Below are positions 1-64,000 of a stretch of DNA of 64,000 bases, in pieces (the first letter of the stretch is position 1; every line of letters starts with the position of its first letter). The notes beneath the pieces are model-generated. The model saw only the letters and a program-made list of their open reading frames with translations. It was not told where the DNA came from and did not search any database. The stretch is taken from NCBI GenBank assembly GCA_938001865.1, contig CALLAW010000053.1, positions 1 to 64,000 of the forward strand. Reading direction: 5' to 3'. A program made the translations under genes and the position numbers. This DNA comes from an uncultured Saprospiraceae bacterium. GTDB taxonomy: Bacteria > Bacteroidota > Bacteroidia > Chitinophagales > Saprospiraceae.

Positions 1-6
1 CCGATT

Positions 7-71
7 AGCAATCCAGCTTAGCAATCAAGATCAGCAATCCCGATTAGCAATCCCGCTTAGCTATCCCGATT
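7..71. repeat. 13-bp tandem repeat array A (5 full units, continues off left edge)
   Basis: Five contiguous 13-bp units start at 7, 20, 33, 46 and 59. The consensus is AGCAATCCCGCTT; variation is concentrated at positions 8-9 (CC, CA, AA) and 11-13. Bases 1-6 look like the end of another unit, so the array extends left of the window. The last unit abuts the conserved core at 72. The units do not encode an open gene and are not separated by spacers, so this is not a CRISPR array. Confidence 0.9.
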
Positions 72-226
72 AGGTGGCGGAGAGGCGGCCTAATTACTGT
101 TCGAGTGGAACGAGTTTAATTAGGCTAGATTTTTTTGCTTCGTTTTTTTATCAATGAAAAAAATGAAGAGAAGGCTAATGCGAAGAATGCAATTAGGATT
201 ACAGAGGTCAGATGGCTGTAAAGTAA
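72..226 (+). repeat. Conserved 155-bp core of dispersed element, copy A
   Basis: The core begins AGGTGGCGGAGAGG. It contains a first inverted repeat (GCCTAATTA at 88-96 with TAATTAGGC at 117-125, inner GTTC/GAAC at 99-102/108-111), then a T-run. A second stem follows (138-149 with 157-168, loop ATCAATG), made of CTTCG plus seven T against seven A plus TGAAG with one G-T pair. A tail of about 58 bp follows the second stem and ends TGGCTGTAAAGTAA. Copy B at 14443-14597 has exactly the same length and differs at about 8 positions by eye. No protein is encoded. The strand is given in the orientation in which the hairpin precedes the T-run; the function is unknown. Confidence 0.88.
88..136 (+). 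terminator. Terminator-like hairpin inside repeat core A
   Basis: A 9-bp perfect outer stem (88-96 with 117-125) carries an inner 4-bp stem and is followed by TAGA and a run of seven T. This has the shape of an intrinsic terminator on the plus strand, but no plus-strand gene is visible upstream in the window. It could terminate a gene to the left, or a small RNA made from the element. Confidence 0.35.
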
Positions 227-247
227 TAGCAATAGAGAGTCACATAC

Positions 248-312
248 AGCAATCCAGCTTAGCAATCAAGATCAGCAATCCCGATTAGCAATCCAGCTTA
301 GCAATCTCGATT
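248..312. repeat. 13-bp tandem repeat array A' (5 units)
   Basis: Five 13-bp units start at 248, 261, 274, 287 and 300, exactly 241 bp downstream of the corresponding units of array A and with almost the same unit order. The array therefore arose by a 241-bp tandem duplication of element A, or by the element repeating in tandem. Confidence 0.9.
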
Positions 313-341
313 AGGTGGCGGAGAGACAGCCTAATTACTGT
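313..341. repeat. Truncated core A' of the dispersed element
   Basis: AGGTGGCGGAGAG followed by a segment ending in TAATTACTGT repeats 72-100 at the same 241-bp offset. Similarity then stops abruptly in the loop side of the first hairpin. The 3' hairpin arm, the T-run and the second stem are missing, so this is a broken copy. Bases 342-408 show nothing recognisable before the tdk stop codon. Confidence 0.8.
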
Positions 342-408
342 ATTGACAGCTACTGAGTGCAAGAGAGAGATGAGCATTAGTATTAGAGCTCCTCGGATTG
401 GGGGGTAT

Positions 409-996
409 TTACATTTTTAGGTCTAAGATATTGCCCATACTATAGCAGATCCTACAGCGAGGTTCGTACTTATCTTTTTCTCCAAGTACGACTGTTGCTT
501 CCTCTTGCGAAAACCGATATGAGTGGGTAGCTAGAGAACCACAATGTGGGCAGATGGCATGGACCTTAGTCACATACTCAGCGACAGCTAGGATATCTGG
601 CATCGGACCAAATGGCTTGCCGCGAAAGTCCATATCTAGACCAGCTACTATGACGCGTATCCCTTTTACCGCAAGGTGCTCACAGACCATTGGTAATTTA
701 TCATCAAAGAACTGCGCCTCGTCTATCCCTATGACCTTTACATCAGTGATATCAGTCAAGATGTCAATACTCTGTGGGATCGGTGTAGAGTTCACGGCAT
801 TGGCATCGTGACTGACGACACTTTGCTCAGAATATCGAGTATCTCTCTGTGGCTTGAATGTAAGGACCTTTTGATTAGCGATCCTTGCCCTCTTTAGACG
901 TCTGATAAGTTCTTCAGTTTTACCAGAAAACATTGATCCACAGATGACCTCTATCCATCCACTCCGTTGTCCTCTAAAGCCTGGTTCTAAAAACAT
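409..996 (-). CDS. tdk: Thymidine kinase
   Basis: This cytosolic enzyme phosphorylates thymidine to dTMP with ATP (nucleoside salvage). The 195-residue protein is the usual length for the type II (TK1-like) family. A P-loop GSMFSGKT lies at residues 20-27, the Walker B/catalytic segment IDEAQFF at 91-97, and the lasso-side motif [15 protein letters not shown] at 119-133. The structural zinc site is seen as two CxxC pairs (C149/C152 and C181/C184). The ATG at 996 gives a normal N-terminus. It is divergent from the YfhO-type gene to its right, and its stop faces the repeat element. Identification is firm. Confidence 0.97.
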
Positions 997-1189
997 TGCC
1001 GATTTTATCTATTAGAAGTCTAATGTAGGGATAGTTCGCCAATTCCTTCCATGTTACATGATTCTATTTTATCATATTTCTTGTAATGACCATTATCATG
1101 GCAAATATCATAGAGATCAAATCTGCATTTGTATCTTTACGATTGCGAGTCCAATACACATATTAGTAAGATCAAATACCTATACACTC

Positions 1190-3586
1190 ATGACATTCAA
1201 ATCAATACTCCCACACCTGATCGCGGTTTTGACATTTATCGTTGTGTCATGTGCCTACTTTATCCCTCAGTTTCAAGGTGAGGTGATGCAACAGAGTGAC
1301 TCTATTTCCTATGAGGGTATGGCAAAGGAAGTCAAGGATCACAATGCTTCATCAGATGATGCGGCTCTCTGGACCAATAGTATGTTCAGTGGGATGCCAG
1401 CCTATCAGATCTATACGCCTCCAGGTAACAATGTTGCTACCTATCTTCAACGGATACTCTCATTTGGCATACCTCGACCTGCGGGGTTATTTATCTTTGG
1501 GCTAATCTGTTCTTACTTATTACTCGTAGTATTTGGGGTCAATGCTTGGATGTCGCTGTTCCTTGCTTTTGGGATGGCATTTGCAACTAACAATCTGATA
1601 TTGCTCGAAGCAGGGCATATGACCAAAGTTACTTCATTGATGTCGATTCCGCTAGTCATCGGTGGGGTAGTCTTAGCGTTTCGGAAGAGTATCTTTCTTG
1701 GTGGGGCACTCTTTACCTTGGGGATGCTACTCAATCTCAAAGCCAATCACTATCAGATGACTTTCTACTTAGGTCTTTGTCTGATCTTATTCGTAGCTAT
1801 CATCCTCATCAATGCACTCAGACAAGGTAAGATCATGGACTTCGTCAAGCCGAGTCTTATCTTGGTACTTGGGCTTGTACTTGCGATCGGGACATCAGCA
1901 TCTAAGCTCATGACGACATATGAGTACTCCAAGGATACCATGCGTGGAGATCCGATCCTCACTCAGAATATTGATAAGACGAGTAGCTCAGGTGTCGATG
2001 GACTAGCTTGGGATTACGCTATGCAATGGTCTAATGGAGCAAAGGATCTTCTCTCTGCTTTCATCCCGATGGCAGTAGGAGGGAGTAGTGCAGAGTCAGT
2101 GAGTCCACAGTCTACCTTAGGAGAGAAGTTACGCCTCAGGAAGGTTGAGAAGATGCCAATCTACTGGGGGGATCTTCCATTTACAAGTGGGCCAAGTTAC
2201 TTTGGAGCAGTGATATTTTTCTTGTTTTTACTTGGAGCATTGATCTATCCAGGGCCAGTGAAGTGGTGGCTAGTGAGTGCAGTAGGTCTCACTTTGCTCC
2301 TCTCTTTGGGTAAGCATTTTGAACTATTGAATCGATTATTATTCGATTACTTTCCTTTCTTCAATAAATTCAGAACACCCAACTCTGTACTCTCTATTAC
2401 AACATTTATCTTACCAGTATTGAGTGGATTGGCAATGAGTCGCATCCTTGATATCAAAGAGAAGAAGACACTGATCAGACCAGTCATAATCTCAGCAGGA
2501 ATCGTGGGGGGACTGAGCTTACTCTTAGCCTTGATCGGAGGAAGTATCTTTGACTTCTCTAGTCTCTCTGATGCACGCTATGAGCAAATGGGACTCCCGA
2601 TCAATCTACTCGAAGACCACAGGGCAGAAGCTCTGAGGAAGAGTAGTTTGAGGACATTATTCTTCGTGCTATGCTCAGCAGGGTGTATCTATCTTTACCT
2701 GATTGGGAAGATCAAATCATTGCTATTGATCATCGGAGTAGGCCTCTTGAGTCTTGTAGATATGATGGGAGTCAACCTCAGATATGTCAATACTGATTCA
2801 TTTGTCTCATCAAGACAATATAAGCAGTACTTCAATCCAAGACCTGTAGATAAGCAAATCTTGGAAGATAGTGACCAACACTATAGAGTATTAGACTTGA
2901 CTATCAATACATTCAACTCATCACAATCGTCATACCATCACAAGACGATTGGGGGATATCACGCAGCTAAGCTGCAGAGGTATCAAGATATCATAGACTA
3001 TCATATCTCTCAGAATAATCAGAATGTCCTCGACATGCTGAATACTAAGTACATCATTACCAATGGCAATGGAGATCAACCAAGGGTAAGGATCAATCCT
3101 TCTGCTCTTGGCAATGCTTGGTTTGTCAATCAGATCAATTATGTATCTACGTCTGATGAGGAAATCGGATTATTGAGCTCTTTCGACCCAAGAGGCGAGG
3201 CCATTGTACACGATGAGTTTAGTTCTCTGATAGAGACGGATGCATTTACCAAGAGTGGCAATATCCAACTGACAAGCTATAGTCCCAACATTCTCAAGTA
3301 TACTTCCCAATCAGATTCTGAGCAATTTGCGATTTTTTCGGAAGTATGGTATGGCCCAGACAAAGGGTGGAATCTGTATATCGATGGTCAGCCAGCTCCT
3401 TTGCTCAGGGCAAACTATATCTTGAGAGCAGCTAAGATACCAGCGGGTAATCATCAGATAGAGATGCGCTTCCAACCAGAGACCTATGCTAAAGGGAATA
3501 AGATAGCTCTTATATCATCGATATTGAGCTTGCTTTTGATTGGAGGTGGACTCTTCCTCTACTGGCGTAACTCTCAGGATAGTTAG
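1190..3586 (+). CDS. YfhO family multi-pass membrane protein
   Basis: This large integral membrane protein has about a dozen hydrophobic segments. Its C-terminal region follows the YfhO pattern: a GWNLYIDGQPAP segment, then RANYILRAAKIPAGNHQIEM and a last transmembrane helix. YfhO proteins are GT-C-like and have been linked to glycosylation of cell-wall or lipid-linked polymers; the substrate here cannot be told. The open frame reaches back to 1058, but the ATG at 1190 (MTFKSILPHLIAVLTF) is preferred. It starts directly before the first hydrophobic segment, and a TATCTTTA -7-like element at 1132-1139 lies within the longer version. That gives 798 residues. A polysaccharide flippase follows 58 bp downstream, so a joint role in surface glycans is a reasonable inference. 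Confidence 0.85.
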   Translation: MTFKSILPHLIAVLTFIVVSCAYFIPQFQGEVMQQSDSISYEGMAKEVKDHNASSDDAALWTNSMFSGMPAYQIYTPPGNNVATYLQRILSFGIPRPAGLFIFGLICSYLLLVVFGVNAWMSLFLAFGMAFATNNLILLEAGHMTKVTSLMSIPLVIGGVVLAFRKSIFLGGALFTLGMLLNLKANHYQMTFYLGLCLILFVAIILINALRQGKIMDFVKPSLILVLGLVLAIGTSASKLMTTYEYSKDTMRGDPILTQNIDKTSSSGVDGLAWDYAMQWSNGAKDLLSAFIPMAVGGSSAESVSPQSTLGEKLRLRKVEKMPIYWGDLPFTSGPSYFGAVIFFLFLLGALIYPGPVKWWLVSAVGLTLLLSLGKHFELLNRLLFDYFPFFNKFRTPNSVLSITTFILPVLSGLAMSRILDIKEKKTLIRPVIISAGIVGGLSLLLALIGGSIFDFSSLSDARYEQMGLPINLLEDHRAEALRKSSLRTLFFVLCSAGCIYLYLIGKIKSLLLIIGVGLLSLVDMMGVNLRYVNTDSFVSSRQYKQYFNPRPVDKQILEDSDQHYRVLDLTINTFNSSQSSYHHKTIGGYHAAKLQRYQDIIDYHISQNNQNVLDMLNTKYIITNGNGDQPRVRINPSALGNAWFVNQINYVSTSDEEIGLLSSFDPRGEAIVHDEFSSLIETDAFTKSGNIQLTSYSPNILKYTSQSDSEQFAIFSEVWYGPDKGWNLYIDGQPAPLLRANYILRAAKIPAGNHQIEMRFQPETYAKGNKIALISSILSLLLIGGGLFLYWRNSQDS

Positions 3587-3644
3587 AGATGATCATAAGT
3601 CATACGAAGTACTTTTTTGATCAATTGAGAGTTATCTATTCTCT

Positions 3645-5141
3645 ATGGGAGTAATCCAACGACAAAGTATCAAATTCAATATCGTATCACTCTTCGGTGT
3701 TGTGATTGGTGGATTGAGTATACTATTCATCTATACACTAGAGGATACATTGTATGGTTATGCTTCATGGTTGTATGCAGCGAGTTACCTATTAGTCCCG
3801 ATCATCTCACTAGGGATAGCTTCCTTAGTTGTCAAGTTCTATCCAATGTTCAAGACAAATGGAGGGTCAGGATATTTCCGATACATCGTCCAGCGTTACA
3901 TCATAGTAGCTGTTATAATGTGTGGATGTATTCTGCTCATAGCACCTCTGCTCTACCATGTGGCGGATTATTATGAGAGAGATATCACTGCGATCCAAGA
4001 CAATCTCTATACGTTGATTATTATTGCTTTCTTGATGGGTTTGGCTCAGATACTCGTCAAGTTCTCATCAACACAGAAGCGGATCGTCATACCCCAACTG
4101 TTGGAGAATCTGGGCTATAAACTTTACTTGCCTATTGCATTCCTCACTGTGTACGTATCTCAGTTGGAGTTCATGATGATTAGATTCTTTATTCTTGGGT
4201 TCTTCATTGTACTTTGTCTGCTCCTACTGCTGTACAATTGGAAGATATCTGCGATTGATCTCCAGCCTGTATCACTCCCAGATACCGCCGACTATCAACC
4301 CAAAGAAATTGCGAGATATAGCTTGTATGGGAGTCTCAATAATATTGGTAATATCATGGCATTGCGATTGGATACTGCGATGATCCCTCTCTTCCTCACG
4401 ATGGCTGACAATGGGATCTATACCAAGATACTTGTGATCGTCAATATCATGTATATGCAGTATCTCTCTATCGGCAATATCGCTGGACCATTGATCTCAG
4501 AGCATTGGCATGATCAGAATGTAACAGAGATTAAGAGTATCTATCAGAAGTCCAGTAATAACTTGTTTTTTGTTGGTACCTTATTTTTTTTACTTCTTCA
4601 TTTCGGTTTACCTCAAGTGGTAGAGTTGTCTGGTAGGCCAGAATCATTTAGAGGATACTACTGGATATTCTTGATATTGGGACTGGGTAAGTTAAGCGAC
4701 TTAGTGACAAGCGTCAACTCATATATCCTTATCTATTCTGAGTGGTACCGAACCAATCTTCATCTATTACTCTTCTTAGCAATCTGCAATATTGGCCTCA
4801 ATATGTATCTTATCCCTAGGTATCAGTTGGTAGGAGCAGCTATTGCTACAAGTACTTCATTGCTGTTGTATAATGCATGTAAGACAGGGTTTATCTATCT
4901 GAAGGTCGGTATCCATCCATTCAGTAAGACAATGATTAAGACATTGGCACTTGGAGCTGTCCTCTTTGCTCTCTTTAGTCAGATCACTCTGCCATATCAC
5001 CCAATTATCAATCTTGGGATACTCGCAGTGAGTGTTGGGATCTTATACGTGAGTATAGGTTATCTCTGGAGGATAGCACCTGAGAGTAATCGAGCTATAA
5101 AGTCAGTGATAGATCAAGGTAGAGGATTACTCAATCTCTAG
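3645..5141 (+). CDS. Polysaccharide/lipid flippase (Wzx/MOP superfamily)
   Basis: The 498-residue protein has about 14 hydrophobic segments and the N-terminal pattern of MOP-superfamily polysaccharide exporters: a short cytosolic start, then FNIVSLFGVVIGGLSILFIY, and YASWLYAASYLLVP for the second helix. Members flip lipid-linked oligosaccharide units or other lipid intermediates across the inner membrane. It follows the YfhO-type gene on the same strand with a short gap, fitting a two-gene surface-glycan unit. No glycosyltransferase lies next to it, so the exported molecule is unknown. Its 3' end overlaps the convergent Kazal gene by 11 bp. Confidence 0.85.
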   Translation: MGVIQRQSIKFNIVSLFGVVIGGLSILFIYTLEDTLYGYASWLYAASYLLVPIISLGIASLVVKFYPMFKTNGGSGYFRYIVQRYIIVAVIMCGCILLIAPLLYHVADYYERDITAIQDNLYTLIIIAFLMGLAQILVKFSSTQKRIVIPQLLENLGYKLYLPIAFLTVYVSQLEFMMIRFFILGFFIVLCLLLLLYNWKISAIDLQPVSLPDTADYQPKEIARYSLYGSLNNIGNIMALRLDTAMIPLFLTMADNGIYTKILVIVNIMYMQYLSIGNIAGPLISEHWHDQNVTEIKSIYQKSSNNLFFVGTLFFLLLHFGLPQVVELSGRPESFRGYYWIFLILGLGKLSDLVTSVNSYILIYSEWYRTNLHLLLFLAICNIGLNMYLIPRYQLVGAAIATSTSLLLYNACKTGFIYLKVGIHPFSKTMIKTLALGAVLFALFSQITLPYHPIINLGILAVSVGILYVSIGYLWRIAPESNRAIKSVIDQGRGLLNL

Positions 5142-5544
5142 CATCACTCTGGCCACACTCTCCTTGTACATAAGTGAGTACACCTGACTTGCGAGCAGCA
5201 CAGGCATTGGCATAGGTCTTTCCATTGCATCCACAGACGGGTTCTCTGTCTCGAGTGCAGATCTCATCTGTGAGTACTATGGTCTTATCGATGCAGGCTT
5301 CGGGACAGATGCCTTGATCCCATGCTCTTAACCCATGCGCCTTAGCAAAGCAGACATTGCGGTATGTCTTACTATCGCAGCCACATACAGGCGTGTAAGT
5401 ATAACTGCAATCCGTAGTAGCAGTAACTTGAGATGATTGTATGCAATCTGTGTCAGCGACCATCTGTACTTGCTTGACATTGCAACTATAGAAGACTGTG
5501 AAGACGATAAATGTAATCTTGATAGAGTATTGTGAATAAGTCAT
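5131..5544 (-). CDS. Exported protein with two Kazal-type inhibitor domains
   Basis: The 137-residue protein has a short hydrophobic N-terminal segment (residues 10-20) ending in FYSC, a possible but non-canonical lipobox. Two Kazal-like domains follow. The first has C46, C54, C56, C65 and C80 with the PVCGCDSKTY signature at 52-61. The second has C84, C96, C104, C106, C115 and C130 with PVCGCNGKTY at 102-111. Kazal domains bind and block serine proteases, so an extracytoplasmic inhibitor is the natural inference; the target is unknown. The gene overlaps the convergent flippase gene by 11 bp at its 3' end. Confidence 0.88.
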   Translation of the reverse strand: MTYSQYSIKITFIVFTVFYSCNVKQVQMVADTDCIQSSQVTATTDCSYTYTPVCGCDSKTYRNVCFAKAHGLRAWDQGICPEACIDKTIVLTDEICTRDREPVCGCNGKTYANACAARKSGVLTYVQGECGQSDARD

Positions 5545-5598
5545 AGTGATGAATTTTCGATTATGTAAACAAAACTAACAGAATCAGGTTACAATTCT

Positions 5599-6018
5599 AT
5601 GAAAGAATTTTCTGTCTTCAATGTCCAAGTGAACCCACTTACACTTGCAGCATTTATAGGAGCCATCAAGCTTATCGCGATCATGGTGATGCCGATGATT
5701 TCGGATTCTCCGACTGCATGTTGGGAGGTTGCATTTACATTTTTGCTTCTCTTTTCCTTGATTAATAGTATGTTGAGCCTCAACTCAATAGACCAGAACA
5801 AATATTGGTTTCAATCTATAGTAGGTTTTGTGCTATTCGCGGTATTAGGAGGTGTGGTAGCTTGGAAAGTATCTGGAATCTCTATTTACGACTTAGAATC
5901 ACTCAAGATTATGTACTTAATTTTCACATTTATGTATCTGATCTTGCTGACAATCATACGTACAATGCGTAAGATAATCGAGCTAGCCCAAAAGCACGAT
6001 AAAAGGATGAATGGCTAA
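5599..6018 (+). CDS. Small integral membrane protein, unknown function
   Basis: The 139-residue protein has four predicted hydrophobic helices, roughly at residues 13-36, 44-60, 71-89 and 105-121, and a positively charged C-terminal tail (KIIELAQKHDKRMNG). There is no recognisable catalytic motif. It is divergent from the Kazal gene and stands alone; 240 bp without a convincing gene separate it from the next coding region. The ATG at 5599 gives a plausible start. I do not recognise the family. Confidence 0.7.
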   Translation: MKEFSVFNVQVNPLTLAAFIGAIKLIAIMVMPMISDSPTACWEVAFTFLLLFSLINSMLSLNSIDQNKYWFQSIVGFVLFAVLGGVVAWKVSGISIYDLESLKIMYLIFTFMYLILLTIIRTMRKIIELAQKHDKRMNG

Positions 6019-6258
6019 CCCACTTTATATTTAACTATACAGATTACTCTTCTTTCAATTTCGATACCATTGAGGACACCAACTCTATTGACTATAAGCG
6101 CAGATAGCACTCAGTCAATGTAATCTACCTGCTCAAAGTAGACAGATATTCAAGCCAACAGCACTTTTTATAGAGAGATGGGGGCAGATGAGACTTCTCC
6201 TGTGTATCCTCACATTATTAGCACTCAGAGTCACAGTCTTAGAGAGATTCTCTGGTGC

Positions 6259-7374
6259 TTAGAGTACTTTTAGGAGTTCTTCTTCTAGATTATACTTTGG
6301 ATTTAGCGAAGCAATCTTTCCCTCACGATCGATTAGGAATGTTGTTGGGATAGATCTTACTCCATAGTCCCTCAGCGGTGCAGATTCCCACTTTCGGAGA
6401 TCGCTGACATGGTTATCCCATACAAGTTGATCTTTTTCGATTGCTCCTACCCACCTTTTCTTAGAGCTCTCCATGCTCTTGTTGATCGCTTCTTGATTCC
6501 CCAGTCTGTTTTTAGTCTTAGTGTCTAAGCCATCAAGCGATACACTGAATACTGTGAACCCTTGATCTTTGTATTTGTGATATGTCTTGACGACTCCAGG
6601 ATTTGCTTTTCGGCATGGACCGCACCAGCTAGCCCAAAAATCGAGAAGGACGATATTTCCTTTGAGGTCAGAGAGTTTTTGTTGCTTACCATTGAGGCCT
6701 GGAAGAGCAATCTCAGGGGCTTGTTGTCCCACTTCTACGGCATATTTTTTTCTAGACGAAGGCTGTCTTGGTGTACTTTTGGCTTTTACCTTGAGTGCCT
6801 CACCAAATGAGAGAGAAGTTTTTGAGTTGGGGTATTGTACCGCTAACTTATCAGAGATCGTAGCATATAGACTATTGAGTGATGGTTCAAACTGAAATAT
6901 CTTTTGTGCTATCAAGGCGCCGATCATCGGATTAGCATCCTCCTTGATATAACTTACCACATCGTCTCTATTGATTTTCCGAGAGATCATTTGTTGCACT
7001 TTACCTTGATACTCTGCACTCAAGGGACTTCCATCCACTGTGTACTCATACTTAAGGAGATTGTTCAATGCACCAGTAAGTACGATGTCAGTCTCAGTCC
7101 CATCTAAGATGAGGTTGACTGATTTGGCACCAAATCTCACTCTATAGATGCCTGCATCAAGTTGATCAGCAGCACTGAAGTCAAATTCTCCATTTGCGTC
7201 GGCAGTAGTATTGACGATAGACTCAACTGAGTTATCAAGACCCACTTTGTCAAAGTAGACAGAGAGATTCTCAGCTCCTGCCATGGTTCCCTTGATGTTG
7301 ACACCACTCGAAGCACAGCTCTGTAATAGAGTAATGGTTAGAAATAAGACGAGAGATTTATAGATCAATTTCAT
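6259..7374 (-). CDS. TlpA-like thioredoxin-fold lipoprotein with N-terminal DUF4369-type region
   Basis: The 371-residue protein has a lipoprotein signal with cleavage before C20 (LLQSC). An N-terminal beta-rich region of about 25-110 resembles the DUF4369 domain common in Bacteroidota, followed by a linker. An AhpC/TSA-thioredoxin domain starts near 214 (VGQQAPEIALPGL) with the redox motif WASWCGPC at 247-254 (C251, C254). Proteins of this type act as membrane-anchored periplasmic disulfide reductases, often in cytochrome c maturation or oxidative stress. It is monocistronic, with a good -7 element upstream at 7442-7449. Confidence 0.9.
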   Translation of the reverse strand: MKLIYKSLVLFLTITLLQSCASSGVNIKGTMAGAENLSVYFDKVGLDNSVESIVNTTADANGEFDFSAADQLDAGIYRVRFGAKSVNLILDGTETDIVLTGALNNLLKYEYTVDGSPLSAEYQGKVQQMISRKINRDDVVSYIKEDANPMIGALIAQKIFQFEPSLNSLYATISDKLAVQYPNSKTSLSFGEALKVKAKSTPRQPSSRKKYAVEVGQQAPEIALPGLNGKQQKLSDLKGNIVLLDFWASWCGPCRKANPGVVKTYHKYKDQGFTVFSVSLDGLDTKTKNRLGNQEAINKSMESSKKRWVGAIEKDQLVWDNHVSDLRKWESAPLRDYGVRSIPTTFLIDREGKIASLNPKYNLEEELLKVL

Positions 7375-7720
7375 TTTATAATTTTTTATAAGATTATTCA
7401 GAGTTAACGTATCTATGATAGAGACATTTTACAACATACACCAAAAGTAATAATTTATATATGGATTTTAGTGATATGTCTTGCTCTTTCTCTGATCTGT
7501 CGGCATTGATGTCAATAGTTATATGAGTTATTACGTAGAGTAATAAGTGAATACTGACAATAATTAGTCTACTTCTCCTCCGATTGTGATTAATAAAATA
7601 ATCTCTTGGCCTACCAATTTGACAGCATTATATTCTAATGGGTAGATAATTTCTTTTAGCTTTGTCCCCTCATTATCCCGATGATATGTCCTTATAATTT
7701 GATCAAAAACTCCTCTAATT
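7375..7720. other. 346-bp divergent intergenic region
   Basis: This AT-rich spacer lies between the divergent TlpA-like gene and accD. It contains a TACTTTTG -7-type element facing left (7442-7449) and a TATAATTTG stretch close to accD that misses the consensus by one spacing base. A minus-strand open frame (7564-7773) covers its right half; its residues look protein-like but it lacks a usable start inside the spacer (see findings). No hairpin, RNA gene or riboswitch was recognised. Confidence 0.5.
7442..7449 (-). promoter_or_regulatory. -7 promoter element (TACTTTTG) upstream of the TlpA-like gene
   Basis: On the minus strand this reads TACTTTTG, an exact match to the Bacteroidota -7 consensus TAnnTTTG, 67 bp upstream of the start codon at 7374. 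No clear TTG was found at the usual -33 distance, so confidence is moderate. Confidence 0.4.
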
Positions 7721-8596
7721 ATGGGATGGTTTAAAAGATTTAAAGACGGTATACAGACTGCAACTAAAAACAAAATGGATACTCCTGACGGTGTATGGCA
7801 TAAGTGTAAGAAGTGTAGTGATACAATTACTCAAAAAGAGCTCAAAGAGAATCTATTTGTGTGTCCTAAGTGTGATTATCATGAAAGGATTGGTTCTCAT
7901 GATTACTTTGACATCATCTTTGATGGCAAGTATAATCTTCACTTTGAAGAGATCGTCTCAAAAGACTTTTTGGAATTCTCTGATCTCAAAACGTATCAAG
8001 AGAGGTTGGATAGTGCTAGAGACTATACCGAGGTCTCTGATGCGATCACTGTTGCTCAAGGCAAAATCGGTAAAAAGCCGATGGTGATTGCAGCCATGGA
8101 TTTCAGATTTATAGGTGGGTCGATGGGTTCTGTAGTAGGTGAGAGGATAAGCAAAGCGATAGACCTCTGTCTCTCAGAAAAGATACCATTCATGATTATC
8201 TCTAAGTCTGGAGGAGCAAGGATGATGGAGTCAGCATTTTCACTAATGCAAATGGCTAAGACATCTGCTAAGTTATCAGTCCTAGCGAAGCATTCGATAC
8301 CATTCTTTAGCTTCATGACTGATCCGACTACTGGTGGAGTCACTGCATCGTTTGCAATGCTTGGAGATATTAATTTTTCTGAGCCTAAGGCATTGATCGG
8401 TTTTGCTGGACCTAGAGTCATCAAAGAAACAATAAAGAGAGATCTTCCGGAAGGCTTCCAAAGGTCTGAGTTTCTCCTGGAGCATGGATTTCTGGACTTT
8501 GTAGTGCATCGCAAAGAGTTGCAGAATCGTCTCAAAGAGCTCCTATCATTGTTTACAACTCACGTAACAGCACCTAATCTAGAATCAGCAGGGTAA
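7721..8596 (+). CDS. accD: Acetyl-CoA carboxylase carboxyltransferase subunit beta
   Basis: This subunit pairs with AccA to transfer the carboxyl group from biotin to acetyl-CoA, the first step of fatty-acid synthesis. The 291-residue protein has the diagnostic N-terminal zinc ribbon (C29, C32, C48, C51) and then a crotonase-fold carboxyltransferase domain with the SGGARMMES segment and DPTTGGVTASFAMLGD. Length and start (MGWFKRFK) are typical. accA is not in the window. The 3' end overlaps convergent bshC by 23 bp. Confidence 0.97.
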   Translation: MGWFKRFKDGIQTATKNKMDTPDGVWHKCKKCSDTITQKELKENLFVCPKCDYHERIGSHDYFDIIFDGKYNLHFEEIVSKDFLEFSDLKTYQERLDSARDYTEVSDAITVAQGKIGKKPMVIAAMDFRFIGGSMGSVVGERISKAIDLCLSEKIPFMIISKSGGARMMESAFSLMQMAKTSAKLSVLAKHSIPFFSFMTDPTTGGVTASFAMLGDINFSEPKALIGFAGPRVIKETIKRDLPEGFQRSEFLLEHGFLDFVVHRKELQNRLKELLSLFTTHVTAPNLESAG

Positions 8597-10178
8597 ATTT
8601 GTCTTCTAACGGATCTAAGTTGTTTTTGATCACATCGATGAGCTCAGTCCCATACTTAGAGAGATAAGTCAGGATGTTTTCGTGTCTCTCTTGCAGCTTA
8701 TTGTTGGGAGTAACTTGGCTCTGTAGTTTCGCTATTTTTGAGAGATCATTTTCATATTGTTTTTTCACCTCTCGTTTGAGTCTCGATTCTAATTGTTCGA
8801 GTTGCTTAGTTTCTTTAGCGGCTATTGCGTAGACTGCCTTCTCGAGTGAAGGATTGATATTGGCTGCTTTGAGTGCTATTGCTTGGTAGCTTTCACTAAT
8901 TGATTTTCTTTCTTCTTCTAATGAGATTTCTTCTCTTTGATTTGCGATAAATAGGTCAGTAACCAAGTGTTCCTCATCAAAGAGATGATCAGTCGTGAAT
9001 CCAAGGGCTTCCCATTTTTGTAAGTCTTTGGACCGCATGATACCAGCACTATTCCTCCTGATGAGGATCGGATAGGGTATTCCAAATGCTTCAAATTGAG
9101 TCTTACGTTCTATCCAGTAAGCGAGTTCACCACCGCCTCCTAGATATGCGACATTGGGGAAGAGATACTCTTGAGTAAGTGGTCTCATGACTACATTGGG
9201 GCTCAAGTGATAGGTGATATCAGGGATGTCAGTATTCTTAAATGTAATGCCACTGTTAAGCACATGATATTCATCGCCATTCTGCTCGATCCTTTCTCTC
9301 ATACCATCACTGAGGTAGAAGAGATTGATCGGTCTGACATATGCTTGTGCATCATATCCGAGATCAGACTTAATCTTCTCTTGTTGTGGGATTACAGTAT
9401 CACTGCTGATTGATCCCTCTAACTCTTTTTGGAAGAGTGGGAGTAGACTATCTTTGACCACAGGACTATCACTGCTGAAGCAAACTAATCCATATTTGCC
9501 AAAGAGGTGATTAACGATTTTGAACTGAAATTCCCCATAAGTTTTGCTCTGCTTAGCAAATCCTTCAAACTCACTGATCAGATCGAGAGCCTGAGACCTA
9601 GGTCCTAAGATTTCTGTGATTTCCGCAAGGACTTCATCGATCCCATCTAGTGACATTCGTCCTACACTCCCTGTCTGTTCACTCTTCCAAGTGACGGACT
9701 TGCCAAAGAGATTGAGTGTAGCTATCTCGTCAAAGTCATGATCTTCTCCACCACTTACGAATACTGGGACAAATTGATACTCATCTTGATGAGAGTTGAG
9801 ATGTTGACATGTATTGATGCACGAGAGTATCTTGAAGATATAGTACAAGGGGCCCGTCAAGAGAGATGGCTGATGAGCTGTGATGATTGTAAATGTCTTT
9901 ACGTCCTCGAGAGCTTTGATGTTTTCGCTTACATCTTGTGAAGGTTGGATATTAGCATTGTGGTATTGTTGTTGAATAATCTGAGTGAGTAATTGCCTAT
10001 CAACAGGATGCTTTTCTTTGATTTTTGCTTGGTTGATTATTGACTCGGCTGACGGAAAGTCAGTAAGATATGGTTTGATTCGTTCGTCTTGATTGAGATA
10101 TGCTTTATCCCTTTCGGAAAATGGGAGCTGGTTTATATCAATTTTTATTGGAGTACAACTTACTGTTGGGTTATGCAT
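8574..10178 (-). CDS. bshC: Bacillithiol biosynthesis cysteine-adding enzyme BshC
   Basis: BshC adds cysteine to glucosaminyl-malate, the last step of bacillithiol synthesis, the low-molecular-weight thiol used by many Firmicutes and Bacteroidota. The 534-residue protein has the family hallmark around residues 98-120 (IITAHQPSLLTGPLYYIFK) in a Rossmann-like core. A charged helical C-terminal region (about 410-510) is predicted to form the coiled coil that mediates dimerisation. bshA and bshB are not visible nearby. The gene overlaps the 3' end of accD by 23 bp on the opposite strand. Confidence 0.93.
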   Translation of the reverse strand: MHNPTVSCTPIKIDINQLPFSERDKAYLNQDERIKPYLTDFPSAESIINQAKIKEKHPVDRQLLTQIIQQQYHNANIQPSQDVSENIKALEDVKTFTIITAHQPSLLTGPLYYIFKILSCINTCQHLNSHQDEYQFVPVFVSGGEDHDFDEIATLNLFGKSVTWKSEQTGSVGRMSLDGIDEVLAEITEILGPRSQALDLISEFEGFAKQSKTYGEFQFKIVNHLFGKYGLVCFSSDSPVVKDSLLPLFQKELEGSISSDTVIPQQEKIKSDLGYDAQAYVRPINLFYLSDGMRERIEQNGDEYHVLNSGITFKNTDIPDITYHLSPNVVMRPLTQEYLFPNVAYLGGGGELAYWIERKTQFEAFGIPYPILIRRNSAGIMRSKDLQKWEALGFTTDHLFDEEHLVTDLFIANQREEISLEEERKSISESYQAIALKAANINPSLEKAVYAIAAKETKQLEQLESRLKREVKKQYENDLSKIAKLQSQVTPNNKLQERHENILTYLSKYGTELIDVIKNNLDPLEDKFTLLILD

Positions 10179-10291
10179 ATTGAGGTATTTGATCGGACAT
10201 CTTCAGAGGAGTTATTTGCTATAATCACTCTAGAGAGGTTATTGTTGTGAAAGAGGAAAGATATAAATATTATCAGTCAAGCGTAGTACAT

Positions 10292-10786
10292 TTACGTAAA
10301 GTAGACTTCTGTCTTCTTATCACCAAAATCTACTGTGATATCTTGCTTCAGAGTAGTAGCTAGCGATACTCCGACATAGTCTACTTTGACAGGGAAGTTT
10401 TTGTGTTTTCTATCAACAAGCACGACGAACTCTAGTCTCTTGGGCAATACCTCCATGATCGGCTTGCAGGCATAGAAGAGAGTACGACCTGTATTAGCAA
10501 CATCATCAACGATAATCACTTTCTTGTTTTTCATTTCTGAAGCTTTGATGTCGAGTGCTATCTCTTCCAGTGGATTACTTGGGTTGATTGACAGACTATG
10601 CAGTTTTATAGTAATATCGCTGATAGAGCTCAGTGCAACGCTTATTTTGCTGGCAAGCTGGCCTCCTTTGGTATTGACGCCTAAGAGGTAGAGTGTAGAT
10701 TCCTTGTATGAGTTCTCGTAGATTTCGTATGCGAGACGCTTAATCGTGTGATTGACTTTCTGAGTATCTAAGATGATATCTTTCAT
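10292..10786 (-). CDS. PyrR-like phosphoribosyltransferase
   Basis: The 164-residue protein of the type I phosphoribosyltransferase fold has the PRPP-binding motif VIIVDDVANTGRT at residues 90-102. The rest follows PyrR closely: an N-terminal RLAYEIYEN segment, LLGVNTKGGQLA at 34-45, and a C-terminal LVDRKHKNFPVKVDYVGVSL. PyrR proteins have weak uracil phosphoribosyltransferase activity, and in Firmicutes they bind pyr mRNA. No pyr genes and no PyrR-binding leader are seen here, so the role (salvage or regulation) is open. The start is 105 bp from divergent hemE. Confidence 0.82.
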   Translation of the reverse strand: MKDIILDTQKVNHTIKRLAYEIYENSYKESTLYLLGVNTKGGQLASKISVALSSISDITIKLHSLSINPSNPLEEIALDIKASEMKNKKVIIVDDVANTGRTLFYACKPIMEVLPKRLEFVVLVDRKHKNFPVKVDYVGVSLATTLKQDITVDFGDKKTEVYFT

Positions 10787-10866
10787 TCCGATAGAAGATT
10801 TGTAGTTTGTGATAAAACTAACATATTTAATCCAACAAAATTAAAAAATACTCCACCACAGAACGT

Positions 10867-10874
10867 TATCTTTG
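10867..10874 (+). promoter_or_regulatory. -7 promoter element (TATCTTTG) upstream of hemE
   Basis: The sequence is an exact TAnnTTTG match ending 17 bp before the hemE ATG at 10892, which implies a very short leader. No convincing -33 TTG was seen. Confidence 0.4.
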
Positions 10875-10891
10875 AGCAAATATTCAATTCA

Positions 10892-11920
10892 ATGCTAGAT
10901 AACACAATCTTACTCGATGTACTCCAAGGCAAACCAGTAGAGAGACCTCCAATTTGGATTATGCGACAGGCAGGTCGGATTCTACCTGAGTACAGGGCAT
11001 TGAGAGGAAGTTTATCAGGCTTTATTGAGTTAGTCACTACTCCAGATCTTGCAGCAGAAGTAACTATCCAACCAGTCGATAGATTAGGAGTAGATGCCGC
11101 GATTATTTTTTCTGATATATTAGTAATACCCGAGTGCATGGGTCTCCATTACGAGATGGTAGAAAAGCAAGGTCCGTACTTTCCTGAGACGATTAAGAGT
11201 GAGCAAGATATCATTGCATTGGATACTGGAATGTCAGCAGCGAGTAAGCTGACTTATGTCTTCGATGCAGTCCAGGAAACTAAGAAAAGACTCGAAAATA
11301 GAGTTCCTCTTATCGGATTTTCTGGAGCTCCATGGACTTTGATGTGCTATATGGTAGAAGGTAAAGGCAGTAAGACGTTTAGTAAGGCTAAGTCACTCCT
11401 CTATAAGCATCCCAATCTGGCGCATCTCCTATTGGAAAAGATAACTGCAACCGTCATAGAATACCTCAAACTCAAGGTAAAGGCTGGGGTAGATGTAGTA
11501 CAAGTATTTGATTCTTGGGCAGGTGTATTGGACCGTACCACATACAATGAATTTAGCCTTCCATATATCAAACAGATTATCAATGCACTGAAAGATGATG
11601 TGCCAACGATAGCATTTGCCAAAGGTGCATATTTTTCCCTACAAGATATTATAGAGATTGAGAGTAATGCTGTAGGTCTAGATTGGACAATGGATGTGGA
11701 AGGGATCAGAGAAGTCTTCGGACCTGATAGAGTATTACAAGGCAATCTTGATCCATGCGTACTCTATGGCTCCAATGAATCAATAGCCCAAAGAGTGCTA
11801 GAGCAACATGAATTATTTGGCAAAAACCATATTTTTAACCTTGGACACGGTGTCTATCCAGATACTCCGCTAGACAATGTAATCACTTTCGTAAATTCTG
11901 TGAAGGATCTGAGACATTAA
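10892..11920 (+). CDS. hemE: Uroporphyrinogen decarboxylase
   Basis: HemE removes four acetate carboxyls from uroporphyrinogen III to give coproporphyrinogen III in haem synthesis; it is a cytosolic TIM barrel. The 342-residue protein has the N-terminal signature RPPIWIMRQAGRILPEYR at 18-35 with the substrate-binding arginines, FSDILVIPE around residue 73, and the C-terminal NLGHGVYPDTP. Length is normal. It stands alone and is divergent from the PyrR-like gene; no other hem gene is adjacent. Confidence 0.97.
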   Translation: MLDNTILLDVLQGKPVERPPIWIMRQAGRILPEYRALRGSLSGFIELVTTPDLAAEVTIQPVDRLGVDAAIIFSDILVIPECMGLHYEMVEKQGPYFPETIKSEQDIIALDTGMSAASKLTYVFDAVQETKKRLENRVPLIGFSGAPWTLMCYMVEGKGSKTFSKAKSLLYKHPNLAHLLLEKITATVIEYLKLKVKAGVDVVQVFDSWAGVLDRTTYNEFSLPYIKQIINALKDDVPTIAFAKGAYFSLQDIIEIESNAVGLDWTMDVEGIREVFGPDRVLQGNLDPCVLYGSNESIAQRVLEQHELFGKNHIFNLGHGVYPDTPLDNVITFVNSVKDLRH

Positions 11921-12056
11921 TGTACTCAGGTAACAGCATCATGGAATTTGTATAATTTATCTATATTTACCCAAGTAAACCACAATTTAACACCCAAAGA
12001 GTACCCGATTTAGGCGAGTATTACTTATCGGTGTTAGATACTGAGAAGATATACCT

Positions 12057-13460
12057 ATGGTCTCAAAAATAGAGAAGCTCCTACAAAAAGGTTGTAATGA
12101 AAGGACATACTTGAATCAAGACAGATTCCTCAAGTATGGTATTGCTATACATAGTCCTGACCTTGTCAATCGAGGGTCATGTACGTGTAGTACAGTTACA
12201 CATTGCAACTATGAGTCTATCAATAAAGCGATGCACGAGTACGAGAGTGCAACAAACTATAGCGACCTTATCCGTAAGAGATCACGAAGTATCAAGCGGA
12301 TACTCGATGTGCCCAACATGGAGAAGTATATGATCTTCTATGCTCCATCTGGGACTGATTTGAGTTATTATCCAGGTATTTTCATCAAGGTATTACACCC
12401 AGGCCGACCAATCCTCAATGTCATAACAGCAGCAGATGAAGTCGGAGGAGGTACTGGCATCGCAGCAGAAGGCATCTATCATGGTGCTTTCAACCAATTT
12501 GACGAAGAAGTACCGAAAGGCAGCAAGATCTCAGGTGGTACTAAGATCAAAGTTCATGGAATAGATATCAGGAATCGTCATGGCAAGTTATCAAGCCCAA
12601 TAGAAGATCTCAGAGCAATCGTCACTAACTATGTGGACAATCATGCAATAGTTGTAAATCTGACTCACTGCAGTAAGTCAGGGATAGAAGAGTACTTAGA
12701 AGTAATGGATGAACCTTGGGCAGATAAGGTTCTTTGGAATATCGATATGTGCCAATTTAGATATGACAAACAGGTCATCAGTGACCTCTTATCTAAAAAT
12801 GCAATGATAATGCTGACCGGATCTAAGTTCTACCAATCACCTCCATTCTGTGGAGCTATCTTAGTACCTGAGACAGTCTATGGTGACTTGCTAGATGCTG
12901 ACTGGTCTAAGGTCAAGATGTATAAAAGTGTCTTCTCTAAGTATGATATCCCTGCAGAACTCAGAATGAAGGTGGACTTCAATTTGCAATTTAATCCTTC
13001 ACTCCATGCAAGATGGCAATGTGCTATTGACGAGATGGAACGCTATGATAAGTTAGACAAAGAGAAGGTCGCTGAGAAAGTTGATCTTTGGAATACGAAG
13101 ATGCTCAGATTTATAGACCAATCGAGAGAGTTTGAACTGATGCCAGGGTTAGATCGTACATGTAAAACAATTATCCCATTCAAAGTCAAAGTGAACGGAG
13201 AATATCTCAATCTTGATCAACTCAAAAAATTTCACTACAAACTAACAACTCAGGATTATACCGAAGACTTTGGTCAAAAGCACATCTTCGTCGGTCAACC
13301 AGTAAGGTTTAATAATAATGAGGGATTCATAAGGTTAGCTATTGGGTCTAAGAATATTAGACAATACGTGACCGAAGATGAATATGTCTTTGAGGATGAC
13401 ATTATGGTAATGCAAATTATCCAAAAGCAATTGCAAGTCCAATACGCTTACGTAGATTAG
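12057..13460 (+). CDS. Putative fold-type I PLP-dependent enzyme of unrecognised family
   Basis: I do not recognise this 467-residue protein by name, but its layout resembles aminotransferase-fold enzymes. It has a glycine/serine/threonine segment APSGTDL at 96-102 (cofactor-phosphate position), NIDMCQ at 228-233 (D230 as candidate pyridine-N ligand), and TGSKFYQSPPFCGA at 254-267, where K257 would be the Schiff-base lysine. There is also a C-terminal small-domain-like segment with R426 (FIRLAIGS). The N-terminus has an odd cysteine cluster (C42, C44, C50). It has no signal peptide, so it is cytosolic. It is a single gene between hemE and a convergent outer-membrane protein gene, and the context gives no substrate. 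Function is not assigned; the PLP link is an inference from motif order. Confidence 0.7.
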   Translation: MVSKIEKLLQKGCNERTYLNQDRFLKYGIAIHSPDLVNRGSCTCSTVTHCNYESINKAMHEYESATNYSDLIRKRSRSIKRILDVPNMEKYMIFYAPSGTDLSYYPGIFIKVLHPGRPILNVITAADEVGGGTGIAAEGIYHGAFNQFDEEVPKGSKISGGTKIKVHGIDIRNRHGKLSSPIEDLRAIVTNYVDNHAIVVNLTHCSKSGIEEYLEVMDEPWADKVLWNIDMCQFRYDKQVISDLLSKNAMIMLTGSKFYQSPPFCGAILVPETVYGDLLDADWSKVKMYKSVFSKYDIPAELRMKVDFNLQFNPSLHARWQCAIDEMERYDKLDKEKVAEKVDLWNTKMLRFIDQSREFELMPGLDRTCKTIIPFKVKVNGEYLNLDQLKKFHYKLTTQDYTEDFGQKHIFVGQPVRFNNNEGFIRLAIGSKNIRQYVTEDEYVFEDDIMVMQIIQKQLQVQYAYVD

Positions 13461-13496
13461 ATCGCTGTACGCAAATTACAACAGATAGGTAAAGGA

Positions 13497-13525
13497 AAGC
13501 GGCAACAAAGTAAATGTTACCGCTT
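13497..13525 (-). terminator. Hairpin between convergent genes, possible terminator
   Basis: AAGCGG (13497-13502) pairs with CCGCTT (13520-13525), and inside that AACA pairs with TGTT, with one mismatch between. On the minus strand it is followed by TTTCCTTT, a weak U-tract, so it could end the outer-membrane-protein transcript. On the plus strand no U-tract follows. Confidence 0.45.
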
Positions 13526-13561
13526 AACGAGGTCTAAAAGTGTTTGTAAATCTTAGATGAA

Positions 13562-14266
13562 CTATGCTTTACTAATACTGCCGAGAGCATAGCTGTAGCC
13601 AAATGCTGGGGTAAATCCAAAATGTCGAGTTTCGATACCGATAACTGAGTCATTGAGAAAGTTCTGAACAGAATGCTCGTATCCTAATGAAAAAGAAAAA
13701 ATGCTTCGTTTATAAGGGATATCTACTCCCACCAATATATTAGGAGCAATATCAAATCTTCTCACTGCATCTGTGTCTAGATTGAGGTCAGTCTCATTTA
13801 TCTTTATTGGAATTATCACGTTAATCTTTGTCGTAATATCACCTGCATATGCATATCCAAGATTAGCACCAGCCGCTATCCACGGTCTGATATTTCTAGT
13901 CTCAGACGGAAAGTCCAGCTTAAAGTTTAGTGGTATCTCTATATAATGGATTCGAGTCTCTAGTGTAGCTCCCAATGGAAAGTTGATTCCTAAAAATTCA
14001 ATTTCTGTGCCAACGAAGACATCAAACCCTCTTGCCTCTTTGGCTAATCCAGTCAGTATAGAGAACCGATCATCAAGAGGAATAGCAAGAGTCAATGCTG
14101 GTCTGAATGAGGAAATAAAATTACTCTTCGGTGAAAAGTTATCAGGCACTCCAGTAGTCTGCACATTAGAGATGTTGACTCCTGTAGACAATCCAAGTTC
14201 GACTTGGCCAAATCCTATTTTACTGACAAAAAATATTGCGATAATTAAGATGCCCAATTTTTTCAT
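13562..14266 (-). CDS. Outer-membrane beta-barrel protein (PorT-like family)
   Basis: The 234-residue protein starts at the ATG at 14266 with a clear signal peptide (MKKLGILIIAIFFVSKIGFGQ). The mature part alternates polar and hydrophobic residues in short strands typical of an 8- to 10-strand barrel: GLSTGVNISNVQTTG, RPALTLAIPLDDRFSILTGL and a C-terminal strand HFGFTPAFGYSYALG. The frame runs back to 14329, but the upstream part would spoil the signal peptide. Proteins of this class are abundant in Bacteroidota and mostly uncharacterised. Its upstream side faces the repeat element. Confidence 0.8.
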   Translation of the reverse strand: MKKLGILIIAIFFVSKIGFGQVELGLSTGVNISNVQTTGVPDNFSPKSNFISSFRPALTLAIPLDDRFSILTGLAKEARGFDVFVGTEIEFLGINFPLGATLETRIHYIEIPLNFKLDFPSETRNIRPWIAAGANLGYAYAGDITTKINVIIPIKINETDLNLDTDAVRRFDIAPNILVGVDIPYKRSIFSFSLGYEHSVQNFLNDSVIGIETRHFGFTPAFGYSYALGSISKA

Positions 14267-14377
14267 GAGGTATGATTTTTTGATTATGATTGAAAGGTAA
14301 AGCATAAAAATGTTAATATAAGTTATCATACTCTTTGGTAAATGATAAATGTCAAATTACACTAAGTAATTCATCCT

Positions 14378-14442
14378 AGCAATCCAGCATAGCAATCCCG
14401 CTTAGATATCCAGCTTAGAAGTCCCGAATAGCTATCTCGCTT
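14378..14442. repeat. 13-bp tandem repeat array B-left (5 units)
   Basis: Five units start at 14378, 14391, 14404, 14417 and 14430 and lead directly into the conserved core at 14443. Unit number and phase relative to the core match arrays A and A', but the individual units differ more from the consensus (for example AGAAGTCCCGAAT). Confidence 0.88.
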
Positions 14443-14597
14443 AGGTGGCGGAGAGGCTGCCTAATTACTGTTCGAGTGGAACGAGTTTAATTAGGCTAGT
14501 TTTTTTTGTTTCGTTTTTTTATCAATGAAAAAAATGAAGAGAAATCCAATGCGAAGAATGCAATGAGGATTACAGAGGTCAGGTGGCTGTAAAGTAA
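14443..14597 (+). repeat. Conserved 155-bp core of dispersed element, copy B
   Basis: This core aligns without gaps to 72-226, with about 8 substitutions counted by eye. The first inverted repeat (14459-14467 with 14488-14496), the T-run and the second T/A stem are all kept. One change in the second stem turns the outer C-G pair into a T-G wobble rather than breaking it. Both flanking genes are on the minus strand, so the plus-strand hairpin plus T-run terminates no visible gene. Confidence 0.88.
14459..14507 (+). terminator. Terminator-like hairpin inside repeat core B
   Basis: It has the same 9-bp stem and GTTC/GAAC inner stem as copy A, followed by a run of eight T. No plus-strand gene ends upstream: the neighbour at 13562-14266 is on the other strand. 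That argues for an element-encoded transcript or for a non-transcriptional role of the stem. Confidence 0.35.
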
Positions 14598-14618
14598 GAG
14601 TGATAAAGAATCACGATA

Positions 14619-14779
14619 AGCAGTCACGCTTAGAAGAGCAACCCTGCATAGCAATCCCGCTTAGTAATCAAGCATAGCAACCCAGCATAGCAATCCAGCA
14701 TAGCAGTCACATGCAGCAATTCCGCTTAGCGATTCCGTATAGCAATCACGCCTAGCAGTCACGCTTAGCGATCAAGCTT
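14619..14779. repeat. 13-bp tandem repeat array B-right (about 12 units)
   Basis: A first unit at 14619-14631, five extra bases, and then eleven uninterrupted 13-bp units from 14637 to 14779. Variants include AGCAATCCCGCTT, AGTAATCAAGCAT, AGCAACCCAGCAT and AGCGATCAAGCTT. The last unit ends at 14779, the first base of the TTA that is the reverse-strand stop codon of the DUF423 gene. The array therefore runs right up to that coding end. Confidence 0.88.
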
Positions 14780-15162
14780 TATGCTTTCGCCAAATTGATA
14801 ATGAAAAGTATCCAACCAATCAGCATAAGGAGGCCTCCAATAGGTGTGATAGGGCCTAAAAACTTCACACCAAATGGTAACGAGTCTTGTAATGTGAGAC
14901 CATAAATACTGAAACTAAAAAAGAGAGTCCCAATAGTCAACAACAGTAGTGAAGACTTCACATTTAATTGAAAGTAATGACCGACTAAGGTGATTAAAAG
15001 AAGTGAGAGCCCCGAGTACATCTGATAACGAACACCTGTTTCAAAACTCTGTAGCCGATCAGGTGTCAAGATTTCTTTGAGACTATGAGCACCAAATGCA
15101 CCGAGTATGATAGCAAGAAAACACAGTGTACTTCCGATTATGAGATAAGTCTTATTTACCAT
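14779..15162 (-). CDS. DUF423 family small membrane protein
   Basis: The 127-residue protein has four hydrophobic helices and the family's conserved N-terminal motif GAFGAHSLKEIL (about 22-33) after the first helix. DUF423 (YwdK-like) proteins are widespread inner-membrane proteins of unknown function. Its start overlaps the end of ung by 7 bp, so it belongs to the desulfurase-ung-DUF423 run. Its stop codon shares a base with the last 13-bp unit of the repeat array. Confidence 0.88.
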   Translation of the reverse strand: MVNKTYLIIGSTLCFLAIILGAFGAHSLKEILTPDRLQSFETGVRYQMYSGLSLLLITLVGHYFQLNVKSSLLLLTIGTLFFSFSIYGLTLQDSLPFGVKFLGPITPIGGLLMLIGWILFIINLAKA

Positions 15163-15821
15163 TCTATTGGTGTTTTGTTTTGTTCAAGTAGTATGCTATT
15201 ACACTTAGAAAAGTGTTGACATCCTATAAATCCAAATCTAGCTAAAGGGCTTGGATGTGCAGCCATCAATAAGTGATGTTTGGTGTCATCAATGAGTGTT
15301 TGCTTTGACTTAGCATAGTTGCCCCAGAGTAAAAATACCAATCCACTCGTATTTTCCGAAAGGGTAGTGATTACACTATCAGTAAACTGTTGCCAACCAT
15401 ACTTGCGATGAGATCCTGGGCTATTATGCTCAACAGTAAGTATTGCATTGAGCATCAGCACTCCTTGATCTGCCCAATGAGAGAGATCTCCATGGGTGGG
15501 AATCTCCTTGCCAACATCGGTATTGAGCTCTTTATAGATATTACGCAGAGATGCCGGTACCTTCTCGAATTGTGGTACGCTAAAACAGAGCCCCATTGCT
15601 TGACCAGGATTGTGATATGGGTCTTGACCTATCAACACCACCTTTGTTTTTTCTACTGGTGTGAGTTCAAATGCTTTAAAGATTTCTTTCCCTTCTGGAT
15701 AGATCGTCTTGCCTGCTTGTTTGTCTTGCTTCAGTTGATTTACCAAAGTTTCAAAGTATGGCTTAGTAAACTCTTCAGAAAGTAAGGCTTTCCAACTTGA
15801 TTCTATTTTGACATTTGCCAT
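15156..15821 (-). CDS. ung: Uracil-DNA glycosylase, family 1
   Basis: This enzyme excises uracil from DNA to start base-excision repair. The 221-residue protein has the water-activating motif GQDPYHNPGQAMGLCFSV at 65-82 with catalytic D67, and the minor-groove intercalation motif HPSPLA at 189-194 with catalytic H189. Length fits the bacterial family. It lies 3 bp downstream of the cysteine desulfurase gene and overlaps the DUF423 gene by 7 bp, indicating co-transcription. Confidence 0.97.
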   Translation of the reverse strand: MANVKIESSWKALLSEEFTKPYFETLVNQLKQDKQAGKTIYPEGKEIFKAFELTPVEKTKVVLIGQDPYHNPGQAMGLCFSVPQFEKVPASLRNIYKELNTDVGKEIPTHGDLSHWADQGVLMLNAILTVEHNSPGSHRKYGWQQFTDSVITTLSENTSGLVFLLWGNYAKSKQTLIDDTKHHLLMAAHPSPLARFGFIGCQHFSKCNSILLEQNKTPIEW

Positions 15822-15824
15822 GAG

Positions 15825-16958
15825 CTATCCTTTGTTACATATCTTTCCACATCTCTTCACTACTTCTTTGATCTCTTCGAGAGTATTGAGAGAGCTGAAA
15901 GAGAAGCGGACTGTCTTTCTGAGTGGATTAATATTGAGAGCATCCATGACATGACTTGCTGTCAACGTACCGCTACTACAAGCACTTCCAGCTGATGCAT
16001 AGACTCCATTCATATCTAGGTTAACTTCCAGTAAGTCTAAATGTGGTGATGGGGGAAATGATACGCTTAAGACGTGATTAAGACTGTTCTCTTGGTCTCC
16101 TATAAATTCGATTCCTTCAATTGTGTCAACAAGCATCTTCTTCATTTCTGTTTTAAGCAGAAGCATATGGGCTTGCCACTTTTCTCTATTTGCTAGACTG
16201 ATTTCAAGAGCCTTTGCCATTGCTACGATACAGATAAGATTCTCTGTGCCACTTCGCATATTTCGTTCTTGGGCACCACCATGGAGGATTGGATCAAGCT
16301 TGTGATCACCATAGATATAGACAAAGCCTATCCCTTTAGGTCCGTGAAACTTATGTGCTGATCCAGTCAAAAAATCAACATGTGTCTCTTGTACATTGAT
16401 GTATTCTTTACCGATCGTCTGTGCAGTGTCAGTATGAAACAAGGCATTTGATTCCTGACACAATTGAGAGACTACTTTTAAGTCAGTGAGGTTTCCTATT
16501 TCATTGTTGCCATGCATAAGAGAGACAAGAGTCTTTTTCTCCGAGGAAGTTAGTAACGCTTTGAGATTTTCATAATCTATCTGTCCATTTGGCTTGATCG
16601 CTACATATACTACTTCTATGAGTAGGTTGTGCTTAGTGAGATGTTCGAGGGTATGCAAGATGCAGTGATGCTCTATGGGTGATGTAATGATTCGAGTCAC
16701 ATCCAGGTTAGAGATGCATTGATGTAGAATCATGTTATTAGACTCAGTAGCACACGATGTGAAGAAGATTTCTCCAACAGAACATGTGATTGCAGAGCTA
16801 ATAGTCTTCCGTGCTTTCTCGATCAGAGTCTTGGCTGTTCGACCTAGCTTATGGATAGATGATGGATTGCCATAGTGATTATCAATGACGTACTTCATCT
16901 CTTCTTTTACCTCGGGGAGAAGAGGAGTCGTTGCAGCATTATCTAAGTAGATTGTCAT
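15825..16958 (-). CDS. Cysteine desulfurase (NifS/IscS-like)
   Basis: This PLP enzyme takes sulfur from cysteine as an enzyme-bound persulfide for Fe-S clusters or tRNA thiolation. The 377-residue protein opens with MTIYLDNAATTPL. It has H99 in the cofactor-stacking position (IEHHCI), the Schiff-base K203 in SAHKFHGPKG, and catalytic C327 in SAGSACSSG. The short loop around the cysteine suits the NifS/IscS group rather than SufS. No iscU or sufBCD is adjacent; ung follows by 3 bp. A TATCTTTG -7 element lies only 4 bp upstream of the ATG, suggesting a leaderless or nearly leaderless mRNA. Confidence 0.93.
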   Translation of the reverse strand: MTIYLDNAATTPLLPEVKEEMKYVIDNHYGNPSSIHKLGRTAKTLIEKARKTISSAITCSVGEIFFTSCATESNNMILHQCISNLDVTRIITSPIEHHCILHTLEHLTKHNLLIEVVYVAIKPNGQIDYENLKALLTSSEKKTLVSLMHGNNEIGNLTDLKVVSQLCQESNALFHTDTAQTIGKEYINVQETHVDFLTGSAHKFHGPKGIGFVYIYGDHKLDPILHGGAQERNMRSGTENLICIVAMAKALEISLANREKWQAHMLLLKTEMKKMLVDTIEGIEFIGDQENSLNHVLSVSFPPSPHLDLLEVNLDMNGVYASAGSACSSGTLTASHVMDALNINPLRKTVRFSFSSLNTLEEIKEVVKRCGKICNKG

Positions 16959-16962
16959 GGCA

Positions 16963-16970
16963 CAAAGATA
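16963..16970 (-). promoter_or_regulatory. -7 promoter element (TATCTTTG) immediately upstream of the cysteine desulfurase
   Basis: On the minus strand TATCTTTG ends 4 bp before the ATG at 16958. If used at the normal distance, transcription would begin at or within a few bases of the start codon. No -33 TTG at standard spacing was found. Confidence 0.4.
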
Positions 16971-17023
16971 CGATGAGATAATTACTAACTCACCGTCAAT
17001 GACAGAGTTTACAATAGATAGCC

Positions 17024-18187
17024 TTATAAACTCTCCATTTTAAAATCCTTTAAATCATTCAAGCCTTCCACTCCGAGTTGTACCATGTTATTTTGGATAT
17101 CATTACTTAGGAGATCGATACAGTGTCTAACACCTTGCTCACCCAGAGCTGCTACCGCATAGAGAAATGCCCTTCCAAGAAGTACAAAGTCTGTACCACA
17201 AGCTAATGCCTTTACAATGTCTAGACCACTCCGTACACCACTATCAAAGATGATTGGTATGCGTCCCTTATATTGTGCAGTGATGCCTTGAAGTGCTGTA
17301 ATGCTAGCAGGGGCTCCGTCAAATTGTCTCCCTCCATGATTGCTGACTACTATTGCATCAGCTCCAATATTGATTGCTAGGTCTACATCCTCTTGATGAA
17401 GTATACCTTTGATGATTAGATTCCCTTTCCATTCGTCTCTCACAGCTTTGAGGTAATCGACTGAGATATCTCCACGCCACCGATCCCTCATGAAGTAGCT
17501 TATCTGCTCGAGTGATTTTGATTCGGAATATTGCTCAACTGTCCTCAATCGAGGTAGTCCTCTTCGTAGTGTATTGATTGTCCATGTTGGATGCTTCAAT
17601 CCTTGCCAGACAAAACTCGGAGTCACTTTGGGAGGAGTTGTCAATCCTGCTCTCACGACTCTCTCTCTGCGGCTAGGCATCGGGACATCCACGGTCACTA
17701 CCAATGTCTTGAATCCAGCACTCCATGCTCGACTCAAGAGATGTTGTCGGGTCTGTGGATCATGTGGAGCATACAATTGAAACCAACCTAGGTCTCCCGC
17801 CAGAGGACCGATTCTCTCGGGTGTCTCAGTTGCTACTGTACTCAAGGTAAATGGAATGCCGTATCGATGAGCGGCGTTTGCTAAGTATACCTCAGCTTGT
17901 GGCCACATCAAACCAGTAAGTCCAACTGGAGCGATACCATATGGAGCTGTATATGTCTGACCTAACAAAGTAGTTGAGAGCTTTGGTATAAGTTTCCCTC
18001 TCCCAAATCGTGGGTAAAGATTGATCTTATCCAGTGCAGACCTATTCTTATCTATGACGAGTTCGTCTCCAGTACCAGTCTCGAGATACTCCCAAGCTAC
18101 ATTTGGAATCCTCTTTTTAGCCTTGACCTTTAGATCATTGACAGAAGGGTACTTTGGGTAAAGTTTTGGGTATGTATAGGATTGCAA
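17024..18187 (-). CDS. FMN-dependent alpha-hydroxyacid dehydrogenase/oxidase (LldD-like)
   Basis: This 387-residue TIM-barrel flavoprotein oxidises an L-2-hydroxy acid such as lactate or glycolate. Visible family motifs are the FMN-phosphate and substrate region with K260 (LIIKGILHQEDV), catalytic H284 with R287 in VVSNHGGRQFDGAPAS, and FDSGVRSG at 315-322 followed by the GRAFLYA segment. The start is a TTG at 18187, since no ATG lies near the N-terminus. It is 65 bp upstream of the desulfurase on the same strand. Lactate is the likeliest substrate by family, but glycolate or another hydroxy acid is possible. Confidence 0.88.
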   Translation of the reverse strand: MQSYTYPKLYPKYPSVNDLKVKAKKRIPNVAWEYLETGTGDELVIDKNRSALDKINLYPRFGRGKLIPKLSTTLLGQTYTAPYGIAPVGLTGLMWPQAEVYLANAAHRYGIPFTLSTVATETPERIGPLAGDLGWFQLYAPHDPQTRQHLLSRAWSAGFKTLVVTVDVPMPSRRERVVRAGLTTPPKVTPSFVWQGLKHPTWTINTLRRGLPRLRTVEQYSESKSLEQISYFMRDRWRGDISVDYLKAVRDEWKGNLIIKGILHQEDVDLAINIGADAIVVSNHGGRQFDGAPASITALQGITAQYKGRIPIIFDSGVRSGLDIVKALACGTDFVLLGRAFLYAVAALGEQGVRHCIDLLSNDIQNNMVQLGVEGLNDLKDFKMESL

Positions 18188-18242
18188 ATCTACTTATCTG
18201 ATTATGAATAATAACACTGAAGTGTAAGCTGCCTAATTACAC

Positions 18243-18668
18243 TCAGCTTGATTGAATAATAATAAGCTCATCAGGATTTATTACTTCAATAGGAGAATTT
18301 TTAAATCCCTTTTTATCTCTTGTTAATATGTAATTTATCTTTCCAATCTTATTTGCACATTCTATCTGACTTGCGTCTTCTAAGTCTTCAGTTTTAGTTT
18401 TTAGAGCTAATATCAATTCACTTTTTGTTAAATCTTGAATTTCAAGTCTATTAAGAATAGTTTCTATGGCATTGTTCGCCTCCGTTGAGTTTAACTGATT
18501 TTCCAAAATATAAAAGGTCGTAAGAATAGAGTTTGAGGATGTAAATAGATTCCACTTTTTTAATTTTGCCTCTTTGAATAGAATATATGCGGAGTTTGAG
18601 TATGGCTTCCTATCTGCCAAAAGATCAATAATGATATTAGTGTCAATAAACAATCTTAATTTAGCCAT
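18243..18668 (-). CDS. PIN-domain ribonuclease toxin (VapC-like)
   Basis: The 141-residue protein, counting from the ATG at 18668, starts with the PIN signature LRLFIDTNIIIDLL (acidic D9). Later acidic residues in DLEDASQIECA and ILTRDKKGF complete the expected metal-binding set. PIN toxins cleave RNA, often tRNA. A longer TTG start (18677) is possible, but the ATG gives an 8-bp overlap with the antitoxin gene, the common arrangement for such pairs. The codons are more AT-rich than in the neighbours, which hints at horizontal transfer. Confidence 0.85.
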   Translation of the reverse strand: MAKLRLFIDTNIIIDLLADRKPYSNSAYILFKEAKLKKWNLFTSSNSILTTFYILENQLNSTEANNAIETILNRLEIQDLTKSELILALKTKTEDLEDASQIECANKIGKINYILTRDKKGFKNSPIEVINPDELIIIQSS

Positions 18669-18900
18669 GCTTTTCAACCCTTAATTTTCTTACCTCTTTC
18701 TTTGCGTCAAAGTTTTTAGGTAATTTGATAATACCTCTAATTGAGTCTAGCTCTGGATCACCTAATTCAGGATTTTCGGAGGTAACCTTTTCTAAATACG
18801 ATTCCACTATTTGCGATAAACTTTGATTATTTCCTTTAGCGTATCTCTTTGCTCTTTCTATTATTGATTTATTAAGAGAAAGTGTCAATTTTGTTGTCAT
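18661..18900 (-). CDS. Ribbon-helix-helix-type antitoxin (DUF6364-like)
   Basis: The 79-residue protein begins with TTKLTLSLNKSIIERAKRYAK, followed by NNQSLSQIVESYLEK. This is the strand-helix-helix pattern of DUF6364/RHH antitoxins that bind operator DNA and cap a PIN toxin. The charged C-terminal half (KKEVRKLRVEKHG) would contact the toxin. It lies upstream of and overlaps the PIN gene. The 220 bp upstream hold no other gene and should contain the autoregulated promoter. Confidence 0.83.
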   Translation of the reverse strand: MTTKLTLSLNKSIIERAKRYAKGNNQSLSQIVESYLEKVTSENPELGDPELDSIRGIIKLPKNFDAKKEVRKLRVEKHG

Positions 18901-19122
18901 ACGTAATAATTTATTTAAATATACGTACTTTTTAGTTATTTTGCAATTCTCTTTATCTGACAGTTAACTCTATTGTGTAGATGAGTAGTTGAAAGAAGAC
19001 TCCTACTTATTAGTCGCTAAACGACTTGTATTCAATAGGTTATATATAGGCAAGAGAGCCTTGAGATACACTTGATTTAGAGAAAATCTAGATTTTCGAT
19101 ATTATATCTCCTTATCTAGCTT

Positions 19123-19479
19123 TTATATGCCTAACCCAGACAACTCTGGCTTCTTCAACATCGTGCCGATATAGAGACAGACGGATAAGACGATCCCTAT
19201 CAGTGGAAACTCACCCATGGCTAACTCTCCAACGATGACTCCTCCAAAATAACTGCACAGGAGGAAGAATCCGATATTGGAGGTTTTTGGTATTAAGTAG
19301 AGAGCTACAAGTACTAGACAGAGAACACCTAATAATGGTAAGCTATCGATGTAGGGAAGCTTAGCAGCAAGCTCAGGGTTGTTAGGGATTTTATTCTTAA
19401 CAGCTCCACCGATTAATGCGAGCAATGGTAATGCGCTGAGTACCCATCCGATGATATTTCTTGTTTTATTGACTTTCAT
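19123..19479 (-). CDS. DoxX-like small membrane protein
   Basis: The 118-residue protein has four hydrophobic helices. The order (RNIIGWVLSALPLLALIGGAVK, then PYIDSLPLLGVLCLVLVALYLIPKT, then FLLCSYFGGVIVGELAMGE) matches the DoxX-like family common in Bacteroidota. DoxX proteins are often linked to redox or quinone-related functions; no partner gene is adjacent, so the role is unknown. It is a separate unit on the minus strand downstream of the alpha/beta hydrolase. Confidence 0.75.
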   Translation of the reverse strand: MKVNKTRNIIGWVLSALPLLALIGGAVKNKIPNNPELAAKLPYIDSLPLLGVLCLVLVALYLIPKTSNIGFFLLCSYFGGVIVGELAMGEFPLIGIVLSVCLYIGTMLKKPELSGLGI

Positions 19480-19534
19480 GTGTTTTGATTTTATTTTGTT
19501 TGAAGATACAGTATGCTTTAGAATATATTGAAGA

Positions 19535-20251
19535 TTAAGAGCATTTATCTAAAATCTCAGCAAGGATTTCAGAGATCTCATTTGCTCTAGTCAATGTCAT
19601 CATATGAGATCCATTTGAGATTTTGTAATTAAAGTCTACATTCCTAATAGGTACAGTGTGATCATTGTCTCCATGGATGTGAATGATATTCTTATCAGTT
19701 GATCGTCTTTCCCAATTTATAATCATAGCAATTGTTCTATTCAAGAAGATTGGGTCTTTTCGATCAAGCATAGCCTTGAATGCTGCTTTCTCCTTGTTTC
19801 GGTCTGGTTCTACAATTGGTTGTAAGAGCTTAGCTCCAAGTTTATTCATCTTTGGACTAATTAAGCGATAAATTGGAAAATGCTTTTGGAAGGTATACCT
19901 CCTAGGGAGTTCACTTTTATGCTTAGCACTAGAGATGATGATTGTTTGGTCAGGGTAGAGGATATCAGCGATTTCAGTTGATAACATCCCACCGAGTGAT
20001 ACTCCAACCAAAACAAACTTCTCATCAGTAATTTGATTGGATAATCTCTTTGCGTAGCAAGACATTGTTTCATTTTTATACGGTGTAACGTACTTGATAT
20101 GTTTTACTTCATAGCATTCTGGAAATGTCAATTTTGTAAAAATTGTACTGTCTGATCCTTGTCCTGGAATGAGGTAGATCGGGATGGAATCAGCTTTGAG
20201 GTTGAGTGTTGAGATTAGAAGGACAAGGGTTAATTGGAATATTTTTTTCAT
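19535..20251 (-). CDS. Exported alpha/beta-hydrolase
   Basis: The 238-residue protein has an N-terminal signal peptide (about 1-20, KIFQLTLVLLISTLNLKA). The fold is shown by the oxyanion region YLIPGQGSD at 26-34, the nucleophile elbow GVSLGG (S85), an acidic residue in IHGDNDHTVP, and a late histidine in ISNGSHMM. Catalysis on an ester or peptide in the periplasm is likely; the substrate cannot be read from sequence. It begins 24 bp after the FAD-linked oxidase gene and probably belongs to the same transcript. Confidence 0.82.
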   Translation of the reverse strand: MKKIFQLTLVLLISTLNLKADSIPIYLIPGQGSDSTIFTKLTFPECYEVKHIKYVTPYKNETMSCYAKRLSNQITDEKFVLVGVSLGGMLSTEIADILYPDQTIIISSAKHKSELPRRYTFQKHFPIYRLISPKMNKLGAKLLQPIVEPDRNKEKAAFKAMLDRKDPIFLNRTIAMIINWERRSTDKNIIHIHGDNDHTVPIRNVDFNYKISNGSHMMTLTRANEISEILAEILDKCS

Positions 20252-20275
20252 CTAAACTTCAATTCTAAATTTGCG

Positions 20276-21670
20276 TTACCCAACAATTCTTTTTGGGTTC
20301 AATATTCCATTTGGATCAATTGCTTTTTTCATTGTCTCCATCAGTTTTATTTCTGCTTCAGATCTACAATGATGAAGGTAAGCTTTTTTGTGAAGACCTA
20401 TTCCATGTTCTGCAGAGATGGAGCCCCCATTTACCTTGAGTGGACTGTAGATGATCTCATTTATCTGATGAATAATCTCCTGAGACTGCTCTGTCTTACC
20501 TACGATGAAGTGGATATTCCCATCAGCGACATGACCAAATGTCATCACCCCTTGGAAGTAAGGTAGTGACTGTAATTGATCGAGGATGTCATCTACCACA
20601 TGACCGATTGCTGGGATTGGAAGACTAATGTCAAAGTGCTGATCATTAGAGAGTTGTGAGACACCAGCATGGACGTCTTCTCTAATCGACCAGAACCAAT
20701 CGAGGTCTGACTGAGTATGCGCAAATACGGCATCCTTAACTAACCCACTTTCGAAGGCATCTTGGATGGTATCTTCTAGTTTAGTAGAGTCCGTATCTTG
20801 ATCTTGCCCCATGACTTCTATGAGTACATAGTACTTAGAGTCTTGTGGTAGTGGTGCTTTATTGAGAGCTGGCGGACTGGTAGCAGATATGTAGTAATTA
20901 TTCCACATCAGTTCATATCCAGTAAGCAATGCGCTTAATGACCTATCGACGTGTTTCAGTAAGCTGACTACATTGCTATACTCGTCTATTGCGACCATAG
21001 CACTGCATCTGCTTTGTGGGACTTCGACGAGTTTGAGTACTGCTTTTGTGATGACCCCCAGAGTCCCTTCTGATCCTATGAACAGTTGCTTGAGGTCGTA
21101 TCCAGAGTTGTCCTTGACAATGGTCTTAAGAGATGAGATGATCGTTCCATCTGCAAGTACTGCTTCGAGTCCAATGACGAGTTGCCTTGTCATGCCATAT
21201 CTGAGTACCCTCAAGCCACCGGCGTTGGTAGAGATGATACCACCTAATTGAGCAGACCCTTTAGCCCCAAAGTTTAATGGAAAGAGGAGGTCTGCCTCAA
21301 GTGCTGCTTGGTGTACAGATTCTAAGATGCATCCAGCCTCAACCGTTACTGTCCTGCTACTCCGATCTACTGGGGAGATTGTATTCATCTTTTCTAGTGA
21401 GAGGATGACTTCGTGTCCTTCACTCTCTGTGCCACCTACTAAGTTAGTCAATCCTCCATGCATGATCACTGGAGTCTTACTATCATTACACAGTGCCAGG
21501 ATCTTTGATACTTCCTGAGTTGACTTTGGGAGCACAAGGCATTTACCCTTGAGGGGCTCACTCATCTTCCAGATATGATGATAGCGATCAGATAATTTTT
21601 CGCCTGTGAGTACTTGATTTTCTTCGAGTACTTCTTTGAATGTTGCTACAAGGTTGTTCTCACTGATCAT
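20276..21670 (-). CDS. FAD-linked oxidase (GlcD/D-lactate dehydrogenase-like)
   Basis: The 464-residue VAO/PCMH-family flavoprotein has an N-terminal FAD_binding_4 domain (MHGGLTNLVGGTESEGHEV near 74-92, LGGIISTNAGG near 147). The C-terminal FAD-oxidase domain carries FGHVADGNIHF and the family-typical SAEHGIGLHKKAYL. Relatives oxidise glycolate, D-lactate or D-2-hydroxyglutarate. No glcE/glcF subunits are adjacent. Its ATG overlaps the priA stop by 4 bp, so the two are translationally coupled, although a functional link is not obvious. Confidence 0.9.
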   Translation of the reverse strand: MISENNLVATFKEVLEENQVLTGEKLSDRYHHIWKMSEPLKGKCLVLPKSTQEVSKILALCNDSKTPVIMHGGLTNLVGGTESEGHEVILSLEKMNTISPVDRSSRTVTVEAGCILESVHQAALEADLLFPLNFGAKGSAQLGGIISTNAGGLRVLRYGMTRQLVIGLEAVLADGTIISSLKTIVKDNSGYDLKQLFIGSEGTLGVITKAVLKLVEVPQSRCSAMVAIDEYSNVVSLLKHVDRSLSALLTGYELMWNNYYISATSPPALNKAPLPQDSKYYVLIEVMGQDQDTDSTKLEDTIQDAFESGLVKDAVFAHTQSDLDWFWSIREDVHAGVSQLSNDQHFDISLPIPAIGHVVDDILDQLQSLPYFQGVMTFGHVADGNIHFIVGKTEQSQEIIHQINEIIYSPLKVNGGSISAEHGIGLHKKAYLHHCRSEAEIKLMETMKKAIDPNGILNPKRIVG

Positions 21671-24105
21671 GGGTCTACATTGATATTAATTCTGACAGTC
21701 GAAGCATTTTTTTCGCTTTTGACACTGTGGATTTCCTTTTTTATAATTTCTTTAATTGTTTTGATTGTATCCCAATCTTGCTCCATTTTGATTGTGATCA
21801 ATGTGATGTATTGATTTCTAATCCGATTGATTGATGGTACGGCTGGGCCTATTACTCTTGATCCAAGGTGAGCCTTCAATCTCTCCGCTAAGAAGTCGGC
21901 AACAGAGATACATTTCTCTTGTTGTTTATGTTTGAGAGTGAGCAATATCTGTCTGTAGTATGGTGGATATCTGAACTCTTCTCTCTCTGCTAACTCTCGC
22001 TTATAATAGCCTGCATAGTCAACCTTGAGTGTCTCTTGGATGACTGCATGGCTTGGGTTGTAAGTCTGGATGATTACCTTACCTTTTTTCTTTCTACGAC
22101 CTGCACGTCCTGCCACTTGTGTAAATAATTGGAAGGCTCTCTCATTGGCTCTAAAGTCTGGAAAGTTCATAATCTTATCAGCGAGCAATACACCTACAAG
22201 ACCAATGTTGTCAAAGTCGAGTCCTTTGGTAATCATCTGTGTACCGATGAGGATATCGATGTTTTGATGTTCAAAGTCATAGATCAGTGACTCAAACTGT
22301 GCTTTGGTCTTAGCAGTATCGTAGTCTAATCTCGCAATTTTTGCTTCTTTGAGATACTTACCGAGTTCGTCTTCGATCTTTTCTGTTCCAAACCCGATCT
22401 TGCTTAACTTGATACTTCCGCAAGCTGGACACTCTTGTGGGGTCTTATGTCGATATCCACAATAGTGACAGCGGAGTTCGTCATAGTACTTATGAGTAGT
22501 CAGTGAGACATCACAATTGGGACAACCAGCGTTCCACTCACAGGTACCACACTGCAATGTAGGAGAGTAACCACGTCTGTTCTGAAAGAGTAAGATCTGC
22601 TCCCCCTGATTGAGTGCCGTCTTCATTGCATGGAGGAGAGGCGAGCTAAACATTGATCGCATCATCTTACTATCGTGCATCTGCTTGAGATCAACGATGT
22701 CTATGTCTGGGAGTACTGCTTCACCATAGCGGTGGATCAGGTTGACCACTCCGAGCTTACCATTGATCCCATTGAGGTAAGTCTCCATCGATGGGGTAGC
22801 ACTCCCTAAGATAACCCTTGCTCCAGTGAGTTGCGAGAGATAAAGAGCTGTATCTCGACCTTGATATCTCGGTGCTGGATCTGATTGCTTGTATGACGGA
22901 TCATGCTCCTCATCGACGACAATGAGACCGAGCTTTTTGAATGGAAGAAAGATACTAGACCTAGCCCCGATGAAGATAGGATTTCCTTCGAGGGCTGACT
23001 TGTAGAGTTCTACTCTGCGATGCTGATCTAATCTTGAGTGATAGACACCTACGTCACTCCCAAATGTGACAGTTAGTCGCTGTACCAGTTGGGTTGTCAA
23101 TGCAATTTCCGGAAGGAGGAAGAGTACTTGCTCACCTCTATCTATGACCTCTTGGATAATCTCGGTATAGATTCTCGTTTTGCCACTTCCAGTGACCCCA
23201 AAGAGCAGGACATTCTTATCCTCTTCAAAGTATGAGATGATTTGCTTGTAAGCTTGTGTCTGAGCATCGGACATCGGAGGGAGTGCATCGACTTCAAGAT
23301 GATTAGAGTTGATCCGACTGACTTCAAACTTTTCTTTGATGACAATTCCCTTCTTGATGAGTGTATTGATGACTGTTGAGTCGGTTTGGACTTTCTTGTA
23401 CAGATCACCTTTGTCTACCCAATCTAGAGTAGGAGACAATGTCAGGAGTGCTAAGAGAGTTTGTGTTTGTTTTTCTGACTTGGTAGTCAAATTAAAGGCT
23501 TCGTCCATCGATTTTGACTTAGATCGATAGGCTTCTGCAAATTGGATGAAGTCTTGTGTCTTTGGTTTGTACTTTTCAATAAGGTGCTCTGCTGTAGTGA
23601 TCAGACCTTGATCTAACAGAGACTTGATCGTAGGGTAGACTGACTTCTTGCCGAGTATTTTTGCGATTTCATCTATTGAGATTTCACCATTGTTGAGAAT
23701 AGCCTCAGCGATCATGAATTCGTTATCGTTAGTCAAGTTAGCGAGGTGATCATCGAGCTTTTGCATGGGTGAGATTCGAGTTTCACTATGAAGCTTGAGA
23801 CCAGAAGGGATAGCAATATTCATCACTTGACCAAGTGAGCAACAATAGTAATCAGCCATCCACTGCCAGAGTTTGAGTTGAGTCTCGGTGACGATGGGTT
23901 GACGATCCATGATAGAGATGATCGACTTTGGATTGACCAAGTCCTCAGTCTCTGCATCTAGGTGAGTGACGATACCGGAGTAGAGCTTGCGGCGCAGAGG
24001 AATCTCCACACGTATCCCGAAGGCAATTTGTGATTGCAATTCTTCGGGTACAGAATAGGTATAACTCCTCGGTATCGCTAGAGGAAGTAATACTTTAATT
24101 AGCAT
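21667..24105 (-). CDS. priA: Primosomal protein N' (replication restart helicase PriA)
   Basis: PriA recognises stalled forks and D-loops and reloads the replisome. The 812-residue protein has a DNA-binding N-terminal region, helicase motif I GVTGSGKTRIYTEI, motif II DEEHDPSYKQ, and a zinc-binding insertion with CxxC pairs (CGTC, CPNC, CHYC, CPAC). Helicase motifs V-VI follow (GTQMITKGLDFDNI, QVAGRAGR). Length is slightly above the family norm. It lies 3 bp downstream of the C1 peptidase gene and overlaps the oxidase gene by 4 bp. Confidence 0.96.
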   Translation of the reverse strand: MLIKVLLPLAIPRSYTYSVPEELQSQIAFGIRVEIPLRRKLYSGIVTHLDAETEDLVNPKSIISIMDRQPIVTETQLKLWQWMADYYCCSLGQVMNIAIPSGLKLHSETRISPMQKLDDHLANLTNDNEFMIAEAILNNGEISIDEIAKILGKKSVYPTIKSLLDQGLITTAEHLIEKYKPKTQDFIQFAEAYRSKSKSMDEAFNLTTKSEKQTQTLLALLTLSPTLDWVDKGDLYKKVQTDSTVINTLIKKGIVIKEKFEVSRINSNHLEVDALPPMSDAQTQAYKQIISYFEEDKNVLLFGVTGSGKTRIYTEIIQEVIDRGEQVLFLLPEIALTTQLVQRLTVTFGSDVGVYHSRLDQHRRVELYKSALEGNPIFIGARSSIFLPFKKLGLIVVDEEHDPSYKQSDPAPRYQGRDTALYLSQLTGARVILGSATPSMETYLNGINGKLGVVNLIHRYGEAVLPDIDIVDLKQMHDSKMMRSMFSSPLLHAMKTALNQGEQILLFQNRRGYSPTLQCGTCEWNAGCPNCDVSLTTHKYYDELRCHYCGYRHKTPQECPACGSIKLSKIGFGTEKIEDELGKYLKEAKIARLDYDTAKTKAQFESLIYDFEHQNIDILIGTQMITKGLDFDNIGLVGVLLADKIMNFPDFRANERAFQLFTQVAGRAGRRKKKGKVIIQTYNPSHAVIQETLKVDYAGYYKRELAEREEFRYPPYYRQILLTLKHKQQEKCISVADFLAERLKAHLGSRVIGPAVPSINRIRNQYITLITIKMEQDWDTIKTIKEIIKKEIHSVKSEKNASTVRININVDP

Positions 24106-24108
24106 AGA

Positions 24109-25209
24109 TTAGTCTTGGATATATTGTTTGGCAGCATCCTTGTGTACCATCACTGCTACAGTTTTCATCCGGAAGTATGCCTCAGACATGTACAGAAAAC
24201 CTTTATGCTCGCTAATTTCACCCCAGCTATTCTTGATTATGAAATATTGATTGCCTTTTTGATCCTTAGCAAGACCTACAATGTGCATCAGATGGTCATC
24301 TGTAGTACTCTTTGACATGAATTGTTGTTGCCTAAGTTGTTGTGTCACATCCATTTCTTTACCTGGAGTATCGAAGAGGTCTTCTCGAGCTGGTGCTGAT
24401 GGGAGCACTGCGATTCCTTCCTTTGCAGAAAATCCTTTCTCACTGACATCTCCATCCCAAGCGATGCTATAGCCTTCCTTGATCGCTTCCTTGGTAAGTT
24501 TGACTAGATCGTCAATCTTTAAGTTGTAAAATTCTCCATTGGAGTAATTATCAGGGATCTCTAGGATAAACGATGTCCCAAATGGATGATGGGTAAACGA
24601 AGTAAAGCTGATGTAATTATCTGAGTCAATCCCGAGTTCGCTGGCATACTCGGTTGGTGTTAACGATTTCCCTTTGTAGGTAACTTTGTTCGGAACTACA
24701 CCCATGTAAGTATCTAGGACGGCATTGAATGCTGGCATCCATCTTGGACTCAACATCTGCATTGTATTTACACCATCTAGGAACCCTTTGAGCCCAGCTT
24801 CCATCTCAGAATGATCGTGTCCAGTAGCCCCTCCAACTAATCCAGTGTAGGCATCTTGTGGCATAAGCCCTATTTTGTTCACCATTCTGACAAGGTCATG
24901 AGAGAGACTCCCTTGACTGAAATTAGCTTTGCCTTGACGGAGCATATAGTTGGTAGCCTTGTCTTGATAGATATTACGTACGATATACATCTCGCTGATG
25001 TCGATATCTCCATGCCCCATCCGAGCTATTTCGGACTCTAGCAATGAGGCTGTCGCATAACTCCAACAAGTACCAGTCCTTTGTTGATTTTTGACTGGGG
25101 TGCAGTTAACTCTCTCAGTCTCTGTGAACTGGTATTGTCCAATAAGGGTGATCGGTAGACTCAACAATGCGATATTGAAACCGATAAACAGTAGTGTATA
25201 CTTAATCAT
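24109..25209 (-). CDS. C1 family cysteine peptidase (bleomycin hydrolase/PepC-like)
   Basis: The 366-residue papain-fold peptidase has an N-terminal signal-like segment (residues 5-25, ending LIGQ), so it is probably exported. The catalytic set is complete: oxyanion Gln in KNQQRTGTCWSYA with nucleophile C48, H306 in HLMHIVGLAKD, and N327 in IIKNSWGE. The large insert between C48 and H306 follows the aminopeptidase C/bleomycin hydrolase group. Cytosolic relatives trim peptides; an exported form may process periplasmic peptides. It is 3 bp upstream of priA and 90 bp downstream of miaE. Confidence 0.9.
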   Translation of the reverse strand: MIKYTLLFIGFNIALLSLPITLIGQYQFTETERVNCTPVKNQQRTGTCWSYATASLLESEIARMGHGDIDISEMYIVRNIYQDKATNYMLRQGKANFSQGSLSHDLVRMVNKIGLMPQDAYTGLVGGATGHDHSEMEAGLKGFLDGVNTMQMLSPRWMPAFNAVLDTYMGVVPNKVTYKGKSLTPTEYASELGIDSDNYISFTSFTHHPFGTSFILEIPDNYSNGEFYNLKIDDLVKLTKEAIKEGYSIAWDGDVSEKGFSAKEGIAVLPSAPAREDLFDTPGKEMDVTQQLRQQQFMSKSTTDDHLMHIVGLAKDQKGNQYFIIKNSWGEISEHKGFLYMSEAYFRMKTVAVMVHKDAAKQYIQD

Positions 25210-25299
25210 AATGCTAAGAAGTATAATGGTAAGTGAGTGTTGCTAATAGTCACTTACCCAAAGTTAAATTATCAAGTCCGAAGATAACAAAGATCTTTA

Positions 25300-25899
25300 T
25301 TAATGCATCCTGTCACCTCTGGTTTCGATACTAGCGAGTATCTTGACTTCTTCTTGGAGGTATTCCTGCCATCTGGCTGAGACTTTTTCCTCTCCACCAT
25401 GCTTTTTGGCTAGTCTGAGGAACATCTTATAGTGCTCTGCTTCTGCAAGCATGAATCCTCTGTAAAATTCTTTGAGATTGTCATCCGAGATCTCTAATGA
25501 GAGGAGCCTGAATCTCTCAGCACTTCGAGCCTCTATGAGGGCAAACACGAGTAATCGTTCTACTAAGGCATCATTTCGACTCCCATCTTTTTTACAGAAG
25601 TTCATCAAGGCATTGACGTAATCGTCTCTCCGCTGTCTTCCCAGTGTCATCCCACGCTTATCTAACTCCTTGAGCACTAGTCTGAAGTGTGACCATTCCT
25701 CTGATACCACAGGTGCCAGTTCTCTGACTACATCGTCATAATCGGGGAACTTTTGGATAATTGTGATGCACGATGTTGCTGCTTTTTGCTCACAGTAAGC
25801 GTGATCTGTCAATATTTCTTCGAGATCCATTTCGGCAAGATTGACCCATCGTGGGTCTGTCGGGAGATGGAGTCCTAGTTTAGACTTACTTACACTCAT
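25300..25899 (-). CDS. miaE: tRNA 2-methylthio-N6-isopentenyladenosine hydroxylase
   Basis: MiaE is a ferritin-like diiron monooxygenase that hydroxylates ms2i6A37 in tRNA using oxygen. The 199-residue protein shows four helices with the expected carboxylate/histidine ligands: AYCEQKAATSC, EEWSHFRLV, EARSAERFRLL and AEAEHYKMF, the EExxH-type motifs of the family. Length is normal. Its start overlaps the upstream secreted-protein gene by 4 bp. miaA and miaB are not in the window. Confidence 0.93.
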   Translation of the reverse strand: MSVSKSKLGLHLPTDPRWVNLAEMDLEEILTDHAYCEQKAATSCITIIQKFPDYDDVVRELAPVVSEEWSHFRLVLKELDKRGMTLGRQRRDDYVNALMNFCKKDGSRNDALVERLLVFALIEARSAERFRLLSLEISDDNLKEFYRGFMLAEAEHYKMFLRLAKKHGGEEKVSARWQEYLQEEVKILASIETRGDRMH

Positions 25900-26507
25900 A
25901 TTTCAGAGTTTTTGAGGCATTGAAGTTGGTCTCTAATCAATGTGATATTGGAGACCTCGTATGACTCAGATCCGTAGAGATAAGACACCTCCATTTTGAG
26001 GATCGGTGACTTCAAGAGTTGTTTGATTTCATAATCATCAAGCAAGTAACTTGCATTAAAGTAAGAGATTGACTCTTGCTTTTTGATTCTAGGTCTTGAG
26101 TTTTTGATGTTTTTGAAGTAGAGACTTTCTTTGTTGAGTAAGTGTACTTTGACTGGAGCACCTTCGCCATGCGGTCCATAGTTAGCAACTCCTTTGGAAG
26201 AGTTGAAGATGTAGTTCAGATCGATAAAATATTGGTTGCCAGCTCGTGAGACTGAAGCATATATCTCGATCAACTCCTTATCTATCATATACCTCTTGAG
26301 ATCTGGATGCGTATACTCAAGGAGCTTATCACCAGTATGATAGTCTATTCCATCTTTGTCGACTTTGAGGTCACACTCTATTGCAGTGATCCTGGTCTTG
26401 TCTTGATTTACTGGACGAAACTCAGGATATGGGTTGTTTTTGTTCTGCCCAACTATTGTCAAGCTCAACAAGCTCAACAAAAGGACGATATTTACTTTCA
26501 ATCTCAT
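25896..26507 (-). CDS. Secreted protein of unknown function
   Basis: The 203-residue protein has a signal peptide (MRLKVNIVLLLSLLSLTIVGQ). The mature part is polar and beta-rich, with an aromatic segment SYLYGSESYEVSNITLIRDQ near the end. I see no motif that names a family. It is the first gene of the minus-strand run that continues with miaE (4-bp overlap), the C1 peptidase and priA, and has a promoter-like element upstream at 26530-26537. Confidence 0.7.
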   Translation of the reverse strand: MRLKVNIVLLLSLLSLTIVGQNKNNPYPEFRPVNQDKTRITAIECDLKVDKDGIDYHTGDKLLEYTHPDLKRYMIDKELIEIYASVSRAGNQYFIDLNYIFNSSKGVANYGPHGEGAPVKVHLLNKESLYFKNIKNSRPRIKKQESISYFNASYLLDDYEIKQLLKSPILKMEVSYLYGSESYEVSNITLIRDQLQCLKNSEI

Positions 26508-26529
26508 GGATGTATAACGTTAGAGTCAC

Positions 26530-26537
26530 CAAAAATA
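26530..26537 (-). promoter_or_regulatory. -7 promoter element (TATTTTTG) upstream of the miaE-priA run
   Basis: The minus-strand sequence TATTTTTG is an exact TAnnTTTG match 22 bp before the ATG at 26507. It is a candidate promoter for the whole run down to 19535. A -33 TTG was not found. Confidence 0.4.
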
Positions 26538-26590
26538 GTTTTATCATTGCAGTGGACATAAAATTAATAATTCCTCCTAAATATACCGGT

Positions 26591-27034
26591 ATGAAATATT
26601 GTATTCTCCTGTTTGCATTAGTCCTTGTTGCATACAGTTGTAAGTCTAACAAGGTTGCTCCCGAGTCGAATGGCACTCCCCAAGAACTCACCTTGGCCAA
26701 ACCATCAAAGGATAGCCTTAGTCTCCTCTGTGCTCGTACATGGACTCATGCAAGAGAGCAGAGTAACGATGGTAAGGCTCTTTATCTCGATTCAGAGAAG
26801 CATACATTTCCAACTTCGAGATATAGGAATAGTTTTGAGTTCAATCCAGATGGGACTTGTCGATTCATGTTTTTTTCTCCCACAGATAGGCATACTATGA
26901 TAGATGGCAGATATACTTATGTAAATGACGATCTCCATATCATGTCTACTGATGGACAATCATATAAATCATACACAGTCATAGCAATCGATGAAGAGCA
27001 ACTCCTCCTCGAAGCAAAACCTATTGAAAAATAA
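26591..27034 (+). CDS. Lipocalin-like lipoprotein
   Basis: The 147-residue protein starts at the ATG at 26591, which gives a lipoprotein signal (MKYCILLFALVLVAYSC, lipobox AYSC). The mature domain is a short beta-barrel of the lipocalin-like type: RTWTHAREQ at the first strand, FEFNPDGTCRFMF in the middle and DGRYTYVNDDLHIMSTDG after it. Such small barrels are common in Bacteroidota and mostly of unknown ligand. The open frame extends upstream to 26429, but that part lies across the divergent promoter and start of the 25896-26507 gene and is not believed. Confidence 0.75.
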   Translation: MKYCILLFALVLVAYSCKSNKVAPESNGTPQELTLAKPSKDSLSLLCARTWTHAREQSNDGKALYLDSEKHTFPTSRYRNSFEFNPDGTCRFMFFSPTDRHTMIDGRYTYVNDDLHIMSTDGQSYKSYTVIAIDEEQLLLEAKPIEK

Positions 27035-27073
27035 TCTGTTAGTATCCTGGGTCTAAGAATTACTGTCAATCTT

Positions 27074-27280
27074 ATGAAGCACGAAATCTGGTCGTTAGTT
27101 GGTTTTATTATTTTTTTATTAGGATTTATAGCCATTATACTCAGTATGGTAGGTCTAGACTTCCTCCCACTTCTTCCGGTTGATAGGCTGAGTAAGACTG
27201 CTGGTTTCGTCTGTCGATTGATGATGATTTTTGGTGGATTGTCTCTCTTGTTTATCAATAGGACTAAGCAAAGAGGGTAG
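27074..27280 (+). CDS. Small two-helix membrane protein
   Basis: The 68-residue protein has two hydrophobic helices (about 6-30 and 45-62) and a basic end (RTKQRG). It lies 39 bp after the lipocalin-like gene on the same strand. There is no recognised family; size and position suggest a real small protein, but coding evidence is limited to the ATG, membrane pattern and spacing. Confidence 0.5.
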   Translation: MKHEIWSLVGFIIFLLGFIAIILSMVGLDFLPLLPVDRLSKTAGFVCRLMMIFGGLSLLFINRTKQRG

Positions 27281-27400
27281 ATCTCTTTTCAAAAAGTATT
27301 GGAATCATTATTATTATTCAGTAGTCATCAGTATCATTGTAGCGACTGCTCAGGATAACTCTCAGCAGACTGGTCACAACCCAACAAGTGTAGTCATCTA

Positions 27401-29131
27401 TTGGAAGCATATTTGATATTAGGCCTTCTTGTCTTGTTATTATTCGTACTTGTTACCAATACGATCAAGCCAGCCTTAGCTTTTGTTTTAGCAGCAGCGA
27501 TCTGTCTGTTTGCTGGTTGGATCGAAGCTCCAGATCTCCTCAGTAACTATAGTAATGAGACCCTTCTCGGTCTTATCTTATTGCTCCTAGTGTCATCGAT
27601 CCTAGAACGGACACACTTGCTTCCATACCTATCCAAGAAGATGTTTCATAAGTCAAGTCTGCGGATTTCACTCTTTAAGATTTCGACGGTGACCATGTTA
27701 CTAAGTTCGTTTCTCAATAATACGGCAGTTGTTGCCTCATTTATGGGGATGATTCTACAGAATACAAAGTTTCAAGCATCGAGATTGTTGATTCCATTGA
27801 GTTATGCGGCTATCATGGGTGGTGTGCTTACCTTGATAGGCACAAGTACCAATCTCATTGTCAATTCGTTTGTCATTGATGCTGGACTTCCGAGTCTTCA
27901 TTTTTTTGATTTTTTATACATTGGACTGCCCTTGGCTTTCTTAGGTCTGCTGTATCTCGTCTTTATTTCTCCCAATCTTTTGCCTAAGCATGGTGACATA
28001 GATAAGCACCAAGACAAAACATACTTCGTAGAAGCGGATGTCAAACAATCGAGTCCACTCGCAGGTAAATCAGTCATGCAGAATGGACTCAGACAGATGG
28101 ATCATCTCTATCTTACTGAGATAAGCAGAGATGGTGAAACTCTATTCCCAGTGACACCTGATGAAATAATCAAAGAAGGCGACTCACTGGTCTTTGTTGG
28201 AGATATCACACAGTTGGAGGAGTTGAAGAAATATGAGGGACTAGACTTGCATAGTGGGATCCAAGGTGTGCTCAGAGCTAATCTTCAAGAAGTCGTCGTC
28301 AAGCACGATGCTCCTATCAAGGGATACAAAGTCAAGGATGCTCAATTTAGAACTAAATTTGACGCAGTCATCGTAGCAGTGAGAAGAGGTGAAAATAGAC
28401 TCTTAGGCAAGATAGGTGAGATGATCTTGCAGCCTGGTGATAATCTGGTGCTCGCTGTTGGTCCAGAGTTCCGAAGACACCAAAACCTTAATCGTAATTT
28501 CATATTCACATCTGAGATTGAGTTGATCAACCTACTATCACCTAAGAATGGGATCATTGCATTTGTTATATTTTTAGCTGCTATTCTGCTAACTGCATTG
28601 GGTGTGATATCATTATTCAAAGCAATGTTAGCGGCTCTTTTAAGCTACATTGTACTTGGCTTTGTCAAGATGAAGCATCTCCAGAACAACCTCAATCTTG
28701 GGCTATTGTTAATGATCGGTAGTTCACTAGGATTGGCCACTGTAATGGCAAAGTATGGAGTAGATGATATGATAAGTGGCGGCATCTTAGCGATGACTGG
28801 TGACTCATCTCCTCATCTAGCACTTCTAGGTATCTATATTGGTACTGTGATAGTAACTGAGCTAATAACTAATAATGCTGCCGCGGCACTTATGTTCCCC
28901 GTTGCAATGGCTACATCCACTTCTCTTGGAGTGAGCTATCTGCCCTTTGTCATGGCCATTGCTTATGGAGCAAGTGCTAGCTTCTTGACACCAGTAGGCT
29001 ATCAAACGAATACAATGGTCTTCTCAGCAGGTAAGTATAAGTTTTCGGATTATCTCAAAACTGGTGTAGGATTGACATTGCTTTACGGGGTAGTAGTAAT
29101 CTTATTACTCCCGTATTTCTTTCCATTCTGA
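27401..29131 (+). CDS. SLC13/DASS family transporter with RCK-C domains
   Basis: The 576-residue protein is a sodium- or proton-coupled anion transporter in the inner membrane. Two repeats of the family are visible: LSSFLNNTAVVASF near 101-114 with GTSTNLIVNS at 147-156, and near the C-terminus TELITNNAAAALMFPVA with GYQTNTMV. Between the halves, residues about 205-360 form two TrkA-C (RCK_C) regulatory domains, as in SLC13 permeases for sulfate or dicarboxylates. The start is TTG at 27401, since no in-frame ATG is available nearby. Substrate is unknown. Confidence 0.88.
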   Translation: MEAYLILGLLVLLLFVLVTNTIKPALAFVLAAAICLFAGWIEAPDLLSNYSNETLLGLILLLLVSSILERTHLLPYLSKKMFHKSSLRISLFKISTVTMLLSSFLNNTAVVASFMGMILQNTKFQASRLLIPLSYAAIMGGVLTLIGTSTNLIVNSFVIDAGLPSLHFFDFLYIGLPLAFLGLLYLVFISPNLLPKHGDIDKHQDKTYFVEADVKQSSPLAGKSVMQNGLRQMDHLYLTEISRDGETLFPVTPDEIIKEGDSLVFVGDITQLEELKKYEGLDLHSGIQGVLRANLQEVVVKHDAPIKGYKVKDAQFRTKFDAVIVAVRRGENRLLGKIGEMILQPGDNLVLAVGPEFRRHQNLNRNFIFTSEIELINLLSPKNGIIAFVIFLAAILLTALGVISLFKAMLAALLSYIVLGFVKMKHLQNNLNLGLLLMIGSSLGLATVMAKYGVDDMISGGILAMTGDSSPHLALLGIYIGTVIVTELITNNAAAALMFPVAMATSTSLGVSYLPFVMAIAYGASASFLTPVGYQTNTMVFSAGKYKFSDYLKTGVGLTLLYGVVVILLLPYFFPF

Positions 29132-29357
29132 TTTAGCCTCAGTGTAAGAGAAAATCATAAAGACGCAATAATCAGTTAACATCTCGAGCTAAGGTGAAAA
29201 ATTTTCTTAAATCAGAAAAAAAATTATGAGTCACTCAGTACACAAAAATGATCATAACCTGACTCTCTAGAATTGTTAGTGTACGATAAGGTAATATTGG
29301 TTTTCATTGATCAATATTTGATAAAACAAAGGCATTATAAAACGAGTTATATACTCT

Positions 29358-29834
29358 ATGAAAACACATCATCTCTTCTTGCTCCTATTGTTAAGTACAA
29401 TACTCTCTTGTGTCAATCCTACAGACTCTGGTATGACCAAAAAGAAAACAATTACCTCCTCGCAAATCACTGAATCTAAGGCATCTCCAGTCAGACAATC
29501 ACAAGACCTAAATGCCCCTAATGAAGAAGAAGTAATCATCCCTAAGGAACAAATAAAAAAGGCGAAAGAAATCTTAGCTGCGGTAACAGATGAAGAGTTG
29601 GATCAGTTAGACGGCAAGCTACTTTTTAAACAAAATTGCTCCATCTGCCATGGAATCAAAGGCAATATGAAAATTAATGGGGCAAAAGACCTAACGAAAT
29701 CAAAAACGTCGTTAGTGAGAGGTGTTGCACAGGTCTATTTTGGTCGTAACTTAATGACACCATTCAGAGGGAAATTATCTGATGCTGAGATTGTTGCTGT
29801 ATCCAAGTATGCTCAATCTTTGAGCAACAATTAA
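29358..29834 (+). CDS. Class I cytochrome c lipoprotein
   Basis: The 158-residue protein has a lipoprotein signal (C18 in TILSC) and a Ser/Thr/Glu-rich linker to about residue 80. A single-haem cytochrome c domain follows, with CSICH at 94-98 and a probable distal ligand M133 (NLMTPF). It is an outer-face electron carrier anchored by lipid. It lies upstream of hmgA but is separated by a promoter-like element, so it may be an independent unit. Confidence 0.87.
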   Translation: MKTHHLFLLLLLSTILSCVNPTDSGMTKKKTITSSQITESKASPVRQSQDLNAPNEEEVIIPKEQIKKAKEILAAVTDEELDQLDGKLLFKQNCSICHGIKGNMKINGAKDLTKSKTSLVRGVAQVYFGRNLMTPFRGKLSDAEIVAVSKYAQSLSNN

Positions 29835-29898
29835 GTGAATAGTTATCAAGAAATTGGATAGATTGTATTACTCAAGAGAATTAATAGTTTTTCGATTG

Positions 29899-29927
29899 TT
29901 GTCAATGCAATTAATTTCATAATTTTA
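29899..29927 (+). promoter_or_regulatory. Candidate promoter for the hmgA run
   Basis: TTG at 29899-29901 and TAATTTTA at 29920-29927 are separated by 18 bp. This resembles the Bacteroidota -33/-7 pair (TTG and TAnnTTTG) with one mismatch at the last -7 base. The hmgA ATG is 16 bp downstream. Confidence 0.4.
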
Positions 29928-29943
29928 GGAAAATTTCTAAATT

Positions 29944-31107
29944 ATGCCAATCTATCACAAACTCGGAATGTTGCCTCCCAAACGGCACACTCAGTTTACT
30001 CAGGCTGATGGTTCATTATACTACGAACAGCTCTTCGGTACGATCGGGTTTGATGGGATGTCCTCACTGCTCTATCACCATCAAAGACCAACTCAAGTCA
30101 AGCAGATCAATGAGGCGATAGATTGTACACCAGTTGCTGCCTTGGATCGCAATATGAGAGCATTGAAGCTGATCGGATTTGACGTCAAGCCAGAGCAAGA
30201 TTATCTTGAGAGTCGCAAGCCAATGTTATTTAATAGTGATATCACGATTGGAGTGGCAGCTCCACAGACATCACTTACTGACTACTTCTATAAGAATGCT
30301 GATTGTGATGAGATGTTATTCATCCATAAAGGAAGTGGCACTCTGAGGACACTCCTTGGTAATATCCAATTTGAATATGGCGATTACTTGATTATTCCGA
30401 GAGGTATGATTTATCAGATTAGCTTTGATACATCAGAGAATAGAATTCTCTATGCAGAATCATCGCACCCTATCTATACTCCGAAGAGGTATCGCAATTG
30501 GTTTGGTCAGTTACTTGAACATTCGCCATTTTGCGAACGAGATTATAAGCTACCTACGGATTTGGAGACTCACGATGAGACTGGCGAGTTCGTTATGAAA
30601 ATTAAGAAGCAAGGCTATCTTCACGAGTTGGTATATGCAAGTCATCCATTTGATGTCGTAGGTTGGGATGGATATAATTATCCATATGGATTCAGTATCC
30701 ATAACTTTGAACCAATCACGGGTCGTGTCCATCAACCGCCTCCAGTCCATCAGACATTTGAGACTTCAGCATTTGTGATTTGCTCATTTTGTCCAAGACT
30801 CTATGATTATCATCCACTGAGTATACCAGCTCCTTATAATCATAGTAATATTGATTCGGATGAGTTGCTGTACTATGTAGATGGAGACTTTATGAGTCGC
30901 AATGATATCGATGAAGGCTATATGACATTGCATCCAGGAGGTATCCCACATGGACCTCACCCTGGTGCTACAGAGAGAAGTATCGGTCAGACCAAAACTG
31001 ATGAGTTGGCAGTGATGATTGATACATTCAAGCCATTAATGGTCACTCAGAATGCCCTAGACATTGATGATAAGAAGTATTATCGATCATGGTTAGATCA
31101 TGATTAA
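29944..31107 (+). CDS. hmgA: Homogentisate 1,2-dioxygenase
   Basis: This Fe(II) cupin opens homogentisate to maleylacetoacetate in tyrosine/phenylalanine breakdown. The 387-residue protein is a short bacterial form of the family (human enzyme is about 445). The start MPIYHKLGMLPPKRHTQF is typical. The metal-binding region shows HQPPPVHQTFE, HSNIDSDELLYYVDGDF and HPGGIPHGPHPG. It is followed by fahA, the next-but-one step of the same pathway, which supports the call. The dioxygenase making homogentisate (Hpd) and an isomerase are not in the window. Confidence 0.94.
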   Translation: MPIYHKLGMLPPKRHTQFTQADGSLYYEQLFGTIGFDGMSSLLYHHQRPTQVKQINEAIDCTPVAALDRNMRALKLIGFDVKPEQDYLESRKPMLFNSDITIGVAAPQTSLTDYFYKNADCDEMLFIHKGSGTLRTLLGNIQFEYGDYLIIPRGMIYQISFDTSENRILYAESSHPIYTPKRYRNWFGQLLEHSPFCERDYKLPTDLETHDETGEFVMKIKKQGYLHELVYASHPFDVVGWDGYNYPYGFSIHNFEPITGRVHQPPPVHQTFETSAFVICSFCPRLYDYHPLSIPAPYNHSNIDSDELLYYVDGDFMSRNDIDEGYMTLHPGGIPHGPHPGATERSIGQTKTDELAVMIDTFKPLMVTQNALDIDDKKYYRSWLDHD

Positions 31108-31172
31108 GAGTTGATCACTTAGGTAAATAAAACACGTACAAATTACAATTTATAAAACTTTGATATCTTAGA

Positions 31173-32417
31173 ATGACTAAACTTTCGACTTGGGCAACAG
31201 TGCCAGACAATTCAGATTTTTCGATATATAACATCCCATTCGGCATCTGTATCTTAGATGATTACTACTACGCTTGTAGCCGGATAGGAGATCATGTAAT
31301 TATTCTGAATCACTTGATCGAAGAATCAGTATTTGATTCATTTGACCTACCATTATCTACATTGACAGAGCCGTTTCTTAATAGCTTCATAGGTCTCGGC
31401 AAGAGTGTGACTGTTCCATTCAGAGAGAAGATCCAAGAGTGGTTGTGCAATGCTGATTATCAAGATGCATGGGAGTCGGATATCTTTGTACCGATAGATG
31501 ATGTGGAGATGATGTTGCCAGTCTTTACAAGGGACTACACAGATTTTTACTCAAGTATAGAGCATGCTACTAATGTAGGTAAGATGTTTCGAGATCCTGC
31601 CAATGCTCTATTGCCAAATTGGAGACATCTCCCTGTCGGATATCATGGAAGAGCATCTTCTATCGTGGTCAGCGGTGTAGATCTCCATCGACCGTCAGGT
31701 CAGACCAAGGCCAATGATGCGTCATCACCCACGTATGGACCGAGCAAGCGAGTTGACTTTGAGTTGGAGATGGCATGTATCATAGGTAAGGAAAATCAGC
31801 TCGGCTCTCCAATTACTATCGATAATGCAGGAGAGCATATCTTTGGATTAGCACTCTTCAATGATTGGAGTGCTAGAGATATTCAGAAGTGGGAATACGT
31901 GCCCCTTGGACCTTTTCTCGGTAAGAGTTTTGGCAGTAGCCTCTCACCTTGGATAGTAACTATAGAAGCTCTTGAAGCGTTCAAAGTACAAGGGCCATTA
32001 CAAGAGCCAGCAGTCCTACCATATCTCAAGTCTACGGGTGACAACAATTATGATATTGATCTCTCAGTAGTGATACAGCCGAAGGGTGGCACCGAAGCAG
32101 TAGTCTGTCAGTCTAACTTCAAGTATATGTATTGGAACTTACAACAGCAGATAGCTCATCACACAGTGAATGGATGTAACTTACAGATCGGTGACATTCT
32201 AGCTTCAGGCACTATAAGTGGTAAGTCAGAAGACTCCTATGGCTCGATGCTCGAACTCTCATGGGCTGGTAGTAAGCAAGTAGCATTGCAAGATGGTGAG
32301 ACCAGAGTATTTATCCAAGACAATGATACTGTAATCATGCGTGGACATGCAGCTAATAAAGAGATTAGAGTAGGATTTGGAGAAGTAAAAACTCAAATAT
32401 TGCCAGCACATGAATGA
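31173..32417 (+). CDS. fahA: Fumarylacetoacetase
   Basis: This enzyme hydrolyses fumarylacetoacetate to fumarate and acetoacetate, the last step of tyrosine breakdown. The 414-residue protein has an N-terminal SH3-like region and a C-terminal FAH fold with YHGRASSIVVSG, VDFELEMACIIG (metal-ligand acidic residues), FNDWSARDIQKWEYVPLGPF and ASGTISG. Length matches the family. It lies 65 bp after hmgA, and its last 8 bp overlap the flavin reductase gene, indicating an operon. Confidence 0.95.
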   Translation: MTKLSTWATVPDNSDFSIYNIPFGICILDDYYYACSRIGDHVIILNHLIEESVFDSFDLPLSTLTEPFLNSFIGLGKSVTVPFREKIQEWLCNADYQDAWESDIFVPIDDVEMMLPVFTRDYTDFYSSIEHATNVGKMFRDPANALLPNWRHLPVGYHGRASSIVVSGVDLHRPSGQTKANDASSPTYGPSKRVDFELEMACIIGKENQLGSPITIDNAGEHIFGLALFNDWSARDIQKWEYVPLGPFLGKSFGSSLSPWIVTIEALEAFKVQGPLQEPAVLPYLKSTGDNNYDIDLSVVIQPKGGTEAVVCQSNFKYMYWNLQQQIAHHTVNGCNLQIGDILASGTISGKSEDSYGSMLELSWAGSKQVALQDGETRVFIQDNDTVIMRGHAANKEIRVGFGEVKTQILPAHE

Positions 32418-33276
32418 CAACATACTCTCTCTAGATCCCAAAAGTCTGAGTCAACCAGACTTGCATAACTACCTCCTGACATCGATAGCACCTCGTCCAA
32501 TAGCACTCGCGAGCACGATTGATTCGAATGGAAATGTCAATTTGAGTCCATTTAGCTTCTTTAATGTCTTTAGCTCTAACCCTCCTATACTCATCATCTC
32601 ACCTGCCAGGAGTGGTCGAGATAATACTACAAAACATACTTATCAGAATGTGAAAGATGTTGGTGAAGTAGTTATTAATATCGTCAATTATCCAATCGTC
32701 GAGCAAATGTCACTCTCATCTACTGCTTACGCTAAAGGAGTTAACGAATTTGATAAAGCTGGATTTACTCAAGTGAAAAGTATCCATATCTCACCTCCGA
32801 GAGTTGGAGAGTCACCAGTGTCACTTGAGTGTCGAGTCAGATCTATTGACGAGCTCGGGAGTCAAGGTGGAGCAGGTAATCTTATCATCTGCGAGGTCGT
32901 GATGGTACATATCAATCAAGAGTATATCACTCATGGTAAATTAGATACTACCAAATTAGACCTTGTAGGCCGTATGGGGGAGAGTTGGTATGTAAGAGCA
33001 ACAGGTGAGGCACTGTTTGAGATTCCAAAACCACTGAGAACTCAAGGTATCGGGATAGACAATCTCCCCTTACCAATAAGAGAGAGTACTTTCCTTACGG
33101 GTAATCAGCTTGCACGAATGGGTAATGTGGAGGCTACTCCGACGCAAGAACAAATCGACAAAGTGAGACCACTCCTCATCACTAATACGGATAAAGATAT
33201 ACATCAATTAATCGGCTCATATCTCGACAAAGACGAAGTATCAACAGCATTAGCCCTAGCATTTACTCAAGTATAA
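32410..33276 (+). CDS. Flavin reductase-like FMN-binding split-barrel protein
   Basis: The 288-residue protein has the split-barrel flavin reductase fold at its N-terminus (LTSIAPRPIALASTIDSNGN, NLSPFSFFNVFSSNPPILIISPA) and a C-terminal extension of about 90 residues. It overlaps fahA by 8 bp. The family binds FMN and reduces flavin with NAD(P)H, or acts on an unknown substrate. Position inside the homogentisate run suggests a role in aromatic amino-acid catabolism, but no specific reaction can be assigned. Confidence 0.85.
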   Translation: MNDNILSLDPKSLSQPDLHNYLLTSIAPRPIALASTIDSNGNVNLSPFSFFNVFSSNPPILIISPARSGRDNTTKHTYQNVKDVGEVVINIVNYPIVEQMSLSSTAYAKGVNEFDKAGFTQVKSIHISPPRVGESPVSLECRVRSIDELGSQGGAGNLIICEVVMVHINQEYITHGKLDTTKLDLVGRMGESWYVRATGEALFEIPKPLRTQGIGIDNLPLPIRESTFLTGNQLARMGNVEATPTQEQIDKVRPLLITNTDKDIHQLIGSYLDKDEVSTALALAFTQV

Positions 33277-33307
33277 ACCACTAGTAATCCTACAAAACTT
33301 AACTCAG

Positions 33308-34399
33308 ATGAATATAGAGATCTATAAGCCATACCTAGATAATGCCAAAACCTATAAAGGCGGAAAGTCAAAGAGTGAAATAAAACCAGGAGCAGATCTC
33401 ATTAAATTATCTTCTAATGAAAACTTATTGGGACCTTCTCCCTTAGCTATTGCTGCTATCAGAGAATCTATAGATACCCTTCACGAGTACCCAGATGGGA
33501 ATGCCGATAGACTGTGTCAGGCAATATCAGAGTACTATGGTGATCGTCTCAGCACCAATCAAATAGTCTGTGCTAACAGCGGCTCAGAGTGTCTAGAAAT
33601 GATAATAAGAGCTTATCTAGATGAAGGGTTGGAGTGTATCGTCTCTACTCCTACATTTATGCCTTATGTAATCTTTTCTAAGAAGCTTGGAGTGACTGTA
33701 AGGGATATCCCATTGTCAGCAGAAAGCTACGATATTGATATCGATGGAATATTATCAGCCGTAAACTCCAATACTCGGCTACTGTTTCTCAATAATCCAA
33801 ATAATCCCACTGGTGCATACCTGAATGATAGTGATGTGAAATCTCTGCTAGACCAACTCCCTGATCACGTCGTAGTTGTGATAGATGAAGTTTATCGACA
33901 TTTTGCATCAGCGGATGACTTCAGTGAAGCTACCAAATGGGTCAACGCAGGTTATCCCGTCATCGGAGTTAATAGTCTATCCAAGGCGTATGGTCTAGCC
34001 GGATTACGGATAGGATATCTGTATGCTAATGAACGCATATCTGCATATATCAATAAGCTATCAAGACCATTTTTTCTGAATACTCTTGCGATCAATGCTG
34101 GTATCGCTGCACTACAGGATACAGCGTACATCTCATCAACAGTGGATTCAGTACTCAGTGGTAGAGCTTATCTGTTCCATGAGTTTGGTAGATTAGGTCT
34201 TAAGTGTTATCCATCACAGACTAACTTTATACTCGTCAGACCAAGCATGGGTGCAGAAGCATTCGTAGAAGGGTTATTAGAGCATGACATTATGGTCAGA
34301 AGTGTTGCTAACTTTGGAGCAGATGGTTGTGTAAGGATTACTATCGGTAAGAAAGAACACAATGAGGCATTAGTCAAAGCTCTCGAGAATATCCTGTAA
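33308..34399 (+). CDS. hisC: HisC-family aminotransferase (histidinol-phosphate aminotransferase-like)
   Basis: This 363-residue class I/II PLP aminotransferase has LSSNENLLGPSP at 34-45, NNPNNPTGAYL at 162-172, VIDEVYRHFA at 191-200 (pyridine-N Asp, phenolic Tyr) and the Schiff-base lysine K226 in SLSKAYGLAGLRIGY. The family annotation is histidinol-phosphate aminotransferase. No other his gene is here, and it lies 31 bp after the flavin reductase in a tyrosine-degradation run. It may therefore act on tyrosine or phenylalanine, as some HisC-like enzymes do; that specificity is inference. Confidence 0.85.
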   Translation: MNIEIYKPYLDNAKTYKGGKSKSEIKPGADLIKLSSNENLLGPSPLAIAAIRESIDTLHEYPDGNADRLCQAISEYYGDRLSTNQIVCANSGSECLEMIIRAYLDEGLECIVSTPTFMPYVIFSKKLGVTVRDIPLSAESYDIDIDGILSAVNSNTRLLFLNNPNNPTGAYLNDSDVKSLLDQLPDHVVVVIDEVYRHFASADDFSEATKWVNAGYPVIGVNSLSKAYGLAGLRIGYLYANERISAYINKLSRPFFLNTLAINAGIAALQDTAYISSTVDSVLSGRAYLFHEFGRLGLKCYPSQTNFILVRPSMGAEAFVEGLLEHDIMVRSVANFGADGCVRITIGKKEHNEALVKALENIL

Positions 34400-34419
34400 G
34401 TTACAATAGTGTAGTCAAG

Positions 34420-34869
34420 ATGAAGAATTGGACTTTTGAAGAGATACTCTATGGAACACCAGCGTATGATTCAGCTCTGAAGTTAAGAGACAAGGTATTA
34501 AGAGAGCCATTAGGACTTGAGTTTACTGTCGATCAGATTAGCCAAGAGTGGCAAGTTAATCACTTGGTAGCTAGAGATACTCATAGCATTATTCGAGGAG
34601 TATTGATATTACAGCCAATGCTTAATGATGCGAAGCAGATGAAAATGCGACAAGTCGCTATTGATCCTTACTGTCAGTCAATTGGAGTGGGAAGTACGTT
34701 AGTGAAATTTGCCGAAAAGTTTGCTCAAGCTCATCGAGTACAGCACTTTGTGCTCAATGCACGGAGTACTGCTGTTAGCTTTTATCACAAACTTGATTAT
34801 AAGATCCAAGGTAAGGAATTCTTAGAAGTGGGCATACCACACTTCAAAATGTCAAAGAAACTAGTCTAG
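34420..34869 (+). CDS. GNAT family N-acetyltransferase
   Basis: The 149-residue single-domain GNAT has the acetyl-CoA-binding segment QVAIDPYCQSIGVGSTLV (about 79-96, pattern Q/RxxGxG/A) and the later FVLNARSTAVSFYHKLDYK. It lies 20 bp after the HisC-like gene. Its acceptor is unknown; small GNATs of this type acetylate amino groups of metabolites or proteins. Its end overlaps the convergent OB-fold gene by 9 bp. Confidence 0.88.
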   Translation: MKNWTFEEILYGTPAYDSALKLRDKVLREPLGLEFTVDQISQEWQVNHLVARDTHSIIRGVLILQPMLNDAKQMKMRQVAIDPYCQSIGVGSTLVKFAEKFAQAHRVQHFVLNARSTAVSFYHKLDYKIQGKEFLEVGIPHFKMSKKLV

Positions 34870-35283
34870 GAGTATTCCATTTTTTAATACAACTTCTAAG
34901 AGCATACCAGTACATTGGCCTTTGACTGTTACTTGCTTTCCTACTGTGAGGTTAGCATCTGCCGAAGGAGTATCATGATTAGCATCAAGTGTACATAATA
35001 TAAGGGGATCACTCTTCATAGTTTTACTCAATAATAATACATTGGCTCCAGTGACATCTTTTTGAATCTCTTTGATATATCCAGATGTCTGAATCACCTT
35101 GCCGATATACATTTGAGAAGCACGAGTCTCATTTTTTTGAAATTCGGTGTACAGTTTTCCAATCTTTATATTGTGATCTGGCTCGAGATCATGGGTAGAG
35201 TATTGCGGTTGGTAGACAATAAAGAGGGCTAAGACTGCCAATAATCCCAAGATCCCAATAAATACCTTACTGACTTTTTTCAT
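34861..35283 (-). CDS. Membrane-anchored OB-fold protein (tRNA_anti-like)
   Basis: The 140-residue protein has an N-terminal hydrophobic helix (about 7-24), then a domain matching the tRNA_anti-like OB-fold pattern: LYTEFQKNETRASQMYIGKVI, SGYIKEI, then TVGKQVTVKGQCTGMLLEVVLKNG. These extracytoplasmic domains are common in Bacteroidota; despite the name there is no evidence for tRNA binding. Its ATG shares its first base with the stop of the YceI-like gene (TAATG), so the two are translationally coupled. Confidence 0.78.
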   Translation of the reverse strand: MKKVSKVFIGILGLLAVLALFIVYQPQYSTHDLEPDHNIKIGKLYTEFQKNETRASQMYIGKVIQTSGYIKEIQKDVTGANVLLLSKTMKSDPLILCTLDANHDTPSADANLTVGKQVTVKGQCTGMLLEVVLKNGILLD

Positions 35284-35885
35284 TATCTATAATTGAAAAG
35301 GACACTGATATTAATATCGCGACTGACACCCAAGACTGCAAAGTTAATGGCTTCAGAGATTCTTTCTTTGAGTAGATTATTGATCTGATCTACATTTTCC
35401 TGTTCGATCTTGATGCTAAAGTCTGAATAAGCTTGGATTGTGAGATCACTGTTTACGATAAGTGTACCGATGACTTGAGTTCTTCTTTTGCTTTGTCCGA
35501 CTGTCAAATCTCCTATGACATCAAACTGATACTCTCCTGGTTGGTCAAAGTCTACTTGATCTAAGTTAATAAGTTTTCCTCTGTATTTGAATTTTGCATA
35601 TCCATCTACATTGACATACTTGCTATTGAATGCCTTATCTAAGGCTCCAGACTCCAGTACAAACGACTTAGTCAATCCAACGAAGGACACTTCACCTGTC
35701 AACTTATTGAGAGTACTCTGTACTTGATAGTTATCTGCTTCTATATCTGATACTGCGTTGGACGATTGGATGTTGACATGTCCTGTACGACAAGTCATTT
35801 GCTGTCCATTGACGTATCCTGTAGTCCCCATGAGTAGGGAGAGAGAAAGCATAATTGGGAATAAGAGTTTAATGGTCTGATTCAT
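35283..35885 (-). CDS. YceI-like periplasmic protein
   Basis: The 200-residue protein has a signal peptide (to about residue 27, YVNGQ). The mature domain follows the YceI/lipocalin-like barrel pattern: TGHVNIQSSNAVSDIEADN, LNKLTGEVSFVGLTKSF, KYVNVDGYAKFKYRG and GDLTVGQSKRRTQVIGTL. YceI proteins bind isoprenoid or lipid ligands in the periplasm. It is upstream of and coupled to the OB-fold gene, and separated from the peroxidase gene by a strong terminator. Confidence 0.83.
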   Translation of the reverse strand: MNQTIKLLFPIMLSLSLLMGTTGYVNGQQMTCRTGHVNIQSSNAVSDIEADNYQVQSTLNKLTGEVSFVGLTKSFVLESGALDKAFNSKYVNVDGYAKFKYRGKLINLDQVDFDQPGEYQFDVIGDLTVGQSKRRTQVIGTLIVNSDLTIQAYSDFSIKIEQENVDQINNLLKERISEAINFAVLGVSRDINISVLFNYR

Positions 35886-35923
35886 TAGTTGATTTGCTTG
35901 ATTTTATTTATTGATATAGTCGA

Positions 35924-35960
35924 AAATAAAAGTGGTGACTAAATGCCACCACTTTTATTT
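35924..35960 (-). terminator. Strong intrinsic terminator (works in both directions)
   Basis: A 14-bp perfect stem (35924-35937 with 35947-35960, core AAAAGTGGTG/CACCACTTTT) with a 9-nt loop and A/T-rich flanks. On the minus strand the right arm ends in TTTTATTTT, ending the peroxidase transcript just after its stop at 35999 and before the YceI start. Confidence 0.85.
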
Positions 35961-35998
35961 GTCTTTTATTTAATGATTTGTCATTTGTGAAGAGTAGA

Positions 35999-37369
35999 CT
36001 AGTCGCATCCAAGGTCTCTAATTGACTCTGGATCTGCATTGGGGAAGCATTGCCCTGATGGCACTTCTTCTGGAGCATATCTCATAAGATCTGGATCTCT
36101 CAACCCATTGACGAGAAAGGCTTCTAGTTTATCGATTTCGGAATCTGTCAGATAAAGTGGTTCAAACTTATCAGACAGCAGTTCGTTAGGAATATTTGGA
36201 TTTTCAGATACTGCTTCATTTTTGTAAATCAATAAATCTCTAACCGAAGTCTTAGATGCCCCGTGAAAGAGAAATTTCTGATCATCTATGTTATCTATAT
36301 TGTAGATTCCTGGGACTTTAAACTTATAATTATCTTCTGGATTGTTAGTGAATCCTGCTCTTCCCAAGTTTCGTAAATCATCAGGGTGAGCATCGAAGTA
36401 ATCGAGTTGGTACATATCTTTGACTCCCAGAGCATGGAACTCTAGTGATCCAAGATTAGGTTTGTAGTGACATCTACTACAATTTGCTTTATTGAAAAAT
36501 AGGATAGCACCTTCTTTTTCGTCTGCTGTCATTGCATTACTATCTCCTTTGAGCCAATCTTGGAATGGAGCCTTATTAGACAATAAAGACCTGATGTAAG
36601 CAGACAAAGCGAATGATGCATAAGTATTGGAGTATAAGGTGTCTTGACCCGCTAACTCAGGAAATGCAGTATCGAATAGTTCGGTATAACCAAATTGATC
36701 AGCTATCTCTTTGTTGACTCTCATCCTATGGACGGTCATTCCTTCCATGTTTTGGGTCTCTAGACCTTGGAGTCCCATGTGGTTGAGTTCAGTCGCATGA
36801 TCTAGGAGTCCCCAGACATCTTCTGTTCCTTCATTTTCGTGAGTAGCTCCGAATTGTCCACTCCAGAATGTATTATTAACATATGCAACATTAAGTAGAC
36901 TCAATGGACGAGCTGACTGTACATCAAGATCTGACTCTTGATAATCGTCATAGTTCATCACTCGATCTTCACCATTGATACCAAATCCAAGTCCACCATC
37001 AGCTATTCCTTGAAAATTACCTGGTTTGAAGCCAGCTTCCGGAAGATGACACGTAGCACATGAGTAAGTACCTACTCCAGACTCAAACAGTGCATCTTGT
37101 GCAATGCCTGTATCGAAGAATAAGAATTTACCTAAATCAATCTTAGCTTGATTGAGTGGGTTGTTTTCAAAATCTTGTGGAATGTTTTGGATATCCGTCT
37201 CACTTGGGAGGATATAATAGCTCAGAGTATTGTCTTCTGCTGCTCGGATTACACTTTTGGTAAGTTCATTGTCTAGGGCTGCATTTATGGGAGTCTTATC
37301 ACCAATACAGGAGCTCAAAACGACAATTATTGAACAGTAGAGTAATACAGTAAAGAATTGCGGTTTCAT
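35999..37369 (-). CDS. Di-haem cytochrome c peroxidase (MauG/CcpA family)
   Basis: The 456-residue protein starts at 37369, giving a lipoprotein signal (MKPQFFTVLLYCSIIVVLSSC). Two haem c sites are seen: CATCH in the first domain (followed by LPEAGFKPGN) and CSRCH in the second. Di-haem peroxidases of this family reduce hydrogen peroxide or carry out MauG-like oxidations in the periplasm. The frame extends 12 codons upstream, but the signal argues for the internal ATG. It is monocistronic and bounded downstream by a strong terminator. Confidence 0.92.
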   Translation of the reverse strand: MKPQFFTVLLYCSIIVVLSSCIGDKTPINAALDNELTKSVIRAAEDNTLSYYILPSETDIQNIPQDFENNPLNQAKIDLGKFLFFDTGIAQDALFESGVGTYSCATCHLPEAGFKPGNFQGIADGGLGFGINGEDRVMNYDDYQESDLDVQSARPLSLLNVAYVNNTFWSGQFGATHENEGTEDVWGLLDHATELNHMGLQGLETQNMEGMTVHRMRVNKEIADQFGYTELFDTAFPELAGQDTLYSNTYASFALSAYIRSLLSNKAPFQDWLKGDSNAMTADEKEGAILFFNKANCSRCHYKPNLGSLEFHALGVKDMYQLDYFDAHPDDLRNLGRAGFTNNPEDNYKFKVPGIYNIDNIDDQKFLFHGASKTSVRDLLIYKNEAVSENPNIPNELLSDKFEPLYLTDSEIDKLEAFLVNGLRDPDLMRYAPEEVPSGQCFPNADPESIRDLGCD

Positions 37370-37451
37370 GGGTGTATAGTTCTTATTTTCTTTAAAGTAA
37401 TACATTAACGCAAATTGTAATCTATTAGTTGTATGTATTCCGCAAAGTTAC

Positions 37452-37486
37452 AAAAAAAAAGAGGGAGCTACGTGAGCTCCCTCTTT
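37452..37486 (-). terminator. Strong intrinsic terminator after the giant HYR gene
   Basis: The stem GAGGGAGCT (37461-37469) pairs with AGCTCCCTC (37475-37483) around a 5-nt loop. On the minus strand it is followed by nine or more T. It lies just after the stop of the 3071-residue gene at 37508. Confidence 0.92.
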
Positions 37487-37507
37487 CAATTTTATGACAA
37501 ATTCTAC

Positions 37508-40500
37508 TTAGTGTTTTACAATAAACTTACTATTAAGTAATGTACCATCCGATAACGAGACTCTTACAACATAGATTCCATCTAATATCTCACTTACATT
37601 GACAGTGGATAGTGTATTACCAATGACATCGATTGGCTGAATCATTCTTCCTTGTAGGTCAAAGATAGCAGCTGTCTCAATCGTAAGAGTCGAAGGAATC
37701 GAAATATCTATATTGACATCAACATGAGCAGGAGTAGGGTATACAGATATACTTGGCTTCTCTGCAATTGGACCTTCTAACTGGACAGCATCGAATCCAC
37801 TTGCTCTATTGTCTACTTGACCATCTGTCAAGTCACCAGCTCCGTAGACTTGTACACAGTAGTCTTCTGTCTCACCATAGTTAAATTGATGACAAGGACT
37901 CGTCGGATATCCACCAGTCTTCATTACTACTCGGAGAGTGGTCCTTCCATTCCACATGACGCTAGGCATTGTGATTACACCTGAGAGAGCTTGAGTACCA
38001 GCTCCATATGCAATGAACTCGTTAGCATCTGTATAATCACCATCCATATTGTAATCGATCCATGCAGACCAATAGACTGGCACTGAGAATCCTGGAGTAA
38101 ACCCTGGATCTAAGTTGAGATGATATGAGTTGCCAGGTGTGACATTGAGACACTCTTGGCTACTCGTAAAGTCTGCATATCCACCATTGTTTCCACTTTC
38201 GTTATGGAGATTACCAAACTTCACACCTTCGATCCATGTTTTTTCAGTATTGTTACCTCCACTCACACAGCCAGTATTCTCTACAGTAACATTAAATGTA
38301 CAAGTATCTACATTGCCGCATTGGTCTGTAGCTACGTAGCTTATGGCAGTTGTAGTCCCTGCTGTGAATACTGATCCTGATGCAGGTCCAGAAGTCTGAG
38401 TGACATTGATACATCCTGGGATTTCCATAATATACTCAAGTGCTTTATAATTATATTGATCGTTCCATGTACCATCATTCAACATTTCACAATAGTCTTG
38501 ATCATTGTTGTAGTTATTTGGCTGACCTGTGTACCAGTTAGTGTATGTCACAGCTTCACCATTGACCCATTGGAATTGTCCTTCATTCACGTGGTCAGAT
38601 AGACCGATATATGCACTTTGGATTGTCAATATATTCGCTAAGAATTCATTTTCTTCTGCATCGTTAATGACTGCTAAGTAGCCACCTAGATCACTACATG
38701 CATCTTGAGCATTTAGCCACGTAAGTGGACTGTTAGAGCAGTAGTAGTTGTGTCCATTGTAATTACCCATATAGATGTAACCTGGTATGTCACCACCATT
38801 AGAGCAATCAGAACAACAGCTAGATGCAGTTGGTGTCTGCCAGTTAACGATCAAGCTATTATTAGTCGAAGTCAATGTAACATCATCAGGACATTCAATA
38901 GAGATTGACGGCTCTACTGTTATGTCAAATGAACAACTCACACCATCATTACATCCGTCAAATACAGTGTACTCTACAGTATAGTTTCCTGTCGAAAGAT
39001 ATGTACCTGATGCAGGACCTGCAGTCTGCACGATACCTGAGCATGGTACTTCCATGATATACTCTAATTGAGAGTAAGCATACTGATCGTTCCATTCTCC
39101 GTTGTTCAACATTTCTACATAATCTTGATTCTGATTGAAGTCATTAGGTTGACCAGCGTACCAGTTAGTGTACGTTAATGGATCACCATTGACCCATTGG
39201 AATTGACCTTCAGTCACATGATCAGAGAGTCCAATATATGCACTTTGGATAGTCAGTAAGTTCGCTAAGAATGCATTTTCACTTGCATCATTTACGATTG
39301 CTAAGTATCCACCATTATTAGTTGCTATAGCTTGAGCATTCTGCCATGTTGCAGGAGCTGTAGAGCAATAGTATTGGTGGCCATTATATGATCCCATGAA
39401 GATGAATCCTGGTATAGTAGTACCTGTACAAGGGTTGCATCCACTGTCGTATGTCGGTGCAGTCCAAGTAACATTAGCACCTCCATCACTGTCACATCCT
39501 ACGATGATGTCATCTGGACAATTAATCGGATTTACCATTGTATCTTCTACTGTCACCGTGAATGAACAGAACTCAGTATTACCACAATTGTCTACAGCGG
39601 TATAGACTACAGTAGTAATTCCTACTGGGAAGTAGCTGCCAGAATTGTGACTACTTGTAAATGAAGCTACTCCACAATTATCTATCACAGTTGGTTCATT
39701 CCAGTTGACTATTGTCATTTGGTTTTCGACAGTAATATCAGCTGGGCAGTTTTGGACTACTGGCTTAGCTTCGTCTGCAATTACAATAGATTGTACACAA
39801 GAAGTCGAGAGGTTAGTACCTGGATAACTTGCAGTCCATTCTCTATCTATCACTCTAGCTCCTGTACAAGGTCCGGTACTCAATATGAAATCTGAGAACG
39901 TTACAGATGGAGTCGGACAGTCAGCGTTGCCTGTGACGATTGGTTGACCTAATATCGATGGTGCTATACTACTACCAATACAGATAATCGCATCTCCAGG
40001 GCAAGTCAATGTTGGTGGAGTATCACATGTAGGGCTTTGACATACTACAGTGACATCAAAGCTACAAGTACTCGCATTACCACAAGCATCTGATGCAGTG
40101 TATACAACTGTAGTCGTACCTTCCCAGAATGCTGATCCACTCGCAAAGTTAGATGTCAATGTCACGCTACTACAGTCATCCTGAGTAGTCGGTGCTGACC
40201 AGTTCACTACTGCATCACAATCAACTGTTCCAGTTACTGTAATATCAGCAGGGCAATTACTAAGCACTGGTGCTGTAGTATCATTAAGAACTATGGTCTG
40301 GATACAACTTGCTGTCAGAGTACTGTTAAATGGATCTGTTGCAGTCCATGTCCGCTCGATAGTCTTGCTTCCTGTACAGCCACCTGTATTAACGATGACG
40401 TCTGTGTAAGTTACATTTGGTTCGTTACAGTTGGCATTACCTCCTGTACCTATCGCAAATCCTGTCACAGTCGGCTGATAGTCAGCTCCGATACATGCTG

Positions 40501-43500
40501 AGAAATCAGCAGGGCAAGAGATACTAGGGACGCTAGCACAGTTACTTCCTGATGTACAGACTACATTGATTTCAAATGAAGCAGTGGCTACATTACCACA
40601 AGCATCACTTGCTGTAAATGTTACTACTGTAACTCCCATAGGGAATACACTACCATTAGTTTGGTTAGCTGTAATTGTTACTGCATTGTCACAGTTGTCA
40701 GATGCTGTAGGCTCTACCCATGTATAAGCGATGTCACAGTTAGGTCCATCTCCGCCATCAACAGTAACATTTGTTGGGACATTACTAAATATTGGATTTA
40801 CATTATCTACGAGTGTAATCATTTGAGTACAAGAGCTTGTCAGACTTGCATCATTGACATCTGTTGCTGTCCATGTTCTCGTTATGGTTGTCTCACCACA
40901 TGAGTTCATTGGAGATGTGACGTTGTCAGTGTATGTGATCTCAGGTGCTGTACATTCGGTAGCATAGTTTGCATAAGCAAGACCTGTATCACTTGGTTCT
41001 GTACTGCTTCCTGGACATGCAGAGTAGTCGTCAGGGCACACGATAAGAGGTGCAATATCACAAGTACATGTGACTGTTACAGTAAAGCTAGCAGTGGCAA
41101 CATTACCACATGCATCAGTTGCTGTATATGTTACTGTATAGACTCCAGCCTCACCAAAAGTATCTCCACTTGCATAATTAGAGATGATCGTAGTAGATCC
41201 ACATCCATCAGTGATAGTTGGTTCATTCCATGTCACTGGCACAAAACATTGAGATGATGGTGCAGTCACAGAGATGTCAGATGGTACATTGCTTATTACA
41301 GGTGCAGTATCATCGACAAGTGTGATGACTTGTACACATGTAGTCGTCAAGCTTGTATCGTAAGTATCAGTTGCTGACCATGTTCTAGTCAGAGTAACCT
41401 CACCACAACTGTTCATCGGCGAAGTGATTACATCTGTATAAGCAATAGTTGGTTCACCACAAGCCCATCCTGGGATAGCCGTAGCTGTACCAGTAATACT
41501 TGGATCAGTCGACGTATTAGGACATGCTATATAGTCGCTTGGACATGCGATTACTGGCACTTCATCACATAGACAAGTCACTGTGATTGTAAATGATGCA
41601 TTAGAAGCATTGCCACATGCATCAGTTGCTGTATATGTTACTGTGTAGACTCCTGCTTCGCCAAATGTATCTCCACTCTGAGCAGTAGAGGTCAATGTTA
41701 CAGATGTACAGTTGTCACTAAATGTTGGTGTAGCCCATGTCACAGCTACGAAGCAATCAGATGCCGGAGCCTCAACTTCGATATTATCTGGAACAGTAAG
41801 GAATACTGGCGCAGTATTATCAGTCAATGTAATCAATTGTACACATGAAGATGACAGACCACTATTGTCTGGATCAGTTGCTGTCCAAGTTCTTTCTATC
41901 GTTACCTCACCACATGCATTTTCTGGTGTAATTACTTGATCATCGAATGTGACAGTAGGTGTATTGCAACCATTGCCAGCGTTAGCTACTGCTGTTCCAG
42001 TGATGCTCGGATTAGTACTAGATCCTGCACAACCATTGTAGTTATCAGGGCAAGTAATACTCGGTGCTACATCACAGCTACATGTCACAGTTACATTAAA
42101 CGAGGCAGTGGATGTATTCCCACATGCATCTGCAGCAGTATAGATCACTGCCACTGTTCCTTCTGTGAATGTATCACCACTTTGAAGGTTACTTGATACT
42201 GTTAACATTGTACAGTCGTCAGTCACTGTTGGAGCTAACCATGTAGCCACTGCAGCACAGTTTGAAGCATCAGCACTAAGTACAATGTTGTCAGGTACTT
42301 GTGTAAATGTTGGTGCAGTATTATCTTCTGCAGATATCAATTGTGTACATGTAGAAGTTAATCCAGAAGTTGGGTCAGTTGCGGTCCATGTTCGTTCGAT
42401 AACTAGAGCTCCATCACACGGGCCATTAGCGATCATCACATCATTGGATGTGACAACTGGAGTATCTGGACATTCTGTACTTCCTGATTCTGCTGTTGCT
42501 GTACCTGTTGCACTTGGGAGCATATTATCACCTATGCAGACAGTCACATCATTAGGGCAAGTCAAGAGTGGTGGTGTATTACAGTTGTCACATAAGATCG
42601 TCACTTCGAAACTACAAGTACTTGTATTACCACAATCATCTATCGCTGTGTAGATCACTTCTGTAGTTCCTTCATTGAATGTTGCTCCGTTAGCAATATT
42701 ACTTGTCACTGTTGGTTCACTACAATTATCAGTTGCGGTAGGCTCAAACCAGAGGAAAGGCTTAGAGCAAATGCCACCACCATCGATAGTCACATCATGA
42801 GGACAGTTAACTATCGTAGGCGCTTCTGTATCAGTGAGAGTTATAGCCTGAGTACAAGATGCAGTAAGTGTACTTTCGTTTGGATCAGTAGCTGTCCAAG
42901 TTCGAGTAATGACAATACCACAACCATTATTTACAGAAGTATCAGTAAATGTTACGATCGGTGCATCACATCCATCATCAGCAGTGCCAATAGCCGTCCC
43001 TGTAGTCTGAGGTGTAGTATCAGATCCTGGACAAGCGATATAATCTTGTGGGCAGGCGATGCTTGGTGGTACATTGCAGACACAGTTTACAGTGACTACA
43101 AAACTTCCCGTTGTTGTCCTTCCACAACCATCAGTTGCAGTATATGTGACAGTAGTTTGTCCTTCACTGAAGGTTGCTCCACTTGAGATGTTAGAGGTCA
43201 ATGTCGCTACACCACAATTATCACTTGCTGTAGGTGCAGTCCATGTCGCCACGGCACTACAATTACTGCCATTTGCCTCGAGCACTATATCACCCGGTAC
43301 ATTAGTGAGTGAAGGTGCCTGCATATCGTATAACCCGATAAACTGAGTACAAGATGATGTCAAGCCACTGCTCGTATCTAATGTAGTCCAAGTCCGTGAT
43401 ACCTCATACATACATCCAAAATCTGAGATCACATTATCTACAAATGTCAACTCTACAGGTCCACAACCTTCAACCGTGTTAAATGTAGCTAGACCAGTAT

Positions 43501-46500
43501 TAGATGGATCTAGAGAGTCTCCGATACAACCAAAGTAATTAGATGGACACTGTACAAGAGGTGTCACACTACATGAACAATCAACGAATATATTGAATGA
43601 GTAAGTTGTAGTCTTACCACAATTATCTACTGCGGTGTATACTACTATTGTATTTCCTTCAGGGAAAGTATCACCTGATTGGTGTGTCGAAGTGAATGAA
43701 GCAATACCACAATCATCAGTCGCTGTTGGGATCGTCCATGTAACGACCTCGGCACATCCTTTGCCTACACCTTCTACCATAATATCTACTGGACCGTCAG
43801 CTATCGTTGGTGCTTGTGTATCATAGAGCCCGATGAATTGGCTACAGACTGCAGTAGTACCTGATGTCAAGTCAGTAACTGTCCACAATCTCGCAATCTC
43901 CACTGCACAAGACGAATCAGTAATCATCAAGTCATTGAACATAAGCTCATATGGCCCACATCCTGGTTCTCCAACAAATGTAGCAGTACCTGTCACACTC
44001 GGATCAGTGCTGCCTATGCAACCAAAGTAATTAGTAGGGCATGTAATCGTTATCGGATCAGTACACTCACATTCCACAGTAACTGTGAATGAATAAGAAG
44101 TCGTCTTGCCACAGTTATCTACAGCAGTGTACACCACAGTCGTCACTCCTTGATTAAATGTACTCCCTGAAGTGTGAGTACTAGATAATGTAGCAAGTCC
44201 ACAATCATCTGTAACGTTAGGTTCTGCCCATGTGGCTACAGCTGTACATCCATTGCCGCCACTCGTAAGTACCATATCAGAAGGTCCTGAGTTGAATACA
44301 GGTTTCTGAGTATCATAGAGCCCTAAGAATTGATTACAAGTAGATGAGAGTCCATTGTCTAGATCAGTAGCTGTCCAGACTCTAAGTATTTCTTTGATAC
44401 AAGAAGTGTTCTGTATAAATGTATCTTCAAATGTGAGTTCAATATTCCCTCCACAACCTGGAGTACTTGTTGCCGTCGCTTGACCTGTATTACTTGGATC
44501 TTGTGATGCATTGACACATCCAAAGTAATTTAAAGGACACTGTATGATCGGTGCATTATTACACAGACACTCTACAGTCACAGTAAATGAATCACTCACT
44601 GTATTGTCACATGCATCAGTGGCTGTATACACCACTGTCGTAGTACCTTCTGTAAATGTATCTCCACTTTGGTGTGTAGAAGTAAGATTGACAGCAGTAC
44701 AGTTGTCAGAGGCTGATGGAAGTGTCCATGTTGCGATACTAGAGCATCCGCTACCAGTAAGAGTGATGGTAATGTCTGATGGGATACCTGTGATGACAGG
44801 ATTAGTATCATCTACATGAGTGATCGTCTGATCACAAGAGCTAGACAGTGCAGCATTATTTGAGTCTGTAGCAGTCCAAGTTCTTATAATTGTTGTCTCG
44901 CCACAATCATTTGCAGGTACAGAGACATTATCTACGAATGTTATGATTGGTGTACCACATCCAGAGAGAGATGTTGCTTCTGCATTTCCTGTAAGAGTAG
45001 GAGAGATGCTGGCCCCAGGACAATCAATGACATTCGCTGGGCATACTATTTCTGGTGGTGTATCACACTCACAATTAACAGTTACGGTAAAGGTACCTGA
45101 CGCCGTATTGCCACAATCGTCAGTAGCTGTGTATGTCACAGTCGTAACTCCAGCTAAGAATGTTGCTCCACTCGTATGTGTCGATGTCAATTCGACTGCA
45201 CTACAGTTGTCATTAGTCGTAGGTGTGCCCCATGTCGCTGTAGCACTACAGTCAGAGAGTGGAGCACTCAGTACGATATTATTAGGGATGTTAGTGAGAG
45301 TAGGATTGGTGTCGTCTACATGAGTAATCGTCTGTACACAAGATGCCGTGAGACTAGAGTCATCTGGATCGGTTGCTGTCCATGTTCTTTCGATTGTTAC
45401 TTCTCCACAACTATTCTGCGCTACTAATGTCACATCGTTAAATGTTACGATTGGAGTTCCACAGATACTACTGCCAGCTAATGCTGTTGCTGTTCCTGTA
45501 GATGCAGGATCAGTCGAGCTAAATGGACATGCTATCACATCCGCTGGACATGTAATCGAAGGTACTGATGTACATTCGCAATCCACTGTTACCGTAAATG
45601 ACGAGGTATTACTATTACCACAATCATCAGTTGCTGTGTAGGTTACTGTTGTCGTACCTTCTTCAAATGAAGACCCACTAGAATGTGTCGAAGTCAAGTT
45701 GACAGCACTACAATTATCTGAAGATGATGGTTGCACCCATGTTGCGACAGCTGTACAATCACTCCCACTTGCTGTGAGTGTAATGTTAGCTGGGGTACCA
45801 GTAATATTAGGACCAGAAGTATCAGTATATGTAAGTGTCTGCGTACAACTTGATGATTGTGATGTACCTGGATAAGTTGCAGTCCAAGTTCTTTCTATCA
45901 CAGTATTACAACTGTCATCTGAGAGAGTAGTATCAGCAAATGTAATTACTGCAGGATCACAATCATCACCAGATGTCGCGGTAGCTGTCCCTGTAATTGT
46001 AGGACTCTGACTCTCACCTGGACATGCAGTATAATCAGATGGACAAGTGATCACTGGGCTACCTTCACAACATGTACCAGTTACAGTAATTGTAAATTCA
46101 CACTCAACAGAGTTACCGCAAAAATCTATTGCTAGATAAGTAACAGTAGTAGTTCCTAATGGGAACTCATCTCCTGGCTGAGCAGAGCTTGATACACTTT
46201 GAAGACCACAGTCTTCATTCCATGATGGTAATTCCCATGTAGCCGTAGAGTTACATCCGTTGGTACTTAAGTCTATGACTTGATCCACAGGACAATTACT
46301 TACTGTTGGTGCATCATCTGTCAAGAAGAGCATCTGAGTACACGTAGAGAATAACCAAGGACTACTATTGTCAGGATAAGTGGCAGTCCAGATTCTTTTG
46401 ATTGTCAGTTCACAGCCTGTATCCACCATAACTGTGTCGTCATATGTAAGATTTGGTTCTGGACAGTCTGCTTCTCCAGAGGTAGCTGTAGTTAATCCAG

Positions 46501-46723
46501 TATTACTAGGATCTATGCTATCATTAGGGCAACCAAAGTATGTAGATGCACATACCATCAATGGAGCCGTATTACAATCATCTAAGAGGAATGATACCTC
46601 GTCAGCTGGTAAGTTTGCATTGAAGCAAAATGTATCGCCGCCGCTAGCATAGAGTGATTGGAAAGAAGATAGGAGTAAGCAAAGAACAAACATAAATGAC
46701 TTAAGTGTACAGTCGAATTTCAT
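37508..46723 (-). CDS. Giant secreted surface protein: HYR repeats, two C-type lectin domains, GEVED domain, type A sorting tail
   Basis: The 3071-residue protein has a signal peptide (about 1-27). It continues with about 14 tandem modules of roughly 165 residues. Each pairs a cysteine-rich HYR-like half (pattern CP..Y..CPG, then RTWTATD, then SC.Q.I) with a HYR domain (W..P...DNC, then TTTVTYTATDDCGN, then SFTVTV). Residues about 2436-2557 and 2641-2764 are two C-type lectin domains, each with WND and QPN calcium-site motifs and each apparently set inside a HYR domain. A GEVED domain lies at about 2824-2957 (DYNMDGDYTDANEF). The last 80 residues form a Por-type sorting domain ending in KFIVKH. 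T9SS export to the surface and a carbohydrate-binding adhesin role are inferred. It is a single gene with its own terminator. Confidence 0.93.
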   Translation of the reverse strand: MKFDCTLKSFMFVLCLLLSSFQSLYASGGDTFCFNANLPADEVSFLLDDCNTAPLMVCASTYFGCPNDSIDPSNTGLTTATSGEADCPEPNLTYDDTVMVDTGCELTIKRIWTATYPDNSSPWLFSTCTQMLFLTDDAPTVSNCPVDQVIDLSTNGCNSTATWELPSWNEDCGLQSVSSSAQPGDEFPLGTTTVTYLAIDFCGNSVECEFTITVTGTCCEGSPVITCPSDYTACPGESQSPTITGTATATSGDDCDPAVITFADTTLSDDSCNTVIERTWTATYPGTSQSSSCTQTLTYTDTSGPNITGTPANITLTASGSDCTAVATWVQPSSSDNCSAVNLTSTHSSGSSFEEGTTTVTYTATDDCGNSNTSSFTVTVDCECTSVPSITCPADVIACPFSSTDPASTGTATALAGSSICGTPIVTFNDVTLVAQNSCGEVTIERTWTATDPDDSSLTASCVQTITHVDDTNPTLTNIPNNIVLSAPLSDCSATATWGTPTTNDNCSAVELTSTHTSGATFLAGVTTVTYTATDDCGNTASGTFTVTVNCECDTPPEIVCPANVIDCPGASISPTLTGNAEATSLSGCGTPIITFVDNVSVPANDCGETTIIRTWTATDSNNAALSSSCDQTITHVDDTNPVITGIPSDITITLTGSGCSSIATWTLPSASDNCTAVNLTSTHQSGDTFTEGTTTVVYTATDACDNTVSDSFTVTVECLCNNAPIIQCPLNYFGCVNASQDPSNTGQATATSTPGCGGNIELTFEDTFIQNTSCIKEILRVWTATDLDNGLSSTCNQFLGLYDTQKPVFNSGPSDMVLTSGGNGCTAVATWAEPNVTDDCGLATLSSTHTSGSTFNQGVTTVVYTAVDNCGKTTSYSFTVTVECECTDPITITCPTNYFGCIGSTDPSVTGTATFVGEPGCGPYELMFNDLMITDSSCAVEIARLWTVTDLTSGTTAVCSQFIGLYDTQAPTIADGPVDIMVEGVGKGCAEVVTWTIPTATDDCGIASFTSTHQSGDTFPEGNTIVVYTAVDNCGKTTTYSFNIFVDCSCSVTPLVQCPSNYFGCIGDSLDPSNTGLATFNTVEGCGPVELTFVDNVISDFGCMYEVSRTWTTLDTSSGLTSSCTQFIGLYDMQAPSLTNVPGDIVLEANGSNCSAVATWTAPTASDNCGVATLTSNISSGATFSEGQTTVTYTATDGCGRTTTGSFVVTVNCVCNVPPSIACPQDYIACPGSDTTPQTTGTAIGTADDGCDAPIVTFTDTSVNNGCGIVITRTWTATDPNESTLTASCTQAITLTDTEAPTIVNCPHDVTIDGGGICSKPFLWFEPTATDNCSEPTVTSNIANGATFNEGTTEVIYTAIDDCGNTSTCSFEVTILCDNCNTPPLLTCPNDVTVCIGDNMLPSATGTATAESGSTECPDTPVVTSNDVMIANGPCDGALVIERTWTATDPTSGLTSTCTQLISAEDNTAPTFTQVPDNIVLSADASNCAAVATWLAPTVTDDCTMLTVSSNLQSGDTFTEGTVAVIYTAADACGNTSTASFNVTVTCSCDVAPSITCPDNYNGCAGSSTNPSITGTAVANAGNGCNTPTVTFDDQVITPENACGEVTIERTWTATDPDNSGLSSSCVQLITLTDNTAPVFLTVPDNIEVEAPASDCFVAVTWATPTFSDNCTSVTLTSTAQSGDTFGEAGVYTVTYTATDACGNASNASFTITVTCLCDEVPVIACPSDYIACPNTSTDPSITGTATAIPGWACGEPTIAYTDVITSPMNSCGEVTLTRTWSATDTYDTSLTTTCVQVITLVDDTAPVISNVPSDISVTAPSSQCFVPVTWNEPTITDGCGSTTIISNYASGDTFGEAGVYTVTYTATDACGNVATASFTVTVTCTCDIAPLIVCPDDYSACPGSSTEPSDTGLAYANYATECTAPEITYTDNVTSPMNSCGETTITRTWTATDVNDASLTSSCTQMITLVDNVNPIFSNVPTNVTVDGGDGPNCDIAYTWVEPTASDNCDNAVTITANQTNGSVFPMGVTVVTFTASDACGNVATASFEINVVCTSGSNCASVPSISCPADFSACIGADYQPTVTGFAIGTGGNANCNEPNVTYTDVIVNTGGCTGSKTIERTWTATDPFNSTLTASCIQTIVLNDTTAPVLSNCPADITVTGTVDCDAVVNWSAPTTQDDCSSVTLTSNFASGSAFWEGTTTVVYTASDACGNASTCSFDVTVVCQSPTCDTPPTLTCPGDAIICIGSSIAPSILGQPIVTGNADCPTPSVTFSDFILSTGPCTGARVIDREWTASYPGTNLSTSCVQSIVIADEAKPVVQNCPADITVENQMTIVNWNEPTVIDNCGVASFTSSHNSGSYFPVGITTVVYTAVDNCGNTEFCSFTVTVEDTMVNPINCPDDIIVGCDSDGGANVTWTAPTYDSGCNPCTGTTIPGFIFMGSYNGHQYYCSTAPATWQNAQAIATNNGGYLAIVNDASENAFLANLLTIQSAYIGLSDHVTEGQFQWVNGDPLTYTNWYAGQPNDFNQNQDYVEMLNNGEWNDQYAYSQLEYIMEVPCSGIVQTAGPASGTYLSTGNYTVEYTVFDGCNDGVSCSFDITVEPSISIECPDDVTLTSTNNSLIVNWQTPTASSCCSDCSNGGDIPGYIYMGNYNGHNYYCSNSPLTWLNAQDACSDLGGYLAVINDAEENEFLANILTIQSAYIGLSDHVNEGQFQWVNGEAVTYTNWYTGQPNNYNNDQDYCEMLNDGTWNDQYNYKALEYIMEIPGCINVTQTSGPASGSVFTAGTTTAISYVATDQCGNVDTCTFNVTVENTGCVSGGNNTEKTWIEGVKFGNLHNESGNNGGYADFTSSQECLNVTPGNSYHLNLDPGFTPGFSVPVYWSAWIDYNMDGDYTDANEFIAYGAGTQALSGVITMPSVMWNGRTTLRVVMKTGGYPTSPCHQFNYGETEDYCVQVYGAGDLTDGQVDNRASGFDAVQLEGPIAEKPSISVYPTPAHVDVNIDISIPSTLTIETAAIFDLQGRMIQPIDVIGNTLSTVNVSEILDGIYVVRVSLSDGTLLNSKFIVKH

Positions 46724-46855
46724 AATTAATTTACTTTACAGTTGTTTCGTTAATGTGATATGCATGAGAGACTATTTATTGAGTTTTCCCTCAAGATTCA
46801 CAGGTAATACGATTGAGGTCTCATTGTCGCGTCCTGCTATCTCTTAAAAATTAGT

Positions 46856-46863
46856 TAATTTTG
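46856..46863 (+). promoter_or_regulatory. -7 promoter element (TAATTTTG) upstream of the peptide-binding lipoprotein
   Basis: An exact TAnnTTTG match 25 bp before the ATG at 46889, in the AT-rich divergent region between this gene and the giant HYR gene. No -33 TTG at standard spacing was found. Confidence 0.4.
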
Positions 46864-46888
46864 TATATGAATAATTCATAATATCTTA

Positions 46889-48523
46889 ATGATACCAATC
46901 AGATTAAATTCATCTACATTATTTAGGCGTGCAATCCAATCAAAGGTCACTTTGATACTGCTGTTAATTGGACTGAATTCTTGTTCAGATCAGAACTTAG
47001 AGACTGGGGCTAGGGTACTTCGGTATAATCATACCAACCCGATTACTACATTAGACCCCGCATTTGCTAAGAGTCAGAATAGTATCTGGGCTATACATCA
47101 CATCTACTCGACACTATTAAACTTTGATACCCTTACTCAGATTAATAATAATTTAACACTTCAGCATAGGGTTAGTGAAGATGGATTAGTCTATACATTT
47201 CAATTGAGAGACTCTGTATACTTCCATGCAGACAGCTGTTTTGGATCTGATCTGACGCGAAAGCTTGTGGCTGATGATATTATATATAGTTATAGTCGGC
47301 TATTAGATAGTGATGTGCAGTCACCGGGTTCATGGATTCTCAAAGATAGACTCGCAGATAACGGCATGGTAGCACTTGATAGTTTGACATTGCAATTGAC
47401 ATTAAGAGAGCCATTTGCCCCATTCCTTGGACTGTTAGCGACCAAATACTGCTCTATCATACCCCATGAAGCTGTCGAGTATTATGGTCAAGCATTTAGG
47501 AGTCATCCGGTAGGTACAGGTCCATTTCAATTGAAGCGATGGATCGAAGGTGAGGTGCTTTATCTCAAGGCAAATGAAAATTACTTCAAAGGACGACCTC
47601 AATTAGATGCAATCAAAGCAAGCTATATTACAGATAAGAAGATCGCTTTTCTTTCATTATTGCACGGAGACTTGGATTATATCTCTGGATTAGAATCGAC
47701 CTTTTCTCAGAAACTCTTGACCCCTGATGGCAAATTACTTGCAGAGCATCAAGATGAACTATCACTCGTATCTGTTCCTTATCTCAATACCGAGTACATT
47801 GGGATCAGAATGACAAATCCAGAATCTGTCCTCTCTGAAAAGAAATTTAGACAAGCGTTGAATTTTGCAATTGATAGAGAAGTAATGCTCAAGATACTAC
47901 GCAATAAAATTGGATATCCAGCTCACCATGGTATTGTCCACCCTGGGCTCAAAAGCATGATGTCGCATTTGCCGAAAGGCTACACTTATCAACCCAATAA
48001 GGCCAAATTGCTCTTAGACCAATCAGGATATAATACAGCATATCAAAGTGAAGAGATTGTGATCTCAACAAATGCAGACTACTTGGATATCATTACTTTT
48101 GTTGCAAGACAATGGGAAGCGTTGGGGATTAAAGTTAAGATAGATGTGATGGAGTCATCACTCTTGAGACAAGGAATGAGGAATGAAAGTATTGATTGTT
48201 TCAGAGCATCATGGATCGCAGATTATCCTGATCCTGAGAATTTTCTTTCTCTCTTCTATGGTGATAATCCTGCACCGCCTAACTACACAAGATTTAACAA
48301 CGAAGATTTTGATGTACTCTACCAACAGGCATCTAGTACTACCGATATCAGCAAGAGAAAGCAACTCTACTTCCAACTAGATTCGATTATTATTGAAGAA
48401 GCTCCTGTGGTGTTCTTATTTTATGATGCAACTGCGATCTTTCATCGTAACTCACTGGCTAAGATCAGACTCAATGCTCTCAATCTCTTAGAGGTGGAAG
48501 AGATGACTAGACGCAAATTCTAA
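46889..48523 (+). CDS. Peptide/oligopeptide ABC transporter substrate-binding lipoprotein (SBP_bac_5)
   Basis: The 544-residue protein has a lipoprotein signal (C32 in GLNSC). The mature part follows the DppA/OppA fold: DPAFAKSQNSIWAIHHIYSTL near the start, FRQALNFAIDREVMLK in the middle and SWIADYPDPENFLSLFYG near the end, all family hallmarks. It captures peptides or related solutes outside the inner membrane. No permease or ATPase gene is adjacent, so the partner transporter lies elsewhere or it works alone. Confidence 0.9.
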   Translation: MIPIRLNSSTLFRRAIQSKVTLILLLIGLNSCSDQNLETGARVLRYNHTNPITTLDPAFAKSQNSIWAIHHIYSTLLNFDTLTQINNNLTLQHRVSEDGLVYTFQLRDSVYFHADSCFGSDLTRKLVADDIIYSYSRLLDSDVQSPGSWILKDRLADNGMVALDSLTLQLTLREPFAPFLGLLATKYCSIIPHEAVEYYGQAFRSHPVGTGPFQLKRWIEGEVLYLKANENYFKGRPQLDAIKASYITDKKIAFLSLLHGDLDYISGLESTFSQKLLTPDGKLLAEHQDELSLVSVPYLNTEYIGIRMTNPESVLSEKKFRQALNFAIDREVMLKILRNKIGYPAHHGIVHPGLKSMMSHLPKGYTYQPNKAKLLLDQSGYNTAYQSEEIVISTNADYLDIITFVARQWEALGIKVKIDVMESSLLRQGMRNESIDCFRASWIADYPDPENFLSLFYGDNPAPPNYTRFNNEDFDVLYQQASSTTDISKRKQLYFQLDSIIIEEAPVVFLFYDATAIFHRNSLAKIRLNALNLLEVEEMTRRKF

Positions 48524-48547
48524 TTAGATAAAGATTGCTAATGATCG

Positions 48548-49594
48548 TTAATGTCGATTAACATCTCCAATCTTAATCGCCTCAACCTGAAACTCTATAT
48601 CATGAGTAGATAAGGGATCAATAGATACTTGGCTCGGATTGAACTTCCATGATACTCCTGAAGGGAATCCATCTTGCTGCTGCAAAATGTTTTTACGTAT
48701 AATAGACATATCAGCAGCGGTTACATTGAGATCATTACTTACATCCGCAGCGACAAATTGGTAATCTTTATCAAATGGTTGAATGCCGAGAAGATGCCTC
48801 ATGATCAATATAATATCTGTGGTAAATACACCGTCAAGATAATTCCCATCCTTGGTAAATGCGATGACTGGATCAATCAAACCAGGGTAAGTAGATTCAA
48901 AGTCAATAATAGTCACATTGCCAAAGAAATCAGGGGTAATCGTATAGCTCGGTCCACTCCCTTCAGAGGATCTAAGTGTATAGGTTACATCATTTACTTG
49001 ATTCCCTTTAGTATCTTTTAGATCTAGATTGAAAGTCAGTACTGGATCTGGTTCGACTACTACTGTGTCCGTAAGAGCAATAGCATCTGTAATCGCTTGA
49101 TTGATCGCATCTATCCGACCTAAGAGACCTGGACCATCCACATCAGTGAAGACGGTTCCATTCGGTGCAATAACCATGAAATAGGGAGAACCAAAAATAG
49201 GTCCAAATTCGCTTTCTAGATAAGTCGTAAAGATGTCCAATGCTCCACCGTCTACTCCTGCACCAGGGTTGGTGAGACCATGCATATCCTCGTAACCCTT
49301 GACATCAGCATTGCTATCCCAAGCCTTAGTACTCAGACTAAAAAACTCTACATCCTCTTGACCTTCACCCCAATCTACATAGATATCTTGGAGTAAAGGC
49401 GCAAAGACATTACAGGGTGGACAATCCACAAAGAAAAAATCAACCAGAACTGTCTTACCTTGGTCTAGATAGTCTTCGTAGAGCTGATGTTGTTGTCCTT
49501 GTGTATCAGTAAATGTGAAATCTATAGCAGTCTGTCCTACAAGATCAAAGCTTAATATGAAACAGCTCAAAATGGCGTATACTTGTATCTTCAT
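48548..49594 (-). CDS. Secreted redoxin-domain protein with dockerin-like C-terminal region
   Basis: The 348-residue protein has a signal peptide (about 1-20). The N-terminal half is a thioredoxin/redoxin fold with the motif DFFFVDCPPCNVF (CPPC). The C-terminal half has a short beta domain (LTFNLDLKDTKGNQVNDVTYTL) and two dockerin-like repeats: GVFTTDIILIMRHLLG and AADVSNDLNVTAADMSIIRKNIL. It ends in IKIGDVNRH with no sorting domain, although related Bacteroidota proteins usually continue to a T9SS tail after GDVN. The start ATG is at 49594. Redox function outside the cytosol is likely; the partner is unknown. Confidence 0.82.
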   Translation of the reverse strand: MKIQVYAILSCFILSFDLVGQTAIDFTFTDTQGQQHQLYEDYLDQGKTVLVDFFFVDCPPCNVFAPLLQDIYVDWGEGQEDVEFFSLSTKAWDSNADVKGYEDMHGLTNPGAGVDGGALDIFTTYLESEFGPIFGSPYFMVIAPNGTVFTDVDGPGLLGRIDAINQAITDAIALTDTVVVEPDPVLTFNLDLKDTKGNQVNDVTYTLRSSEGSGPSYTITPDFFGNVTIIDFESTYPGLIDPVIAFTKDGNYLDGVFTTDIILIMRHLLGIQPFDKDYQFVAADVSNDLNVTAADMSIIRKNILQQQDGFPSGVSWKFNPSQVSIDPLSTHDIEFQVEAIKIGDVNRH

Positions 49595-49659
49595 AATAAG
49601 GTCTTAAATACTTAAGTCTTAGATAAATATAACTCTATCCAAAGTCAAATGGTTGCCTG

Positions 49660-50373
49660 ATGGTTAAATCTAATATACTTCAAATACATACAATAAACCA
49701 AGCTAGCTATCAACAAGTGTGGGATTATCAAGAGATATTAATGCAAAAATTGATAAAATCTAAGCGAAAACCAATTGACTTACACAGTGAGATGACTACA
49801 CACCATCTCATCTTCTGTGAGCACCAGCCAGTCTATACTCTAGGTAAAAGTGGGTCTATGGATAACCTCTTATTGGGCAAAGAGACTCTTGCTTCTAGCA
49901 AGTTTGAATTCCACAAGATCAATAGAGGTGGTGACATTACATACCACGGTCCAGGTCAGTGGACGATATATCCTATCATTGACCTAGAGTCATACACAAG
50001 AGATGTGCATAAGTATGTAAGAAGCCTCGAACTCATCGTTATCGAGCTCCTCAAACTGTATCATATCACGGGTACTCCAGTCACTGACTATACAGGAGTA
50101 TGGACTGGTGACAAGTCAGACAGGAAGCTTTGTGCCATAGGAGTTCATCTTTCAAGATGGGTCTCGATGCATGGATTAGCACTCAATGTAAATGTTAACC
50201 TTGATCACTTTGACAATATCATACCTTGCGGGATATCTCGAGACAGCCGATCTGTAACTTCCATGGCTAAGGAAGCTGGGAGTAACTTAGACATGCAATT
50301 AATCAGAGCACAGTTTATAGAGTTATTTGTCCAACACTATCCAATGGACCAGATCCTCTCGATTGATACTTAG
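49660..50373 (+). CDS. lipB: Octanoyltransferase (lipoate biosynthesis)
   Basis: LipB moves octanoyl from acyl-carrier protein to the lipoyl domains of dehydrogenases, where LipA then inserts sulfur. The 237-residue protein shows INRGGDITYHGPGQW at 87-101, the catalytic lysine K156 in RKLCAIGVHLSRWVSMHGLALN, and the catalytic C190 in IIPCGIS. Length is normal. It is divergent from the redoxin gene and convergent with the PorP/SprF gene; lipA is not visible. Confidence 0.95.
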   Translation: MVKSNILQIHTINQASYQQVWDYQEILMQKLIKSKRKPIDLHSEMTTHHLIFCEHQPVYTLGKSGSMDNLLLGKETLASSKFEFHKINRGGDITYHGPGQWTIYPIIDLESYTRDVHKYVRSLELIVIELLKLYHITGTPVTDYTGVWTGDKSDRKLCAIGVHLSRWVSMHGLALNVNVNLDHFDNIIPCGISRDSRSVTSMAKEAGSNLDMQLIRAQFIELFVQHYPMDQILSIDT

Positions 50374-50412
50374 CATAGGATATGCATCGATGCACTCAGA
50401 GTTGATAGAGCT

Positions 50413-51345
50413 CTATCTTCCAAACTCATAGCTTACATAGAATTCAAATCCTGGCCCTAGTCGTGCTAGTGCAGTTCCGATATTCATATTGCCAACAAGA
50501 CCGAGCTTAAGTGTATCCTTGCCGCCACCAAATCCAGGTATCGTAACACCAGCTTGTATCATGATATCACTTACTGTAGAGTAGGAGAGACCAGTCCAGA
50601 AGACATCCTCCATTTCATACAGTGCATTGACGGTGAATGTTACGATTTCTGGATTAGTATAATTGATATAAAGACTTGGCTCTATCCGTCCCGTAAGGAA
50701 TGGAATGTTAGTTCCAATCTGACCAAAGAGATGTAACTCTCGCTGGAAATTGGCAGTTTGGATTAATACATCCGTAGAAAACGCTTGATAACCTGAAAAA
50801 CCAGCAAATATGAAATTGTCTCTGAACTTACGATTACTTGAGACATAGTAAATACCCACACCAAGATTGGGGAAGAAATTTGAATTACGACTTCCAGAAA
50901 GCAGCGGGTCATCATCATCATTAAAAAACTCACCGCTTGGATTAAACGATATAGAATTAAGCGAGCCTGATAGGCCAATACTTAACTTCGCATATCTATT
51001 GAGTACACCATCTAGATGATAGGCATAGTTGAGAGTGAGTCCACTGCTGGAGACAGGTCCAGTAGCATTATTATAGAGACTCCCTCCAGCACTCATATTG
51101 TAATCTTCTATTGGGATCTGGAGACTGGCATTCACAAATCTTGGTGCCTGAGACAGACCCAGCCCAAACCATTGTTGTCTACCATAGAGATCTACCTTCT
51201 TCTGACCTTCCGATTGGATTGCAGCTGGATTCCAGATGTGTCGAGTATATTCTAGTCCACTGAGATAAGGAAATTGCTGAGCTTTGACAAATGAGGAGAT
51301 ACAACAAATACTAATGATGAGTAGGACTGTTTTTACTTTATTCAT
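50413..51345 (-). CDS. PorP/SprF family outer-membrane protein
   Basis: The 310-residue protein has a signal peptide (to about residue 22, VKAQ). It shows the PorP/SprF start pattern (FPYLSGLEYTRHIWNPAAIQ), and the rest is a beta-barrel. In Flavobacterium johnsoniae SprF is needed to export the type B-tailed adhesin SprB, and such genes usually sit next to their cargo. Here it is 44 bp downstream of the 2213-residue CHU_C protein, so it is very likely that protein's dedicated partner (inference from gene order). Confidence 0.9.
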   Translation of the reverse strand: MNKVKTVLLIISICCISSFVKAQQFPYLSGLEYTRHIWNPAAIQSEGQKKVDLYGRQQWFGLGLSQAPRFVNASLQIPIEDYNMSAGGSLYNNATGPVSSSGLTLNYAYHLDGVLNRYAKLSIGLSGSLNSISFNPSGEFFNDDDDPLLSGSRNSNFFPNLGVGIYYVSSNRKFRDNFIFAGFSGYQAFSTDVLIQTANFQRELHLFGQIGTNIPFLTGRIEPSLYINYTNPEIVTFTVNALYEMEDVFWTGLSYSTVSDIMIQAGVTIPGFGGGKDTLKLGLVGNMNIGTALARLGPGFEFYVSYEFGR

Positions 51346-51389
51346 GTCTAATAATCTTGTGATTGTTACAGTTGGGTTCAGATTGGTGC

Positions 51390-54300
51390 TTAGTCTCTTG
51401 TGATCGTAAGCGCTTCTTTAATAAAGAGTCCATTGAACTCAAGGATATAGTAATATGTATCTGATGGGAGCTCGTCTATTCCATTAGTTCCATCGAATAG
51501 TGTATCACCACCACGTTGATAGTCTAGTTGTGAGTAGATGATATTACCCCATCTATTGAAGATCGTAAGCTTATTAGTTGGATAGAGCTCTAGCCCTTCG
51601 AAGTACAACTCATCATTCTTACCATCTCCATTTGGAGTGATGATAGTGACGATATCTACTAAGTCTTCTGCATTTGCTCTCAAGCAGACATCCACCTCAT
51701 CGACGAACATACACCCAAATTCGTCAGTAATAGTTACTGTAAATGTGGTCTCTTCATCAATCCTAATTACTGGATTAGCGATATTGCTTGCTCCTGAGAT
51801 GAGATTTGTATTATCCCACTGATAATCAATACCTCCCATGGCTTCCAGATTAAATGGCAAATCTTCGAAGGCACATGTATCTACTCCTGCTGAGAAGTCG
51901 CTGAGAGGGAAGACATTTAGCGTCAGCGTATCAGTGTCTCCATTTTGTGGACAGTCATCCGTCACTTCTACGACATAGATTGTCGTCTCTTGTGGGTTAG
52001 CTATTACGGCTCCTACGTCGTCTGCACTCAGTGATTCTGACCCTAGCGTCCAATTGTAATAGAGACCTCCTGTAGCCACTAACTCTATACTATCAGTGGC
52101 ACATAGCCCCTCTACGTCGCTAATAATCTCAGCATCAATAATTGGGAAATTAATGATATTGATCTCATCGCTGAGTATACATCCTTCTCCATTATCTACT
52201 ACGAGGGTAATATTAGTAGTGGTAATCTCTTCTACTTCGGTGGCTGTGATTGTGATCTCTTCTGTTACTTCAGTTGTAGACCATTGATAATTGGCAAATT
52301 GACCATCAATAGGCGCAACAGTGATAGTCTCACCAGGACAGAGAGGAATATCGTCCCCTAGCTCTAGCGGATCTATCAAGCTTTCTATGACATTACTCAT
52401 GAGAGTATCGGCACAATTACCGTTACTGGTGATGATGACAGTGTATAGGCCACCTTCTTGGACAGTAATATTATCTTCTGTAGCTCCTATAATAGTATTA
52501 GGTCCTTGGAACCATTGATAATCATAATCTTCACTATCTGCTTGGACCACTAGATCGATAGATTGCCCACTACAGATGAGACCATCACTCAACGGTACGA
52601 CTTGTGGACTTGGGGTTGTTGTGACTTGAAAGGACTCAGTAATAGCGCAATCTTCATTGGTTTCATAGATGGATACAAAGTACTCACCTGCTTCGCTTAC
52701 AGAGATTTGACTTTGATTAGAAGACTCCAATACTGTATTACCAAAGAACCATGTATGATTAAATCCTTCTAGACCAGTATCGATGATAATATCCTGTCCT
52801 TCACAGGCAACCATATTGTCTAACTCTACAATTGGCGGTATTGAGTACTCTACAAAGAATGAATCTATAATCTGGCAACCACTATTAAAGTGGGTGTACT
52901 CTACATAATATCTGGCATCGGAGTTATTGTTAATGGTAAACGATGGTGAGGTTGAGACGGGAGTTTCTAGCAAGTCAGTATACCAGCTGAAGATTGCGAG
53001 TTCAGTTGGATCGTCACTCGTAGCTGTGATACTCAATGCTTGACCTCCACAGACTCTAATCGTATCTACATCCGGCTGGATCACAGTAGTCCCACTACTG
53101 AATTGTAAACTATACTCTGTCGGTACTGTGTTGATCCCAATCATAGAACTGCTCGTGCAACCGATGGCATCAGTCGCAACAAGAGTATAGAATCCATCAG
53201 CGTCGAATGTCGCTTCTTCACCTTGCACGATGAGATCTTGATCTAAGTACCATGCATAATCGATGCCTTCAACGATATCATCTGGTGCCACAGTGACACT
53301 ATTGCCTACTCCACAGATAAACTCAACAAGTGGTAAGTCCAATTCGGGTGATGGATTTTTGGTCACTTCTATCGTATCTCTAGCAAAGCAATCTCCTCGT
53401 TGAGTTTCTGCAATATAGAATCCTGTATCTCCGGGTTGGCAGATCAGTGTGTCCTGACCAGAGACAAATCCATTAGGAAGATCTGGAAGCTGTGTAGGAT
53501 TGTAATACCAACTCTGATTAGGTGCTTGAGTAGTCGCTGGCAATCTGAGGTTATCACTATCACATACGATTGTATCTTGTCCGATATCAATCGGCCATGT
53601 TGGCTCTAATGTTACGATGACAGTATCAGTATTGATGCACTGATCATCATTTCGAGTTTCTGCGACATAGACACCACTAACATTTGCGATATACTCATCA
53701 TCTCCTTCGAGCTCTACATTGATATCATTGATATACCAGTTAAATGTGCTCGTCTCATTACTGGCATCTAAGATGATTTGATCACCTTCACAGCCTGATC
53801 TGTCTGCTCCAAGTAGTACGACAGGCAATTCACTCAAGACGACATCTACTGTGTCTCTTGCGATACACGTATTTATCCCTACTTGGGCGATGACTTCTCC
53901 TGGAGTGTCTAAGGTGACAAATGCATCGCTAACATCAATTAAAGTATCACCATTGAGTGTCCATATAATATTGGTGAAGTTTGATTCTGAGATAATTGTG
54001 ACATTTTCATCTTGACAAAATCTAACTTCATCTTCTGGAATATTTATCGTTGGTGTTTCTACATAATCTATAGTAACTTGATCGGAGTAGTTACAACCAG
54101 TATCCACGTCATTTACAACGAGTGAATAACTCCCTGTACCATTAGAGCCTGTGAGAGTTATATCTGCACTTGTTCCTATCTCAGTATTATCAGGAGCAGT
54201 CCAGCTAAATTGGGGGTTAGTGATAAAGATATCGTCAGAGACATCTAGAGATATTTCCTCGCCAACACAAGCAGCAAGATCATCACCTAGCTCAAAGATC

Positions 54301-57300
54301 GGTACTGCGATCAAAGAAAGGTTGAATGTGTCAAATGATTTACAGCCTTGATCTGTCACTTCTAGTGTATATTGCCCTGCTTCGCTGATATTGATGCCAT
54401 TACTATTAGAGTCTTCGATGGTTTGCTGCTCAAATTGCCATGTGTAGTTGGCTGTGACAATAGCTGTAGCATCCAATAAGAGTTCATCAAATTGGCAGAT
54501 TGCAGTATCTACTTGCAACCCAGTCTCAGGATTCTCTATGATATTGACCTCGGCTATAGCAGTCTGACTACAGCCAGTATCATCTCTTACGATCACTTGG
54601 TACGTACCGCTCTCAGTCGGCAGATAAGAGTTAGTATTACTCAAAATTGTAGTCGTTGCGGAGATGGATGACCATTCAAAGTCAACACCAGTATTAGACT
54701 CGACGATAATTGGTTCTATTTGATCAGTACAATAGTCTATCACGTTGGGGTCTATCAGAGCAGTTAGAGTATTGTCCCCAATAAGACTGATTGGATTTTG
54801 ATCATAATCTATACTACAGTCTTGAGTAGATTGTACAGAGACTTGGTAGAATCCAGGTGGCAAATTATTAAATATACCTGTATCATTTGTGATATCTGGA
54901 CTCGCAGGAGCACTCAGTGTATAAGTGAAATTACCAGAATTGACAGTTGTAACTTCAATAGAGCCATCGGCTGTCTCACAACCAGTCGGAGGGAGAGTAT
55001 TGACCTCATCGATGATAGGATTGAGAGCTGGTGCTGTTACTTCTAAGTCTTGCAAAAAGTCGCAAGTAGGATCTTCTGCTATAGTGACTGAGAGAGGAAT
55101 TGTACTCCCGTCCGAAGGACTTACGATAGTTACAGTCTGAGGACTTGTAGTGATCGGGAATGTCTGACCATTGACTACAAGTGTACCGTCTACAGGATGA
55201 TTGGCATACGAGATGTCAAGTGAGATATTAAAGGTCTCCTCATCGGTACACGTTTCCATGTCGGAGACTTGTACATCAAAGATACTACACCCTCCTTCGA
55301 TGGAGAGTGGCTTGGAGTTAGATGAGAGGAGAAGACATCCTCCTGCGGATAAGACATCATTCAGAGACCTACCAATCCAATCTGATGGTGTCTGATTGAG
55401 TGGTGGTTCTACTCCGCTCGCTTTATAGTTAACTCCATATACGAGATAATCACCTCCTGGCAATGTTGTGAAATCTGCAAGATCGCTTACTCCAAGTATC
55501 GTGTTAGATGTCTGATTGATCGCAATGAATGTATAAGCGTAATCAGCATTAGTGTTAGATGGAGAGATAATGTTACCTGGTCCTGAGACTTCATACTCTA
55601 GAGTGTTAGAGCTAGAGAATGAGAATGAAAGTATCTTATACTCTACACATTTTTCAAGATTGAGAGTGGTAGGATTACCAAATGATGTTGAATTGGACGA
55701 ACTCCCTTCACTTGCATTCGTTGCAATCAAACTCGTACATGGATTATTGACATCAAAATTATCTACAGTATGGTACGAAACGTATCGGCTACTAAAGTTT
55801 GGTGCTGCGGCATTACTGTAGAAGAATGTGTATGAACCACTCTCCGAAACTTGGAAATCAAACTCATCCCTAGTCCGATTAGTAAAGACATCACAATTAC
55901 CTGAAGGGTCCAATCGGATCACTGGTCCTGATGGATCATTACTATCTATGACACCATTGACGGTATTGCTTAACTGACCTAGGCTAAATGTTTCGTCAAG
56001 GTCTAGTAATGGATCACCACTTTCTACAGATAATGGTTCGACATCACAAATCGAGCTACCAGTACCAATACATGATGAGCTGATTGTTTCATTATTGGTA
56101 TTAACGTCATAGAATTGTAGATAATCACTATCCACACACTTCACCATAATCCTGGCTTCGTCAGTTGCTGGCAATCCTGCCGGTAGTGTCGTGCTGAATG
56201 TCTCATTGGTACTGCCATCTGTGTCTGCATATGGAATCCCTTCAGCAAGTACAAAATCAAATGTGAGTCCACCATCTATCGAGAGGAGTATGTCTACATT
56301 GTCACAAAAGTCTTCGGTGCCATTCACTCTCCATTCTATCTCGAATGGTTGACCCGCTTCCATATTTGGCACTCCAAATGGAAAGATCAAAAGTGGTCCA
56401 TTACTTGAGAAGCTTACGTCAACCTCATCTATCGCTATAGCTCCATGATCTCCGTTATTATCTCTTACTGTGAGTCTAAGCGTTGTCTCTCTACTCCTTC
56501 TTGTTAATACTTCAAAGTCATCATCAATATTATTGAGGACGTTACTCAGTCTGGGGATATACCGAGTAGGTGAGGAAGTCGGCGGGAAACTCCTCCAAAG
56601 CGGGGCTCTGGCATCATTAGCTGCTGCTATTCCAAATTTACCTTGAGTAGGTGTGCCAGCTCCATCCTCATTGTATTGCTCCCAACAGTAAGTGAGCTCG
56701 TCACTCTCATCGTCATCTGTACCGACACCCGTGATGAAAAATGGTGTACGTACGGGGATGACATATTGCTCATTATTCGGATTGGCGTCACTTGTTGGGA
56801 TACTATTATTGAGGTTAGTCGGCTGGATACAATTACCGCTGCCTCTGATATAGTCAATCATCTGATTGAGACTCCTGACATGAAAGTAATCATCCATGAC
56901 ACCAGCACCCGGGATATTATTATCTGATTGGCAAAGTCCATTGTATGACATGATAGTTGTACCACTTGCTATCTCATAAGCACTCGTCTCAGAGATTGCT
57001 GATGTACAATTGTCTCCAATACCATTGAACGTATGCTCCGCATCAAACATATGACCGAACTCATGCGTAGTGAGACTGATGAAACCTGTACTCTGGTTGT
57101 TGAAACTTCCACTCCATCCAGATGCTTTTCTTGTATCTCTACAGACTACTCCCAATCCAGCAACTCCTCCTCCAGACCATCCTGAGATACCTCCATTGAT
57201 AGATTCTGAAGTATTATGAAATACGTGACCGATGTCATATTCGTTAAGGCTATATAGGTCTTCGATCACACTTTGAGCTTGACTCGGTCTACTAGCTCCT

Positions 57301-58031
57301 CCTGCTTGATCCGGGGTAAAGGGATCAGTGCTCGGATTAGTGTATAATGTTGCATCTACGAGGTCAAACTCTACACTTAGATTATTTCGAAATATCGCAG
57401 ATACACCATTGACGGCAAAATTTATCCATGCATTGACAGCCGTGAAGTCATTTCCATTTGCGATATAATATTCACTCGTAATCGCTAAGACCAATCGATA
57501 GATATACAGCCCCTCACCATGCTGGATAAGATTAGCTCTGTGAGATGATTCGTTAGCGTTGAACTCATCGAGTTGACCTTGAAGTTCGGCATTGCCACAT
57601 TGCCATTGGTCGCTACTGCCGATTTCTCTTTGGTACTTACCTGAGTTGATATCAAGAGGTGTGATAGCAGTCACCAAACCATCTTTGTAGAGAGTGATAA
57701 ATACTCCGATAGGTGAGACGTGCATATATCCATTACTGTTGTCAGTAGTAGAGTTTAGCACATAATTTCTACTCTCTGGAAATTTTTTGGAGAGTCTATT
57801 ACTTGAAGTGCTCTTATCAGACACTCGATATGTCTGTACCTTACTCTGAGTTACCGGTATCTCGATGACACTCGATGCCCGCTTACTTAGGTTGTCAACC
57901 GAGACTTTCTCTACTTGCGTAAATGTAAAGGTTTCAATATGATGATTATGCTTGTGTGTTGAGTCTTGAGAGATAAGTACATGCGTAAGCATCAACAGTA
58001 AGGATGTAATTAAAATAAATCTTGTCATCAT
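51390..58031 (-). CDS. Giant secreted metzincin metalloprotease with Ig-like repeats and CHU_C (type B) tail
   Basis: The 2213-residue protein has a signal peptide (1-21) and a prosegment. A reprolysin-like metzincin follows with HEFGHMFDAEH at 323-333 (H323, E324, H327, H333) and Met-turn TIMSYNG at 359-365. An Ig-like region with an EWRVNGT core comes next (near 565-650), then many Ig/PKD-like modules of about 80-90 residues (LGDDLAACVGEEISL, LGADRSGCEGDQIIL and others). The last 90 residues are the gliding-associated CHU_C domain (ITPNGDGKNDELYFEGL, FNRWGNIIY). The type B tail and the downstream PorP/SprF gene point to T9SS export. Role as a surface-attached protease is inferred. Confidence 0.93.
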   Translation of the reverse strand: MMTRFILITSLLLMLTHVLISQDSTHKHNHHIETFTFTQVEKVSVDNLSKRASSVIEIPVTQSKVQTYRVSDKSTSSNRLSKKFPESRNYVLNSTTDNSNGYMHVSPIGVFITLYKDGLVTAITPLDINSGKYQREIGSSDQWQCGNAELQGQLDEFNANESSHRANLIQHGEGLYIYRLVLAITSEYYIANGNDFTAVNAWINFAVNGVSAIFRNNLSVEFDLVDATLYTNPSTDPFTPDQAGGASRPSQAQSVIEDLYSLNEYDIGHVFHNTSESINGGISGWSGGGVAGLGVVCRDTRKASGWSGSFNNQSTGFISLTTHEFGHMFDAEHTFNGIGDNCTSAISETSAYEIASGTTIMSYNGLCQSDNNIPGAGVMDDYFHVRSLNQMIDYIRGSGNCIQPTNLNNSIPTSDANPNNEQYVIPVRTPFFITGVGTDDDESDELTYCWEQYNEDGAGTPTQGKFGIAAANDARAPLWRSFPPTSSPTRYIPRLSNVLNNIDDDFEVLTRRSRETTLRLTVRDNNGDHGAIAIDEVDVSFSSNGPLLIFPFGVPNMEAGQPFEIEWRVNGTEDFCDNVDILLSIDGGLTFDFVLAEGIPYADTDGSTNETFSTTLPAGLPATDEARIMVKCVDSDYLQFYDVNTNNETISSSCIGTGSSICDVEPLSVESGDPLLDLDETFSLGQLSNTVNGVIDSNDPSGPVIRLDPSGNCDVFTNRTRDEFDFQVSESGSYTFFYSNAAAPNFSSRYVSYHTVDNFDVNNPCTSLIATNASEGSSSNSTSFGNPTTLNLEKCVEYKILSFSFSSSNTLEYEVSGPGNIISPSNTNADYAYTFIAINQTSNTILGVSDLADFTTLPGGDYLVYGVNYKASGVEPPLNQTPSDWIGRSLNDVLSAGGCLLLSSNSKPLSIEGGCSIFDVQVSDMETCTDEETFNISLDISYANHPVDGTLVVNGQTFPITTSPQTVTIVSPSDGSTIPLSVTIAEDPTCDFLQDLEVTAPALNPIIDEVNTLPPTGCETADGSIEVTTVNSGNFTYTLSAPASPDITNDTGIFNNLPPGFYQVSVQSTQDCSIDYDQNPISLIGDNTLTALIDPNVIDYCTDQIEPIIVESNTGVDFEWSSISATTTILSNTNSYLPTESGTYQVIVRDDTGCSQTAIAEVNIIENPETGLQVDTAICQFDELLLDATAIVTANYTWQFEQQTIEDSNSNGINISEAGQYTLEVTDQGCKSFDTFNLSLIAVPIFELGDDLAACVGEEISLDVSDDIFITNPQFSWTAPDNTEIGTSADITLTGSNGTGSYSLVVNDVDTGCNYSDQVTIDYVETPTINIPEDEVRFCQDENVTIISESNFTNIIWTLNGDTLIDVSDAFVTLDTPGEVIAQVGINTCIARDTVDVVLSELPVVLLGADRSGCEGDQIILDASNETSTFNWYINDINVELEGDDEYIANVSGVYVAETRNDDQCINTDTVIVTLEPTWPIDIGQDTIVCDSDNLRLPATTQAPNQSWYYNPTQLPDLPNGFVSGQDTLICQPGDTGFYIAETQRGDCFARDTIEVTKNPSPELDLPLVEFICGVGNSVTVAPDDIVEGIDYAWYLDQDLIVQGEEATFDADGFYTLVATDAIGCTSSSMIGINTVPTEYSLQFSSGTTVIQPDVDTIRVCGGQALSITATSDDPTELAIFSWYTDLLETPVSTSPSFTINNNSDARYYVEYTHFNSGCQIIDSFFVEYSIPPIVELDNMVACEGQDIIIDTGLEGFNHTWFFGNTVLESSNQSQISVSEAGEYFVSIYETNEDCAITESFQVTTTPSPQVVPLSDGLICSGQSIDLVVQADSEDYDYQWFQGPNTIIGATEDNITVQEGGLYTVIITSNGNCADTLMSNVIESLIDPLELGDDIPLCPGETITVAPIDGQFANYQWSTTEVTEEITITATEVEEITTTNITLVVDNGEGCILSDEINIINFPIIDAEIISDVEGLCATDSIELVATGGLYYNWTLGSESLSADDVGAVIANPQETTIYVVEVTDDCPQNGDTDTLTLNVFPLSDFSAGVDTCAFEDLPFNLEAMGGIDYQWDNTNLISGASNIANPVIRIDEETTFTVTITDEFGCMFVDEVDVCLRANAEDLVDIVTIITPNGDGKNDELYFEGLELYPTNKLTIFNRWGNIIYSQLDYQRGGDTLFDGTNGIDELPSDTYYYILEFNGLFIKEALTITRD

Positions 58032-58085
58032 TAGGACGATTTAATCGTGATTATTAGGTGTCTATAGAGTGTAATCATTGATTTC

Positions 58086-58769
58086 TCAACGATAATGATT
58101 CAGTGATGGTAAAATACTAAAAAATTCGGTTTTCAGATTGCTGATTGCACGAGCAATATCCCAGTTGTCTCGATTGCGTGGTTCCACATAATTGGAGATT
58201 GCTCTGAATTGGAAACATGGGATATCTAATATCTTACATGCATAATAAAACGCTGCGCCTTCCATAGATTCTACTTGCGGTGAAAACTTAGCCAATCGTT
58301 TGCTAATCGTAGCAGACGTACCACTTACAGTATTGACAGTAATAGCGTCTACGACCCTTAGTGATTTCGGATAGAATCTCAGTTCTGTTTCCAATTTACC
58401 TTGAGTGAATGGAAATTGATCAGGATCCTGAAGGTCTAGATCGATCAACGAAGTAAAGTCCCCGTTGCTCTCCTCGACACCTAGATCCCCGAATTGGTCT
58501 ACTCCGACTATGATGACGTCACCAAGACTAATTGATCGATCGTAGGCTCCGGCTAATCCCACTTGGATTGCAAGATCGATACTGCCAATTGACCTGAGTT
58601 GTGACATTGCAAATGCTGTCTTCATGGCACCTATACCAGCAACCACAATCTCGAAGTCTATATCTTGATAGGTGTAGGTACTGAAGGATGTCTTCTGACC
58701 ATGCTCATCAAAGAGCTCGATCAATGGTGCCATCTCAAATACGGTAGGTGCTGTCAGGATTACTTTCAA
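58086..58769 (-). CDS. mqnB: Futalosine hydrolase
   Basis: MqnB removes hypoxanthine from futalosine in the alternative menaquinone pathway. The 227-residue protein belongs to the PNP/MTAN nucleosidase fold. It shows FEMAPLIELFDEHG near the N-terminus, IQVGLAGAYD at 88-97, and VESMEGAAFYYAC (catalytic-site Glu) near 180. The start is TTG at 58769 because no in-frame ATG is nearby. No other mqn gene is next to it. An MTA/SAH nucleosidase is the main alternative, but the motif layout fits futalosine hydrolase better. Confidence 0.86.
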   Translation of the reverse strand: MKVILTAPTVFEMAPLIELFDEHGQKTSFSTYTYQDIDFEIVVAGIGAMKTAFAMSQLRSIGSIDLAIQVGLAGAYDRSISLGDVIIVGVDQFGDLGVEESNGDFTSLIDLDLQDPDQFPFTQGKLETELRFYPKSLRVVDAITVNTVSGTSATISKRLAKFSPQVESMEGAAFYYACKILDIPCFQFRAISNYVEPRNRDNWDIARAISNLKTEFFSILPSLNHYR

Positions 58770-58783
58770 GTGAATTATTACAT

Positions 58784-59638
58784 TTAGTTTCTAGTTCGAG
58801 ATTTTGATTTATTCTGAGTCTTAGATCCCCCTTGGTATACAATTGAGATCCCTGGTGTCATCCCCAATACTTGATGGAATGAAAAGCCAAGTTCTACTCT
58901 ATATAACTCTCTAAGATGCAACGCCATACCGGCAGAGAATGTACCTGGTAGGGTAGCAGCACCCACTCTGAGTGAGAGGATGTCAATGATGCGATAGTCA
59001 ATACCGAGACTGGCAGTGAACTCACCATCGATATACTTGGATCCCTCTACAGTGACTGAGAGTCTATCAGTTGGGAGATAGGAGAGTCCCGCTGAGAGCT
59101 TAGTAGGTGTTGTCTGATTATTGACAACTGTAACAGCTACAGGTGATTGGAGATGAAATCCAAATGAGACCTTACTGACTACTTGTGATTGTATGCCTAT
59201 CTCTACTGTACCATAATTGGTCCGACCAAATGATTGGATACTTGTACTCACAAGATTGAGCTTAGCACCGATTGCGATGAGGCTCCCTAGCTGTCTGCCA
59301 TATCCGAGTCCTATAATCTGCTCATTGAATTCTGCAAATCCATAATTGGAGATACCTAGGCCAAATGTGCCATAAGATTGAGTGGGGAATGCTATGCCTA
59401 AGGAGAGATCTGATAACTCTACGATAGAGTTGAGCTGGACACCTGTTACCATTACTTCTAGGCCGTCACTCTGAGCAAGTCCAGCCTGGTTGCTGAAGAG
59501 TGAGTAGATGTGAGTAGCATTGACATCTGCCCCAGCAAGCGCTAGGCTATATGCACCCTTTGCTTGAGTCTCGCCAAACTGTGCATATGAGGCACTTGAG
59601 ATTCCAATAAGAAGGAATACTATGCAGATTGATTTCAT
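58784..59638 (-). CDS. Outer-membrane protein (PorV/PorQ-like)
   Basis: The 284-residue protein has a signal peptide (to about residue 19, ASYAQ). The first mature segment (AYSLALAGADVNATHIYSLFSNQAGLAQ) follows the FadL/PorV/PorQ plug pattern. After that come alternating beta-strands (YGTFGLGISNYGFAEF, SFGFHLQSPVAVTV). The C-terminus ends in a basic tail (SKTQNKSKSRTRN) rather than an aromatic barrel end. A T9SS link is plausible by resemblance only. It is 14 bp upstream of mqnB on the same strand. Confidence 0.72.
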   Translation of the reverse strand: MKSICIVFLLIGISSASYAQFGETQAKGAYSLALAGADVNATHIYSLFSNQAGLAQSDGLEVMVTGVQLNSIVELSDLSLGIAFPTQSYGTFGLGISNYGFAEFNEQIIGLGYGRQLGSLIAIGAKLNLVSTSIQSFGRTNYGTVEIGIQSQVVSKVSFGFHLQSPVAVTVVNNQTTPTKLSAGLSYLPTDRLSVTVEGSKYIDGEFTASLGIDYRIIDILSLRVGAATLPGTFSAGMALHLRELYRVELGFSFHQVLGMTPGISIVYQGGSKTQNKSKSRTRN

Positions 59639-59702
59639 CCTCCAAAGTTACTTAAACTGATGATATTTTTTTGTGTAAGCGAGACTATTAGATATAAATT
59701 AT

Positions 59703-60605
59703 TTACATATATAGTTGCTTGGCAATACGAAATGTGTTGGCGTGGGCATCTATGATATCAACCAATCTCGGAGAGTAACCTCCACCCATGCTGACGATGA
59801 TAGGCAGATTGTTAGCCTTCGCTTGGCTTAAGACATATTCATCTCTTTGTTTCAATCCACCCTTAGACATTGCTAATCTACCGAGTTTGTCACTCTTCAA
59901 GGGGTCCACTCCTGCGAGATACATCAAGATGTCAGGTTTCTGATCATGGATGATGCTGGGTAGGATATGATAGAGTTCGCTGAGGTATGCTTGATCTTCT
60001 GTGGCATCCACGAGGTTGATGTCTAGATCAGATTGCATTTTTTTGGTAGGGTAGTTACGAGCACCATGCATCGAGAGGGTATATACTCGAGGGTCCTCTC
60101 TAAATATGTGTGCTGTACCATTGCCTTGATGGACATCGAGATCGACGATAAGGATCTTACTGACGATATTATCATTGAGTAGCAGATTGGCCGCAATAGC
60201 AAAATCATTGAACACACAGAATCCTTCTCCTCTATCTGCGAAACTGTGATGTGTGCCTCCTGCAATATTGAGCCCTATCGAGTGATGATGTATGGCATAG
60301 ATGGCATTGTCATATGTACCTCCTGCGATCACTAGACCTCTCTCTATAAGATCTTTCCTTACGGGAAATCCAATTTTGCGGATCTCTTTGGCTGAGAGAG
60401 TTAATGTCCTGAGCTTACGGATATACTCTGGAGTATGGGTAGATGACACTTGATCCCAAGTGAGTGCCTTGGGTTTGCAGATTTGGTCTGGTTCGAGAGT
60501 ACCTTCGTAGAGTAGTTGCTCTAGGAGAAGGGGATACTTATCCATAGGAAACCGATGCCCCTCTGGAAGAGAATACTTATAATGATCAGAAAATGTTACT
60601 TGCAT
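59703..60605 (-). CDS. Histone deacetylase-superfamily zinc deacetylase
   Basis: The 300-residue protein carries the full HDAC-family active site: the catalytic pair H119/H120 in GGTHHSFADRGEGFCVFND, zinc ligands D157 and H159 in DLDVHQGNGTAH, and D234 in AGVDPLKSD. In bacteria this superfamily removes acetyl or related acyl groups from polyamines, small molecules or protein lysines. The start ATG at 60605 gives a normal family N-terminus (VTFSDHYKYSLPEGHRFP). The substrate is unknown and no acetyltransferase is adjacent. Confidence 0.92.
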   Translation of the reverse strand: MQVTFSDHYKYSLPEGHRFPMDKYPLLLEQLLYEGTLEPDQICKPKALTWDQVSSTHTPEYIRKLRTLTLSAKEIRKIGFPVRKDLIERGLVIAGGTYDNAIYAIHHHSIGLNIAGGTHHSFADRGEGFCVFNDFAIAANLLLNDNIVSKILIVDLDVHQGNGTAHIFREDPRVYTLSMHGARNYPTKKMQSDLDINLVDATEDQAYLSELYHILPSIIHDQKPDILMYLAGVDPLKSDKLGRLAMSKGGLKQRDEYVLSQAKANNLPIIVSMGGGYSPRLVDIIDAHANTFRIAKQLYM

Positions 60606-60665
60606 ACAAGGCTCTTAACCAATGTGCAATTCTCATTGTTGTAATTAAGAGGATTTTGGAATCAG

Positions 60666-61268
60666 CTAAAGCTTGTAATAGAGAGTCAAGAATACTCGAT
60701 TGCTCACCGAGTTATCTATGATGTCACTACTGATTACCTTCTCAATCAATCGAGATGATGAAGAGAGATAATCTATGCCTATGCTAAAGTGATCTAACCT
60801 TACATTTACACCAGTGAGATATTGGAAAGTGAATTGATGGAGATCGGTAAATTGATCAATTGTCGAATCACTATTGAAGCGCAGTCGTCCCATGACTCCA
60901 CCTTTGAGATCAAACATAAAGATCTTGATCCCTCCCATGAGAGGTAAGATGACCTTAAACTCTTCAATATCATTATTCTCTATCTGATATCGATCTACAT
61001 CTAATCCCAATCCAGCTTCCGCAAATACCAATGGAAGATCTATACGATAGCCTAGTGTAGCATGATAATTGATCGCCTTGTTCTGTAATGTAAACTCATC
61101 TGTCTCAAGATCTTTGAAGTCAGCGGTATGGATACCGATCCCAAATTTGATGGCTCCTTGGCCAAATGTGGTTTGAGATTGAAAAATAAATAGCACAAAA
61201 CAGCTAAATACTAGTTGTTTACCAAGAGTAGTAAGATATTTGCAGTAAGAATCATTGTTGGATTTCAT
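60666..61268 (-). CDS. Predicted outer-membrane beta-barrel protein
   Basis: The 200-residue protein has a long N-terminal export signal (hydrophobic at about 17-31, then TTFGQ). The mature part is made of alternating strands (GYRIDLPLVFAEAGLGLDVDRY, GVNVRLDHFSIGIDYLS) and ends in FLTLYYKL, typical of a barrel C-terminus. There is no family call. It is 60 bp from the HDAC-family gene on the same strand and 38 bp from divergent engB. Confidence 0.68.
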   Translation of the reverse strand: MKSNNDSYCKYLTTLGKQLVFSCFVLFIFQSQTTFGQGAIKFGIGIHTADFKDLETDEFTLQNKAINYHATLGYRIDLPLVFAEAGLGLDVDRYQIENNDIEEFKVILPLMGGIKIFMFDLKGGVMGRLRFNSDSTIDQFTDLHQFTFQYLTGVNVRLDHFSIGIDYLSSSSRLIEKVISSDIIDNSVSNRVFLTLYYKL

Positions 61269-61306
61269 ATGTCTAATTTGGAGTATATGAGCAAAAAGAG
61301 TGCCGT

Positions 61307-61906
61307 ATGAAGTATTTTGAAGTAGAATTTTTAGGAAGTTTTGAAAGAGTAGATCAATGCCCTTACTCTGACCTACCAGAATTTGCCTTTCTTGGGAGGT
61401 CTAATGTGGGCAAATCTTCACTGATTAATAGCCTACTCAATCGCAAAGGTATCGCTAGGACCTCTGGTACTCCTGGTAAGACCCAACATGTCAATCTCTA
61501 TGAAGTCGAGAAGCAATGGATGTTCACAGATCTGCCAGGGTATGGATATGCAGTGATCTCCAAGAAGCAGCGTAAGAAGTGGGAAGTCATGATAGAAGGA
61601 TATCTGACTAAGCGGTATAATCTCATCTGTACCTTCCTCCTGATAGATAGTAGACATCCACTCCAAACCGTAGATAGAGAGATGATGCAATGGTTCGGTG
61701 ATCGGCAATTACCATTTGTGATTATTTATACCAAGACAGACAAACTCAAGCCAGACGATGTAGGCAAGCACATCGAAGTCATAAGGCAAGGCATCCTTGA
61801 GGAGTGGGATGCGTTACCACAAGAATTTATTACCAGTGCTGAAAAAAGTACTGGTTTGGAAGAAATCCATACTTTTGTCTCCCAATTTGAAAAAATAGAA
61901 GATTAG
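61307..61906 (+). CDS. engB: Ribosome biogenesis GTPase EngB (YsxC/YihA)
   Basis: EngB is an essential GTPase for large-subunit assembly. The 199-residue protein has G1 GRSNVGKS at 30-37, the switch region RTSGTPGKTQ at 51-60, G3 DLPGYG at 75-80, and G4 TKTD in IIYTKTDKL. The N-terminal FLGSFERVDQCP segment is typical of the family. It is divergent from the barrel gene, and an acyltransferase gene follows 15 bp downstream. Confidence 0.96.
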   Translation: MKYFEVEFLGSFERVDQCPYSDLPEFAFLGRSNVGKSSLINSLLNRKGIARTSGTPGKTQHVNLYEVEKQWMFTDLPGYGYAVISKKQRKKWEVMIEGYLTKRYNLICTFLLIDSRHPLQTVDREMMQWFGDRQLPFVIIYTKTDKLKPDDVGKHIEVIRQGILEEWDALPQEFITSAEKSTGLEEIHTFVSQFEKIED

Positions 61907-61921
61907 ATTACTAGCCCAAGA

Positions 61922-63607
61922 TTGAGTAGAAACTATCGACATATTATAGAGGATATTAATGATTGGCCAATCAGTCAATTCACTAAGAATCGTGAGGAAT
62001 TTGTCAGAGAACTCAGATTATATACGATCGAGAAAGTACTAGCACATAAGCGCTATGATCTCCCTGAGCTGTTGCAAAAATCGATATACTTCGAGAAGAA
62101 AAGAGTAAAAGGAGAGGAGTGGAAAGTCGATCCAGCAGACGAAGCAAAGTTTTGGCAAAAAATCGAAAAAGAACTCTTCGCAGTCAACTCTATAGACCAA
62201 CCAACCAAGAAAGATTACCTGCCGATATTAGAGAAGATGATCCATCGCTATGCCGAGGAGATCGTAGGTAACTTCAGACCTAAGACATTCAAGTTTGCAA
62301 GGAAGTTCTTGACATGGTTATTCAAGAGGATATACAACAGAATCAGTCTTCGTAGGATCTATAGACTTTGGGGCAGCACAGATTCACTGCTTGAGAAGTT
62401 TACAATCACAGGGCCTTCTGATAAGATTAGGACCCTATTCAACAAAGGTGTAGTCGTATTCGTGCCTACTCACTTCTCTAATCTTGATTCGATTCTGCTT
62501 GGTTATCAAGTAGATTTCATCACTAAGATTCCGGCATTTCTCTATGGTGCTGGTCTCAATCTTTACAATACTGAGATTATCGGATACTTCATGAATCGGC
62601 TTGGTACCTACCGAGTAGACAGACGGAAGAAGAATCTCATCTACATCGAAACTCTCAAATCGATGAACACCCTGTCCATGATACAAGGAGTGAATAATTT
62701 GTTTTTTCCAGGAGGGACTAGATCTCGGAGTGGTGCAATAGAGGATAAGATCAAGCTCGGATTGTTAAACTCTACAGTAGAGGCACAGAGATATATCGTG
62801 GATCATGGATTGGATCGTAAAGTGTTCATCGTACCTGTGGTGACGAGATTCCCATTTGTGCTCGACGCTAACCAACTCATCTCCGATCATCTCTCAAGAC
62901 AAGGTCAAGAGCGGTACTACCACGAACGTCCTAAGATGTCAGCGACGAAGTTGCTAAGAATATTACTCAAAGGAATGTATACTAGCGAAGGTAAGTCCTA
63001 TCTCGCTTATGGTCAACCGATGGATGTATTTGGCAATAAAGTGGATGATGAAGGGAGGAGTATCGACAACTCCAACAAGCAAATCGATATCAGAAATTAC
63101 TTCTCTGGGATAGAAGATCAAGCGAATTATATCCAAAGAGAAAAAGTCTATACGAAGAGACTTGGAGATAAAATAGTACAACAGTATAGAGAAAACAACA
63201 TCATCATACCATCACACTTGGTCGCATACCTAGCGTATCACCACGTGACAGTGAGCTATAATGAAACAGATATATTCAATTTGCTCCTCTTGGATGTCAA
63301 GCACATAGAGGTGCCAGTTGATCTGATTATACAGCAGATTGACTTTGTCATCAAACAACTCAAGGCTCACTATCCAAAGGTCTTACTCGCTGACGAATTG
63401 GACTTGACACCCAAGGAGGTATTTGAAGAGGGCATGCGGTACTTGGGAGTCTATAATAGTCAGAAGCCTCTCTATATCAAGTCCAATATACTCAAGACTG
63501 AGAGTCTTAAACTCCTCTATTATTATCACAATCAACTCTCATCGGAGGCTGTTGCAGATATCGTAGAGAGTAAAGAGTTTGGCTTAGTCGTAAAGAGACA
63601 AGACTAA
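61922..63607 (+). CDS. PlsC/PlsB-like glycerolipid acyltransferase
   Basis: The 561-residue protein has an acyltransferase core with motif I VPTHFSNLDS (H184 and D189, HxxxxD), a middle motif around YRVDRRKK at 230-237, and motif III FFPGGTRSRSG at 261-271. Length is well above PlsC (about 250) and nearer to PlsB-type glycerol-3-phosphate acyltransferases, with about 170 residues before and 290 after the core. It probably acylates glycerol-3-phosphate or lysophosphatidate at the membrane. The start is TTG at 61922, 15 bp after engB; no in-frame ATG is close. Confidence 0.85.
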   Translation: MSRNYRHIIEDINDWPISQFTKNREEFVRELRLYTIEKVLAHKRYDLPELLQKSIYFEKKRVKGEEWKVDPADEAKFWQKIEKELFAVNSIDQPTKKDYLPILEKMIHRYAEEIVGNFRPKTFKFARKFLTWLFKRIYNRISLRRIYRLWGSTDSLLEKFTITGPSDKIRTLFNKGVVVFVPTHFSNLDSILLGYQVDFITKIPAFLYGAGLNLYNTEIIGYFMNRLGTYRVDRRKKNLIYIETLKSMNTLSMIQGVNNLFFPGGTRSRSGAIEDKIKLGLLNSTVEAQRYIVDHGLDRKVFIVPVVTRFPFVLDANQLISDHLSRQGQERYYHERPKMSATKLLRILLKGMYTSEGKSYLAYGQPMDVFGNKVDDEGRSIDNSNKQIDIRNYFSGIEDQANYIQREKVYTKRLGDKIVQQYRENNIIIPSHLVAYLAYHHVTVSYNETDIFNLLLLDVKHIEVPVDLIIQQIDFVIKQLKAHYPKVLLADELDLTPKEVFEEGMRYLGVYNSQKPLYIKSNILKTESLKLLYYYHNQLSSEAVADIVESKEFGLVVKRQD

Positions 63608-63622
63608 GCGGCTGTCCAATTA

Positions 63623-64000
63623 TTAACTTTGATATTGACTCTCTACATTTTTTGCTTTTTGGAGTACACTCTCTTTCATCCCTGAGATATAGTCAGTGAG
63701 TCTTGTATCGAGTGCCGTATCATTGATAGCTAAGATACGTGTCGCGAGTAGTCCAGCATTCTTAGCACCATTGAGAGCTACTGTTGCTACAGGTATACCA
63801 TTGGGCATCTGTAGGATGGAGAGTATTGAGTCCCACCCATCGATAGAGTTACTTGACTTGATCGGCACTCCGATGACGGGGAGTGATGTGAGAGAAGCTA
63901 CCATACCAGGGAGATGAGCTGCTCCACCAGCTCCAGCGATTATGATTTGCAACCCCCTCGCTTTTGCCTCTTGAGCATATGCCACCATACGCTGTGGGGT
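63623..64000 (-). CDS. purE: N5-carboxyaminoimidazole ribonucleotide mutase PurE (partial, start beyond right edge)
   Basis: PurE converts N5-CAIR to CAIR in purine synthesis. The visible 126 codons cover the C-terminal three quarters. They begin [12 protein letters not shown] inside the usual SAHRTP segment, and then show [15 protein letters not shown] (substrate loop) and [10 protein letters not shown]. An apparent ATG at 63988 is an internal methionine, because the conserved TPQR codons continue upstream to the window edge. It is convergent with the acyltransferase gene (15-bp gap). Confidence 0.93.

Follow-up and report, generated by a model that had tools for sequence, protein, structure and literature searches.

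Repeats scattered between genes, with three tracts on one strand that are able to form a triple helix, have been described as the PIT elements of Hoyne and Maher and as the TM motifs of ITxF (PMC4666352). Such intrastrand triplexes have been described for E. coli, are catalogued by ITxF and have been linked to genomic instability; the bacterial examples were catalogued by pattern, with experiments on one purine motif (PMC4666352). TM_ECO is a G/C-rich purine-motif element of class II, while class IV, which makes up 4% of the catalogue, consists of a 5′ Hoogsteen pyrimidine tract, a pyrimidine tract and a 3′ purine tract and uses T.A-T and C.G-C triples. The loops searched for by ITxF were limited to 1–6 nt (PMC4666352). 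In the Bacteroidetes, tnpA_REP genes of subclass 2.6 are reported to be flanked by “atypical secondary structures” (PMC6006769), and CGTC repeats form a further palindrome class (PMC3733652).

We describe here an element at the start of a 64,000-nt stretch of DNA from an uncultured Saprospiraceae bacterium (assembly GCA_938001865.1, contig CALLAW010000053.1, positions 1 to 64,000 of the forward strand; hereafter the window). The element shares with PIT/ITxF class IV the tract order Hoogsteen, pyrimidine, purine (PMC4666352). Its loops are 7 nt in the window copies and 6–10 nt in many relatives, exceeding the 1–6 nt of ITxF, a bound that the database sets on its searches and that the structure itself does not require. 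By eye, the aligned copies do not match the TM_ECO/PIT consensus CCCTCNCCC-N3-6-GGGNGAGGG-N3-GGGNGAGGG as given in PMC4666352. Moreover, whereas TM_ECO is of the purine type and class II, the window element is of the pyrimidine type, is closed by a predicted pseudoknot helix of 3–7 bp, and belongs to a family with a preceding covarying hairpin and a GTTC/GAAC-like stem extension. The kind is already known, intrastrand-triplex repeats with the class IV order being the closest. Because the kind is known and no description matching this family was found in the available portions of the open-licence literature on triplex pseudoknots, on Bacteroidetes or Saprospira dispersed repeats, and on REP-like or intrastrand-triplex repeats, we regard it as a variant of the intrastrand-triplex repeats.

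The source genome comprises 3.58 Mb in 108 contigs, and window position 1 is the first base of contig C53. Copy A is a conserved 155-bp core at 72–226 (+ strand, as are all window features given here), near the start of which the alignment shows a conserved 5′ motif, GGTGGCGGAGAGG (73–85). Copy B (14443–14597) lies 14,371 bp away, has the same length and is 95% identical over the 155 bases (~8 differences), and the genes around the two copies are unrelated, with a thymidine kinase near copy A and an OMP_b-brl_2 protein and DUF423 at copy B; on each of these points the initial annotation, made from the letters of the window, was correct. Across the whole source genome there are 14 core matches, made up of 12 full or partial cores, a truncated start and a short fragment, and a covariance model built from ten copies (R1) added a weak extra copy on C35. 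The copy on C108 (L113 2869–2981, G000:C108) is broken within stem 2, near a reading frame.

The cores in the window are flanked by tandem arrays of a 13-bp unit with a consensus near AGCAATCCCGCTT. TRF delimited these arrays at 3–73, 248–314, 14377–14436 and 14637–14779. They are assigned to 1–71 (5′ of copy A, five in-phase units from base 7, cut by the assembly at the start of C53), 248–312 (3′ of copy A, five units), 14365–14442 (5′ of copy B, six units scored, the first weak) and 14624–14776 (3′ of copy B, an array that ends beside the DUF423 stop codon); units were scored in phase with the core at a threshold of 9 of 13 positions. Counting both strands, the window holds 16 occurrences of the octamer TAGCAATC compared to 2.75 expected, and none of 100 shuffles reached 16. 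The initial annotation had proposed that the arrays abut the core in fixed phase, and indeed the phase is identical at all eight array-bearing cores, including the truncated one, with 1 to 7 units scored at each. It had also drawn a single element over 1–341; the array and the core at 72–226 hold, but 313–341 is not array alone, containing instead the start of a second core that is truncated after ~28 bases.

Arrays are present at the copies on C53, C16 (27 kb) and C99 and absent from those on C41, C16 (55 kb) and C108, the C41 copy scoring one unit at the same threshold, probably by chance. A two-unit array pattern gave 22 matches, all at element loci, and inspection by eye showed no arrays beside 30 copies from relatives. 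Because some copies have no arrays and the two-unit pattern is confined to element loci, what is conserved is the core, to which arrays are added locally. The further suggestion that the arrays are sites for a DNA-binding protein found nothing in its favor beyond their existence; they are lacking at some source-genome copies, and none were seen at the 30 copies from relatives. Contig ends repeatedly fall in or near the element: at window base 1, 218 bases from the C16 copy, ~1.3 kb from the C41 copy and 5 bases from a copy in G001:C67. The true copy number is therefore probably higher than our count.

The predicted fold of bases 73–170 consists of stem 1 with an inner hairpin (88–125; pairs 88–94/119–125, 96–98/113–115 and 100–102/108–110), a T-run, and a 12-bp stem 2, whose pyrimidine-rich 5′ arm (138–149) and purine-rich 3′ arm (157–168) are joined by a 7-nt loop (150–156). 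Stem 2 and its loop are as first annotated, but the “9-bp stem followed by a T-run” is really a stem of 7–8 bp that encloses the inner hairpin and is separated from the T-run by TAGA. Folded as RNA, the window copy has a z-score of −3.7 and two other copies −1.35 and −1.05, so that two of the three are unremarkable; folded as DNA, the window copy reaches −5.3 and its complementary strand −4.9. Folding energy by itself gives no decisive support for the fold.

Comparison of copies is more informative on the predicted pairing. Within the source genome, 98.8% of 248 cells are paired over ten copies, with few changes. An alignment of 14 sequences from the source genome and relatives, folded with no structure imposed, recovered the two stems, and 10 of their 21 pairs are changed on both sides; for stem 1 this holds across genera for five of six counted outer pairs. 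Taking the stems together with the pseudoknot helix described below, 95.5% of 335 cells are paired, compared to 78.9% in shuffled alignments, and 46 cells carry two-sided changes compared to 13.0, with none of 500 shuffles reaching 46. As the aligned sequences are related, this shuffle count does not translate into a probability; sliding the partners, a control that retains the relatedness, lowers the pairing to 43–65% of cells. By this comparison both stems, for which the initial annotation had proposed a covariation check, and the predicted pseudoknot helix covary across genera. That annotation had also said what would count against it, namely no further copies, a match to a known family or freely broken stems; the genome instead holds more copies, Rfam gives no match at gathering score and the 248 cells give intact stems.

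The description as a double hairpin captured the structure in part, but two hairpins alone are not the whole of it, as stem 2, its loop and the T-run are predicted to form a pseudoknotted triple helix. The bases GAT at 128–130 are complementary to ATC at 150–152 in the loop of stem 2, and although this helix is short in the window family, all three of its pairs are changed on both sides across genera and 90.5% of its cells are paired. In relatives, the stem 2 loop is complementary to the bases that immediately precede the T-run, with a sequence that varies. For 88 distinct loops among the matches listed, the mean loop-to-upstream complementary run is 3.61 bases, compared to 2.02 for permuted loops (sd 0.11, maximum 2.36 in 1000), and 22 of these 88 pair over two bases or fewer. 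This set, restricted to loops of at least 5 nt with a pyrimidine L1, was reduced from 128 distinct elements among the matches listed. It was drawn from a loose contig pattern matching at least 119 stretches, in which the T-run and A-run were imposed, so that the matches themselves are uninformative for a triplex; a stricter first version of the pattern had no matches. T-run, stem 2 and loop are together predicted to make an H-type pseudoknot that contains a triple helix of the pyrimidine motif.

Many matches in other phyla have loops of 3–4 nt, with no space for a pseudoknot helix, and those from Acetobacteraceae and Oscillospiraceae mostly have loops of 2–4 nt. Such short-loop versions, in which the helix is missing, were seen at L123, L148 and L155 (Acetobacteraceae) and at L142 and L172 (Oscillospiraceae), those of the Acetobacteraceae often having CTTTTT opposite GAAAAA. 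They may be a separate branch or convergent.

The third strand of the predicted triple helix is L1 (130–137), the T-run and a G, which would lie parallel to 157–163 of the purine arm. In the window copies all triples are T.A-T (7 T opposite 7 A), as the class IV tract rule has it, and the C.G test thus rests on relatives, most of which also have only T and A in the third strand and stem and are little informative. We ran a hairpin script over the collected loci with the upstream tract left free except for one G, and included extra hairpins, again with a free upstream strand, that flank loose-pattern loci among the matches listed. This gave 262 distinct hairpins, which are mechanical matches and probably include some non-members, for example that at 1393 in L042. 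The pyrimidine tail of the stem contains a C in 66 of the 262. Where this C is internal, 19 of 21 elements place a C in the third strand just where parallel Hoogsteen pairing calls for it (offsets of 3, 4, 5 or 6), compared to 5 in antiparallel register and a mean of 6.7 with L1 permuted (sd 2.0, maximum 14 of 5000). Before one of two near-identical L260 copies was dropped the count was 20 of 22; in L264 and in one L246 copy the G next to the loop was left uncounted. The elements that lack the match are L280 and one L246 copy. Of 38 elements with C at the loop end, 16 obey the Hoogsteen code, mostly at Acetobacteraceae-type loci, and of six with C at the head end none does. The Hoogsteen register is thus kept inside the tract and often lost at its ends.

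In 395 genomes, one asymmetric pattern had no match and a second had five, with the C as expected in four of them and L280 the exception; these five are part of the 21 internal-C elements and add no evidence of their own. Stem-only patterns with L1 left free were also run on viral contigs, where one of five patterns had no match and the others gave eight sites. Six of these, including two on one contig and two on another, match all eight triples; one fits after a 1-nt slip (L303) and one fails (L302), both of the latter being palindromic and scored on the + strand only. In viral-class contigs, triplex-type hairpins were seen at L298 (1736–1771 and 2083–2120), L299–L301, L303 and L304, with an opposed pair in one contig. 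A BLAST search of plasmid and phage records with the window core found no match.

The mirror-like correspondence between third strand and stem is what a parallel pyrimidine triplex requires, and simple duplication does not produce it. The order of strands (S1, pyrimidine L1, S2, S1′, S2′) is, as the covariation supports, that of a class IV intrastrand triplex closed into a pseudoknot. The telomerase RNA pseudoknot is likewise H-type, its pyrimidine L1 strand lying in the stem 2 major groove; in the SAM-V riboswitch, too, L1 occupies this groove of an H-type pseudoknot. These two are functional RNAs, whereas the element is a dispersed, nearly orientation-neutral repeat known here from DNA alone. 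Taken together, the comparisons make the pseudoknotted triple helix a highly probable structure for the core.

We compared orthologous sites among congeners. At the rplS–ppk site, homology to ppk restarts ~20–50 bases past the rplS stop in all three congeners, while in the source genome the aligned parts are ~720 bases apart, an interval that contains two elements and part of a third. Because three relatives are empty, this difference is best read as a gain in the source genome. At the copy B site, the flanking genes of congener G002 align side by side with neither element nor array; with a single relative to compare, gain and loss would here look the same. At a third site, that of the C99 copy, the flanking genes are on different contigs in the relatives. 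At the empty-site junctions the intergenic flanks are highly diverged and no target-site duplication is definable.

Tandem copies are also found, with periods of 209–279 bp in the source genome, 227 bp in G001 and 221–222 bp in G053. Leeuwenhoekiella aequorea (L126) has tandem units of 264–265 bp that are 97% alike, and Chryseobacterium sp. (L178) two 352-bp units alike at 351 of 352 positions; successive spacers or units are 76–97% alike wherever two are comparable. As the spacers are shared among tandem units, DNA around the core appears to multiply along with it. The initial annotation had considered a mobile or recombinogenic element, and the near-identical dispersed copies, the empty orthologous sites in congeners and the tandem multiplication all favor that view. 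We consider it likely, with good confidence, that the element is gained and lost as DNA.

L268 (2403–3916, G368) and L267 (3895–3978, G145) carry homologous NAD/ADP-ribose-type clusters (SIR2, NADAR, Tpt1/KptA and Metallophos). L268 has an extra two-gene block (Macro and DUF4291) between two same-strand element copies at a position where L267 has a single copy, and a second L267 copy (1974–2057) has none shown at its L268 counterpart. Series of same-strand copies, mostly 1.5–5 kb apart and some of them weak, occur at L263/L264 (G327:C1:595500-630500) and L265 (G267:C17:1-16500); they are reminiscent of integron-like cassette arrays, and by eye the genes between the copies look ordinary.

Apparent relatives of the repeat occur in many other bacteria. 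Model R1 had matches in 15 of 60 genomes; in a set of 395 from the phylum, model R2, built from the 14-sequence alignment, matched 50. Both counts include the source genome.

The placement of copies relative to genes bears on whether the element functions in RNA. Among 261 contexts, 43 lie inside an open frame of at least 100 aa, 47 are without a flank and 30 are too distant, leaving 141 scored, for which open-frame guesses served as gene calls: both neighbors on the same strand as the element in 48, both on the opposite strand in 36, convergent in 32 and divergent in 25. The 32 to 25 ratio of convergent to divergent placement, compared to 80 to 104 in the background, is a mild convergent excess. 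Orientation relative to genes is thus close to random, and this speaks against a terminator or a standard 3′ element. An early set, with tandem copies counted apart, contained 34 copies whose upstream gene was known, and in 24 of them this gene and the element shared a strand; a 3′-UTR or terminator element was rejected when this bias faded in the 141 contexts. A gene-linked element was also rejected: among 132 neighbor proteins, taken from the 148 listed of 232 with 20 other-phyla loci with simple hairpins left out, no Pfam family recurred in more than two. In bases 1–500, a simple scan found no sigma-70-type promoter (Bacteroidota promoter types lie outside its consensus), and a terminator scan, for a G+C-rich stem with a T-run directly after it, found no site in the element and two overlapping sites at 388–406. 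Rfam returned no match at gathering score for the window, and for five element loci seven matches, all far below gathering score, the best of which (E 0.035) lies outside the element.

These data bear on a structured RNA family, as the initial annotation had allowed, in which the element would be transcribed and the triple-helix pseudoknot would work in RNA, for example in 3′-end protection or as a small RNA. That the element is structured is strongly supported. A G.U wobble in stem 2 is nearly fixed (11 of 14 sequences) and points to the + strand as the functional single strand, and the same-strand bias of the first copy set would also favor RNA; however, single-stranded DNA tolerates a G.T wobble too, orientation is near random in the larger set, the limited consensus scans found no promoter- or terminator-like site in the element, Rfam is silent at gathering score, and orthologous sites in congeners exist without the element. 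We therefore regard the RNA part of that proposal as unlikely, if still deserving attention. An intrinsic terminator, or a chance A/T-rich intergenic hairpin, would explain the T-rich sequence after stem 1 and the several source-genome copies that lie between convergent genes. It is nonetheless highly unlikely given the terminator scan, the conservation of sequence and of loop-to-upstream pairing beyond what a terminator needs, and the rplS–ppk neighbors that do without the element in three congeners.

Among mobile repeats, REP/REPIN elements moved by a Y1 transposase (RAYT/TnpA_REP) resemble the element in being short, dispersed, intergenic, hairpin-forming and apparently non-autonomous. The atypical structures beside subclass 2.6 tnpA_REP genes (PMC6006769), a GTGG within the 5′ motif of the source genus and a Y1_Tnp match in 12 of 14 element-bearing relatives would fit such an origin. 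Yet Y1_Tnp matches none of the four genomes of the genus (the source genome and three congeners), it is also found in 30 of 45 element-free genomes, and six genomes with at least seven Y1 matches have no element. Model R1 reached at best E 0.33 in 50 Y1 loci of relatives (the 30 best and 20 weaker, a part of all Y1 matches), and a RAYT/REP linkage was rejected as these searches and scans linked none of the 50. Further, the GTGG lies 10 nt 5′ of stem 1, away from the hairpin foot, and is unconserved in relatives, so that the conserved GT[AG]G at the hairpin foot of REP elements is missing. A REP/REPIN-type origin is largely refuted for this genus and extremely improbable. MITEs are likewise non-coding, shorter than ~500 bp per unit and gained at new sites, but the element has no terminal inverted repeats of at least 12 bp, no defined target duplication and no related transposase; a search with minimum length 12 found no such pair in 1–700 and one pair in 14200–15000 that does not bound the element.

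On balance we favor a dispersed repeat, non-coding and non-autonomous, that propagates as DNA and whose conserved part is a single-strand fold. The T-run tracks the parallel Hoogsteen code of the stem 2 purine arm and, as the covariation supports, should lie in its major groove as a triple helix. Comparison of genomes likewise supports an element that is absent at orthologous congener sites, lies beside unrelated genes and is apparently multiplied in tandem with adjacent DNA. In such a repeat, the fold would form when the strand is single, as in the lagging-strand template, in repair or during transcription, and the folded strand would stall polymerases or be bound by some enzyme. Stalling with slippage could then give rise to the 13-bp arrays and to the 209–279-bp tandem copies, and dispersal might be by a trans-acting factor or by recombination between copies. 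More tentatively, and as a possibility we would not yet lean on, the element may belong to an ancient, large superfamily of mobile bacterial repeats in several phyla, which would carry a telomerase-like triple-helix pseudoknot in single-stranded DNA (or RNA) that an enzyme recognizes and copies or moves, with pairs of copies bracketing gene blocks that come and go in some genomes.

The evidence presented here is evolutionary: the third strand follows internal C residues of the stem in the parallel Hoogsteen register, and changes in the loop are matched by bases beyond the stem, which would mean selection for a triple helix. The element provides a defined, testable sequence, congeners with and without copies form a natural comparison, and the fold is a handle in searching for an enzyme that would read it. 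The fold may also offer a mechanism for 13-bp arrays and tandem repeats that are otherwise puzzling.
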